Made by a program: the position numbers and the translations under genes. 40,754 bases of DNA from positions 1 through 40,754 of the forward strand of contig CAMDWA010000020.1 in the NCBI GenBank assembly GCA_945877855.1, read 5' to 3'. Shown here piece by piece: positions 1 through 40,754 of this stretch (the stretch's first letter is position 1; each line of letters begins with the position of its first letter). Under the pieces are notes generated by a model. It was not told the origin of the DNA, ran no database searches, and worked only from the letters and a program-made list of their open reading frames with translations. Origin of the DNA: Thermoflexus hugenholtzii JAD2 (GTDB lineage Bacteria > Chloroflexota > Anaerolineae > J036 > Brachytrichaceae).

Positions 1-28
1 ATCATCCCATTACATGGGATGATGGGAT
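1..28. repeat. Palindrome at the left window edge
   Basis: ATCATCCCAT (1-10) and ATGGGATGAT (14-23) are perfect 10-bp inverted arms around a 3-base loop, followed by a partial direct copy GGGAT. It lies about 40 bp beyond the stop of the minus-strand oxidoreductase. The window cuts it off, so its left extent is unknown. It is probably the right end of one of the palindromic elements found throughout the window. Confidence 0.6.
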
Positions 29-65
29 AGTGGTTTCGACATTACATCTTTTAGATTTTCTCTGT

Positions 66-1142
66 TTAGTGTGAAGATACGAGTATATCGCTGAGCGACA
101 CAACTCGTTTTTGGCGCAACGCTTGTTGTCCCGCTTCAAGCACGGCCACGACTGAGCGTGCATGTGCTGGCCCAGTGATAGGTGTTGCACCGGTTCGCAC
201 ACATTCAAGAAAATGGGCACTTTCTACTTTTAAGGGTTCGGGAAAATCAACGCGGGGTAATAAGACATCCCCGGCGCGTTGTTGCAAACGATAGCTATTC
301 GGCGTATCAAAATCCATGCGCTCCCCCAAACGCGGCACACGGTCAAAACCTTTATCAAAAATAGAGATTTTGTCGTCACCAACATCATCATAAATCACCA
401 TTTTGCGGCTGCCTACCAAGGTCATTTTGCGCACTTTGCCGGGGTCAAGCCAGCTTACTTGCACTTGGGCAATGATGCCATTCGCCCATTGCAAGGTGGC
501 AAATACAATATCTTCGACACCGGGTTGCAAATAATCTTTGCCACTGGCGGTAATGCTGACTGGTAATTCGCCATTCATCCAATGAATGAGAATACTAATA
601 TCATGAGGGGCCAAATTCCACCAAGCATTAACATCATTACGCACTTGCCCAAGGTTAAGGCGTTGTGAATAGATATAGTGCGGTTGACCAATTTCACCGC
701 GATCTAACATGTTTTTTACATAACGGACTGCCCCATTAAACAAAAATGTGTGGCCGACCATGAGCACGCGATTATGTTGGGCTGCCAAAGCCGTTAAGAT
801 ATCGGTTTCGGCCACACTCATGGCGAGTGGTTTTTCAACAAATACATGTTTATTGGCCCCAAGCGCCATTTTAGCCAATGCAAAATGCGAGGCGGCAGGC
901 GTTGCGATCACAACGGCATCTACTTCAGAGTCGGCTAAAACGTCTTCGGCATTGATCACTGTGCGTGTTTTTGGGAAATTGGCTTCGACGTATTGACGCC
1001 GTTCAGCAACTTGATCGGCTAACCATTTCACATGGCAGTTGGGTTGAGATGAGAAATTTCGCAATAGGTTGGGTCCCCAATAGCCACAGCCAATTTGAGC
1101 GAGGGTGAGAATTGAGTTATTCATAAGCTTGGGCACACTCAT
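66..1142 (-). CDS. Gfo/Idh/MocA-family NAD(P)-dependent sugar oxidoreductase
   Basis: A cytoplasmic dehydrogenase, probably oxidising or reducing a nucleotide-linked sugar. The N-terminal Rossmann fold shows GCGYWG at residues 18-23, and the family EKP motif follows at 103-105. H180 in the sequence LAPHDIS matches the usual catalytic-region histidine. The 358-residue length fits the family. A second ATG at 1124 (protein beginning MNNSIL) would put the Rossmann strand closer to the N-terminus, as in most relatives, so the true start may be there. It is transcribed away from the glycosyltransferase at 1225, with an 82-bp gap between them. It is the first of three Gfo/Idh paralogues here and is not part of either amino-sugar set. 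The substrate cannot be read from the sequence; myo-inositol-type or UDP-sugar substrates are both possible. Confidence 0.85.
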   Translation of the reverse strand: MSVPKLMNNSILTLAQIGCGYWGPNLLRNFSSQPNCHVKWLADQVAERRQYVEANFPKTRTVINAEDVLADSEVDAVVIATPAASHFALAKMALGANKHVFVEKPLAMSVAETDILTALAAQHNRVLMVGHTFLFNGAVRYVKNMLDRGEIGQPHYIYSQRLNLGQVRNDVNAWWNLAPHDISILIHWMNGELPVSITASGKDYLQPGVEDIVFATLQWANGIIAQVQVSWLDPGKVRKMTLVGSRKMVIYDDVGDDKISIFDKGFDRVPRLGERMDFDTPNSYRLQQRAGDVLLPRVDFPEPLKVESAHFLECVRTGATPITGPAHARSVVAVLEAGQQALRQKRVVSLSDILVSSH

Positions 1143-1192
1143 TACAAGGGTATGATTATGCCGCGAGTGCAGTTGGTATGATCGAAACCGAC

Positions 1193-1198
1193 TATACT
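1193..1198 (+). promoter_or_regulatory. Possible -10 element for the glycosyltransferase gene run
   Basis: TATACT lies 26 bases before the ATG at 1225, in the gap between divergent genes. No convincing -35 is present at 17 bp; TTGGTA stands 14 bp away. No Shine-Dalgarno sequence precedes the ATG. Confidence 0.3.
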
Positions 1199-1224
1199 TT
1201 GAAAAATTTTGTTTGAAATAAGTT

Positions 1225-2274
1225 ATGCGTGTTCTTCATCTGCCCCAAAATATTGCGGCACAAATTACAATAACAGTTCGGGCACTACGTGAAAATGGGG
1301 TTCAGGCGCGAGGCATTTCACCTAGATTTGTCATTATGCCGAATGATGTGGTCGAGTTTATCCCCGATTTTCCAAAAGTAACCGCAAAAAGTGCCCCATT
1401 GGTTTGGGCAACAACCCATTTAGCCCGCACTAAAAAGGTATTGCAGGCGATTATGTGGGCCGATGTGGTTCATTGGCATTTTCAGCCTGCCTTGTTAATG
1501 GCGCTTGATTTATGGGTGGCAAAAGCCTTAAAAAAACGGGTTTGTGTCGAGTTTTGGGGTTCGGAAATTCGTATTCCTCAAATTGAGGTCAAAGTAAACC
1601 CATATTATGCCAAAGTTTGGCAACAAGGCGCATACCCGACTGAAAGTGAAGCGCAGTCATTGCGAGCACAACGTCGGTTTGCTCAAATTTGCCCAACTGT
1701 GTTTGTGCCCGATGTGCAAATGTTAAGTTATGTTAATCGCGCCTTATTGCCCGATGTGCGTATTCTTGAACGACGCATTTGTTTGCAAGATTATGAGGTT
1801 GCATATCCTGGTTTAAATAAGCCTAAACCAGTGGTGATGCATGTCCCTAGCCTGCCAATTGTGAAAGGAACCCCAGCCGTGGAGGCGGCAGTGGCGGCAC
1901 TGGCGCAAAAATTTGATTTTGAATATCGCTCGATGACTGGTGTTACGTATGACAAAGCAATGCAAGCGATGGCTGAGTGTGATATTTATGTCGATCAATT
2001 GGTGCTAGGTGTATTTGGCCTTGCCGCAATTCAGGCGATGGCTTATGGTAAGCCGGTGGTTTGTTATATGCTTCCGGCGATGCGAGCGGCTTTGCCAGAT
2101 ATGCCAATTATTGATGCGACACAGGAAAATTTGCCGGAGGTGTTAGAACGGTTAATTAAAAATCCTCAATTGCGCTATGAAATTGGCTTAAAAAGCCGTG
2201 CTTGGGTAGAACAGCATCATAATGCGCATAAAATTGCGGGCGAATTGATCAAGATCTATTCAGAGCGAAAATGA
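1225..2274 (+). CDS. Glycosyltransferase, GT-B fold (GT4-like)
   Basis: Probably transfers a sugar from an activated donor during surface-glycan assembly at the cytoplasmic face of the membrane. The 349 residues show the two-lobed GT-B pattern. The N-terminal half carries HWHFQPALL and EFWGSEIR. The C-terminal half has MHVPSLPIVKGT, then a donor-site-like stretch CDIYVDQLVLGVFGLAAIQA with A(Y)GKPVV after it, as in GT4 enzymes. The C-terminus KSRAWVEQHH also matches family members. The classical E-x7-E motif is degenerate, because the first glutamate position is replaced within the VLGVFG region. No membrane segment is seen. It begins a plus-strand run of seven genes. The ATG is chosen because the protein begins MRVLHLPQ, typical of this fold. 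Donor and acceptor are unknown. Confidence 0.82.
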   Translation: MRVLHLPQNIAAQITITVRALRENGVQARGISPRFVIMPNDVVEFIPDFPKVTAKSAPLVWATTHLARTKKVLQAIMWADVVHWHFQPALLMALDLWVAKALKKRVCVEFWGSEIRIPQIEVKVNPYYAKVWQQGAYPTESEAQSLRAQRRFAQICPTVFVPDVQMLSYVNRALLPDVRILERRICLQDYEVAYPGLNKPKPVVMHVPSLPIVKGTPAVEAAVAALAQKFDFEYRSMTGVTYDKAMQAMAECDIYVDQLVLGVFGLAAIQAMAYGKPVVCYMLPAMRAALPDMPIIDATQENLPEVLERLIKNPQLRYEIGLKSRAWVEQHHNAHKIAGELIKIYSERK

Positions 2275-2341
2275 CGACATTGCTATTTTAGACGGGCAAA
2301 AATTGATTTTGTTGCCGACAATAACGGATAAAAAAATAAAA

Positions 2342-3403
2342 ATGATGAAAATTGCGTATGTCGCCCATATGAATACCTCGCCCGAAGACGGCGTGGTGAA
2401 GAAAGTCATTGATCATGTTCGTCAATGGGAGAAGGCTGGGCATGTCGTGCAGCTCTTTTTAGTGTCGCGCACTGGGGTGGTTTGTGACGCATTGAAGCCA
2501 TTGAACCCTCGTGTTTATATTTCGACACGGCATTACCATGCGTTGGGTCGCTTAACAATAATGGGTATGCATATCAGCCAATGGCGCCCTGATATTGTGT
2601 ATGGGCGAGTGGGCATGTTTTTGCCATATATGTTGTTTTTGCCGCGTAAAACCCCATTTGTAATCGAAGTAAATGGCAACCAGCTTGTTGAATATAAGGT
2701 GACTGAAACCCAACGCGCATATGCGTATTTTGTGCGCACTCGCAATTTGATGCTACGCCGGGCCGCAGGGTTTGTATGTGTGGCTCATTACCTCGATGAT
2801 CTCTATCGACCTTATCAAAAGCCAACGGTTGTGATTAGCAATGGCATTGACTTGGCCAAATATCAAGTTTTGCCCGTTTCGAGTGAGACAAAACCCCACT
2901 TAATTTATGTGGGGTCGCATCAGGCTTGGCAGGGGATCGAGCAGATGTTTGCCTTGGCGCGACGTTTTCCTGATTGGCATTTCGATTTGGTGGGGATTAA
3001 TGGCGAAGGCTTAGAGATTCCACCCAATGTGATTTGTTACGGATTTAAACCTTTTAAGGAATATGTGTCTTTGATGGCGCGGGCGCACGTGGCGATTGGG
3101 GCGTTGGCGACATCGGTGCGCGGCACACCAGAATCGAGTTTGTTGAAAGTGCGTGAATATTTGGCAAATGGCTTGCCGATTATTTTGCCAGCCCCAGATA
3201 CTGATTTTATTGAGCCGGTGTCATTTATATACAAGTCGTCTTCAGAATTTAATTCAGAAGATAATTATGTCGGATTGAGCAACTTTGTGCAAGTGTGGAT
3301 GGGGCAGCGTGTGCCCCGTGAAAGTATTATGCATATCGATGCAGGTAAAAAAGAAGCTAGCAGATTAGCATTTTTTGAGCAGGTTTTGCGACCTGCTTTG
3401 TAA
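2342..3403 (+). CDS. Glycosyltransferase, GT-B fold
   Basis: A second glycosyltransferase in the run, 353 residues from the ATG at 2342. A neighbouring ATG at 2345 is equally possible. An upstream TTG at 2303 would add only a lysine-rich tail and is not favoured. The N-terminus KIAYVAHMNTSPEDGVVKKV is a typical Rossmann strand plus glycine loop. VISNGIDLAKY near the middle is the characteristic linker of GT4 enzymes, followed by LIYVGSHQAWQGIEQM. The late segment ESSLLKVREYLANGLPIILP corresponds to the donor-binding E-x7-E region, with acidic residues altered. The gap to the previous gene is 67 bp. No membrane segment is seen. It likely extends the same glycan as its neighbour; substrate unknown. 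Confidence 0.85.
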   Translation: MMKIAYVAHMNTSPEDGVVKKVIDHVRQWEKAGHVVQLFLVSRTGVVCDALKPLNPRVYISTRHYHALGRLTIMGMHISQWRPDIVYGRVGMFLPYMLFLPRKTPFVIEVNGNQLVEYKVTETQRAYAYFVRTRNLMLRRAAGFVCVAHYLDDLYRPYQKPTVVISNGIDLAKYQVLPVSSETKPHLIYVGSHQAWQGIEQMFALARRFPDWHFDLVGINGEGLEIPPNVICYGFKPFKEYVSLMARAHVAIGALATSVRGTPESSLLKVREYLANGLPIILPAPDTDFIEPVSFIYKSSSEFNSEDNYVGLSNFVQVWMGQRVPRESIMHIDAGKKEASRLAFFEQVLRPAL

Positions 3404-3404
3404 T

Positions 3405-4406
3405 ATGAAGACGATACGTGTTTTAGTTGTGGGTGGGGCCGGCTATATTGGCAGCGTTACTGCCGCTAAATTAGTTGAGCAAGGTTATCAAGTTTCGATT
3501 TTTGATAATCTGAGTACAGGGCATATCCAAGCAATCCCGCAAACGGCCGCTTTTTATTTGGGAGATTTAAAAGATTCTGATCGTATTAACGCGGTTATCG
3601 CTGAAGTTGCGCCGGATATCGTTTTTCATTTTGCCGCATTGGCAGAAGTTGGTGAATCGATGCGGAACCCAACTTTATATTATCGCGAAAATGTTGGAAA
3701 TTCGATTAACCTTTTTGAGGCATGCGTTGCAAATGGCGTAAAAAAGATTATATTTTCCTCGACTTGTACCGTATATCCGGCGACACAAACCGCAATTACC
3801 GATGAATCGACCTTATTGCCCCAGAATAGTTATGGTGAGACCAAATTAGCCGTTGAAAAGATGTTGCATTGGTTTCAATCTGCCTATGGTTTTCGCTACG
3901 CGGTGTTGCGTTATTTTAATGCGTGTGGGGCCTATGGTGTGTTGGGTGAAGATCATACCCCAGAGTCGCATCTCATCCCATTGGTGTTACAAACTGCATT
4001 AGGCCGACGTTCACATATTGAGATCTATGGGACTGATTATGACACTGATGATGGGACTTGCATTCGTGATTATGTGCATGTCGCTGATTTGGCCGATGCG
4101 CATTTACTCGCAGTTCAGTATTTAGATCAGCACTCCAATATTACGTGTAATTTAGGAAGTGGGTCAGGGTATTCAGTGCGTGAAGTCATTGATGCCGTGA
4201 TTCAGGTCACGGGTAATCATTTTCAAGTTGTTGAAAGCGCACGGCGTAAAGGCGACCCATCGCGTCTTGTCGGGCAGTCTATAACTGCTCAACGCGAATT
4301 AGGGTGGATTCCGAAGCGTAGTAAATTAACTGAAATTGTTAGTACGGCTTATGAATGGATGTGTCAGCATCCCAGTGGATATACTGGAGGAAATGGTAAT
4401 ATTTAA
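3405..4406 (+). CDS. galE: UDP-glucose 4-epimerase
   Basis: Interconverts UDP-glucose and UDP-galactose (or the HexNAc forms) in the cytoplasm, supplying galactose-type donors. An extended short-chain dehydrogenase of 333 residues. The NAD-binding motif GGAGYIG is at 10-16, the serine/threonine region FSSTCTVYP at 117-125, and the catalytic pair is Y143/K147 in YGETK. RYFNACGA and CIRDYVHVADLADAH are hallmark GalE stretches. The ATG at 3405 lies within TAATATG, directly after the previous stop at 3403. A TTG start at 3375 would overlap the previous gene and is rejected. The stop TAA at 4404-4406 coincides with the first bases of a heptad palindrome that fills the whole gap to the next gene. 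GalE versus a UDP-GlcNAc 4-epimerase cannot be settled from sequence alone. Confidence 0.92.
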   Translation: MKTIRVLVVGGAGYIGSVTAAKLVEQGYQVSIFDNLSTGHIQAIPQTAAFYLGDLKDSDRINAVIAEVAPDIVFHFAALAEVGESMRNPTLYYRENVGNSINLFEACVANGVKKIIFSSTCTVYPATQTAITDESTLLPQNSYGETKLAVEKMLHWFQSAYGFRYAVLRYFNACGAYGVLGEDHTPESHLIPLVLQTALGRRSHIEIYGTDYDTDDGTCIRDYVHVADLADAHLLAVQYLDQHSNITCNLGSGSGYSVREVIDAVIQVTGNHFQVVESARRKGDPSRLVGQSITAQRELGWIPKRSKLTEIVSTAYEWMCQHPSGYTGGNGNI

Positions 4407-4570
4407 TGGTTAGTGGTTAGTGGTTAGTGGTTAATGGTTAGTGGTTAATGGTTAATGAACAACCAATTATTAACTATTAACCGTTAATCATTAATTATTA
4501 ACCATTAACCATTAACCATTAACCATTAACCATTAACCATTAACCATTAACCATTAACCATTAACCATTA
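4404..4570. repeat. Heptad palindrome, TTAATGG / TTAACCA words
   Basis: The left arm (about 4404-4457) repeats TTAGTGG and TTAATGG every 7 bases. A spacer of about 10 bases follows. The right arm (about 4467-4570) repeats TTAACCA, the reverse-complement word family, about fourteen times. The element starts inside the galE stop codon and ends 2 bases before the next ATG, so it is the entire intergenic region. The arms are unequal: the right one is longer and nearly uniform, while the left mixes AGTGG and AATGG units, suggesting later tandem expansion on the right. The same word recurs at 30842-30907. Confidence 0.95.
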
Positions 4571-4572
4571 TT

Positions 4573-5748
4573 ATGTCATTTATCGAAGTTTCCATAGTGA
4601 TGCCTTGTCTTAATGAGGCTGACACCGTTGCAGTATGTGTACAAAAAGCTTGCAAGGCACTACATGATGCGCAAATTGTAGGCGAGGTGGTAGTGGCAGA
4701 TAATGGCAGTACCGACGGCTCACAAAAATTAGCACAACAGGCTGGCGCTAGGGTGGTGCCCGTCGCCCTTAAAGGTTATGGGAATGCCTTAATGGGCGGT
4801 ATCGAAGCTGCATACGGGCGCTACATCATTATGGGCGATGCGGACGATAGTTATGATTTTTTGCAAACCCCCCGTTTTGTTGAGAAATTACGCGAAGGGT
4901 ATGATATTGTGCAAGGATGTCGTTTGCCCTCTGGTGGTGGACAAGTGATGCCGGGCGCAATGCCTGTTTTACATCGTTGGTTTGGCAACCCCATGTTTTC
5001 GTTTTTAGCGCGTTGGTGGTTTCGTGCTCCCATTCATGATATTTATTGTGGCTTGCGTGGATTTAGCAAAGATTGGTATGTGCAACTGAATCAACGGTGT
5101 GTTGGGATGGAATTTGCGACTGAAATGATTATTAAATCGAGCCTGATGAAGGCTAAGATCGCTGAGATTCCTATTACGCTTCATCCTGATGGACGTAAAG
5201 CACATCCCCCACATTTGCGCACTTTTCGAGATGGCTGGCGCACCTTGCGATTCTTTTTAATGTATACGCCGCGTTGGTTGTTTTTGTTGCCGGGCGTGTT
5301 ATTGATGTTATTGGGTTGTCTTGGCTATGGAGTGGCATTTCTCCCTTTAATTTTGCCATTGCCGCTATTCTTGGCTTCAGGGTTTGATTTGAGTTTTTTG
5401 CTGATTGCTAGCCTGATGTTAATATGTGGTTATCAATCGGTTTGGTTTAGCATTTTTGCCAAAACATTTGCTGTGATGGAAGATTTGATGCCAGAAAGCC
5501 CTGGTTATCAGCTTTTTTTTAGGTATGCCACCATCGAACGGGGAATTGTGCTTGCGTTAGGGATTTTAATTATTGGCTTGGGGTTAATCTTTGGCGCGTT
5601 AAGCGGCTGGGCAACCGCAACTGTGAATTCTGGCGATATGGGATCTAAAATTAGCCTGCTTATTGCAGGCGTTACCATTGTGGCCGTGGGATTTCAGACA
5701 ATGCTTTCTAGTTTTTTTGTTAGTTTGTTGGGGTTAAAACGGCGTTAA
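4573..5748 (+). CDS. Family 2 glycosyltransferase with C-terminal membrane segments
   Basis: Probably transfers a sugar from a nucleotide donor to polyprenyl phosphate or a membrane glycolipid. The first 230 residues are a GT-A domain: VSIVMPCLNEADTV at 6-19, ADNGSTDGS at 42-50, and the metal-binding stretch DADDSYDF at 89-96. The C-terminal 160 residues contain about four hydrophobic helices (roughly 232-262, 268-292, 320-345, 360-388), so the enzyme is anchored. This arrangement resembles DPM1-like GT2 proteins of many bacteria. The ATG stands 2 bases after the heptad palindrome, without a Shine-Dalgarno sequence. Only 2 bases separate its stop from the next start, so the two genes are almost certainly co-transcribed. 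Confidence 0.88.
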   Translation: MSFIEVSIVMPCLNEADTVAVCVQKACKALHDAQIVGEVVVADNGSTDGSQKLAQQAGARVVPVALKGYGNALMGGIEAAYGRYIIMGDADDSYDFLQTPRFVEKLREGYDIVQGCRLPSGGGQVMPGAMPVLHRWFGNPMFSFLARWWFRAPIHDIYCGLRGFSKDWYVQLNQRCVGMEFATEMIIKSSLMKAKIAEIPITLHPDGRKAHPPHLRTFRDGWRTLRFFLMYTPRWLFLLPGVLLMLLGCLGYGVAFLPLILPLPLFLASGFDLSFLLIASLMLICGYQSVWFSIFAKTFAVMEDLMPESPGYQLFFRYATIERGIVLALGILIIGLGLIFGALSGWATATVNSGDMGSKISLLIAGVTIVAVGFQTMLSSFFVSLLGLKRR

Positions 5749-5750
5749 CG

Positions 5751-6344
5751 ATGATACAACAGCTACATCAACAACATGTTCATACCAGAAGGGTGCGCAT
5801 TCTTGCGCAGCATCTTGCTAAGTTAATTCCACAACATGCCGCTGTTTTAGATGTTGGTTGTGGCGATGGGTTATTGGCAAGCCTTGTGCAACAGTTGCGC
5901 CCTGATATCAGTATTAGCGGCATTGAAGTGCTGGTGCGAAATCAAACAGCAATTCCGATTATGCCATTTGATGGTGAACATATTCCTTCAGCCGATCATA
6001 GTGTCGATGTTGTGATGTTTGTCGATGTATTACACCACACTCGTGATCAAATGGTGCTATTACGTGAGGCTAAACGGGTTGCACGGCAATGCATTTTAAT
6101 TAAAGATCATACCTGTGATGGGTTATTTGCCAACTCAACTTTGCGTTTTATGGATTGGGTAGGGAATGCAGCTTATGGTGTCGCCTTGCCTTATAACTAT
6201 TGGTCTGAGGCGAAATGGCGTGAATCTTTTAATAGGCTATCACTGACCATAAAGTCTTGGGATCAATCTTTAGGCCTATATCCATTGCCCGCTTCACTGT
6301 TATTTGAGCGAAGATTGCATGTGATTACAAAATTACAAGTTTGA
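5751..6344 (+). CDS. Class I SAM-dependent methyltransferase
   Basis: A small methyltransferase (197 residues) with the SAM-binding motif VLDVGCGDG at 32-40. The acidic loop is followed by FDGEHIPSADHSVDVVMFVDVLHH, the usual motif IV/post-IV region of the UbiE/Methyltransf_11 type. No membrane segment is seen. It starts 2 bases after the GT2 gene. In this setting it could O-methylate a sugar, modify a lipid carrier, or act on a precursor. The acceptor cannot be inferred. No Shine-Dalgarno site is visible before the ATG. Confidence 0.85.
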   Translation: MIQQLHQQHVHTRRVRILAQHLAKLIPQHAAVLDVGCGDGLLASLVQQLRPDISISGIEVLVRNQTAIPIMPFDGEHIPSADHSVDVVMFVDVLHHTRDQMVLLREAKRVARQCILIKDHTCDGLFANSTLRFMDWVGNAAYGVALPYNYWSEAKWRESFNRLSLTIKSWDQSLGLYPLPASLLFERRLHVITKLQV

Positions 6345-6402
6345 AATAATATTGAACCCTAGACGGCTTTAACCCGTATAAGGTTTTACACAGTAACGAT
6401 TT

Positions 6403-7050
6403 ATGTCTAATATCAATCCATGGGAGCAAGCTTATTTGCGGTTTGAGACTCCTGAAGAAGAGATAGAGAAATTTATTGGACGTTTAAATCAACTTGGGCA
6501 AAAAGAATGGCCCCGTGATTTAAAAATAATTGAAATATTTTGCGGGCGCGGCAATGGGCTAATTGCATTAAAACGTTTGGGCTTTACCAATTTAATGGGG
6601 GTTGACCTTTCACCAGCGTTACTTAAGTCCTATCAAGGGGATTCTGCTTTATGTGCGTCAGATTGCCGCTGGTTACCGTTGGCAGATGGCAGTTGTGACA
6701 TGGTAATTGTGCAAGGTGGGTTACATCATCTGCCTGTTTTGCCCGATGATCTTGAGTTAACACTAGCCGAAGTGAAGCGTGCTTTACGCCCGGGTGGTAA
6801 ATTTGTGATGGTCGAACCATGGCTGACACCATTTTTACGTGTCATTCATTTTTTGAGTGAGCAGCGTATTGTGCGGAGGTTGTCTAAGAAATTTGATGCG
6901 TTTGCAACGATGGTGCATTATGAGCGTGAGACTTATTTTAGTTGGCTGGGGCAGCCTGAGAAGCTATTAGTAGTATTTAGGCGGCATTTTTCTGAGGTTT
7001 TTTTTCGAAAGCAATATGGGAAGGTGCTGTTTGTTGGATATAGTAGTTGA
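6403..7050 (+). CDS. Class I SAM-dependent methyltransferase
   Basis: A second methyltransferase of 215 residues, following 58 bp after the first. Motif I reads IIEIFCGRGNGL at 42-53, with cysteine-glycine-arginine in place of the more common GCGTG. MGVDLSPALL and MVIVQGGLHHLP supply motifs II and IV. RPGGKFVMVEPW marks post-motif strand 5. It is cytoplasmic and soluble. It shares its fold with the gene before it but little sequence, so the two probably have different acceptors. A 210-bp AT-rich gap follows, which separates it from the membrane protein at 7261. Confidence 0.85.
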   Translation: MSNINPWEQAYLRFETPEEEIEKFIGRLNQLGQKEWPRDLKIIEIFCGRGNGLIALKRLGFTNLMGVDLSPALLKSYQGDSALCASDCRWLPLADGSCDMVIVQGGLHHLPVLPDDLELTLAEVKRALRPGGKFVMVEPWLTPFLRVIHFLSEQRIVRRLSKKFDAFATMVHYERETYFSWLGQPEKLLVVFRRHFSEVFFRKQYGKVLFVGYSS

Positions 7051-7153
7051 TTTATTATCTTTGATAATTAATTAAAAATGATTTAATCGAGGGTTTTGCT
7101 GACTTTATCGAAACACTTAATCTTTGGATGTTGAGCATTTACGCGGTTATAAA

Positions 7154-7237
7154 TTTAGCGAAGCTTATATTTATGGTGCTAAACCTTAACTGGTTAATAA
7201 CCGGCTAAAACTTCAAATTCCAAAATTCCTCGCTAAA
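7154..7237. repeat. Weak bipartite inverted repeat in a 210-bp gap
   Basis: The gap 7051-7260 has no gene. TTTAGCGA (7154-7161) faces TCGCTAAA (7230-7237), enclosing a smaller inner palindrome around CTGGTTAATAACCGG. The outer arms resemble TTTAGCCG/CGGCTAAA at 22313-22389. The arms are short, so chance is possible. Confidence 0.3.
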
Positions 7238-7260
7238 GTTTGTGGGACTCAATTAAGTAA

Positions 7261-9591
7261 ATGATGCGAAAACAAATTTTTACTGATTTCCTTGGAGTTA
7301 GGTCATATTTGATTGTTATTGGAATTGCGGTAACAATAATCTTTGGCAGTGAATTAATATTTACTCTATCTGGCGGATTAGGCTTAGAGCGTCAAGAATG
7401 GATTCAATATTTATTATTAGGTACTTTGTTTCCTGCATTTGCCGTCATTTTGGTTTTTGTGAAGAAAAAGACATTTTTGCCAAAAATAGTTGCGATTATC
7501 GAATTGTTTTTGGTTTTTGCTGCATGTATATTTTTACTTAGCATTATTACTGGTAATTTGTTGAAGAGCAGCATTACAGAATTTGTAGCAGCTGTTTTGG
7601 GATCTTTGCTCCAAGTCTCTATTATCTTTTTTATTACTCGACATCAAATACGATTTCTTGACAAACAAAATATATTTAACGTAGTGTTGTTTATTATTAT
7701 TTTAGTTGCTGTGTGGATGACCGGTATTCGCCTTATTACACACCGGTATGGTTTTGCTGATAATCCTTATCCCATTGAATGGTGGTTTTGGCCTGGTTGG
7801 CCTGGAAATTTTACAGGAATAATTCAATCGTCGTTTATACGGCGGGGGTTATTGATTACAGGAGTTACATTTATTACCGTTTGGCATTTTTATTCTGATT
7901 TAAAAATTAATTTGAGGCTTTTCGCGCAGATATATAAAAAATGGATTTTGTCGGTTATGGATATCAGCGCTATTATATTATTTTTTTTGTTATGTATTAA
8001 TACTGATCGCATGCTAAATGAAGATATACAAGGGCATATAGATTTTTTTCTAGGGCCTATCGTTGCTATTCGACAAGGGGCATGGTTACTATGGGATCAA
8101 CCTTCAGGATATGGCTTTTTGTGGGTATTGATGGTTGCATTCTTACCCGTGAAACACACTGCAATTGCATTAAGTATATTTCTGGGATTGTTAAATTTTA
8201 GTTTATCTGTTTTGTTGTATAAAGTATTTTGTGGATATTGCCGTCAAAGTGTTTTGAATCGTTTATTTGCTTTTTTACTTGTTATTACAAGTTTTTTAAT
8301 ACGCTCGTTCCCAAATCAAGACTTAGATCTTGGTATTTTGAATGGCAATTTTACAGATGCTTATTCAACTTGGTACTGGCTTTCTTCAATTGATATTCCT
8401 CAAGTAAGCGCTCTACGGACAATTTGGTGCTGTGTTTTGTTAATAATTGCGTCTCAATATTTTTTTAGTGATAAAGAACATTTTAAAAGAATCTCTATTT
8501 GGGGGTGTGTTTTTTGGTCGGTCGGTTGTTTGTGGAGTGCTGAAAGTGTTATATTTTCTACTGCTACATGGCTTCCTGCTTATATTTATATTTCATTCGC
8601 AAGAAAAAAATATAAATGGATGTTTTTACCATTATTAACAATATTTATTCCCATTATTTTTTTTTCAGTTTATTATTATATGAACTTAGGCCATATTCCT
8701 GAGTGGAGTGCCTTATTTGAGTTTGTCTCTACATCCGGCCCAGATTCAGAGTTAAATCCAGTGATCTCCAGAATAGGTGTAATATGGATAGCTTTATTCT
8801 CATTAATTTCTGTAGTATTTATTACTACGACGTTAATGTTATATGATACAGAAGGTTCTGCAATTGGGTTAAGCCTTGCTTGTTTTGGTGCCATATGGAG
8901 TGTTACAAGTTATTATGTTGGATATAGTGCTAATTCAAAATTTCATGTTTTAATTCACATTTACGTTTTAGCTATTGTAGTTATTTTGAGAATGATTGCG
9001 ACAAAAAAAAATGAATTCATAAAATCTTATGGTTCTTATTTGATTTTGAAGAACACTCTAGTGGTTTTTACAGTATTTACTTTGGTAGGTGGTTTGGATA
9101 TTGACCGAGTTGGGCTGATTAGATTCTATAATAGCCAAACGAAGCGTTCATATAGCTATTTTGACTCAAGAAGTCATCGTGCGCCATTACCTCAGTTATT
9201 GAGTGACCTTCTTATTCAAGCAGGAGTAAAGCCGAGTGATCATATAATGCTTGCAAATAGTTATGGCAATTTATCTGGATGGTATTATAAAAATGATGTG
9301 TATATTACTGATTATAAGGTTTGGTTGCCGACAACTCCCTCTTTATTAGATGAGCGCAGGAAAACATATTTAGAAAGGTTTGTTAATCGTTCTTGTATAG
9401 GTGGTTGGCTTGTATCTCCAAATATCGTTGATATAAAAGCATATTATTTATTAAGGCAGATTGATAAAAAATTAGTAAATGAATCAGGTTATTTTCACCA
9501 AACAAAGGAATATTCTAATTCTGATTGGATATTAGATTATTATGAACCAAACCCTAATAAATTGAGTCAATGTGAAGCGAATTGGAATTAG
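7261..9591 (+). CDS. Large multi-pass membrane protein, unknown function
   Basis: A 776-residue integral membrane protein that I do not recognise as a named family. About fourteen hydrophobic helices occupy residues 15-620, followed by a soluble C-terminal part of roughly 150 residues rich in Y, D and S. Helices and acidic loops near the N-terminal half (for example NTDRMLNEDIQGHIDFFLG) recall GT-C glycosyltransferases, where an acidic residue in an early external loop is catalytic; this is only an analogy. In a locus without an obvious polymerase it may polymerise or glycosylate lipid-linked sugars. Base composition is markedly AT-richer than its neighbours, suggesting recent acquisition or relaxed codon use. 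No Shine-Dalgarno sequence is seen, and the ATG overlaps an in-frame second ATG. Confidence 0.72.
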   Translation: MMRKQIFTDFLGVRSYLIVIGIAVTIIFGSELIFTLSGGLGLERQEWIQYLLLGTLFPAFAVILVFVKKKTFLPKIVAIIELFLVFAACIFLLSIITGNLLKSSITEFVAAVLGSLLQVSIIFFITRHQIRFLDKQNIFNVVLFIIILVAVWMTGIRLITHRYGFADNPYPIEWWFWPGWPGNFTGIIQSSFIRRGLLITGVTFITVWHFYSDLKINLRLFAQIYKKWILSVMDISAIILFFLLCINTDRMLNEDIQGHIDFFLGPIVAIRQGAWLLWDQPSGYGFLWVLMVAFLPVKHTAIALSIFLGLLNFSLSVLLYKVFCGYCRQSVLNRLFAFLLVITSFLIRSFPNQDLDLGILNGNFTDAYSTWYWLSSIDIPQVSALRTIWCCVLLIIASQYFFSDKEHFKRISIWGCVFWSVGCLWSAESVIFSTATWLPAYIYISFARKKYKWMFLPLLTIFIPIIFFSVYYYMNLGHIPEWSALFEFVSTSGPDSELNPVISRIGVIWIALFSLISVVFITTTLMLYDTEGSAIGLSLACFGAIWSVTSYYVGYSANSKFHVLIHIYVLAIVVILRMIATKKNEFIKSYGSYLILKNTLVVFTVFTLVGGLDIDRVGLIRFYNSQTKRSYSYFDSRSHRAPLPQLLSDLLIQAGVKPSDHIMLANSYGNLSGWYYKNDVYITDYKVWLPTTPSLLDERRKTYLERFVNRSCIGGWLVSPNIVDIKAYYLLRQIDKKLVNESGYFHQTKEYSNSDWILDYYEPNPNKLSQCEANWN

Positions 9592-9610
9592 CCACAAGGG
9601 TTTGGTCCAT

Positions 9611-10984
9611 ATGATTTATAGATATCAACTGCTTTTACTAATGTTGCTTAGCTTGATAGTGGTTAGCATAATTGGTAATAATTATGTGTCTTTTATTACG
9701 GATGAGGGTTGGAAAACCTATAATTGGGTTGAAGACCAAGGGATCATAAACTCGCAACGTATTGCAGGTTGGGATTTTGCCCAAATTTATCGCTATTATC
9801 TTCAGCCATTTGTGCGGGGCGAATTTAGCCTAAATGCATTCGAATCAACCCAAATGCTTAAGATATTACCGCCTTTAACTGCGATTGTAATGGCTCCGCT
9901 TGGTTTTTTGCCTTATCCACGGGCTTATCATGCTCAGGTGGTTTTGCTTGTGCTAGCCAATTTTCTTAGTCTCATTTTTATCGCACGATTATCTCAAAAA
10001 TCATTGGCACTTATATCTGGTGAATCGGGAAAAGAAAATAATACAGCATTAATAACATCACATTTGGCTGATTTGCTATCGATAATAGTTGTTGTATTGC
10101 ATTTCTTAAGTTGGGGCTTTGCCTATAGTATCGAGAAGGGAAACTATGATGCTTACCCAATGTTACTTATTGTGATTGGATTGGCTTTGATGATCTATAA
10201 ACCAAGTTGGGTATGGTTGCAGGTTTTTGTTTTTTCAATGGCAACCCACCTCAAGATTTACCCAGCAATTATGTTTCCATTATTACTATGGCAGCATCGA
10301 CAAAAAGCAATTTTGCCATTAATTGTGATTAATTTAATAATGGCTTTGGGGCTAGGTTGGGAGAATTTTACAATTTGGATTAGCGCTGTCATTGAAGAAA
10401 TGCGCAGTGTATCAACTGATTGGCCGGGAAGCAGCAGTACAGGCTCTTACATTCGTTACATGTTAGCTGAGTTTATGCCATTTTGGGCTTCAGTATTTAA
10501 CACAAGTAAAGAACAAATTGCAAGTAGCTTGAAAAATATTATTAATGCTGTAGTAATCTTGATTTGGGCGATAACGGCGCTACTGGCTTTACGTGGGTAT
10601 CGCCGTCTAGGTAGTATGTCACATGTGTTATATACGTTAGCGTGCTTGGGGCCAATGATGCTAATACCTGCATATAGCAACCCGTATAAGCTAATTTATA
10701 TGACCTTGCCGATTTTATTTATGCTCATAATCTATTCACGCATGTTTGTAGTAGATGGGCAAAAATTTGCATTCGGGGTTTGTGTTGGGCTATTATTGCT
10801 GTTTGGTTTATTATCACGTTCCCAATTTGGGTTTATTCCTAATTTAAACTCTTTAGTAATCCCTAAACTAATTATTTATCACCTTTCGTATAACAAGTTT
10901 CCATTAATTTTGTTAACACAGTTGCTAATTATGATTACTACACTTTACTTATATAAAACAAATAAAGAAGCGACTATTAGTTAA
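9611..10984 (+). CDS. GT87/DUF2029-like membrane glycosyltransferase
   Basis: A multi-pass membrane protein of 457 residues with about ten helices. The segment SIEKGNYDAYPMLLIV, followed by MATHLKIYPAIMFPLLLW, matches the pattern of the GT87 (DUF2029) family, which uses polyprenyl-phosphate sugar donors on the outer face of the membrane. A GTG at 9572 would overlap the preceding gene by 20 bp. The ATG at 9611 is preferred because it starts just before the first helix, though the GTG cannot be excluded. The family match rests on pattern recall, not alignment. Together with the GT2 enzyme at 11053, which could make the polyprenyl-linked donor, it may add a branch to the glycan. Confidence 0.72.
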   Translation: MIYRYQLLLLMLLSLIVVSIIGNNYVSFITDEGWKTYNWVEDQGIINSQRIAGWDFAQIYRYYLQPFVRGEFSLNAFESTQMLKILPPLTAIVMAPLGFLPYPRAYHAQVVLLVLANFLSLIFIARLSQKSLALISGESGKENNTALITSHLADLLSIIVVVLHFLSWGFAYSIEKGNYDAYPMLLIVIGLALMIYKPSWVWLQVFVFSMATHLKIYPAIMFPLLLWQHRQKAILPLIVINLIMALGLGWENFTIWISAVIEEMRSVSTDWPGSSSTGSYIRYMLAEFMPFWASVFNTSKEQIASSLKNIINAVVILIWAITALLALRGYRRLGSMSHVLYTLACLGPMMLIPAYSNPYKLIYMTLPILFMLIIYSRMFVVDGQKFAFGVCVGLLLLFGLLSRSQFGFIPNLNSLVIPKLIIYHLSYNKFPLILLTQLLIMITTLYLYKTNKEATIS

Positions 10985-11052
10985 TATAAGTAATGTGTTA
11001 AAGTTGATTAAAATGATGCTGATTCAACATTTTTATATTAGACTTCTTTATT

Positions 11053-12012
11053 ATGTCAAGTAGTAATAATACTGCACCAACACTGAGTATTATCGTTCCT
11101 ATTTTTAACGAGGCAGACGTTATTCAATTATTAGCTGAGCGGCTTAAAATTGTTTTTTCATCGGCTCAATGTGTTAAAAATAAGATTGCTCATGTTGAAT
11201 ATATTTTCGTTGATGACGGTAGCCAAGATGAATCTTCTATGCTATTAAGCCAGTTTTTTGAAGTTGGCCGAGAGGCAAAGATTATTCGATTTTCGCGTAA
11301 TTTTGGGCATCAACCTGCTGTTACTGCTGGGTTAGAGCATAGTTCTGGCGATTTGGTTGCAATTATTGATGCTGATTTGCAGGACCCCCCTGAACTTATT
11401 TGGCAAATGATTGACCAGTGGCGGGCTGGCTTTGATGTTGTATATGGGTTGCGTGTAAATCGTAAAGAAAATAGAATTAAACGAATTGCTTATTGGGGGT
11501 TTTATCGTGTTTATCGTTGGCTAAGTCCTATTCAGGTTCCTGTTGACAGCGGTGATTTTTGCCTTATGAGTCGTCGTGTCGTTAATCAAATTAATGCACT
11601 TCCAGAGCGTCTTCGCTTTGTGCGTGGATTGCGGTCATGGGTTGGATTCAAACAGTGTGGTATTACTTATGATCGCCCAGAGCGTGCTGCAGGTGCGACA
11701 AAGTATAATTTTCACCGTCTTTATAAATTGGCGACAGATGGTATTACCTCGTTGAGTGTGCGTCCATTGCAAGTGGCACAAGTACTTGCATTTAGCTATT
11801 TGTTTGCATCGATAGTTTTAACATTCTTAATAACTTATCGCTTGTTGCTCGGACAGGTTGCGAATCCAGAGATGTACTTGTTAATTTTGTTATTGTTATT
11901 TAGCAATAGTTTGATTTTGTTTTCGATTTATGTCCTTGGGGCATATATTGGGCGATCATATCAGGAAATTAAAGGTAGGCCTACTTATATTATTCAGGAA
12001 ATTATTCAATGA
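11053..12012 (+). CDS. DPM1/ArnC-like family 2 glycosyltransferase
   Basis: Likely makes a polyprenyl-phosphate-linked sugar at the inner membrane face. The 319 residues match the length of GtrB/ArnC-type enzymes. LSIIVPIFNEADV lies at 11-23, FVDDGSQDES at 53-62 and the metal site IDADLQDPPE at 105-114. RAAGATKYNF is the conserved basic motif before the membrane region. Two C-terminal helices (about 238-262 and 272-297) complete the usual topology. The next gene begins within the stop codon (ATGA at 12009-12012), so they are translationally coupled. It probably supplies the GT87-like protein immediately upstream with its lipid-linked donor. Confidence 0.9.
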   Translation: MSSSNNTAPTLSIIVPIFNEADVIQLLAERLKIVFSSAQCVKNKIAHVEYIFVDDGSQDESSMLLSQFFEVGREAKIIRFSRNFGHQPAVTAGLEHSSGDLVAIIDADLQDPPELIWQMIDQWRAGFDVVYGLRVNRKENRIKRIAYWGFYRVYRWLSPIQVPVDSGDFCLMSRRVVNQINALPERLRFVRGLRSWVGFKQCGITYDRPERAAGATKYNFHRLYKLATDGITSLSVRPLQVAQVLAFSYLFASIVLTFLITYRLLLGQVANPEMYLLILLLLFSNSLILFSIYVLGAYIGRSYQEIKGRPTYIIQEIIQ

Positions 12013-12800
12013 ACACAACAGCTTCTTCCGTAGAAATATTATCCAAGATAACCGAAGACGATTTTCCCGAGTTATGGTATGAGATAGGTAATGACAATCA
12101 TTTTTGGTTTGATTGGCGATTTCGTGCTTTTATTAACCAATTAACTGATTTAAATGTTTCGTTGACAAAACCGCATTATTGCTTTGAAATTGGATGTGGT
12201 CATGGTGTTGTGCGTCGACAGATTGAGTCGTCTACCTCTTGGTTCACGGATGGGGCTGACATTAATCTTGAAGCGCTAAAAATGAATAATATAACGCGGG
12301 GGCGTACTATGGCTTATGATATTTTTGACAAAAAGCCTAGCATGAAGCAATTTTATGATTCAATAATGTTGTTTGATGTTATTGAACATATTAAAGACCC
12401 TGTTGATTTTATTAAAACAGCGTTGTTTTACCTGAAACCGAATGGTTTCGTTTTTATCAATGTCCCCGCACTTAACCTATTACGTACTCGATATGATGAT
12501 GTTGTTGGGCATCATCGCCGATATGATAAATCAATGATGCAAGAGGTATTTAATCAGTGCGGCTTAGAGACACTCGATTTACGTTATTGGGGGTTTAGTG
12601 CTACGCTTTTGGTTCTGTTGCGTAAGCTTGTAACCCCACGAAATTTAACCAATGATGAAGTTGTGCGACGTGGTTTTAGACCGCCTAGCCAATTTATCAA
12701 TCAAATAATGCGTAAAGTTGCTCAATTTGAAACGCGTTTTGTGCGACAACCGCCTTTTGGTACTTCATTAATTGCGGTTGCGCGTTATGTGCAAAAATAG
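12009..12800 (+). CDS. SAM-dependent methyltransferase
   Basis: A 263-residue class I methyltransferase with FEIGCGHG at 59-66. DSIMLFDVIEHIKDPVDF marks the motif IV region, and LKPNGFVFINVPA the post-motif strand. It overlaps the preceding GT2 gene by 4 bp (ATGA). The LRYWGFSATLLVLLRK region is typical of UbiG-like methyltransferases found in O-antigen loci. The final codons read V-Q-K-stop, with the stop TAG lying inside the left arm of the palindrome at 12793-12882. The acceptor is unknown. Confidence 0.85.
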   Translation: MNTTASSVEILSKITEDDFPELWYEIGNDNHFWFDWRFRAFINQLTDLNVSLTKPHYCFEIGCGHGVVRRQIESSTSWFTDGADINLEALKMNNITRGRTMAYDIFDKKPSMKQFYDSIMLFDVIEHIKDPVDFIKTALFYLKPNGFVFINVPALNLLRTRYDDVVGHHRRYDKSMMQEVFNQCGLETLDLRYWGFSATLLVLLRKLVTPRNLTNDEVVRRGFRPPSQFINQIMRKVAQFETRFVRQPPFGTSLIAVARYVQK

Positions 12801-12882
12801 CTATTAAAACATCGGTTACTTAAATACGAGTTGCTGATATAAGATCAAGTTGCGCTTAGACATCCGATGTTTGTGCTATTTT
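12793..12882. repeat. Bipartite inverted repeat overlapping a stop codon
   Basis: The left side carries AAAAATAGC (12793-12801) and AAACATCGG (12807-12815). The right side carries CCGATGTTT (12864-12872) and GCTATTTTT (12874-12882). These pair exactly in two blocks, with short unequal joints and a central 48-base segment. The methyltransferase stop TAG (12798-12800) is inside the first arm. The right arm ends in a T tract, so as RNA the plus strand could act as a terminator-like hairpin, although the loop is long. Confidence 0.7.
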
Positions 12883-12906
12883 TATCTTGCTGGGTGATAG
12901 CTCATC

Positions 12907-14064
12907 ATGACGACTTTTAACAAGATGAAAATCTTAGTCACCCAAAGCGGGTTTAAACATAGCCTTGGTTTAATGCGTCATCTTGCGCAGTTAGGCCATG
13001 AGGTATATGGCCTTGCACCGCCGACTGCGACACGCCGATTTATCGCACGGCAAAGTCGTTATCCCAAAGCAATTTACCCACTTGATCAAAATAGCGAAGC
13101 CGAATTTGTGCGTCAATTAATCGACTTACAGGCAAAAGCGCAATTTGATGTCCTAATTCCGGTGGGTTTTCCGGTGACCGAGTTTGTGTCGCGCCATGCT
13201 GACGTGCTACTCTCACATATTAAATTTGTCGCTACTCCTATTCAACAGCTTGAACTCGCCGAAGATAAATTAAGGGTTGCACAGCGCTGTCAAGAATTGG
13301 GCGTGCCCTCACCCAAAACATTGCAGGTGCAATCTTTGGATGCATTGTCCAGTATTGCACAACAGATCACCTATCCAATCGTCATTAAAGGCCGCAAAGA
13401 ATCGGCGAAGGGCATTGTTGATTATGCCCATTCTGCCGATGAATTGGTTGGTAAGTTTGGCACAATGTGCCAGAAATTTGAGCTAACTGACCCCACTCAA
13501 TACCCGATTTTGCAAGAATATGTGGCCGGGCATGGCGCGGGTTTTTTTGCCTTGTATGATCGTGGCGAGATTAAACGTATGTTTATGCATCGCCGGATTC
13601 GTGAATACCCACCGAGTGGCGGGCCAAGTTGTTGCGCCGAAAGTTTTTATGATGAACGTTTGCTTGATACGGGTAAGCGGCTGTTAGATGGTTTGAAGTG
13701 GCATGGCATAGCGATGGTTGAGTGTCGTTTTGACCCAGTTGAAAACAACTATAAGGTGATTGAAATAAACCCCAAATTTTGGGGGTCGCTAGAATTGGCC
13801 TTGGCTGCGGGGGCCGATTTTGTAAGCGATTATGTTAAATTGGCGATGGGTCAATCGCTAACTTATAACGACGCTTATAAAAATATAAGATTTCAGTGGG
13901 TGTTGGATGGCGATTTATCACATGCAATAAAAAGAAAAGAGGCACGTGGCGCATTCTTAAAAGACCTAATCAATCCGAAGGTGCAAAAAGATATTCGATT
14001 GGATGATGTAAGGGTTACAATCTCAAAGATGCTGCTGTTTATAATGAATTTAAGGCACCTATAA
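12907..14064 (+). CDS. ATP-grasp carboxylate-amine ligase family protein
   Basis: Probably forms an amide or ester-like bond through an acyl-phosphate intermediate, in the cytoplasm. The 385 residues follow the ATP-grasp layout. The N-terminal Rossmann-like part is MKILVTQSGFKHSLG at 7-21. Next comes a nucleotide-binding region with YPIVIKGRKESAKG and the hinge PILQEYVAGHGAG. The Mg/ATP site is VECRFDPVENNYKVIEINPKFWGS, where the E and N residues bind metal. The loop EYPPSGGPSCCAES is characteristic of relatives found in glycan loci. The ATG at 12907 is used; an internal ATG at 12925 would remove six residues. Only 8 bp separate it from the PHP gene. The acceptor might be an amino sugar or an uronic acid; this is an inference from the neighbours. 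Confidence 0.85.
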   Translation: MTTFNKMKILVTQSGFKHSLGLMRHLAQLGHEVYGLAPPTATRRFIARQSRYPKAIYPLDQNSEAEFVRQLIDLQAKAQFDVLIPVGFPVTEFVSRHADVLLSHIKFVATPIQQLELAEDKLRVAQRCQELGVPSPKTLQVQSLDALSSIAQQITYPIVIKGRKESAKGIVDYAHSADELVGKFGTMCQKFELTDPTQYPILQEYVAGHGAGFFALYDRGEIKRMFMHRRIREYPPSGGPSCCAESFYDERLLDTGKRLLDGLKWHGIAMVECRFDPVENNYKVIEINPKFWGSLELALAAGADFVSDYVKLAMGQSLTYNDAYKNIRFQWVLDGDLSHAIKRKEARGAFLKDLINPKVQKDIRLDDVRVTISKMLLFIMNLRHL

Positions 14065-14072
14065 AACAAAAA

Positions 14073-14774
14073 ATGCTACGCGCTGCTTTTCATATTCATA
14101 CCCATCATTCTTATGATTCATTTACCAGACCACAATGGTTAGTTGATCGTGCTATTCGTTTGGGCATAGACAGCCTTGCTGTAACCGATCATGATACGCT
14201 TGCTGGTGCTTTAGAAACGAAACGCTGTGCAACCCAAACAAAGCTAAATGTGATTGTTGGCGTTGAGTATGCGACTGATTTGGGTGATATTATTGGTTTG
14301 TTTTTGCATGAAGAAATTCAATCACGTCATGCTTTTGAGGTGATTGATGCGATTCGACGGCAGGGTGGGTTGAGTATTTTGCCGCATCCGTTTCATCATC
14401 ATAAACAAGTAGAAGATTTGGCACAAAACGTAGATATGATTGAAGTGTTTAATGCGCGTATTCGCCCAGACCGAAACGAAAAAGCCGTTGCATTGGCAGC
14501 ATGGGCCAAAAAGCCAGCGATTATTGGCTCGGATGCCCATTTTTTAAATGAAATTGACAATGCGATCATTTATTTTGATACCTCTGGACCTTTAACAAAG
14601 GACGTGATTTTACAGACCGCGCAGCAGTGGAAGGTTACTTATACGAGCGTTTTTAAAACGCAATGCAGCCAATTGGTAAAGGGTTTTAAAAAGCGCGATC
14701 CTATTTTGTTGCGCAGACAACTTTACACCATGTTGGCAGAAAATGCGATAAAACTCAAAAATAAATTTGTATGA
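14073..14774 (+). CDS. PHP-domain metal-dependent phosphoesterase
   Basis: A 233-residue PHP hydrolase. Metal ligands are visible in order: FHIHTHHSYDS (6-16), VTDHDT (37-42), an internal glutamate in GVEYATD, the histidine cluster LPHPFHHH, and the late IIGSDAHF. This set suits a trinuclear phosphoesterase like histidinol phosphatase or YciV-type RNase. It overlaps the next gene by 4 bp (ATGA at 14771-14774) and follows the ATP-grasp gene closely. The three genes are probably one functional unit. It may remove a phosphate from a sugar or lipid precursor; the substrate is unknown. Confidence 0.85.
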   Translation: MLRAAFHIHTHHSYDSFTRPQWLVDRAIRLGIDSLAVTDHDTLAGALETKRCATQTKLNVIVGVEYATDLGDIIGLFLHEEIQSRHAFEVIDAIRRQGGLSILPHPFHHHKQVEDLAQNVDMIEVFNARIRPDRNEKAVALAAWAKKPAIIGSDAHFLNEIDNAIIYFDTSGPLTKDVILQTAQQWKVTYTSVFKTQCSQLVKGFKKRDPILLRRQLYTMLAENAIKLKNKFV

Positions 14775-15976
14775 ATGCGCATCAAATTTACGCCAAAGAT
14801 TACATTGGCCGTGTGTTAGGGACGCATGATTTACGTGGGGTTGAGATTCCTGCTGATCTGCTTCAAAAGGTTTTCAGTGCTTTAACCCGCCAAGAAGAGA
14901 TCATAACTTTAGATCGTGATGAATGGGGAAACTTTGATTGTCAACATAGCCAAGCTTTTCGCGCCGGGAATCATCAGAGAGCATGGTTAGATGAAATGAT
15001 TATTCAGGCGTTCCCATTGATTGAACGTAAAAGTATTTGGCCCAACAACAAGCCTTTTGCGCTATGTTTAACGCATGATACCGATGAATTAGGGCTGCAT
15101 GTTCATTATTCTAAACTCAAACGTGAATTTACCCGCGTTCAAGATCCTAATTTTGCCCGGCGCTTTCTCAAGGGTTTTATTTCCGCAGGCACACATTTGG
15201 CCCGCAGTGTTAACGCTGCGGCAAAACCTGAAACACTTCGGATTGAAGAATGGTTGAAACTTGAAGATAAATATGGCTTTAAGTCAACTTTTCATATTTT
15301 CCCGCAATATGTAAATAATCGTCACGCATGGGATTGTGATTATCGTTATGCAGATAAGGTGGTGTATCAGCAGCAGCTTGTGCCATTTGCGACGGTTATG
15401 CGCGAAGTGCATAAGTCGGGTTGGGAGATCGGCGTGCATGGTAGTTATGAATCTGCGTTTAATGCTGATCTTTTATTGGCGCAAAAACACCAAATCGAAG
15501 ATGTAATTAAGGCTGAAGTGATCAGCACCCGACAGCACTATTTACATTTTGCCGCTCAAACAACCCCAAGTGTACAAGTGCAGGCAGGGTTAAAAGCAGA
15601 TTCAACCCTTGGGTTTAATCGTAATATTGGCTTTCGGGCTGGGGCGAGTTTTCCTTTTCGAATGTGGGATCATAAAAATCAAGTTGCTCTTGATTTGTTG
15701 CAAATTCCGATGCATATTATGGATGTTAGCCTTTTTCGGGAAGATACACTCAAGTTGGATGAGGCATCTGCAATTGCGCACGCAGTGCAGTTACTTGACC
15801 ATGTTTGTGCATTGGGCGGTTGCCTGACATTGAACTGGCATACGCAACTTTTGCATGTTCCGCATATGCGTAGGGTTTATGAGACACTGTTAGATGAGGC
15901 GGCGCGGCGTGGTGCGTGGGGATGTTCGATGGGTGAGATATTGGCTTGGGTTAAACGGAATTATGTTTCTGTTTGA
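14771..15976 (+). CDS. Polysaccharide deacetylase-like protein
   Basis: A 401-residue protein with a NodB-like core. FALCLTHDTDELG at 96-108 corresponds to motif 1, where the two aspartates act as base and metal ligand. GWEIGVHGSYES later carries the HG of motif 2, which usually reads H-S/T-x-x-H; the second histidine is not obvious, so activity may be altered. LTLNWHTQLLHV near the C-terminus could be the late catalytic-histidine motif. No signal peptide is seen, so it acts in the cytoplasm. It overlaps the PHP gene by 4 bp. The long N-terminal extension (about 90 residues) is not explained by the deacetylase fold. Confidence 0.78.
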   Translation: MNAHQIYAKDYIGRVLGTHDLRGVEIPADLLQKVFSALTRQEEIITLDRDEWGNFDCQHSQAFRAGNHQRAWLDEMIIQAFPLIERKSIWPNNKPFALCLTHDTDELGLHVHYSKLKREFTRVQDPNFARRFLKGFISAGTHLARSVNAAAKPETLRIEEWLKLEDKYGFKSTFHIFPQYVNNRHAWDCDYRYADKVVYQQQLVPFATVMREVHKSGWEIGVHGSYESAFNADLLLAQKHQIEDVIKAEVISTRQHYLHFAAQTTPSVQVQAGLKADSTLGFNRNIGFRAGASFPFRMWDHKNQVALDLLQIPMHIMDVSLFREDTLKLDEASAIAHAVQLLDHVCALGGCLTLNWHTQLLHVPHMRRVYETLLDEAARRGAWGCSMGEILAWVKRNYVSV

Positions 15977-16008
15977 ATCTTGTGTTTTTGTCTTTTAACT
16001 TTAATAAA

Positions 16009-17802
16009 ATGTCTAACCGCCCCAAATTTTTGCTCAATAATCTTATTGATAAGATTAAGTTCTCTCGATTTTTGCCGTTGCTTCTGCCATTCATATTATT
16101 AGTTTTTTTAGTTGTTTATGTGGTCAATATTCCTATTGGGCATCAATGGGAAATGGTTAATCTGATCGATAAGAAATTTTCAGGAGACCTCTCCTTGCAA
16201 GATTTATGGACACAACATGATGCTCATCGACCCTTTTTGATGCGTATTGAGATTATATTTCTTGCTGGGCTGACCGGATGGAATGTGCGTGCTGAAATGT
16301 TTGCCAATTTTGTTGTGGCTTGTATTACATTTATCATTTTATGGCAGTTGATACGTTTTACCCATAGCAATTTTTATTCTGGATTGCTATTTATTACTTC
16401 GGCAATACTATTTTCAACCTCACAAGCAGAAAATTGGTTGCCCGGTTTTACGTTTGAATGGTTCCTTCAAAACTTTTTTTTCGTCGCCTGTCTTATATTG
16501 CTCACTCAATATAAAAATTCACGCCGCAGTTTTGCCCTGATGCTAGTGCTAATGCTTGGCTCAATTTTGGCTTACTCGTTAGTGCTGTGGTTTGTGATCG
16601 GCATTGGGATTTTATTGGTATGGCATGACCGACGCTATCCCATATTTTGGTTTGTTGTCTCTTTAATCGTTTTAGCTGGCTATTTCATTGGTTTTGAGGT
16701 GAATGATTCTCAAACCGGTTCGATGGCCTATGTGTTTACACATCCTTTACCCGCTGTTGCTTATTTATTGGTTTATCTGGGTAGTCCGCTTTCTTTTGGT
16801 GGTGCCCGTGAGGTGACAACGGCTTACAGCATGTTTGATTTTGCAGTGATGGGTGTTGCTGCAACATGGGGATTGATAGGCATTCTTGGCGCATTCTTCT
16901 GTTTTAAAGAATGGATACGATTACGAAAAAGCGATTTGTTTGAGCGGGCATTACCATGGCTATTAATGATGCTGTTTGTGTTTTGTAGTGATGGCTTAAC
17001 CATGCTTGGGCGATTAAACCAAGGCGTTTTACAGGCGCTTTCAGTTCGATACACCACAGTTGCTGGTTTGTTTTGGATTGCCTTAATCATGTGCATTGTA
17101 TTATTTCGAATTCAGCATAACAATCGAATCGCACATGCTTTCCCCCAACTTTTTTGGGGTACAAGGGTTGTAATATCGATCATGTTTGTAGTCTCTTTTA
17201 TTGCATCTTCGGCTTATGGGGCACTCACAATTATTAATCGTTATTATGGTTATACATTAGGGAGACAAGGGGTATTACATTATGACAAGGCCCCGACCAG
17301 TTTTTTAAAGCTTTTGCATGTTAATGCAGAATTGGTGCGTGCTGGGGCAGCGACGCTTGAAAAATGGAAAATTGGCCCATTTCGTGAGGTACCCCCTTCC
17401 TTGGCAGAAGCAGATATGTTGCCAGATACGTTATTTGAGAAAATAGCTGATTTAAATTTGACTAAAACCACTTATTTAGAAAATTGCGCAACCTTAGCGA
17501 ATGAAATAACAATTGAAATTCAAAATAAGAGCCTATTTCAACTTCCAATACCGATTGTCATTGAAACAAGATCAACACAAGCCGATCAAATAACGATATT
17601 TTGGGCTAGCGGCAGCAATGCTTTTGCTGAAAATCGATCCATTTTGGCCGAGAGATCAATTGAACCGAAATCTGATGTACGTAGCTTTTATACTTTTTTA
17701 TCACCAGTGCTACCCATCAATCAGCTAAAGATTAAACCGACTTATACAGGTGTTTGTAGACCCGATACGCTTAATATTGTCGTTTATCGTTTCAAAAATT
17801 AA
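16009..17802 (+). CDS. Multi-pass membrane protein, unknown function
   Basis: A 597-residue protein with about ten hydrophobic helices over the first 420 residues. A soluble C-terminal domain of roughly 160 residues follows, and it contains three cysteines. The external loop between the first two helices is charged (VNIPIGHQWEMVNLIDKKFSG) and recalls GT-C loops. The overall plan resembles the protein at 7261 with low sequence similarity. I do not recognise the family. The ATG at 16009 is preferred; a TTG at 15973, overlapping the preceding stop, is an alternative. Its stop TAA overlaps the stop of the convergent asparagine-synthase gene, in the shared bases TTAA at 17799-17802. It may be a polymerase, a flippase or a glycosyltransferase. 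Confidence 0.7.
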   Translation: MSNRPKFLLNNLIDKIKFSRFLPLLLPFILLVFLVVYVVNIPIGHQWEMVNLIDKKFSGDLSLQDLWTQHDAHRPFLMRIEIIFLAGLTGWNVRAEMFANFVVACITFIILWQLIRFTHSNFYSGLLFITSAILFSTSQAENWLPGFTFEWFLQNFFFVACLILLTQYKNSRRSFALMLVLMLGSILAYSLVLWFVIGIGILLVWHDRRYPIFWFVVSLIVLAGYFIGFEVNDSQTGSMAYVFTHPLPAVAYLLVYLGSPLSFGGAREVTTAYSMFDFAVMGVAATWGLIGILGAFFCFKEWIRLRKSDLFERALPWLLMMLFVFCSDGLTMLGRLNQGVLQALSVRYTTVAGLFWIALIMCIVLFRIQHNNRIAHAFPQLFWGTRVVISIMFVVSFIASSAYGALTIINRYYGYTLGRQGVLHYDKAPTSFLKLLHVNAELVRAGAATLEKWKIGPFREVPPSLAEADMLPDTLFEKIADLNLTKTTYLENCATLANEITIEIQNKSLFQLPIPIVIETRSTQADQITIFWASGSNAFAENRSILAERSIEPKSDVRSFYTFLSPVLPINQLKIKPTYTGVCRPDTLNIVVYRFKN

Positions 17803-19811
17803 TCATACGACACCCCAAATGCCTCAGTCCATGCAATCAAATTGACCCAACGCCACACTCGCCAATCAAACGGTTTTGAACCATTGAGAATGGCTTGCCA
17901 TTCTTGGCGTATGTGGGGTAAATGGAGTGGTGTAACCCGTTGGGCCATATCACTATTCAGCAGTGGGTCGATCCAAGATTTCATCGCCCCCATCCATTGA
18001 CGTTCAGGGGTTGCGAAACCAATCTTGTCTTTTCGATCTAAAATGGCATCTGGCACAATGCCGCGCATCGCTTGACGAAATACGCATTTGGTGGTGCCAT
18101 CTTGGCTAATTAAGTATTCTTCGGGCAATGACAAAATAAATTCAGCGATTTCGGGGGTTAAAAAGGGCACACGGCTTTCAATCGAGTGCGCCATGCTATT
18201 GCGGTCTTCATAATGTAAAAGTGCGGGCAAGTTAGACGATGTGCTGGCATCAATTAGGGCAAACCGCAGCAAATCATTGGTGTCTTTAGGGGCTTCGGCT
18301 GGCACAAATGCTTGAATTGCGTGTTGCGTAAACCAATCGGCGTTTAGAAAATTGGCCGAATGGTCTTTTCCTGCTATTCTTAAGGCCGATGTATAAAATT
18401 GTCGTGGCAAAAACTCTGCGGCGGTGCGTAGTAACATGCCTGTCCAACGCCCATCGCCTGCATAGGCTTTTAAACCTTGTTGAAATTGAATTGCAGCCCC
18501 AAATTGACGTTTGCGCAGTAACGATGCCAAGCGAATAGATCGATAACCACGATACCCCGCTAATAATTCATCGGCTCCTTGCCCATCCAGCATCACTTTC
18601 ATACCGTTTTCGCGGGCCAGACGGAAAACGCAATATTGAGCATAAATGCTGGTGCTGCCAACTGGTTCATCTTGTGTGCGCACCAAGTGCATTAAATCGG
18701 CGATAAGGGACGTATGATCGGGGCTTGTTTTTGTGGCTTTTGACCCCGATGCCTTCACAATCATATCTGACCAGCGTTCTTCATTAATGCTTGGGTCTTC
18801 TTGCGCAATAAAACTAAAGGTGCGTAGATCGATGCTTGGCTCAACATATCGCATTCCCATCACGATTGCAGATGAATCGATCCCGCCCGACAATGCTGTG
18901 CCAATGGGAACATCGCTGCGCAAATGCAGACGTATATTTTTTAAGAAAAGTGCCCGTAATTGTTCGGCAGCTTCATTAAAGGATAAATCTTTGCGCGGCG
19001 TTGGCTTCAATTGCCAATATTGTTGCGGGTGTAATGCCGACAGTTGCAGCGGTTTAGATAGATCGAGCGTGAGGGTATGCGCCGCTCGTAGTTGATAGAT
19101 ACCCTGAAACATGGTTTCACGATGCGTTTTATCATCATCGTGATCTAAATACCCCATGCGCAAATAATCATGTAATCTTTGCGGGTTGGCATGGCGCTTT
19201 ACCCAAGGCAATTCGAGCAAAGCCTTGATTTCAGAGCCAAAAGCAATTTGCCCCTCATAAATGGTGTAATAAAGCGGTTTGATGCCAAATGGATCGCGTG
19301 ATAAAAACAACTTGGGCGTATCTTGGTTGCGCAAATCTAAGATTGCAAATGCCCACATCCCAACCAAATGATTCACACAGGCATCGCCCCATTCTTCATA
19401 AGCGGCAAGAATAACAGTGCTATCGCCTGTCGAAGTAAATGTATAGCCTTTTTTGACAAGAACTTCACGTATTTCAAGATAGTTGTATATTTCACCGTTG
19501 TAGATCATCCAAATATTCTTGGCCTTATTCGACATGGGTTGATGTCCATTGGCAGAAATATCTAAGATCGAAAGTCTGCGATAGCCAAACGCTAAATTCC
19601 AGTCGCCCCCCTCATGGTTTGTAAGTGTTGGGAGGTTTAAAATACTTTCTGAATCTTCGCCACCAAATAATTTGATATTTTGGGTTTTGGTGTTGGCTAA
19701 GAGGTAGCCTTCATCATCGGGGCCGCGATGCCGAATGGCAGTTGTGGCTGCCCGAATTTGTGAGGACTGAATTTTGCTTGTAGCGTTGAAGATGCCGAAA
19801 ATACCACACAT
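17799..19811 (-). CDS. asnB: Asparagine-synthase-like glutamine amidotransferase
   Basis: Transfers ammonia from glutamine to an adenylated carboxylate. The class II glutaminase nucleophile is C2 (start MCGIFGIF), with RHRGPDDEG at 27-35 and YNGEIYNY near 105. The synthetase domain has the PP-loop SGGIDSS at 308-314. The 670-residue length is normal for the glycan-locus type of AsnB. Such paralogues sit in O-antigen and exopolysaccharide loci and may amidate uronic acids, so aspartate need not be the substrate. That role fits the 2-amino-uronic-acid genes at 23-31 kb, but it is an inference. The gene converges on the membrane protein at 16009 with 4 bp of overlap and is followed upstream by the PIG-L gene, 36 bp away. 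Confidence 0.92.
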   Translation of the reverse strand: MCGIFGIFNATSKIQSSQIRAATTAIRHRGPDDEGYLLANTKTQNIKLFGGEDSESILNLPTLTNHEGGDWNLAFGYRRLSILDISANGHQPMSNKAKNIWMIYNGEIYNYLEIREVLVKKGYTFTSTGDSTVILAAYEEWGDACVNHLVGMWAFAILDLRNQDTPKLFLSRDPFGIKPLYYTIYEGQIAFGSEIKALLELPWVKRHANPQRLHDYLRMGYLDHDDDKTHRETMFQGIYQLRAAHTLTLDLSKPLQLSALHPQQYWQLKPTPRKDLSFNEAAEQLRALFLKNIRLHLRSDVPIGTALSGGIDSSAIVMGMRYVEPSIDLRTFSFIAQEDPSINEERWSDMIVKASGSKATKTSPDHTSLIADLMHLVRTQDEPVGSTSIYAQYCVFRLARENGMKVMLDGQGADELLAGYRGYRSIRLASLLRKRQFGAAIQFQQGLKAYAGDGRWTGMLLRTAAEFLPRQFYTSALRIAGKDHSANFLNADWFTQHAIQAFVPAEAPKDTNDLLRFALIDASTSSNLPALLHYEDRNSMAHSIESRVPFLTPEIAEFILSLPEEYLISQDGTTKCVFRQAMRGIVPDAILDRKDKIGFATPERQWMGAMKSWIDPLLNSDMAQRVTPLHLPHIRQEWQAILNGSKPFDWRVWRWVNLIAWTEAFGVSYD

Positions 19812-19847
19812 AACTAGATAGTCGGGTTTATCATTAGATCTTGCACG

Positions 19848-20501
19848 TTAGTCTGATCGAATTACCATGCGAATGACTTCGAATGCTTCGGCGTAATGTA
19901 CGCCGATTTGCATACCACGCACAACAGCCAATGCTCGCAAGGTCTCATCGCGCATATAGTGCCGAAATTGTTGTGAGCCATAGGCATTCATACAGTCTAT
20001 TTTTTTCTGTAGATGTGGTTCTTGTAACTCGACAAACAGTTGATGCTCAAATGCTTTTGAGTTGAGTGGTAATTCATAACCCAAAATCGTTTTGTTTTTA
20101 AAGCCGCGAAAGGCTTCTTGTGAAACGACAGCATGGTCTTGGTGACGATCGTCGCTGGCTGGCACTAATACCAAATCAGGGTCAATCGTTTTATTTAAAA
20201 CCACCATTTCTTCTAAAATATCTTGACGGTCTGTGGGGAAATAACGCACTCTAAAATTGCCGACATGAATATTGGCAGCGGAGATGCCAATTGCCATACC
20301 TGCTGCAATCACTTCACTGCGTAAAATGTCTTGTGGCAAACCTTTTGGCACCGATTGTTCACAGCCTGAAAAAACATGATAATGAACTTCGGTTTCATTT
20401 TCAATCAAGCGTGCGAGTAACCCACTGCAACCCATTTCGTCATCTGGGTGTGCCCCAAGAAATAATGCGCGTCGAATACCATGAAATATAAATTTATTCA
20501 T
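19848..20501 (-). CDS. PIG-L/LmbE family deacetylase
   Basis: A zinc-dependent N-deacetylase of the PIG-L family (217 residues), probably acting on an N-acetylhexosamine conjugate. The signature AHPDDE stands at 17-22, where H18, D20 and D21 provide metal and catalytic residues. A second ligand region, DDRHQDHAVV, follows near residue 120. No signal peptide is seen. It is co-directional with AsnB, 36 bp upstream, and probably starts that two-gene transcript. The divergent 101-bp gap to the gene at 20603 should hold both promoters. A free amine made here could be the acceptor for the ATP-grasp ligase or another acyltransferase. Confidence 0.9.
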   Translation of the reverse strand: MNKFIFHGIRRALFLGAHPDDEMGCSGLLARLIENETEVHYHVFSGCEQSVPKGLPQDILRSEVIAAGMAIGISAANIHVGNFRVRYFPTDRQDILEEMVVLNKTIDPDLVLVPASDDRHQDHAVVSQEAFRGFKNKTILGYELPLNSKAFEHQLFVELQEPHLQKKIDCMNAYGSQQFRHYMRDETLRALAVVRGMQIGVHYAEAFEVIRMVIRSD

Positions 20502-20576
20502 CTAAAAACTGTCGTGTCGGTCCTATTTAATTGTGATTTTTATCGCTAGCATATTCTGGGATAATAAAAGGGCATT

Positions 20577-20582
20577 TATATT
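20577..20582 (+). promoter_or_regulatory. Possible -10 element in a divergent gap
   Basis: TATATT stands 20 bases before the ATG at 20603. The 101-bp divergent region 20502-20602 is AT-rich; no matching -35 is clear on either strand, so the assignment is weak. Confidence 0.25.
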
Positions 20583-20602
20583 GAATGCGATTTTATTAAA
20601 AT

Positions 20603-21406
20603 ATGAGCATCAAACCCATTTCGTGTTTGCCCGATTTTACAATTAAATCTTACCGCGAACTTATTGCAGCGTTGGTACAATCTAATTATCAGTTTACATT
20701 AGTTCGAAATTTAGCCAATGACACGTTAAAACCAGATTTAATATCGTCAGCCCATCGGGTTATATATTTGCGACATGATATTGATTTTTATTTAAACGGT
20801 GTTGACCAGATTAGTCGGCTAGAAGCTGATTTAGGCGTTGTCGCCACTTATTATGTATTGTTAACAGAACAATACAACCCCTTGCATCCTACCAATATTA
20901 AAATAATTCGCGAAATGGTGTCACAGGGGCATGAGATTGGGTTGCATTATGATTTGACGCTTTATCCCACCGATTTATCGGCTGCCAATGAGCAATTGGC
21001 ATGGGAGGCCGATACATTAAGCCGGATTACAAAACGACCTGTTACAACCATTGTCACCCATCAACCATTTCGCGGGCTTCCAGATCCATTTCGATCACAA
21101 GATCATTACGTGCATCCACATGACCCGCGCTATCAGGCCAATTTAACGTATATCAGCGATAGTGCACGCAGTTGGCGTGATGAGAATTTATTAAAATGTT
21201 TTACGGATTCGCCCCCCCAGCGGTTGCTTTTAAATACGCATCCAGAATTTTGGTTGGGGCACGATGTTCAAAATCGTTGGGTATATTCTGAGGAAGTTAT
21301 GTATCCCAATATCACTGCAATTTCAGAAAAAAGTTTACGTGATCAGCAGGTTGTGTGGCAAAACCATATTGCAACGCAATTACATGATGCACGCGAGGTT
21401 AAATAA
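20603..21406 (+). CDS. Polysaccharide deacetylase-like protein
   Basis: A 267-residue NodB-like protein. YLRHDIDFY (55-63) provides the paired aspartates of motif 1, and GHEIGLHYD (109-117) the motif-2 histidines. Later THPEFWLG may supply the final histidine. No signal sequence is present, so it should be cytoplasmic. Relatives without a secretion signal are common next to ATP-grasp and methyltransferase genes in glycan loci. It overlaps no neighbour, and the methyltransferase start lies 4 bp after its stop, suggesting a two-gene transcript. It is distinct from the deacetylase-like protein at 14771. Confidence 0.82.
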   Translation: MSIKPISCLPDFTIKSYRELIAALVQSNYQFTLVRNLANDTLKPDLISSAHRVIYLRHDIDFYLNGVDQISRLEADLGVVATYYVLLTEQYNPLHPTNIKIIREMVSQGHEIGLHYDLTLYPTDLSAANEQLAWEADTLSRITKRPVTTIVTHQPFRGLPDPFRSQDHYVHPHDPRYQANLTYISDSARSWRDENLLKCFTDSPPQRLLLNTHPEFWLGHDVQNRWVYSEEVMYPNITAISEKSLRDQQVVWQNHIATQLHDAREVK

Positions 21407-21410
21407 AATA

Positions 21411-22187
21411 ATGTTAGAAATAGGTAAATTTGATTCAGATACCGATGCGTTGAAACAACGCATCAATACCCACGATAAATTTGGCACATATGACCTTAAT
21501 GAATGGATATTTGAGCATATGATGCCAAAGGTCGGACAACAAGTGCTCGATTTAGGCTGTGGCACAGGCAAACAATCGATTCCATTGGCCCAGATTGTGG
21601 GTGAAAGTGGGCATGTCTTATCTGTAGATATTTGGCAAAAATCGTTAGATGGCTTAATGCAAACCGCCCAGCAAGTTGGGGTGAATCAACGCATTAATAC
21701 AGTATGTTCTGACTTGGACGAATTAGATGCTAATGTTTATGGGCAAGAATTTGACCGTGTTTTAAGCTCTTATTCAATTTATTACATTAAAAAACCGCGG
21801 CATGTGTTTGAAACGATTTACAAACTTGTAAAAACTGGTGGTGTTTTCTTTTTTTGCGGCCCTTCAAGATTTAATAACCTTGAAATTAAACAATTTCACT
21901 ATGGATTGCGCGGTGAACAAGTGCCGTCGCCGGATTGGTCTGATACTTTTATTGAAAATATTGGCTTGCCAACAACACAATCATTATTTAAAGAAGTTGC
22001 CGAATTTAGATTTGAAAATCCGTTAAGGTTTGATTCTGCTGAGGCTTTGTATCGTTACTGGAGTTCTTATAATTTGTATGATGCGCGGCTCGATAGCGCA
22101 TTTAAGGTTGCTGCTGCTGATTATTTTAAGCGCAATGCCATTTTTACGACGATTAAACGGGTGATTGGCGTCAGGGCAATGAAATAA
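21411..22187 (+). CDS. SAM-dependent methyltransferase
   Basis: A 258-residue methyltransferase with VLDLGCGTG at 45-53. VDIWQKSLDGL gives motif II, and SSYSIYYIKKPRHVFETIY motif IV. The ATG at 21411 is used because the reading frame before it overlaps the deacetylase gene in another frame and encodes no recognisable sequence. Its stop (22185-22187) is followed by a 207-bp gap made of two palindromes. It probably modifies the product of the deacetylase; the acceptor is unknown. Confidence 0.85.
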   Translation: MLEIGKFDSDTDALKQRINTHDKFGTYDLNEWIFEHMMPKVGQQVLDLGCGTGKQSIPLAQIVGESGHVLSVDIWQKSLDGLMQTAQQVGVNQRINTVCSDLDELDANVYGQEFDRVLSSYSIYYIKKPRHVFETIYKLVKTGGVFFFCGPSRFNNLEIKQFHYGLRGEQVPSPDWSDTFIENIGLPTTQSLFKEVAEFRFENPLRFDSAEALYRYWSSYNLYDARLDSAFKVAAADYFKRNAIFTTIKRVIGVRAMK

Positions 22188-22220
22188 GTAGCGCAGATTC
22201 TGAGTTAATGAAAGGCTTTA

Positions 22221-22277
22221 CCTATTTCACTATCTATCCCCAAAGGCTATGCTTTTGGGGATAGATAGTGAAATAGG
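22221..22277. repeat. Class II hairpin element, copy A
   Basis: The 24-base arms at 22221-22244 and 22254-22277 are perfect reverse complements around a 9-base loop. The arm starts CCTATTTCACTATCTATCCC. Short flanking complementarity (ATTCTGA at about 22197 against TCAGAGT at about 22290) suggests an outer arm. The layout and arm sequence match the copy at 34403-34461. No T tract follows, so it is not a standard terminator. Confidence 0.9.
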
Positions 22278-22312
22278 CTTAACATCTTTTCAGAGTTTGT
22301 TCTAGGTTGCGA

Positions 22313-22389
22313 TTTAGCCGCATTACTTTGTTCATAATTCTATATTGCATGTTAGGCATAACATGCAATATATTAAAATGTCGGCTAAA
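22313..22389. repeat. Nested palindrome upstream of the HExxH gene
   Basis: The outer arms are TTTAGCCG (22313-22320) and CGGCTAAA (22382-22389). The inner arms are 14 bases long (22341-22354 and 22359-22372) around a 4-base loop, starting TATATTGCATGTTA. It ends 5 bases before the ATG at 22395, so an RNA hairpin could mask the start region. The nested plan matches the other class II elements, although the inner sequence differs. Confidence 0.8.
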
Positions 22390-22394
22390 GCATT

Positions 22395-23291
22395 ATGCCT
22401 AAAATATTTTTATTCTTAATACGCTTTGCAAGCATCTTTTTAGGATCTATAAGTTTGGTTATGCTGCAAGCGAAGGGATTAACCGCGTTTGAAATAGATT
22501 TCCCAACAAATACTTACTCCAAAATAAATTACAACACGATTAACCACCTCAGTCATGAACCACCCTTACATGGCACCATTTTCATTGACCCCGACATTAT
22601 TATTAGCTCCGACCCCAACACCTTTTTGCGTATTACAAATGCTGGGCGCGGCGAGCGCGTAATGTATGACCGCCGCCCTGCTGCGTGGGTCACGCTCAAC
22701 GCTTTTTTGTTTAATGCTTTTTATGATGATGGCTTACAAGTCGAAATACAGGTGAACCCTGAATTTGCCACAACAGAAGCTGCGTTTGCCGAAGCCCAAA
22801 AATATAGCAAGGTGATTGGGCATTTGCCAACGGGGTTGCGGCGTGATGTAAAAACGATGTGGATTCATCGAGGGATTAATCCGTTTGGCGGTGGCAATAA
22901 TAATTTGCTCATTCATACCGGTCAAGCCGCCCAATATGAAAACGATGGTATTTTGGAGGAAACCTTTGTTCACGAGGCATCGCATACTTCGTTAGATGCG
23001 ACTCACGCGCAAGCGATCAATTGGATCACCGCCCAAACCGCCGATAATGAGTTTATTTCGACCTATGCGCGAGATAATCCTACCCGTGAGGACATTGCCG
23101 AGAGTTTTTTGCCCTATTTGGCATTGCGTTATCGCAAGGATCGTATTAGCCAAAATTTAGCCAATGTGATTGCAAAAACGATCCCCCACCGTATCAGTTA
23201 TTTTGATAGTCAAAATATCAACATGTATCCGATCAATCACACGGTGTATATTCCCGTTGCGCTCAGACGTGGCATAACTATGAATCAATGA
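22395..23291 (+). CDS. Secreted HExxH metallopeptidase-like protein
   Basis: A 298-residue protein with a hydrophobic N-terminus (about residues 4-24, then AKGLTAFE), consistent with a signal peptide or anchor. VHEASH at 192-197 is an HExxH zinc motif. DATHAQAINW follows it, and acidic stretches RDNPTREDIAESF occur about 30 residues downstream, where gluzincins place their third ligand. I do not recognise a named peptidase family. It is flanked upstream by two palindromes and lies alone on the plus strand, facing the minus-strand aminotransferase that ends 18 bp away. It has no obvious link to sugar synthesis. It may process a surface protein or wall component. Confidence 0.7.
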   Translation: MPKIFLFLIRFASIFLGSISLVMLQAKGLTAFEIDFPTNTYSKINYNTINHLSHEPPLHGTIFIDPDIIISSDPNTFLRITNAGRGERVMYDRRPAAWVTLNAFLFNAFYDDGLQVEIQVNPEFATTEAAFAEAQKYSKVIGHLPTGLRRDVKTMWIHRGINPFGGGNNNLLIHTGQAAQYENDGILEETFVHEASHTSLDATHAQAINWITAQTADNEFISTYARDNPTREDIAESFLPYLALRYRKDRISQNLANVIAKTIPHRISYFDSQNINMYPINHTVYIPVALRRGITMNQ

Positions 23292-23308
23292 TATTGCTGC
23301 GAATCAGC

Positions 23309-24409
23309 TCATCGATAAAATTCCAATACCAAGCCAGCAATCTTTGCTTGCTCGCCCTCAGTTAACTCTGGGAAACACGGTAAACTAAGCACTGATTGGC
23401 ACACTTGGTCAGTTACCGGATAAACTTTGGTATCGCTGGCAAATAGGGGTTGTTGTGGCAATGGAACAGGGTAATAGACCATAGATTGCACCCCCGATTT
23501 TGCCAAGTGGGCGGCTAATTCATCGCGGCGCTCTGGCACACAAATAGTGTATTGATGATACACATGATAAGCGCGTTCATCGACCCAAGGCGGCGTAACG
23601 ACTGAGTTAGCAAATAAGGTGTTATAACGTTCAGCCACTGTTCGCCGCGCCGCTGTCCAATCAGCCAAATGCTGCAATTTAACCCCCAAAATATGAGCTT
23701 GCAGCGCATCTAAGCGCGAGTTGTAGCCGAGTATCTCGTGATAATACTTGCGGCTAGCGCCATGTTTGCGCAATAAATCGACTTTTTTCGCCAGCGCCGC
23801 ATCTTTTGTAATAATTGCCCCGCCATCGCCATAGGCCCCCAGATTTTTGGTGGGGAAGAATGACAATGTGGCTGCATCGCCATAGCTGCCGACTGGTTGC
23901 CCCGCAAAACTCGCCCCAATCGCTTGCGCTGAGTCTTCAATGACCCGTAGCCCATATCGTTGTGCAATGTCGCAAATGGCGCTCATATTGGCCATTTGCC
24001 CGTATAAATGCACCGGCATGATGGCTTTTGTGTGCGGGGTAATGGCGGCTTCGATCTGGTTGGGGTCAATATTAAAGGTACGCGGGTCGATATCCACAAA
24101 AACAGGCTTAGCCCCAGCGTGCAAAATAGTATTTGCACTGGCGACAAAGGTGAATGGCGTTGTAATTACCTCGTCGCCGTTGCCAATATCTAGTGCCACT
24201 AAGGCCAATAATAAGGCATCGGTGCCAGAAGCCACACCAACGGCATGGGGTATGTTGCAATAGGCCGCCAATTGTTGTTCAAATTGCGCTACCCCTGCCC
24301 CTAGAATAAAATGCCCAGACTCAAGACATTGATGTATGGCTGCGTCTATTTCACCTTGAATATCATGGTATTGACGCACGAGATCGATAATGGGGATGGT
24401 CGTATTCAT
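23309..24409 (-). CDS. DegT/DnrJ/EryC1 sugar aminotransferase, WbpE-like
   Basis: A PLP-dependent transaminase (366 residues) that would convert a 3-keto nucleotide sugar to the 3-amino sugar using glutamate. SGHFILG at 31-37 and the lysine K188 in SFFPTKNLGAYGDGG are the family signatures; K188 should bind PLP. The pattern resembles Pseudomonas WbpE. The ATG at 24409 is chosen. Upstream in-frame codons come from the heptad palindrome at 24413-24489 and are unlikely to be translated into the mature protein. It follows the formyltransferase and WbpB-like genes, so these three genes look like a 3-keto, 3-amino, N-formyl route. The paralogue at 29684 carries an inserted peptide that this protein lacks. 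Confidence 0.9.
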   Translation of the reverse strand: MNTTIPIIDLVRQYHDIQGEIDAAIHQCLESGHFILGAGVAQFEQQLAAYCNIPHAVGVASGTDALLLALVALDIGNGDEVITTPFTFVASANTILHAGAKPVFVDIDPRTFNIDPNQIEAAITPHTKAIMPVHLYGQMANMSAICDIAQRYGLRVIEDSAQAIGASFAGQPVGSYGDAATLSFFPTKNLGAYGDGGAIITKDAALAKKVDLLRKHGASRKYYHEILGYNSRLDALQAHILGVKLQHLADWTAARRTVAERYNTLFANSVVTPPWVDERAYHVYHQYTICVPERRDELAAHLAKSGVQSMVYYPVPLPQQPLFASDTKVYPVTDQVCQSVLSLPCFPELTEGEQAKIAGLVLEFYR

Positions 24410-24412
24410 AAG

Positions 24413-24489
24413 AGGTTGAGAGTTGAGGGTTGAGAGTTGAAAGTTGAGAATAAACCGTAGTTTATTTTCAACTCTCAACCCTCAACTTG
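24413..24489. repeat. Heptad palindrome, GTTGAGA word
   Basis: Left arm: GTTGAGA-type words five times (about 24413-24454). Spacer: about 5 bases. Right arm: CAACTCT-type words (about 24459-24489). AATAAAC and GTTTATT close the inner ends. On the minus strand the formyltransferase ends within the right arm: its last codons L-R-V-E-S-stop (stop at 24468-24470) are heptad sequence. The left arm ends 3 bases before the start codon of the aminotransferase. Confidence 0.93.
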
Positions 24490-25169
24490 CTTAGGCGTGT
24501 TTGTAACAATTGTGGAATGCTTGCCTCTAATTCGGCGGGCATTTTACGATGATAGGGCAGCCCTGATGGAATTGCCTCTAGCCCAGTTAGCTTGCTGTTT
24601 TGTAAATGTCGCACAGCATTTGCCACCATATTAATTTCGGTTTGTTGCAATCGCAAACTCAGATCGATAAGGGTGTCGTCGGCATACTCTTTAATGATTT
24701 GGCGCTCAATAATATAACCGGCATCCACCCGCTTATCAATGACATGTGAAGTAACACCCAATGGCTGATTCTCGTAAATCGACCATTGCAGCGCATCTAG
24801 CCCGCGCATTTGGGGTAAGAGGCCGGGATGCAGATTGATGATGCCGATCGATACCGCGTCAATGATGGGTTGCTTTAAAATACGCGCCCCTGCCACCACT
24901 CCAATTTCACATTTGGCTGCTTGCAAAACTTGCACACTATCTTCGCTGTTATGTGCCAATACACGATATTCGATGCCCAAGGCGGCGCAAATATCACGCG
25001 GGTGCACCAAATCGCAATGGCGTGGTTTAACCCGCAAACTGGCGGGTGCAACGCTCAATTTCTCCCAAGGGCTTGCAATGACCAGTGTGGGTTTTAACCC
25101 TTCAATCGCCAATCGCAATAGAATATCTTGTGTTTTTTTGTGCGGAAAATCGTAGGCAAAAATAATCAT
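24468..25169 (-). CDS. Formyltransferase-family protein, likely sugar N-formyltransferase
   Basis: Transfers a formyl group from N10-formyl-tetrahydrofolate. The fold is that of methionyl-tRNA formyltransferase and the sugar N-formyltransferases. The catalytic triad is visible as N112 and H114 in INLHPGLLP and D149 in DKRVDAG. At 233 residues it lacks the large C-terminal tRNA-binding domain, so a small-molecule acceptor is likely. Lying between a 3-keto-sugar dehydrogenase and an aminotransferase, it probably formylates the amino sugar made by them. The last five residues are encoded by the heptad palindrome. The start ATG at 25169 is 7 bases from the next heptad element. Alternative: a purine-type formyltransferase, less likely in this setting. 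Confidence 0.85.
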   Translation of the reverse strand: MIIFAYDFPHKKTQDILLRLAIEGLKPTLVIASPWEKLSVAPASLRVKPRHCDLVHPRDICAALGIEYRVLAHNSEDSVQVLQAAKCEIGVVAGARILKQPIIDAVSIGIINLHPGLLPQMRGLDALQWSIYENQPLGVTSHVIDKRVDAGYIIERQIIKEYADDTLIDLSLRLQQTEINMVANAVRHLQNSKLTGLEAIPSGLPYHRKMPAELEASIPQLLQTRLSKLRVES

Positions 25170-25176
25170 TAAATAA

Positions 25177-25262
25177 GGATGAAGGATGAAGGATGAAGGA
25201 TGAAGGATGAAGGATAAAGCGATTTTACAAATTCATCCTTTATCCTTCATCCTTCATCCTTT
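25177..25262. repeat. Heptad palindrome, GGATGAA word
   Basis: Left arm: GGATGAA five times and GGATAAA once (25177-25218). Spacer about 13 bases. Right arm: TTCATCC, TTTATCC, TTCATCC, TTCATCC and a partial word (25232-25262). The minus-strand oxidoreductase ends inside the right arm, with its stop TGA at 25254-25256 being part of a GGATGAA unit. The same word is used at 39185-39253. Confidence 0.95.
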
Positions 25263-26165
25263 GATAAAGTAGTGTGCATCGTTCAAATTGGTGCTGATCT
25301 GGCTCTCTTGAGTGCGATAGACCAATTCGAGGCCGGGTCGTGCATCTTCGAGTCGATATCCTTTGCCCGCCAATACCCGTTCATAAATGCGTGTGTGTAA
25401 ATTATCGAACCCTTCCGTAAAGTTGATGTCTTGCCCATCCATGCGTAAAACGCGATGAGGGCCTTGTTGTTGTTTTTCGGGCGAGTCTTTGCGGTCAATT
25501 GACAAATACCATTTCACACGCGCCCGTTCAAATTGCACCACACCTGCGGCTTTATTTGACTGCATCATGTGCAATTTCACATCCACAGGGTTGCCAAACA
25601 GCCAAACCATCATATCGAATAGATGAATACCGATATTGAGAACCACACCGCCTGACTTTTCGTTAAACCCTTTCCACGATACGTCATACCAAGGCCCACG
25701 CGGGGTGATATAGGTTAGCTCGGCCTCAACAAAATCATTGGAGTGGGCCAATGTGGTCTTGAGTGCAATAAGGCTGGGGTGCAAACGAAGTTGTAGCACG
25801 GTGTAAACCCGCCGCCCTGTTTTGGCTTCTAAATTTGCCAAATCATCTAGCCGTTGTTGGCTGATGGTGAGGGGTTTTTCGCAAATGGCATCGGCCCCCA
25901 CATCAAACGCGAGCTGAATGTTGTTGTCATGCTCAAAATTGGGCGAGCAAATTCCTACGTAATCGATCGGTTGGTGATCAAGCAAATATTGCTTAAATTG
26001 TGCCTCATCGGTAAAAAATGCGGCATATGGAAAATAGCTGTCCATAATACCGACCGAATCACGCGGGTCATAAGCCGCCACCAAATGGTTGCCGGTATCT
26101 TGCACTGCTTTTAAATGGCGTTTTGCCACATACCCAGCAATACCTGTTAATGCAAAGTTTTTCAT
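25254..26165 (-). CDS. wbpB: WbpB-like UDP-GlcNAc(A) 3-dehydrogenase
   Basis: Oxidises C3 of UDP-N-acetylglucosaminuronic acid, the first step towards a 3-amino sugar. The 303-residue protein begins MKNFALTGIAGYVAKRHLKA, which closely recalls Pseudomonas WbpB. GIAGYVA (8-14) is the NAD-binding loop, EKP sits at 96-98, and VLQLRLHPS follows. The match is pattern recall, not an alignment. It should work with a WbpE aminotransferase; the gene at 23309 is the nearest one. Its stop codon TGA is supplied by the heptad palindrome at 25177-25262, so the final residues K-G are partly element-coded. It follows the SDR gene after the element at 26182-26276. Confidence 0.85.
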   Translation of the reverse strand: MKNFALTGIAGYVAKRHLKAVQDTGNHLVAAYDPRDSVGIMDSYFPYAAFFTDEAQFKQYLLDHQPIDYVGICSPNFEHDNNIQLAFDVGADAICEKPLTISQQRLDDLANLEAKTGRRVYTVLQLRLHPSLIALKTTLAHSNDFVEAELTYITPRGPWYDVSWKGFNEKSGGVVLNIGIHLFDMMVWLFGNPVDVKLHMMQSNKAAGVVQFERARVKWYLSIDRKDSPEKQQQGPHRVLRMDGQDINFTEGFDNLHTRIYERVLAGKGYRLEDARPGLELVYRTQESQISTNLNDAHYFIKG

Positions 26166-26181
26166 AATTGTGGTAGAGGGA

Positions 26182-26276
26182 AGAAGTGAGTAGTCAGTAG
26201 TCAGTAGTCAGATCGTTTCTGTTTAATGTAATATTTGACTTCTGCTGAGTTATCTGACTACTGACTACTGACTTCT
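26182..26276. repeat. Heptad palindrome, AGTAGTC word
   Basis: Left arm: AGAAGTGAGTAGTC, then AGTAGTC words to 26213. Right arm: ATCTGACTACTGACTACTG through 26276. The left arm has one extra heptad. The spacer of about 38 bases is AT-rich. It lies between the WbpB-like gene start (26165) and the stop of the SDR (26279-26281, a TAG three bases outside the arm). Confidence 0.93.
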
Positions 26277-26278
26277 AT

Positions 26279-27229
26279 CTACTGTCCTCTGTAATGCGCC
26301 CCCGTCATGGCGATGCCTTCTTCCAAATCGACTTTGGCTTCAAATCCAATTAAATCTTTGGCTTTTTTGACCGACGGCACTCGCAACTCGACATCGACAT
26401 AATCTTTATAAGTAAATTCGATCTTCGATTTTGAATTGAGCACCCGCACCACCGTATTAACCAAACCATAAATGGTGGTTACGGCGCGTTGGTTGCCGAT
26501 GTTAAACGATTCGCCAACGGCTTTGGGGTGCGACATGGCGCACATAATGCCTTCGACCATATCATCGACATAACACCATGCCCGAATTTGTGTGCCATCG
26601 CCATTGACATACAGCGTTTCATTACGCACGGCGCGTTCAATAAATAGTGTCAGCGCCCCATTGCCCAATTGCCCCGGCCCATAGGTGTTGAATGGCCGCA
26701 CCACTGTGGCCGGCAGCCCATATTGTTGATGATACGCAATCGCCAAATGTTCTTCGGCTAACTTTGACACTGCATAAGTCCAGCGGGCTTCACCGACCCG
26801 ACCAATACTGGTGCGGTCGCCTTCAGCAGGCCGCCAAGCGTGCGTGCCAAATACTTCGCTGGTCGAGAAACACAGTACGCGCTCACAATTGTCTAGCTTC
26901 GATGCTGCTTCGAGTGCATTTACCGAGCCGACCATATTGACGCGCATCGTTTGCACTGGCATTTGCATCACAAAATCGACTCCAGCAATGGCAGCGCAAT
27001 GCACAATCACCTGTGAGCCTTTCATCGAGCGGCTCATATGCTCATAATCCATCACATCCCCTTGAATAACCGTTAGATTGGGGTGATTTTTGAATGATTT
27101 ATTTTTAAGTGCGTCGCGTAGCAAGCTATCGTAAACCACGACTTTATTTTTGTCTACCAATTTGCCAACCAGTGTCGAGCCGATAAACCCAGCCCCACCA
27201 GTGATAAAAATATTCTTACCTTCAATCAT
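26279..27229 (-). CDS. NAD-dependent epimerase/dehydratase (extended SDR)
   Basis: A 316-residue sugar-nucleotide SDR, likely acting on UDP-HexNAc or its uronic acid. GGAGFIG is at 11-17, FSTSEVFG at 121-128 and the catalytic pair Y152/K156 in YAVSK. RPFNTYGPGQ is the usual nucleotide-sugar binding stretch. It could be a 4-epimerase, a 4,6-dehydratase or a decarboxylase; the sequence does not distinguish these. The ATG at 27229 is chosen, since in-frame codons upstream overlap the WecC-like gene. It begins 10 bp after that gene's stop, so they are probably co-transcribed. Confidence 0.85.
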   Translation of the reverse strand: MIEGKNIFITGGAGFIGSTLVGKLVDKNKVVVYDSLLRDALKNKSFKNHPNLTVIQGDVMDYEHMSRSMKGSQVIVHCAAIAGVDFVMQMPVQTMRVNMVGSVNALEAASKLDNCERVLCFSTSEVFGTHAWRPAEGDRTSIGRVGEARWTYAVSKLAEEHLAIAYHQQYGLPATVVRPFNTYGPGQLGNGALTLFIERAVRNETLYVNGDGTQIRAWCYVDDMVEGIMCAMSHPKAVGESFNIGNQRAVTTIYGLVNTVVRVLNSKSKIEFTYKDYVDVELRVPSVKKAKDLIGFEAKVDLEEGIAMTGAHYRGQ

Positions 27230-27239
27230 AATTAAATTT

Positions 27240-28661
27240 TTAATTTCCAACGCCAACGCAACTATAGTCGAAACCCGCTGCAATCAATGCCGAAGCATCA
27301 TAGGCCTTGCGCCCATCGATAAGTAGCGGTGATGTCATGGCTGTTTTAAGTTTGTGAAAGTCGAGCGATAGATACGCTGTATGTTTTACCATTAATACTG
27401 CTGCATCGCAACCCGTTGCTGCCGCGTAGACATCACCCCGATATTGTGCCACAAACGGATCATGAATGATGACAGTTGCGCCCGATGCTTGTAAATGGGC
27501 GACTAACTTTTCGCTGGGGGTGTCACGGGTATCATCGCTATTTTCTAAATAGCTATAGCCCAGCACTAACACCCGCGCTTCGGCAATGGTTTTACCTTGG
27601 GCGGTTAGCCGCGCAGCCACCATGTCAAACATGTGTTGTGGCATAAACTCATTTACCGCCCGCGCTGCTGGAATCAACTTGGGAAATTGAGAATTTAAAA
27701 TGGAAAATGGAGAATTGATTTCTTCTCCCCCTAATTTTTCATTTTCATTTTTAAATTTTAAATTTAAACCAGCCGCCAACAGCCAAGGGTCTTTGGGGAT
27801 GCAATGCCCGCCAACGCCCGCGCCTGCCAATAACATATTGCGCCCCGGGCTTTTGTTGACCAATTGCCGCACTTTCCATACATCGCCGCCCACCGTCTCA
27901 CATATCAACGCCACTTCGTTGGCGAAGGCAATTTGCACATCGCGATAGGCGTTTTCGGTGGTTTTTACCAATTCGGCGGTCAAAATATCGGTTGCATCCA
28001 GATCGGCATTTGGGATGATATGCCGATAAAGGGCTACCATTGCTTGCGCAATTTCGGGGGTGCAGCCGCCACAGGCACGGCTCAGATTGCGCAAATTTTG
28101 CAGCAACAACCCCGGCATCACCCGTTCTGGGCACATACCCAAATAAATTTTAGATTGAACATCCGATTCTTGCCCCTTGTCACTTGCCACCTGCCACTTG
28201 CCACTTGCTTCTAAAATTGGCTTCACCACCTGCAAGGTTGTGCCCGGTGCAACGGTCGATTCAATAATGATAAGCGTTTCGGGCTGAATAACTTGGCTTA
28301 GGCTCCGTGAGGCGGCCCGCAGGGCATGATATTGTGGCACATGGTTGTCATCGACTGGCGTTTCCACATTTACCGTGATGATATGGGCTTCGTGCAAATC
28401 GGCATAATCGGTGGTGGCACGTAGCCGCCCACTGCCAATTACTTCGGCCAACAATTCAGCTAGTCCGGGTTCATTGCCCTCAATTGGGCTGATGCCAGCA
28501 TTAATTTGGGCCACGCGCTCGGCTTTTAGGTCAATGCCAATGACGCTAAAACCAACGCGGGCAAATTCGCAGGCAACCGGTAAGCCAACATAACCCAAAC
28601 CAACCACCCCGATCACGGTATTGGCTGGGGTGGGGGAGAATATAGATTTAAATGACATCAT
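27240..28661 (-). CDS. UDP-N-acetylhexosamine 6-dehydrogenase with two inserted peptides
   Basis: Oxidises C6 of a UDP-HexNAc to the uronic acid with two NAD molecules. It belongs to the WecC/WbpA group: GLGYVGLP at 21-28, AELVKTTENAYRD, and catalytic C287 in GVGGHCIPKDPW. At 473 residues it is longer than usual because of two insertions. One (about residues 152-166) is encoded by six tandem heptads. The other (300-327) is encoded by an AT-rich palindrome and lies just after the conserved PKDPWLLAAG. Both preserve the frame and sit between conserved blocks, probably in surface loops. The ATG at 28661 is used; ATG at 28658 also fits. The start lies inside the edge of the 28663-28699 hairpin. 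It likely feeds UDP-GlcNAcA to both amino-sugar sets. Confidence 0.9.
   Translation of the reverse strand: MMSFKSIFSPTPANTVIGVVGLGYVGLPVACEFARVGFSVIGIDLKAERVAQINAGISPIEGNEPGLAELLAEVIGSGRLRATTDYADLHEAHIITVNVETPVDDNHVPQYHALRAASRSLSQVIQPETLIIIESTVAPGTTLQVVKPILEASGKWQVASDKGQESDVQSKIYLGMCPERVMPGLLLQNLRNLSRACGGCTPEIAQAMVALYRHIIPNADLDATDILTAELVKTTENAYRDVQIAFANEVALICETVGGDVWKVRQLVNKSPGRNMLLAGAGVGGHCIPKDPWLLAAGLNLKFKNENEKLGGEEINSPFSILNSQFPKLIPAARAVNEFMPQHMFDMVAARLTAQGKTIAEARVLVLGYSYLENSDDTRDTPSEKLVAHLQASGATVIIHDPFVAQYRGDVYAAATGCDAAVLMVKHTAYLSLDFHKLKTAMTSPLLIDGRKAYDASALIAAGFDYSCVGVGN
27681..27764 (-). repeat. In-frame palindromic element encoding ENEKL...FSILNS peptide (copy 1)
   Basis: An 84-bp AT-rich inverted repeat of about 7-bp period within the 6-dehydrogenase gene. 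It adds 28 residues (300-327) without breaking the frame. Core peptide: NLKFKNENEKLGG, then INSPFSILNSQF. A close copy in the same frame exists in the aminotransferase gene at 29951-30031. The other forward frames contain stops, so only this frame is open. Confidence 0.88.
28167..28208 (-). repeat. In-frame tandem of six heptads (GCAAGTG word)
   Basis: Six 7-bp units on the minus strand: GCAAGTG, GCAAGTG, GCAGGTG, GCAAGTG, ACAAGGG, GCAAGAA. The total of 42 bp equals 14 codons, so frame is kept. It encodes the stretch ASGKWQVASDKGQE in the 6-dehydrogenase, between ILE and the conserved YLGMCPER. The heptad has no stop codon in any frame of either strand. No clear reverse arm is present. Confidence 0.85.
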
Positions 28662-28662
28662 A

Positions 28663-28699
28663 TTAGCGCCTAATGCGCTCAAAGCGCATTAGGCGCTAA
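28663..28699. repeat. Perfect hairpin joining stop and start codons
   Basis: Arms TTAGCGCCTAATGCGCT (28663-28679) and AGCGCATTAGGCGCTAA (28683-28699) pair over 17 bp around a 3-base loop. The stop TAA (28689-28691) of the upstream gene is inside one arm. The hairpin ends about 2 bases before the start of the next gene. No T tract follows, so it may act as an RNA processing or attenuation site rather than a terminator. Confidence 0.92.
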
Positions 28700-29687
28700 A
28701 TTGTATAACTTGTTGGGTCATGCTCGATTGAATGACCGCTTGTGCTAACATCACCGCTTTTAGGCCATCTTCGCCCGTCACTGCCACTGGCCCGCCCTCG
28801 ACAGCGCGTAAAAATGCTTCAAGCTCGGCGCGTAGTGGTTCACGTTTGTTTACCACGTGGCGAATCATACGCCCTTCGCTCATACCGCGTAACTGGCGCA
28901 GGGCATCCCATTCACCCGCTGTCGTGCCATTTTCATAAAAATATAGGTCTTGGGTGATGTAATCGACATGAAACATCCCGCGTTCGCCGGTTACGCGCAT
29001 TTCGCGCACTTTAGTTGGGGTAAGCCAATTGACCGAAAGTGTGCCAACCGCGCCGTTGCTCATGCGAAATAACGCCGTCAGCAAATCTTCGTGGGTGCTG
29101 TGAATTTGGCGTTGGGTTTCGGCAAACACCCGCATATATTCGGCATCGGTGACATAGCGCATTAAATCGAGATCATGCACCGCTAAATCGATCACGACAC
29201 CAACATCACGCACGCGAGCCGGAAACGGGCTTTGGCGACGTGCATCGACTTGAAAAATGCGCCCAAGTTCACCCTGCAATAGCCGTTGTTTTAGCTCTAT
29301 CACAGCGGGGTTAAAACGCTCGACATGGCCCACCGTCAGCACCACCCCACAATCGGCGCACACCTGTATGATTTGGCGGGCCTCGGCGACATTAAAGGCG
29401 ATGGGTTTTTCGATGAGCAAATGAATACCGCGTTGCGCGATTTCGAGCGCCACTTCTAAATGGTCGCCGGTTGGCACTGCTACGCTTACCGCTTGGGGGC
29501 GCTGTTCATCGAGCATTTGGCGGTAATCGGTATAACTTTTGCCGCCATAGCGCTGCGCCGTTTGGTTGGCGTTACCGGCAAATATATCGGCTACCCCAAC
29601 CAACTCAACATTGGGTATTTCAGAGTAAACCCGCGCATGGTTACGGCCCATTACGCCTGCGCCAATCACCCCAATTTTTACGCTCAT
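28689..29687 (-). CDS. Gfo/Idh-family UDP-GlcNAc 3-dehydrogenase-like protein
   Basis: A 332-residue oxidoreductase likely producing a 3-keto UDP-sugar. GAGVMG is at 9-14 and EKP at 93-95. DVGVVIDLAVHDLDLMR corresponds to the catalytic region of the WlbA/GnnA type. Together with the aminotransferase at 29684 (4-bp overlap, ATGA) and the acetyltransferase at 30892 it forms the usual 3-keto, 3-amino, 3-N-acetyl order. It is not close to the WbpB-like protein at 25254, so the window holds two unrelated 3-dehydrogenases. Its stop codon lies in the hairpin at 28663-28699. Confidence 0.87.
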   Translation of the reverse strand: MSVKIGVIGAGVMGRNHARVYSEIPNVELVGVADIFAGNANQTAQRYGGKSYTDYRQMLDEQRPQAVSVAVPTGDHLEVALEIAQRGIHLLIEKPIAFNVAEARQIIQVCADCGVVLTVGHVERFNPAVIELKQRLLQGELGRIFQVDARRQSPFPARVRDVGVVIDLAVHDLDLMRYVTDAEYMRVFAETQRQIHSTHEDLLTALFRMSNGAVGTLSVNWLTPTKVREMRVTGERGMFHVDYITQDLYFYENGTTAGEWDALRQLRGMSEGRMIRHVVNKREPLRAELEAFLRAVEGGPVAVTGEDGLKAVMLAQAVIQSSMTQQVIQFSA

Positions 29688-30832
29688 AATTGGTTGACCT
29701 CATGCACAATTTCTTCGAGGTCACTGGGTGACAGGGCCGGGTGCACTGGCAATGAGAATACCTCTTTTGCCAATTGTTCAGTGATGGGTAATGTGACATC
29801 GCCAAAACCCATTTCACGAATATGTTTTTGCTGATGGGCTGGCACTGGGTAAAACACGCCCGTGCCGATGCCCACTGCCGTTAATTTTGCTACAGCCGCG
29901 TCGCGGTCAAGTCCATTTTGCACCCGCACCGTATATTGATGCCAAGCATGTGAAAATTTAGAATTTAGAATTGAAAATGAAGAATTGGATTGCTCACCCT
30001 CTAATTTTTCATTTTCAATTTTTTTTAAATTTCCTCCCGAAGGAAGAACGAGGCGCGGGTTGTTAATATTCGCATTCATAAATTCGGCATTAGCCTTGCG
30101 TTGCTGGGTAATGGCCTCTAGCCGCGACAACTGCGCCAAGCCAATGGCCGCGTGTAAATCGCTCATGCGAAAATTGAAGCCAAGCATGTCATGATAATAG
30201 CGTTTTTCCATGCCATGTGCACGAATGAGTCGGCAACGTTTGGCGATGGCATCGTCATTGGTGGTGATCATGCCACCCTCAGCACTCATGACGTTTTTGG
30301 TGGCATATAAGCTAAAACAGCCCGTGCCAAAGCTGCCAGCGGGTTTGTCGTCATAGCTCGCGCCAATCGCTTGCGCCGCATCCTCAATCACCGCCAAGCC
30401 ATATTTTTGCGCAATCGCCATAATACGCTGCATGTCGGCGGGGTGACCATATAAATGCACTGGCATAATGGCTTTGGTGCGTGGGGTGATGAGTACCTCG
30501 ATGGTGTCAGGGTCGATATTGAAGGTGATTGGGTCGATATCGGCAAACACCGGGCGTGCCCCACAATAAATGATGCTGTTGACCGAGGCAATAAAGGTAA
30601 ACGCCACCGTAATCACTTCATCGCCGGGGCCGATGCCGTGCGCCAACAAAGCCGTATGCAACGCCGCTGTGCCATTTGAAATGGCGATAGCGTGTTTGGT
30701 TTGGCAAGCCTCGGCCCAGCGCTGCTCAAGTTCGGCCACACGCGGCCCTTGCACCAACATACCCGAATCGAGCACTTGCATGACTAAGCGCTTTTCTTCG
30801 TCACCAATTTGGGGTTTTGAGATGGGAATCAT
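29684..30832 (-). CDS. DegT/DnrJ/EryC1 sugar aminotransferase with inserted peptide
   Basis: A PLP transaminase of 382 residues for a 3-keto UDP-sugar. K179 in SLYATKNVMSAEGG should bind PLP. HAWHQYTVRV near residue 295 is the family's conserved C-terminal block. A 27-residue insertion (268-294) precedes it, and the paralogue at 23309 lacks this insertion at the same place. The insertion is encoded by an AT-rich palindrome nearly identical in peptide to that in the 6-dehydrogenase. It overlaps the downstream dehydrogenase by 4 bp. The ATG at 30832 follows the heptad palindrome at 30842-30907. Confidence 0.9.
   Translation of the reverse strand: MIPISKPQIGDEEKRLVMQVLDSGMLVQGPRVAELEQRWAEACQTKHAIAISNGTAALHTALLAHGIGPGDEVITVAFTFIASVNSIIYCGARPVFADIDPITFNIDPDTIEVLITPRTKAIMPVHLYGHPADMQRIMAIAQKYGLAVIEDAAQAIGASYDDKPAGSFGTGCFSLYATKNVMSAEGGMITTNDDAIAKRCRLIRAHGMEKRYYHDMLGFNFRMSDLHAAIGLAQLSRLEAITQQRKANAEFMNANINNPRLVLPSGGNLKKIENEKLEGEQSNSSFSILNSKFSHAWHQYTVRVQNGLDRDAAVAKLTAVGIGTGVFYPVPAHQQKHIREMGFGDVTLPITEQLAKEVFSLPVHPALSPSDLEEIVHEVNQL
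29951..30031 (-). repeat. In-frame palindromic element encoding ENEKL...FSILNS peptide (copy 2)
   Basis: An 81-bp AT-rich inverted repeat adding 27 residues to the aminotransferase, in the same reading frame as copy 1. The peptide runs NLKKIENEKLEGE, then SNSSFSILNSKFS. Period-7 units such as AATTCTA occur twice in the arm. The middle, coding for GEQSN, is the loop of the palindrome. Confidence 0.88.
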
Positions 30833-30841
30833 AAATAGTTG

Positions 30842-30907
30842 TTAATGGTTAATGGTTAATGGTTATTAAACTCATCATTAACCATTAACCATTAACCATT
30901 AACCATT
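30842..30907. repeat. Heptad palindrome, TTAATGG word (second copy)
   Basis: Left arm: TTAATGG three times and a partial unit (30842-30866). Spacer: about 12 bases. Right arm: TTAACCA four times (30878-30907). The minus-strand acetyltransferase ends inside the right arm, where its final codons M-V-N-G-stop come from the element (stop at 30892-30894). The left arm ends 9 bases before the next start. Confidence 0.95.
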
Positions 30908-31449
30908 GTTTTGTCGCATTTTGCGCAATACATGTTGTCGTCGAGGCGTTCGCCACAGGCGCAGACGTAGCCGATCAACCGCGCGGGGTTGCCGACTACC
31001 AGTCCATGCGCTGGCACATCACGGGTGACTACGCTGCCAGAGCCAATCATGGCCCATTCGCCAATCGTGACGCCACATACAATAGTCGAATTCGCGCCCA
31101 AAGCTGCCCCTTTTTTAATGAGCGTGGGGGTCACCACCCAGTCGGTCGCCGATTTTAGGCTGCCATCGGGGTTGACAGCTCGTGGGCGCATGTCGTTCGT
31201 AAAGCACACATGCGGGCCGACGAATACGCCATCTTCAATCGTCACCCCATCAAACACCGAGACATAATTTTGAATTTTGACATTGTTGCCGATTTTGACG
31301 TGGGCATCGATATAAACGCCTTTGCCGATATTGCAGTTTTGGCCGAGTTCGGCTTGGTCGCGGATTTGCACATGTTGCCAAATGCGGGTGCCGTCGCCCA
31401 GCTTGGCTGCCGATGACACATCGGCGGTGGGGTGGATGGTGATTGCCAT
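30892..31449 (-). CDS. wbpD: WbpD-like hexapeptide-repeat sugar N-acetyltransferase
   Basis: Acetylates the 3-amino group of UDP-GlcNAc3NA using acetyl-CoA. The 185-residue left-handed beta-helix shows repeats such as IGKGVYIDAHVKIGNNVKI, and further on GALGANSTIVCGVTIGEWAMIGSGSV. HVCFTNDMRP holds the conserved NDxxP motif found in WbpD/WlbB enzymes. A small cysteine-rich tail (CACGERL, CAKC) resembles a zinc ribbon. The final four residues, M-V-N-G, are encoded by the heptad palindrome, so the ancestral end probably lay just before them. The ATG at 31449 is preferred; longer frames run into the divergent aminotransferase gene. Confidence 0.88.
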   Translation of the reverse strand: MAITIHPTADVSSAAKLGDGTRIWQHVQIRDQAELGQNCNIGKGVYIDAHVKIGNNVKIQNYVSVFDGVTIEDGVFVGPHVCFTNDMRPRAVNPDGSLKSATDWVVTPTLIKKGAALGANSTIVCGVTIGEWAMIGSGSVVTRDVPAHGLVVGNPARLIGYVCACGERLDDNMYCAKCDKTMVNG

Positions 31450-31472
31450 ATGCGGTTGTTTAGGGCGGCGAT

Positions 31473-31478
31473 TATAAT
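31473..31478 (+). promoter_or_regulatory. Candidate -10 element for the class V aminotransferase
   Basis: TATAAT lies 11 bases before the ATG at 31490, which would place a transcript start within a few bases of the ATG. It sits inside GGCGATTATAATCATTCGCC, whose ends GGCGA/TCGCC are inverted. The divergent starts are only 40 bp apart. No -35 is evident. Confidence 0.4.
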
Positions 31479-31489
31479 CATTCGCCGTC

Positions 31490-32596
31490 ATGCAACACAC
31501 ACGATTATTCATCCCCGGCCCGGTCGAGGTGCGGCCCAGCATTTTGGCGGCGCAAAATCAGCCCATGATCGGGCATCGCGGCAAGGCCTTCGAGGCCTTG
31601 TTTGCCGATATTCAGCGCAAATTGCGCCAAGTGTTTTACACCCAAGGCCGTGTATTTATCAGCGCGTCATCTGGCACAGGGCTGTGGGAGGCGGCGGTGC
31701 GTAATTGCGTGGGCGACGGTCCCGACCATGCTGTTTTGGCGACGGTGTGTGGCGCGTTTAGCGAGCGATGGGCCGATGTGTGTGAGCGCAATGGCAAGAA
31801 CACAACGTGGTTGTGTATAACAGAGGGCCAGCCCATCAGACCTGACTTGTTGCGCGTTGTTTTAAATGATCGAGCACAAAAGAAGCAAGCACTCTACGAC
31901 GCGGTGACGCTGGTGCATAACGAGACCAGCGTTGGCCTGACCAACCCGTTGGCTGAATTGGTGGCGGTGATCAAAGAAGTTAGCCCCAGCACCTTAATTT
32001 TGGTCGATGCCGTCAGTTCGTTGGGTGGGGTAAAAATTGATTTTGATGGCTTGGGGCTAGATGTGCTGCTGACCTCATCGCAAAAATGCTTCGGCTTGCC
32101 GCCCGGCCTTGCCTTTGCCGCCGTCAGTGATCGGGCGCTCGAACGCGCCAAGCGCATCAAACATCGCGGCTATTATTTTGATTTTATTGAATTGGAAGCG
32201 CTGTTAAAAAAGAACAATACGCCTGCCACGCCTGCTATTTCGCTCATGTTTGCGCTCGACCAGCAACTAGATGACATGTTGACCGAGGGATTGGAAAATC
32301 GTTTTGCCCGTCATGCACATTTGGCTCAAATTACCCGCGATTGGGCCGAAGAAATGGGGTTTGGGTTGTTTGCCGAAGCTGCTTATCGTTCTGATACCGT
32401 CACCTGCGTGGCAAATACGCGCCAGATTGATGTAGGTGCGATGAATGCGTTTTTAGCTGAGCGTGGCTATGAGATTTCAGATGGTTACGGCAAGCTCAAG
32501 GGCCGCACGTTTCGTATTGCGCATATGGCTGACACCAGCGAGGCTGACTTGCGCGGGCTGTTAGCGGCGATGAACGAATTTTTGAGTATGGGCTAA
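31490..32596 (+). CDS. Class V PLP aminotransferase (alanine-glyoxylate / serine-pyruvate type)
   Basis: A 368-residue PLP enzyme transferring an amino group from alanine or serine to glyoxylate or a similar 2-oxo acid. The start IPGPVEV is the family marker. The Schiff-base lysine is K199 in TSSQKCFGLPPG. VDAVSSLGG (173-181) is the PLP-ring binding aspartate region. Base composition is GC-richer than the glycan genes. The gene diverges from the wbpD-like gene with a 40-bp gap, and converges on the TPR gene with 25 bp between the stops. Substrate specificity cannot be fixed; family members also act as phosphonate or hydrogenase-associated aminotransferases. Confidence 0.88.
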   Translation: MQHTRLFIPGPVEVRPSILAAQNQPMIGHRGKAFEALFADIQRKLRQVFYTQGRVFISASSGTGLWEAAVRNCVGDGPDHAVLATVCGAFSERWADVCERNGKNTTWLCITEGQPIRPDLLRVVLNDRAQKKQALYDAVTLVHNETSVGLTNPLAELVAVIKEVSPSTLILVDAVSSLGGVKIDFDGLGLDVLLTSSQKCFGLPPGLAFAAVSDRALERAKRIKHRGYYFDFIELEALLKKNNTPATPAISLMFALDQQLDDMLTEGLENRFARHAHLAQITRDWAEEMGFGLFAEAAYRSDTVTCVANTRQIDVGAMNAFLAERGYEISDGYGKLKGRTFRIAHMADTSEADLRGLLAAMNEFLSMG

Positions 32597-32621
32597 GATG
32601 TCAGGGGGCTGGTGTTTTATA

Positions 32622-33551
32622 TTACGGCGGCGATTGTAACAACATGCCCATGCGCACCCGTACGGTTGCGACCATAACATCGTTATTGCTGGCGCGGGCA
32701 ATTTCTTCGCATTTTTGCAAATCTTCGAGGGCTTTGCGCCGATCACGCAAATATTCATGCACGGTCGCGCGTTGATAATAGGCTTCGGCCATGGTTGGCG
32801 CAATTTCAATCAGTTTGTTAGCATCGTCGAGTGCCCGATCAAGCAAGGTCATGCGAATATAGATTTGGGTGCGTTCGTATAAAAATTGCTGTGGCGTGAC
32901 TTGGGCCTTGGCTTGGGTGAACGCGGCTTCGGCTTGACTGACATTGCCGCCCGATGTGTCGAGTGCGCCCTGCCAAATGAGCAGCAGCGGGTTGGTGGGT
33001 GATAGCGCCAGCCCGGCTTGAATAACGGCATTGGCTTCCTCGGGTTGTGCATCACGCACATGTCGTTCTGCCGCAGCCACCGCCCGCCCAATCGGGTCAT
33101 CGGGGAACAAGGTATCGCGGAAAACATAGCCTAATCCTGCCAAAACCACCAACACTGCCGCAATCGTGCCCAATTGTTTGAGTGTGCGCTGGCGTTGGGC
33201 CGCCACAACTTGGTCGAGCGACCACCAGCCGCGCCGATGTTCTGGCGCTTCGGGCTGATATTCGCGCCGAAACGCGCTATAGGCCTGTTGCCCCCCAAAG
33301 GCCTTGATGATTTTGGCCGCTTGTTTAATGCTGCGTTGTTCTAGCGAATTTAAGCGCTCGGTTTCAGGCCGCACATCGGTTCCAGCCTCGGACAATCTTG
33401 TGATGAGGTCATTGGCTTGTTCCAATTCGCTTAACACTTGCCTGACATTGTCGGGCGAGATGGATGACAGCCCGATTTCGCCCGACGCAATAAAACGCCG
33501 CATTTCATCGGCTATATTGAGTGGAGCAGAGCCTTGCTGTAATTTTCCCAT
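32622..33551 (-). CDS. Membrane-anchored TPR protein
   Basis: A 309-residue protein. Residues 1-100 are charged and helical with heptad character, and one helix spans about residues 127-145 (GTIAAVLVVLAGLGYVF). The C-terminal part has about four tetratricopeptide-like repeats with the usual A/G-Y pattern, such as PEEANAVIQAGLALSPTNP and SQAEAAFTQAK. It probably scaffolds protein contacts at the membrane. The function is not known. The ATG at 33551 is preferred over a TTG at 33566, which lies in a terminator stem. It converges with the aminotransferase. Confidence 0.75.
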   Translation of the reverse strand: MGKLQQGSAPLNIADEMRRFIASGEIGLSSISPDNVRQVLSELEQANDLITRLSEAGTDVRPETERLNSLEQRSIKQAAKIIKAFGGQQAYSAFRREYQPEAPEHRRGWWSLDQVVAAQRQRTLKQLGTIAAVLVVLAGLGYVFRDTLFPDDPIGRAVAAAERHVRDAQPEEANAVIQAGLALSPTNPLLLIWQGALDTSGGNVSQAEAAFTQAKAQVTPQQFLYERTQIYIRMTLLDRALDDANKLIEIAPTMAEAYYQRATVHEYLRDRRKALEDLQKCEEIARASNNDVMVATVRVRMGMLLQSPP

Positions 33552-33564
33552 AAGATGCAATAAC

Positions 33565-33598
33565 AAAAACCTGTTGAGGGTATTCTCAACAGGTTTTT
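33565..33598. terminator. Bidirectional hairpin terminator
   Basis: Arms AAAAACCTGTTGAG (33565-33578) and CTCAACAGGTTTTT (33585-33598) with a 6-base loop and T runs at both ends. On the minus strand it lies between the 33754 gene and the TPR gene, so it should end the transcript of the former. Confidence 0.8.
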
Positions 33599-33659
33599 GT
33601 CATTATACGCGAGCCGAGGCAGTGCGTCTAGGTTGTATAAAACGTTGCAATTTGTCTCT

Positions 33660-33718
33660 CACGAAGCCCACAAATCACACAACGAGTTTATAAAAATACC
33701 TTCTTTGTGTGCTTCGTG
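33660..33718. repeat. Imperfect periodic inverted repeat
   Basis: CACGAAGCCCAC (33660-33671) faces GTGTGCTTCGTG (33707-33718) with one mismatch. The right side continues with GTGTGCTTT, an offset copy 9 bases later. It may be a worn member of the periodic palindrome group, lying between the terminator and the end of the 33754 gene. Confidence 0.45.
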
Positions 33719-33753
33719 TGCTTTGTAAGTGGTTTTTGTATTGACGAAAACGT

Positions 33754-34212
33754 TTATGAGGCATCTACGGGTTTAACCGAAACGGCATCGACCACGTTTG
33801 GATCATCGGCACTGGCTGGCGGGGGCGGGGCTGCGGCGGGTTCATCGGCGGGTGCGCTGGCCTCGTGCGCATCTTTGCGCTCGGCTTTTTTGGCTAGCTC
33901 GTCATTCATGCGTTTTAACACTTCGGTAATGCCGATCTGCACTTCGTTGACGATTTGAGGGCCACGCGCGGTTTGCCACGCATCTTTGGCGGCTTCGCGG
34001 GCCTTGCGCAACATCTCGTCATTTTTGATCGAATCTGCGGCATTATTAATGCCTTTGGCAAATTGTTCCATGCCCGATCGAAATTCATTTTCTACATAAT
34101 GGCGTTCTTCTGCGCCCCATACTGATTTAAGTAGTTTGCCTAAATTTTCGCCCAAGCGACCGAGTTCACTGGCAATGCCGCTGCCATTGGTTTGATGATT
34201 TGTATCTGACAT
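33754..34212 (-). CDS. Hypothetical helical protein with Ala/Pro-rich tail
   Basis: A 152-residue protein that I do not recognise. Residues 1-110 are predicted to be amphipathic helix, with SELGRLGENLGKLLKSVWGA and RKAREAAKDAWQTARGP. The last 40 residues are low-complexity alanine, proline and aspartate. No membrane segment or signal peptide is present. Unlike most genes here it has a clear Shine-Dalgarno site, AGGGAG, six to seven bases before the ATG at 34212, which fixes the start; a TTG at 34233 is rejected. A role in membrane or nucleoid binding is conceivable but unsupported. Confidence 0.65.
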   Translation of the reverse strand: MSDTNHQTNGSGIASELGRLGENLGKLLKSVWGAEERHYVENEFRSGMEQFAKGINNAADSIKNDEMLRKAREAAKDAWQTARGPQIVNEVQIGITEVLKRMNDELAKKAERKDAHEASAPADEPAAAPPPPASADDPNVVDAVSVKPVDAS

Positions 34213-34364
34213 TATTTTCTCCCTTTCTAGCAAACACTATTTCTATTGTTGTCTTATTTGCTTTATTATTGATACGCATAGCTTAGGAAAAAGTTGTTTG
34301 ATTTGCGTTAGATAGGGAAGCCGATATTGATATCGGCAAAAAACGATTTCAGACGGTTAACCAC

Positions 34365-34491
34365 CTTGATAATGTCACAATCGCAAATATGAACAAGTTT
34401 TCGCCGATTTCACGATATGTATCCCATGCCGTAGGTATGGGATACATATCGTGAAATCGGCTTATGTCTTTCTTAATCTGACATTGTCAAG
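34365..34491. repeat. Class II hairpin element, copy B, with outer arms
   Basis: Inner arms of 25 bases (34403-34427 and 34437-34461) pair perfectly around a 9-base loop. Outer arms CTTGATAATGTCA (34365-34377) and TGACATTGTCAAG (34479-34491) pair with one mismatch. The inner arm start GCCGATTTCACGATATGT aligns with copy A at 22221. The stop TGA (34487-34489) of the CBM9-like gene is inside the outer arm. Another small palindrome, GCCGATAT/ATATCGGC, is at 34320-34337. Confidence 0.9.
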
Positions 34492-35311
34492 CTACTATCT
34501 TTGATGAAAACTGCACTTGGGTGAATAACTCAGGGATATGCGAATCCCAAACTCCATGCGGACTCCAAGCCCAGCCGCCGGAATCTTGGGCGGGTGGGGC
34601 AGCTTTATATTGGTTGAAGCGCGAAAAGTCCATGCGCCAGATATCGCCCTCTTTGGGTGGCAGCGATCGACCATCGGGCGCGGCCAGCGCCTCGAACCCA
34701 CGCCACGGCAAGGCTAACGCCACTGTCCAACCGCGGTCGCGGTCGCTGTTGTCATTGAGTGTGCCATCGATGGCAACGGCACTGCGTAGACCGGGGAAAT
34801 CCCAATTCCAAAAGCCAATGCGTGGGCCGCGTGGGTGTGCCCCAAAGCCGACACCGTTAAAAGGCCGCGCACCGGCCACACTACGGGCAAATTCGGGGCG
34901 GTGGCTATAACCGGCGCGTTCATAGGCCTCCTCCCACACAAAAAACACCTCGTAAATGGTGCCAAAGGCATTGATCTCAAATTCGTAATAGGCATCGGCC
35001 CCAGCGATAAACAACTCAACGTCGTTATCTTCATAAATGAGCGCATCACGCTCTGTCAGCCGCGCCTCTACCCAAGGTTCTTCGATCCAATAGCCGACAT
35101 ATAAATTGTCATCGTCCCACAATACCGCCGCACGGGTGTCGTGAATGGCGCGTGCCCCGCTGACGAGGTCGGCGAAACGAGGTGAGCGGGGGGCAGCCTG
35201 CCAACACGCCTCATCTAGCTTGCCATCAATGATAGGGGGCGATGCAACCCGATAGGCGGTGTATTGGGCAATCGCTGTTTGGGGCCAAGGGAAGGGCCAA
35301 GCAGGGGTCAT
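34487..35311 (-). CDS. CBM9-like / DOMON-type carbohydrate-binding protein
   Basis: A 274-residue protein built on the CBM9-like fold. YRVASPPIIDGKLDEACW near residue 20 is the family opening. VLWDDDNLYVGYWIEEPW follows, then YEDNDVELFI, and the C-terminal half contains GWTVALALPWRGFEAL. No signal peptide is seen, so secretion is uncertain. Family members bind sugars or are of unknown function. Its stop codon lies in the outer arm of the palindrome at 34365-34491. The ATG at 35311 starts the protein 9 bases after the stop of the DinB gene. Confidence 0.8.
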   Translation of the reverse strand: MTPAWPFPWPQTAIAQYTAYRVASPPIIDGKLDEACWQAAPRSPRFADLVSGARAIHDTRAAVLWDDDNLYVGYWIEEPWVEARLTERDALIYEDNDVELFIAGADAYYEFEINAFGTIYEVFFVWEEAYERAGYSHRPEFARSVAGARPFNGVGFGAHPRGPRIGFWNWDFPGLRSAVAIDGTLNDNSDRDRGWTVALALPWRGFEALAAPDGRSLPPKEGDIWRMDFSRFNQYKAAPPAQDSGGWAWSPHGVWDSHIPELFTQVQFSSKIVA

Positions 35312-35320
35312 AATTTTAGA

Positions 35321-35815
35321 TTAAATTAACCCACTGTGTTTGCCAGCGGCATGACGCGCATATTCTAATTGCCCCAAATGAAACGCCTCGTGAAAGAGCA
35401 GATAAAAGGCGATGCGGGTGCTTAATGTGGTTTTAGAGCCATCGCGGCGGGTGACTTCTTGGGCATAAAGCTCGGGTGTGGCGGCCGATAGTTGCGCATA
35501 GAACTGCGGGGCTTGTTCATCCCATAGGTTTATCAGCGTGTTTAGGTCGGTTACATCGTCGGCAGGTGCGGCAATGGCTTGGCTGCCAGCGCCATAGCGG
35601 GCTTGCATGGCGGCACTTTGGCTGCGTGTGCCACCCAACATGCCAATGATTTCATCGCGGCTGACGATCAGATGCCCTAGCACCCAATTGGCGCTATTGC
35701 CGCCGACCGGCGCAATACATGATTCAGCATGGGTGATGTCATCGAGGTGCATATGCACCAAGCGCGTTTGTAGTTGGGCTTGGGCTTGAAGTTGTTCGTT
35801 GGTTAAGGTAAGCAT
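35321..35815 (-). CDS. DinB/DUF664-family four-helix-bundle protein
   Basis: A 164-residue protein of the DinB superfamily, which form metal-binding four-helix bundles and include thiol-dependent transferases. NWVLGHLIVSRD (about 43-54) carries the first metal-ligand histidine, and FHEAFHLGQLEYAR (about 138-151) the last two. All three histidine positions look intact. It is a soluble cytoplasmic protein. It lies 9 bases upstream of the CBM9-like gene on the same strand. No role can be assigned from the neighbours. Confidence 0.82.
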   Translation of the reverse strand: MLTLTNEQLQAQAQLQTRLVHMHLDDITHAESCIAPVGGNSANWVLGHLIVSRDEIIGMLGGTRSQSAAMQARYGAGSQAIAAPADDVTDLNTLINLWDEQAPQFYAQLSAATPELYAQEVTRRDGSKTTLSTRIAFYLLFHEAFHLGQLEYARHAAGKHSGLI

Positions 35816-35835
35816 GATATTGTGATTATGCCATT

Positions 35836-36255
35836 CTAAAATACCCGTTTCATTGCCAAGGCCCAGTCGGTAAAGCCAAATGAGCGATAAAGCGCCTGCG
35901 CTTCGACATTATTGAAGCCGGTAAATAGGCATAGACCACTTGCTCCCAACTCATGGGCTAGGCGCTCGGCATGTTGCATCAGCGCTTTGGCAATGCCACG
36001 CCTGCGATAGGCCACCTCGACAAACAGGTCGTTAATGCTGGCAAAGGGTTGTGGCTGTGCGATCATGCTGGTAAAACTGAGACACAAAAAACCAACGATT
36101 GCGCCATCCCATTCGGCCAAAATGGCCCGCTCGTGCGGGGCGTTGTGCATCAGCTCGGCCTGTTGTTGGGGGCTGCGTGGTGGGTTGTCGAATAATTGCA
36201 TCAGGCGTGCCAATTCGGCGGCATCGGCTGAGGTGGCAAGACGAGTGTATACCAT
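35836..36255 (-). CDS. GNAT-family N-acetyltransferase
   Basis: A 139-residue acetyl-CoA-dependent acetyltransferase. The fold shows YTRLATSADAAELARLM at the start, the strand-loop AILAEWDGAIVGFLCLSF, and the acetyl-CoA pyrophosphate loop RRRGIAKAL. FNNVEAQALYRSFGF is the C-terminal motif B. The start ATG at 36255 is chosen; the frame before it lies in the promoter region of rpmB and is not conserved in character. The acceptor is unknown; amino acids, antibiotics or protein N-termini are all possible in this family. Confidence 0.87.
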   Translation of the reverse strand: MVYTRLATSADAAELARLMQLFDNPPRSPQQQAELMHNAPHERAILAEWDGAIVGFLCLSFTSMIAQPQPFASINDLFVEVAYRRRGIAKALMQHAERLAHELGASGLCLFTGFNNVEAQALYRSFGFTDWALAMKRVF

Positions 36256-36283
36256 TTTTTTGATTATAAGAGTGTTTAATTTG

Positions 36284-36292
36284 TGGTAGAAT
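36284..36292 (+). promoter_or_regulatory. Candidate extended -10 promoter of rpmB
   Basis: TGGTAGAAT fits the TGn-TATAAT extended pattern. It is 61 bases upstream of the rpmB ATG, in the gap shared with the divergent GNAT gene. The -35 position (TTATAA, 36264-36269) is weak. Confidence 0.4.
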
Positions 36293-36352
36293 TTGCCCCC
36301 GCAAAACAATACCCTGTGCGTTAGGTTGCAGGGCAGAATGAGGTTAATTTAG

Positions 36353-36529
36353 ATGGCAAAGTGTGTTATTACAGGTAAGCATAAGAGTTTGGGGCAAACC
36401 CGCTCACACGCGTTGAATGCAACAAAGCGTTCGTGGAAGCCCAATCTGCAGCGCCGCCGCATGATTATTGATGGCAAAATGCAGACAGTGTATATTTCAA
36501 CCAAGGCTTTGAAGGCCATGGCTAAGTAA
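36353..36529 (+). CDS. rpmB: Ribosomal protein L28 (bL28)
   Basis: A 58-residue protein, [10 protein letters not shown]..., matching the bL28 pattern: the N-terminal MAKC-x-x-x-GK, the stretch [11 protein letters not shown], the basic [11 protein letters not shown], and a closing STKALKAM. It is short, as in Chloroflexota-type L28. Only one of the usual four zinc cysteines (C4) remains, so it is probably a zinc-free form. GAGG lies 9 bases before the ATG. It is a structural component of the 50S subunit. The terminator at 36559-36606 follows it. It was not among the longer reading frames because of its size. Confidence 0.9.
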
Positions 36530-36558
36530 ATAGCGCTGATCGAAAATGATTAACTTAG

Positions 36559-36606
36559 CCGCCCGTTTTTTGGCTTAATTGGCAAAAACGGGCGGTTTTG
36601 TTTTTT
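36559..36606 (+). terminator. Rho-independent terminator of rpmB
   Basis: Arms CCGCCCGTTTTT (36559-36570) and AAAAACGGGCGG (36584-36595) close a 13-base loop, followed by a T-rich tail (TTTTGTTTTTT). This is a strong intrinsic terminator 30 bases after the rpmB stop. Confidence 0.9.
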
Positions 36607-36629
36607 CGAAAACGAGTACAATCGTCATC

Positions 36630-37451
36630 GTGTCGAGCAACTCTAAACCACTCTTTGAAAACAACAGTTCATTGTCGCGCCGCAGCATTGGGGCCATCTT
36701 TGTTTTTTTTCCTACCGTATTAACGGCTTGGCTGGGCGGCTGGTGGTTTACGGCCCTCATTTTTATTGTAACGTTATTGGCTGCGCGTGAAATGGTGGTG
36801 CTGATGCAGGCCAGCGGCTTTATGCTGCGGGCAGAAACGGCCATTTTGGCCTTTGCGGTTGGGTTTGCTTTGGCACGTTTTCCAAATCAAGCTTGGTCGG
36901 GCTTGGCGGTGTCGGTTTTGCTGTTGGGCACGGTGGCGTGGCAAATGCGGCATCGCGGTGAGCACCCCATTGCCGATTGGGGCGTGGCTGTGGTTGGCGG
37001 GTTATACATTGGTTGGTGTGGCGGCAATTTGGCAGCGGTGCGTGAATTGAGTGATGGCTGGTGGTGGTTGGTCTTGACCATCGGCACGACTTGGGTGGCT
37101 GATAGCGGCGCTTATTTTGTCGGCAAATCGATTGGCAAACATAAATTATCGCCAAAGCTCAGCCCCAAAAAAACATGGGAAGGCTATTTAGGGGGCGTTG
37201 CGGCTGGGCTGTTATTTGGCGTGTTCATTGGCTTCATCTCGCCAATAGGCGTTTTTCACGCTGTCATCGTGGCGGGGCTGGTGGCGGCACTTGGCACTTT
37301 GGGCGATTTAGCCGAATCGATGTTTAAACGTCAAGCCAATGCCAAAGACTCTGGCACCCTCATTCCCGGACAAGGCGGCGCGTTTGATCGTATCGATTCG
37401 TTGATGTGGGCTGGGGTGATTGTCTTTCATTATGCGACACTGGTGCGCTAA
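36630..37451 (+). CDS. cdsA: Phosphatidate cytidylyltransferase
   Basis: Makes CDP-diacylglycerol from phosphatidic acid and CTP in the inner membrane. The 273 residues hold six or seven helices. The conserved C-terminal region reads KLSPKLSPKKTWEG, then LIPGQGGAFDRIDSLMW, where the D-R-x-D-S motif marks the active site. The start GTG at 36630 (Val-Ser-Ser-Asn) is preferred: there is no in-frame ATG near the N-terminus, and a TTG at 36579 lies inside the rpmB terminator. Length and topology match the family. It provides precursor for all phospholipids. Confidence 0.88.
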   Translation: MSSNSKPLFENNSSLSRRSIGAIFVFFPTVLTAWLGGWWFTALIFIVTLLAAREMVVLMQASGFMLRAETAILAFAVGFALARFPNQAWSGLAVSVLLLGTVAWQMRHRGEHPIADWGVAVVGGLYIGWCGGNLAAVRELSDGWWWLVLTIGTTWVADSGAYFVGKSIGKHKLSPKLSPKKTWEGYLGGVAAGLLFGVFIGFISPIGVFHAVIVAGLVAALGTLGDLAESMFKRQANAKDSGTLIPGQGGAFDRIDSLMWAGVIVFHYATLVR

Positions 37452-37539
37452 TGTCGCACATCGCTGTTTGCGTAGAGCAACCGTTGAAAAAATGTCAGGC
37501 TTGCGTTAGATTGTGCAATGTAAGCAACTTTGTCTCTCG

Positions 37540-37545
37540 TATAAT
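37540..37545 (+). promoter_or_regulatory. Candidate -10 element suggesting a leaderless transcript
   Basis: TATAAT lies 8 bases before the ATG at 37554, placing a transcript start at or next to the ATG. No -35 is evident and no Shine-Dalgarno site is present, consistent with a leaderless message. Confidence 0.45.
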
Positions 37546-37553
37546 TCATTAGA

Positions 37554-39179
37554 ATGTCTGTCGCCGAATCATCAACGATTGCCCAAAATGCTGTTGTGCG
37601 CCGCCGCAAGGTTGGGGTAAAAGCCGTTGGTTTTGGGCTTTTTCTAATATCGATGTTGGGCATGATCGGCTTTTCGGGCTATCTGGGTGTTTGGGTGGGG
37701 ATTAATGAGCGGCAGGCGGTGGAAGAAGCCGCCCAGATCAAAAACCGCGATTCGTATGCTTTAACCCGTTTTGAGCGTGGGTTAACCGCATATTCAAATG
37801 GTAATTTGGTGGCGGCCCAGTCTAATTTTGAAGAAGTGCTCAAATTTCAGCCAACCAATCGTAGCGCTCAAGAGCTATTGGCAACCGCGCAGGCCATTCA
37901 AACCCGGGTTGCCTTGCCGCCGCCGACCATTGTGCCAACCTTGCCGCCCGATCGCGCCAAGGGGGTAGAGGTGTTGCAGGGCTTGGTGGTGCGTAAAGAA
38001 TGGGACACGGTGGTGATTGTTGGCGAGCAGTTGCGGGCGGCAGCCGCGTCGTTGAGCACGGCTGAAAAAGCAACCGTAGAAGATGCCCTATTTAAGGCAT
38101 ACACCACCCGCGGGATGCAACGGATTAATAAAGGAGAATTGGAGGCCGGTTTGTTTGACTTGGATTTGGCCGCCGCCATTCGCCCTTTAGAGCAAGGGTT
38201 AGATATTGAGCGACAGGTGGCGAGTCTGTATCAATCGGCATTGTATGTGTATGGGGCCGATTGGGAAAAGTCGGTTGAGCGTTTTCGGCAGGTGTATATG
38301 TTGGCCCCGCGTTACCGCGATGTGGCGCAACGCTTGAATGAATCGTATAAACGGGCGGGTGATGCGATGGCCGAGGCGCAAGATTGGTGTGCCGCCGAGA
38401 AACGCTATGCCGCGTCTTTGCAGCTTTTTAAAAATGCCGATGTTGAACAGAAACAGTTAAATGCGCAACAGGCTTGCCCCAATGGCGTGGTTGTCACCGG
38501 TATTCCAGCGGCAGCGGGCACACCGGTGGCCGGTGGCGTAGCGATTGGCGGCAACATTTTTTATAGCGTGGGTGGGGTGTGGTATCGCACCGATGGCGCA
38601 TCGACTGTGCGGGCGGCCAACCCATTTAGCACGGCCGGGGCGTGGGCGACATTGTCGCCCGACCGTCGTCGGGTGGCCTATGTGCAAGGCGGCATGATTT
38701 ACATCATGCCGAGCGCGGGTGGCAACCCAACTTCGCTCATTCAAGGCACCTACCCATCGTGGGGGCCAACTGGGCAAATTGTGTTTCAGGGTTGTTTTAA
38801 TGGGCAATGTGGCCTGCACGTCATCAACCCCGATAACCCGGGGCAGGTGTTGCGTTTGAGCAACTCATCTGCCGATATTGCGCCGCGTTGGTCGCCCTTT
38901 GGGGGCGAAATCACCTATATGTCGAATCATGATGGCACGTGGGAAATTTATTCGGTGACGATGGGTGGGCAATTTCGCAAGCTGACTGGTTTTGGGGCCA
39001 GCGCTGGCTTGCCGGTGTGGGCACCCGATGGTGGGCGCATTGCGTTTGTCAGCAATAAAGATGGGGCGTGGGCCTTGTATGTGATGTATAACGACGGCAG
39101 TAATGTCCGTAAATTGGTTGACCTCGGCACTGCCGCTGCGCCCAATTGGCAAACTGACCGTTTGGGGTGGGTCCCTTAG
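37554..39179 (+). CDS. Membrane-anchored TPR plus beta-propeller protein
   Basis: A 541-residue protein. One helix at about residues 24-46 follows a basic N-terminus (VRRRKVGVK), so the bulk is probably outside the cytoplasm. Residues 60-300 are TPR-like (SYALTRFERGLTAYSNGNLV, then similar repeats). The C-terminal 200 residues are TolB/WD40-like beta-propeller repeats: ATLSPDRRRVAYVQGGMIYI, IAPRWSPFGGEITYMSNHDG, PVWAPDGGRIAFVSNKDG. These likely form a partial propeller for binding ligand or protein. Its function is unknown. The downstream heptad element starts 5 bases after its stop. Confidence 0.82.
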   Translation: MSVAESSTIAQNAVVRRRKVGVKAVGFGLFLISMLGMIGFSGYLGVWVGINERQAVEEAAQIKNRDSYALTRFERGLTAYSNGNLVAAQSNFEEVLKFQPTNRSAQELLATAQAIQTRVALPPPTIVPTLPPDRAKGVEVLQGLVVRKEWDTVVIVGEQLRAAAASLSTAEKATVEDALFKAYTTRGMQRINKGELEAGLFDLDLAAAIRPLEQGLDIERQVASLYQSALYVYGADWEKSVERFRQVYMLAPRYRDVAQRLNESYKRAGDAMAEAQDWCAAEKRYAASLQLFKNADVEQKQLNAQQACPNGVVVTGIPAAAGTPVAGGVAIGGNIFYSVGGVWYRTDGASTVRAANPFSTAGAWATLSPDRRRVAYVQGGMIYIMPSAGGNPTSLIQGTYPSWGPTGQIVFQGCFNGQCGLHVINPDNPGQVLRLSNSSADIAPRWSPFGGEITYMSNHDGTWEIYSVTMGGQFRKLTGFGASAGLPVWAPDGGRIAFVSNKDGAWALYVMYNDGSNVRKLVDLGTAAAPNWQTDRLGWVP

Positions 39180-39184
39180 AGAAA

Positions 39185-39253
39185 GGATGAAGGATGAAGG
39201 ATGAAGGATGAAATGAAACTAGCTTTCATCTTTCATCCTTTATTCTTCATCTT
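39185..39253. repeat. Heptad palindrome, GGATGAA word (second copy)
   Basis: Left arm: GGATGAA four times (39185-39212). Spacer of about 13 bases. Right arm: TTCATCTTTCATCC and degenerate units to 39253. The right arm is less regular than that at 25177. It occupies the gap between the propeller gene and the methyltransferase start at 39266. Confidence 0.9.
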
Positions 39254-39265
39254 TTAATTTTTACG

Positions 39266-40138
39266 ATGATTTGTGATTACGAAGGTTCAGACTATAAGGC
39301 GCGGTTTTGGCAAAATGCTGACCGTGCTTATGAAGACGCGGTTGAGCGGGTGGCGATCGCCAAATTTTTGCCGCCGACCGGCAAGCGCATTATCGAGATT
39401 GGCGCAGGTTTTGGGCGTTTGGGCGAGATGTATCGCGGTTACGATGAAATTATTTTGCTCGATTATTCACGCTCGTTGCTCGATCAAGCGCGTGAGATGT
39501 GGGGCCACGACCCGCGTTTTAAATTTGTGGCCGCCAGTGTGTATGAATTGCCGTTTGTGCCGGGCGTGATCAACACCGCCCTGATGATTCGCGTGATGCA
39601 TCATATGGCCGATGTGCCAGCCGCGCTACACCAAATTCGCCAAATGATGGCAGCCAACGGCACGTTTATCCTCGAATTTGCCAACAAGCGTAACTTGAAG
39701 GCGATGGCGCGTTATGCCTTGGGCAAACAGGCTTGGAGTCCGTATACGCCGGAGCCGGTTGAGTTTGTTAAGCTGAATTATGATTTTCACCCACAATGGA
39801 TGGGCGAGCAGCTTAAACAGGCCGGTTTTGTGACGCAGCAATGTATTCCGGTGTCGTATTTGCGGGCTGGGGTGCTGAAGCGCACCTTGCCGCTGAACAT
39901 GATGGTGGGGGTAGACAAGACCTTGCAAGGCTTTGCGCCTTTGCTTGCGCCCAGCGTGTTTAGCCGCAATCAAATTCCGGGCGGCCCCGATGCCTCAGCC
40001 CTGACCGGCGAGGCCATTTTTTGCAGTCCCAAATCGGGCGCGCCCCTGCGCCGCGATGGCGACATGCTCATCTGTGATGCTGACGGCACACGCTGGCGCG
40101 TTGATGGCAATTTTTACGACTTTAAAGAGGCGGGGTAG
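39266..40138 (+). CDS. SAM-dependent methyltransferase with C-terminal Trm112-like segment
   Basis: A 290-residue protein. The N-terminal methyltransferase shows IIEIGAGFGRLG at 42-53, ILLDYSRSLLDQA as motif II, and MIRVMHHMADVP as motif IV. The last 40 residues (from about 250) read FCSPKSGAPLRRDG, then LICDADGTRWRVDGNFYDF. This resembles the Trm112/YcaR-type zinc-ribbon fold, with one C-x-x-x-x-G half and a second cysteine but not all four cysteines. Trm112-like domains normally activate partner methyltransferases, so a fusion is plausible. The stop TAG (40136-40138) abuts the next heptad element. The acceptor is unknown. Confidence 0.8.
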   Translation: MICDYEGSDYKARFWQNADRAYEDAVERVAIAKFLPPTGKRIIEIGAGFGRLGEMYRGYDEIILLDYSRSLLDQAREMWGHDPRFKFVAASVYELPFVPGVINTALMIRVMHHMADVPAALHQIRQMMAANGTFILEFANKRNLKAMARYALGKQAWSPYTPEPVEFVKLNYDFHPQWMGEQLKQAGFVTQQCIPVSYLRAGVLKRTLPLNMMVGVDKTLQGFAPLLAPSVFSRNQIPGGPDASALTGEAIFCSPKSGAPLRRDGDMLICDADGTRWRVDGNFYDFKEAG

Positions 40139-40317
40139 GGGATGGGGATTAGGGATTAGGGATTGAGGATTAGGGATTGGGGATTAAGGATTGGACGTTG
40201 GGTGTTTTCATGAATCACGAGTCATGAGTCACAAATTAGGATTCGTGACTCATGACTCGTGACCTATAACTTGCAGCACACAAAATCCCTAATCCTCAAT
40301 CCCTAATCCTTATTCCC
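40139..40317. repeat. Nested heptad palindromes, GGGATTA with inner GAGTCAT
   Basis: Outer left arm: GGGATTA-type words (40139-40193). Outer right arm: TAATCCC-type words (40284-40317). Between them lies a complete second palindrome with a different word: TCACGAGTCATGAGTCAC (40215-40232) and its exact reverse complement (40245-40262). The minus-strand amidohydrolase ends inside the outer right arm, with stop TAA at 40310-40312. Confidence 0.93.
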
Positions 40318-40754
40318 TTCCTGCCCCAAACGACGGCCTAAAAATCTCTGACACGGGCGGATGCAGGTGGGCACGCTCGGGGTAGGAGGCGATGAGTTTA
40401 TTGAATTGCTGTTGGGCGCGGGCGTGGTAGGCCGGCAGGTCGATGCCGGGCACAGCGCCATCGCGCACCACCACCCGTCCATTCACAATGACGGTGCGGA
40501 TGTCGCGGCCTGTGCCGTTGAGCAGCATGGTTTGAATGGGGTCGTGCACTTGCCCGATGCGCGGATTGCTCAGGTCGAAGATGACGATATCGGCCAAGGC
40601 GCCGGGCGCAAGCCTGCCGATGTCGTCTCGCCCAAGCGCCTTGGCCCCGCCGAGGGTGGCGGCGGTGTAATAATCGGCGGCGCTGGTCTCCATATTGCCG
40701 TCGGCCACCCGCGCCAACATCACGCCGGTGTGCATGTTCAAGATCATATCGGGC
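40310..40754 (-). CDS. Amidohydrolase family protein, C-terminal part (partial)
   Basis: The window contains the last 148 or so residues of a metal-dependent amidohydrolase; the N-terminus lies beyond the right edge. ALGRDDIGRLAPGALADIVIFDL is the composite-domain signature of the TRZ/ATZ and chlorohydrolase-like branch. DIRTVIVNGRVVVRDGAVPG is the closing beta-sandwich motif. Deamination or dechlorination of a heterocycle or amide is likely, but the metal-binding N-terminal motifs are missing from the window. An in-frame ATG at 40747 is internal. The stop codon is supplied by the heptad palindrome. Confidence 0.82.
   Translation of the reverse strand, partial: PDMILNMHTGVMLARVADGNMETSAADYYTAATLGGAKALGRDDIGRLAPGALADIVIFDLSNPRIGQVHDPIQTMLLNGTGRDIRTVIVNGRVVVRDGAVPGIDLPAYHARAQQQFNKLIASYPERAHLHPPVSEIFRPSFGAGRE

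Follow-up and report, generated by a model that had tools for sequence, protein, structure and literature searches.

The window analysed here, a stretch of 40,754 nucleotides corresponding to contig 20 of a 4.43 Mb Anaerolineae assembly (246 contigs, 78.7% complete), carries an intact minus-strand gene (27240-28682) for a nucleotide-sugar dehydrogenase of the UDP-glucose / UDP-ManNAc type; its product has all three Pfam domains of a UDPG/MGDP dehydrogenase (PF03721, PF00984 and PF03720), and its nearest relative in the PDB is 3g79 (E 1.7e-74). The listed start codon is TTG, giving a frame of 480 residues, with the ATG at 28661 being the likelier start. Within this gene, at 28167-28208 and on the same strand, lies a tandem of the heptad GCAAGTG, for which TRF reports period 7 across 28169-28208 with 84% matches. 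Read along the coding strand its six units are GCAAGTG, GCAAGTG, GCAGGTG, GCAAGTG, ACAAGGG and GCAAGAA, and they are translated in frame as residues 159-172 (peptide ASGKWQVASDKGQE). The ‘six-unit 42 bp tandem’ of an earlier, sequence-only reading is thus borne out as an in-frame array of period 7, but with just three exact units (two others are degenerate); the same reading was right that GCAAGTG holds no stop codon in any frame of either strand.

The array is one-armed. No inverted partner could be found within 90 bp, where the best candidate is mismatched at 6/14 positions, nor is a partner arm visible in the orthologue from G001, a genome of the same genus. A search of the window against Rfam returned no matches. 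We also considered the inverted repeat AATTTTAGA..TCTAAAATT, which flanks the array, as a pair of element ends; this was rejected because its left half codes for a conserved ILE and its right half is changed in G001.

The array occupies a loop between a helix ending in ..VVKPILE and a strand leading to CPER. The spacing between these two motifs is 25-26 residues in 27 of the 31 aligned homologues and 36 in the window protein; among the remainder, one has 30, one has 23, one is a fragment that misses the loop, and a same-genus paralogue on contig C5 of G001 has 37 and is free of heptads. Relatives of solved structure likewise have ~10 residues fewer here. The sequence-only reading had proposed that the array added 14 codons with no change of frame; in frame it is, but the alignment puts the net gain at about 10 codons, so that neither ‘14 codons’ nor ‘42 bp’ fits the insertion, and the frame is not set by the number of units. 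Since the loop of the G001 paralogue is equally long without heptads, the extension may even predate the array. A loop is also where an AlphaFold model places the array, and pLDDT falls below 50 at its residues 160-163, equivalent to 169-172 of the 480-residue frame. As this model is weak (mean pLDDT 58, 5 sequences), only its N-terminal loop placement is used.

Comparison with relatives, few orthologues as these are, gives the array some history. The G001 orthologue carries the same word in an array of equal length, with units more uniform than in the window copy and ~80% DNA identity to it, similar to that of the flanks; G003 carries the array as far as the end of its contig. It is therefore common to three species of the genus without detectable change in length, and the frame-altering variation in unit number expected of a phase-variable simple sequence repeat was not found among them. 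The array has a pN/pS of 0.37, compared with 0.10 and 0.02 on either side of it, although the estimate draws on just 3 synonymous and 5 nonsynonymous changes. Equal length together with a raised pN/pS fits a weakly constrained loop in which the length of the array has become frozen.

This array is not alone among the window's genes: two other in-gene heptad sequences are present. An AT-rich heptad palindrome at 27678-27772 (minus strand) lies ~130 codons downstream of the GCAAGTG array in the same gene, where it is read in frame as the peptide NLKFKNENEKLGGEEINSPFSILNSQF and supplies ~20 residues that have no counterpart in homologues; its G003 equivalent shows compensating -1/+1 indels. A second copy, 83% identical and in the same frame, sits at 29946-30038 (minus strand) in a DegT aminotransferase gene (29684-30832); the DegT of G001 contig C5 and the window's other DegT gene are without the insert. 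The words of both palindromes bear stops in other frames. With nhmmer, 26 loci of this family were detected in the genome sample described below: 17 in-gene copies spread over 16 genes, 7 at gene edges and 2 intergenic. All 17 in-gene copies share one peptide frame, the genes being the dehydrogenase, the DegT gene and 14 others; hosts include WecG, a GHMP kinase, RlmN, a biotin carboxylase and a protein of molybdenum hydroxylase type. In several hosts the insert breaks or stretches the domain match. Sequences related to this family abound in G001, in G003 and in some genomes of genus g6, with none in G002.

Between genes, the window holds a set of heptad hairpins. At 26185-26284 the hairpin AGTCAGT / CTGACTA keeps its word in both G001 and G003. 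At 25175-25261 (AAGGATG / CATCCTT) both arms carry a different word in each of these genomes while the flanks still align, so that the site is conserved. The hairpin GTTAATG / CATTAAC at 30841-30907 has another word in G001; in G003 its loop is the reverse complement of the window's, which suggests an inversion between the arms. A further hairpin (4392-4570) combines an AATGGTT-type arm with a long ATTAACC arm. In the few cases compared, the in-gene arrays are more stable than the intergenic ones.

To place these features in context we surveyed 2.32 Mb, about half of this one incomplete genome, with genes called by a purpose-made codon-usage model (87% of the sample coding) and degenerate arrays represented by their consensus words. 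A uniform detector returned 413 arrays of period 7 (17 kb in total) and, for control periods of 4, 5, 6, 9, 10 and 11, just 3, 0, 8, 4, 0 and 0 arrays; period 14, a multiple of 7, gave 42. Tandems of period 8 are enriched as well, with 56 arrays against 0-8 for most other periods. The period-7 arrays divide into 282 intergenic, 85 gene-edge and 46 in-gene cases. An inverted partner (<=2/14 mismatched) lies within 90 bp of 225/282 intergenic arrays as against 16/46 in-gene ones, and gaps between divergent genes hold 16/249 arrays against a background of 247/1244 (p = 5e-8). We therefore see tandems far above chance, at many unlinked loci, mostly intergenic and rare in divergent gaps, as in dispersed heptameric (STRR-like) repeats. 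The GCAAGTG array is part of this population: triplets of its word with <=2 mismatches give 44 matches at ~20 loci genome-wide (reversed control, 0), and eight arrays of the sample share its consensus (AAGTGGC), 4 of them intergenic, 2 at gene edges and 2 in genes. One gene, at C35:7567-7694, contains a full GCAAGTG/CACTTGC palindrome.

The sequence-only reading had gone further and proposed a rule, namely that selection on inserted heptads lets stop-bearing words survive only outside genes. Selection against arrays in genes is itself supported, only 46/413 being found there in a sample that is 87% coding. Words that are stop-free on both strands are also over-represented in genes (23/46 against 56/282 intergenic arrays, Fisher p = 5e-5), with the caveat that array counts are not independent, as the two arms of an inverted pair use one word; when each distinct word is counted once, the figures are 10/22 and 11/51 (p = 0.05). 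The specific rule is nevertheless not supported, and both of the findings that the sequence-only reading had named as refuting it are seen. Fourteen of the 46 in-gene consensus words have a stop on the coding strand, 29/46 in-gene arrays hold out-of-frame sense stops, and stop-free arrays lie mainly outside genes (56 intergenic and 15 gene-edge, against 23 in-gene). The statement that all intergenic words contain a stop is true of the window, if a stop on one strand suffices, and fails in the wider genome, given those 56 stop-free arrays. Nor is there any bias towards unit numbers divisible by three, which make up 9/46 in genes and 52/282 between them.

Marked avoidance of stops is confined to the frame that is actually read. 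Across the 46 in-gene arrays there are 0 sense stop triplets in frame, an absence partly or wholly imposed by ORF calling, and 37 + 38 = 75 in the other two frames. Antisense stops occur at 0.061 per position, equal to the out-of-frame sense rate (75 stops in roughly two thirds of 1,820 positions), so that the ‘either strand’ part of the proposed rule is irrelevant; the stop rate in intergenic arrays is 0.078 per position. A test of frame from the flanks only, free of ORF calling, classed (at margin 0) 32 arrays as in frame and open, 15 as in frame but interrupted by a stop and 15 as frameshifted; this test is not clean, since arrays crowd the ends of genes and intergenic ones sit only a few bases from start and stop codons.

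A filter for in-frame stops, applied to the intergenic arrays, predicts 33% stop-free as against the observed 50% (p = 0.03), but it predicts the wrong words. Neither AAAGTGG nor AAAGTGC has a stop on either strand, and together they account for 43 arrays, with 10.9 expected and 0 observed in genes; for AAAATCC, AAAATTG and AATCCCC together ~0.4 are expected and 15 observed. For AAGTGGC, the word of our array, the figures are 1.4 and 2. The words found in genes thus differ from those found between them and are not a simple filtered sample of the intergenic set.

How stop-bearing words enter intact genes is illustrated by carB (C21:33313-33414), in which such a word is read as KDEGLGM repeats. 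Because a tandem of at least three units shows the ribosome every phase of the word, no tandem made purely of a stop-bearing word can be read through; because any given phase is met only once per three units, a substitution at that position removes the stop. In-gene examples show such substitutions where the stop would fall in frame, creating super-units of 21 bases, such as KDEGLGM in carB and ENLKLKIENEKL in the AT-rich palindrome family. The carB tandem forms part of a long in-frame heptad palindrome (C21:33313-33486 of G000, the genome sampled here), in which KDEGLGM repeats are followed by PQSPIPN repeats.

Synthesising these observations, we consider it likely that the GCAAGTG array belongs to the genome-wide population of heptad tandems as a one-armed copy in decay, sitting in a length-variable loop of the dehydrogenase, and probably without a function of its own. 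Heptad arrays would arise continually, by slippage or by the spread of words, and genes would be purged of them unless the net length changes by a multiple of three, the frame used is free of stops and the site tolerates extra residues; stop-bearing words might also be admitted, by substitution in the one unit per three that meets the frame. Such a general model is incomplete, since filtering the intergenic words does not simply yield the in-gene repertoire. The stricter rule, which bars from genes any word with a stop in whatever frame or strand and requires unit numbers divisible by three, agrees with the window's own GCAAGTG array and with the excess of stop-free words; we nevertheless regard it as very improbable, as that excess shrinks once in-frame stops are filtered, out-of-frame sense stops occur and antisense stops are just as frequent, stop-free AAAGTGG and AAAGTGC stay out of genes, multiples of three are not in excess, and stop-bearing heptads are read through in intact genes such as carB.

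A rather better alternative, albeit still an unlikely one, is that in-gene arrays form a distinct class of coding palindromes that insert in frame in the manner of the Rickettsia elements, with the GCAAGTG array as a surviving arm; the distinct in-gene repertoire, the single frame of the 17 AT-rich copies, several of them inside domains of conserved enzymes, and the complete palindrome on contig C35 all speak for this. Set against it are the missing partner arm, in the window as in G001, the occurrence of AAGTGGC between genes (4/8 arrays), and the fact that neither target-site duplication nor transposase was seen, in a search that was not systematic. That the heptapeptide repeat was selected as a functional segment of the dehydrogenase might be argued from its retention in three species, but the pN/pS of the array exceeds that of the flanks, the window copy is decaying, homologues do without the array and unrelated proteins bear similar inserts, such that we give this idea very little credence. 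Least probable of all, to the point of being negligible, is an assembly artefact of this metagenome-derived genome: contigs of G001 and G003 do end within such repeats, but the array is just 42 bp long and is found at the same place in two separately assembled genomes.

For this lineage we tentatively suggest, as something we hold to be possible rather than probable, that two separate repertoires may coexist: intergenic hairpins, the words of which turn over from species to species at fixed sites, and gene-borne coding heptad palindromes with their stops kept out of a single constant frame, which would spread in frame through conserved enzymes.

Among known systems, the array belongs with the heptameric repeats of Nostoc, Xanthomonas and Beggiatoaceae. 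Heptameric tandems have been described with the words GGGGA(C/T)T in Nostoc PCC 7120 and GGGAATC in Xanthomonas; those of Nostoc show a raised intragenic share, with 68% intergenic, and few inverted pairs (PMC4692102). Like these, and like the Calothrix STRR, the arrays described here have a 7-base unit, are dispersed, lie mostly between co-directional genes with an intragenic minority, and are rare in divergent gaps; they differ in belonging to another phylum, in using many words per genome and in that most intergenic arrays are inverted pairs. The word GGGGATT is common to the Nostoc-type heptads and our genome, where its arrays are gene-prone (4/7). TAACTGA direct repeats of Beggiatoaceae, cyanobacteria and Bacteroidetes (PMC4679880) similarly form heptad arrays close to genes and occur patchily among phyla; unlike ours, they are dominated by one word and, in the best-studied genome, lie mostly just upstream of start codons as direct repeats, with a single indirect set.

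For the coding palindromes at 27678-27772 and 29946-30038 the closer parallel, by description and not by sequence, is with the Rickettsia palindromic elements, which are translated in frame within unrelated conserved genes (PMC10969869, PMC2996958); ours are likewise dispersed, in frame and in unrelated conserved genes, and the element at 27678-27772 shows the constant-frame insertion by which that type is recognised. The Rickettsia elements are ~150 bp long as against ~80-95 bp for ours, which are built of heptads and belong to another phylum; the GCAAGTG array, not being a palindrome, is unlike them. The intuitive rule that only stop-free words enter genes thus gives way to a measured one, in which just in-frame stops are absent and genic and intergenic arrays use different words. 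Heptad palindromes borne by genes would carry the idea of coding palindromes from Rickettsia and Wolbachia to the Chloroflexota, and would amount to a natural experiment on the tolerance of protein loops to inserts.

Across the class the distribution of GCAAGTG is patchy. A pattern search finds the word in G001 and G003, and in 47/298 genomes of the class (276 matches in the top genome); it was not found in G002, of the same genus, nor in 17 genomes of the family's other genera. Tandems of GTGAACG, the reversed control, are themselves plentiful in family f20, where a genome can have up to 469 matches, from which it follows that other lineages use other heptads. Searching plasmids with the heptapeptide by tblastn gave mostly low-identity matches, apart from one to a Nostoc plasmid that carries (GCAAGTC)n, a single base removed from GCAAGTG.
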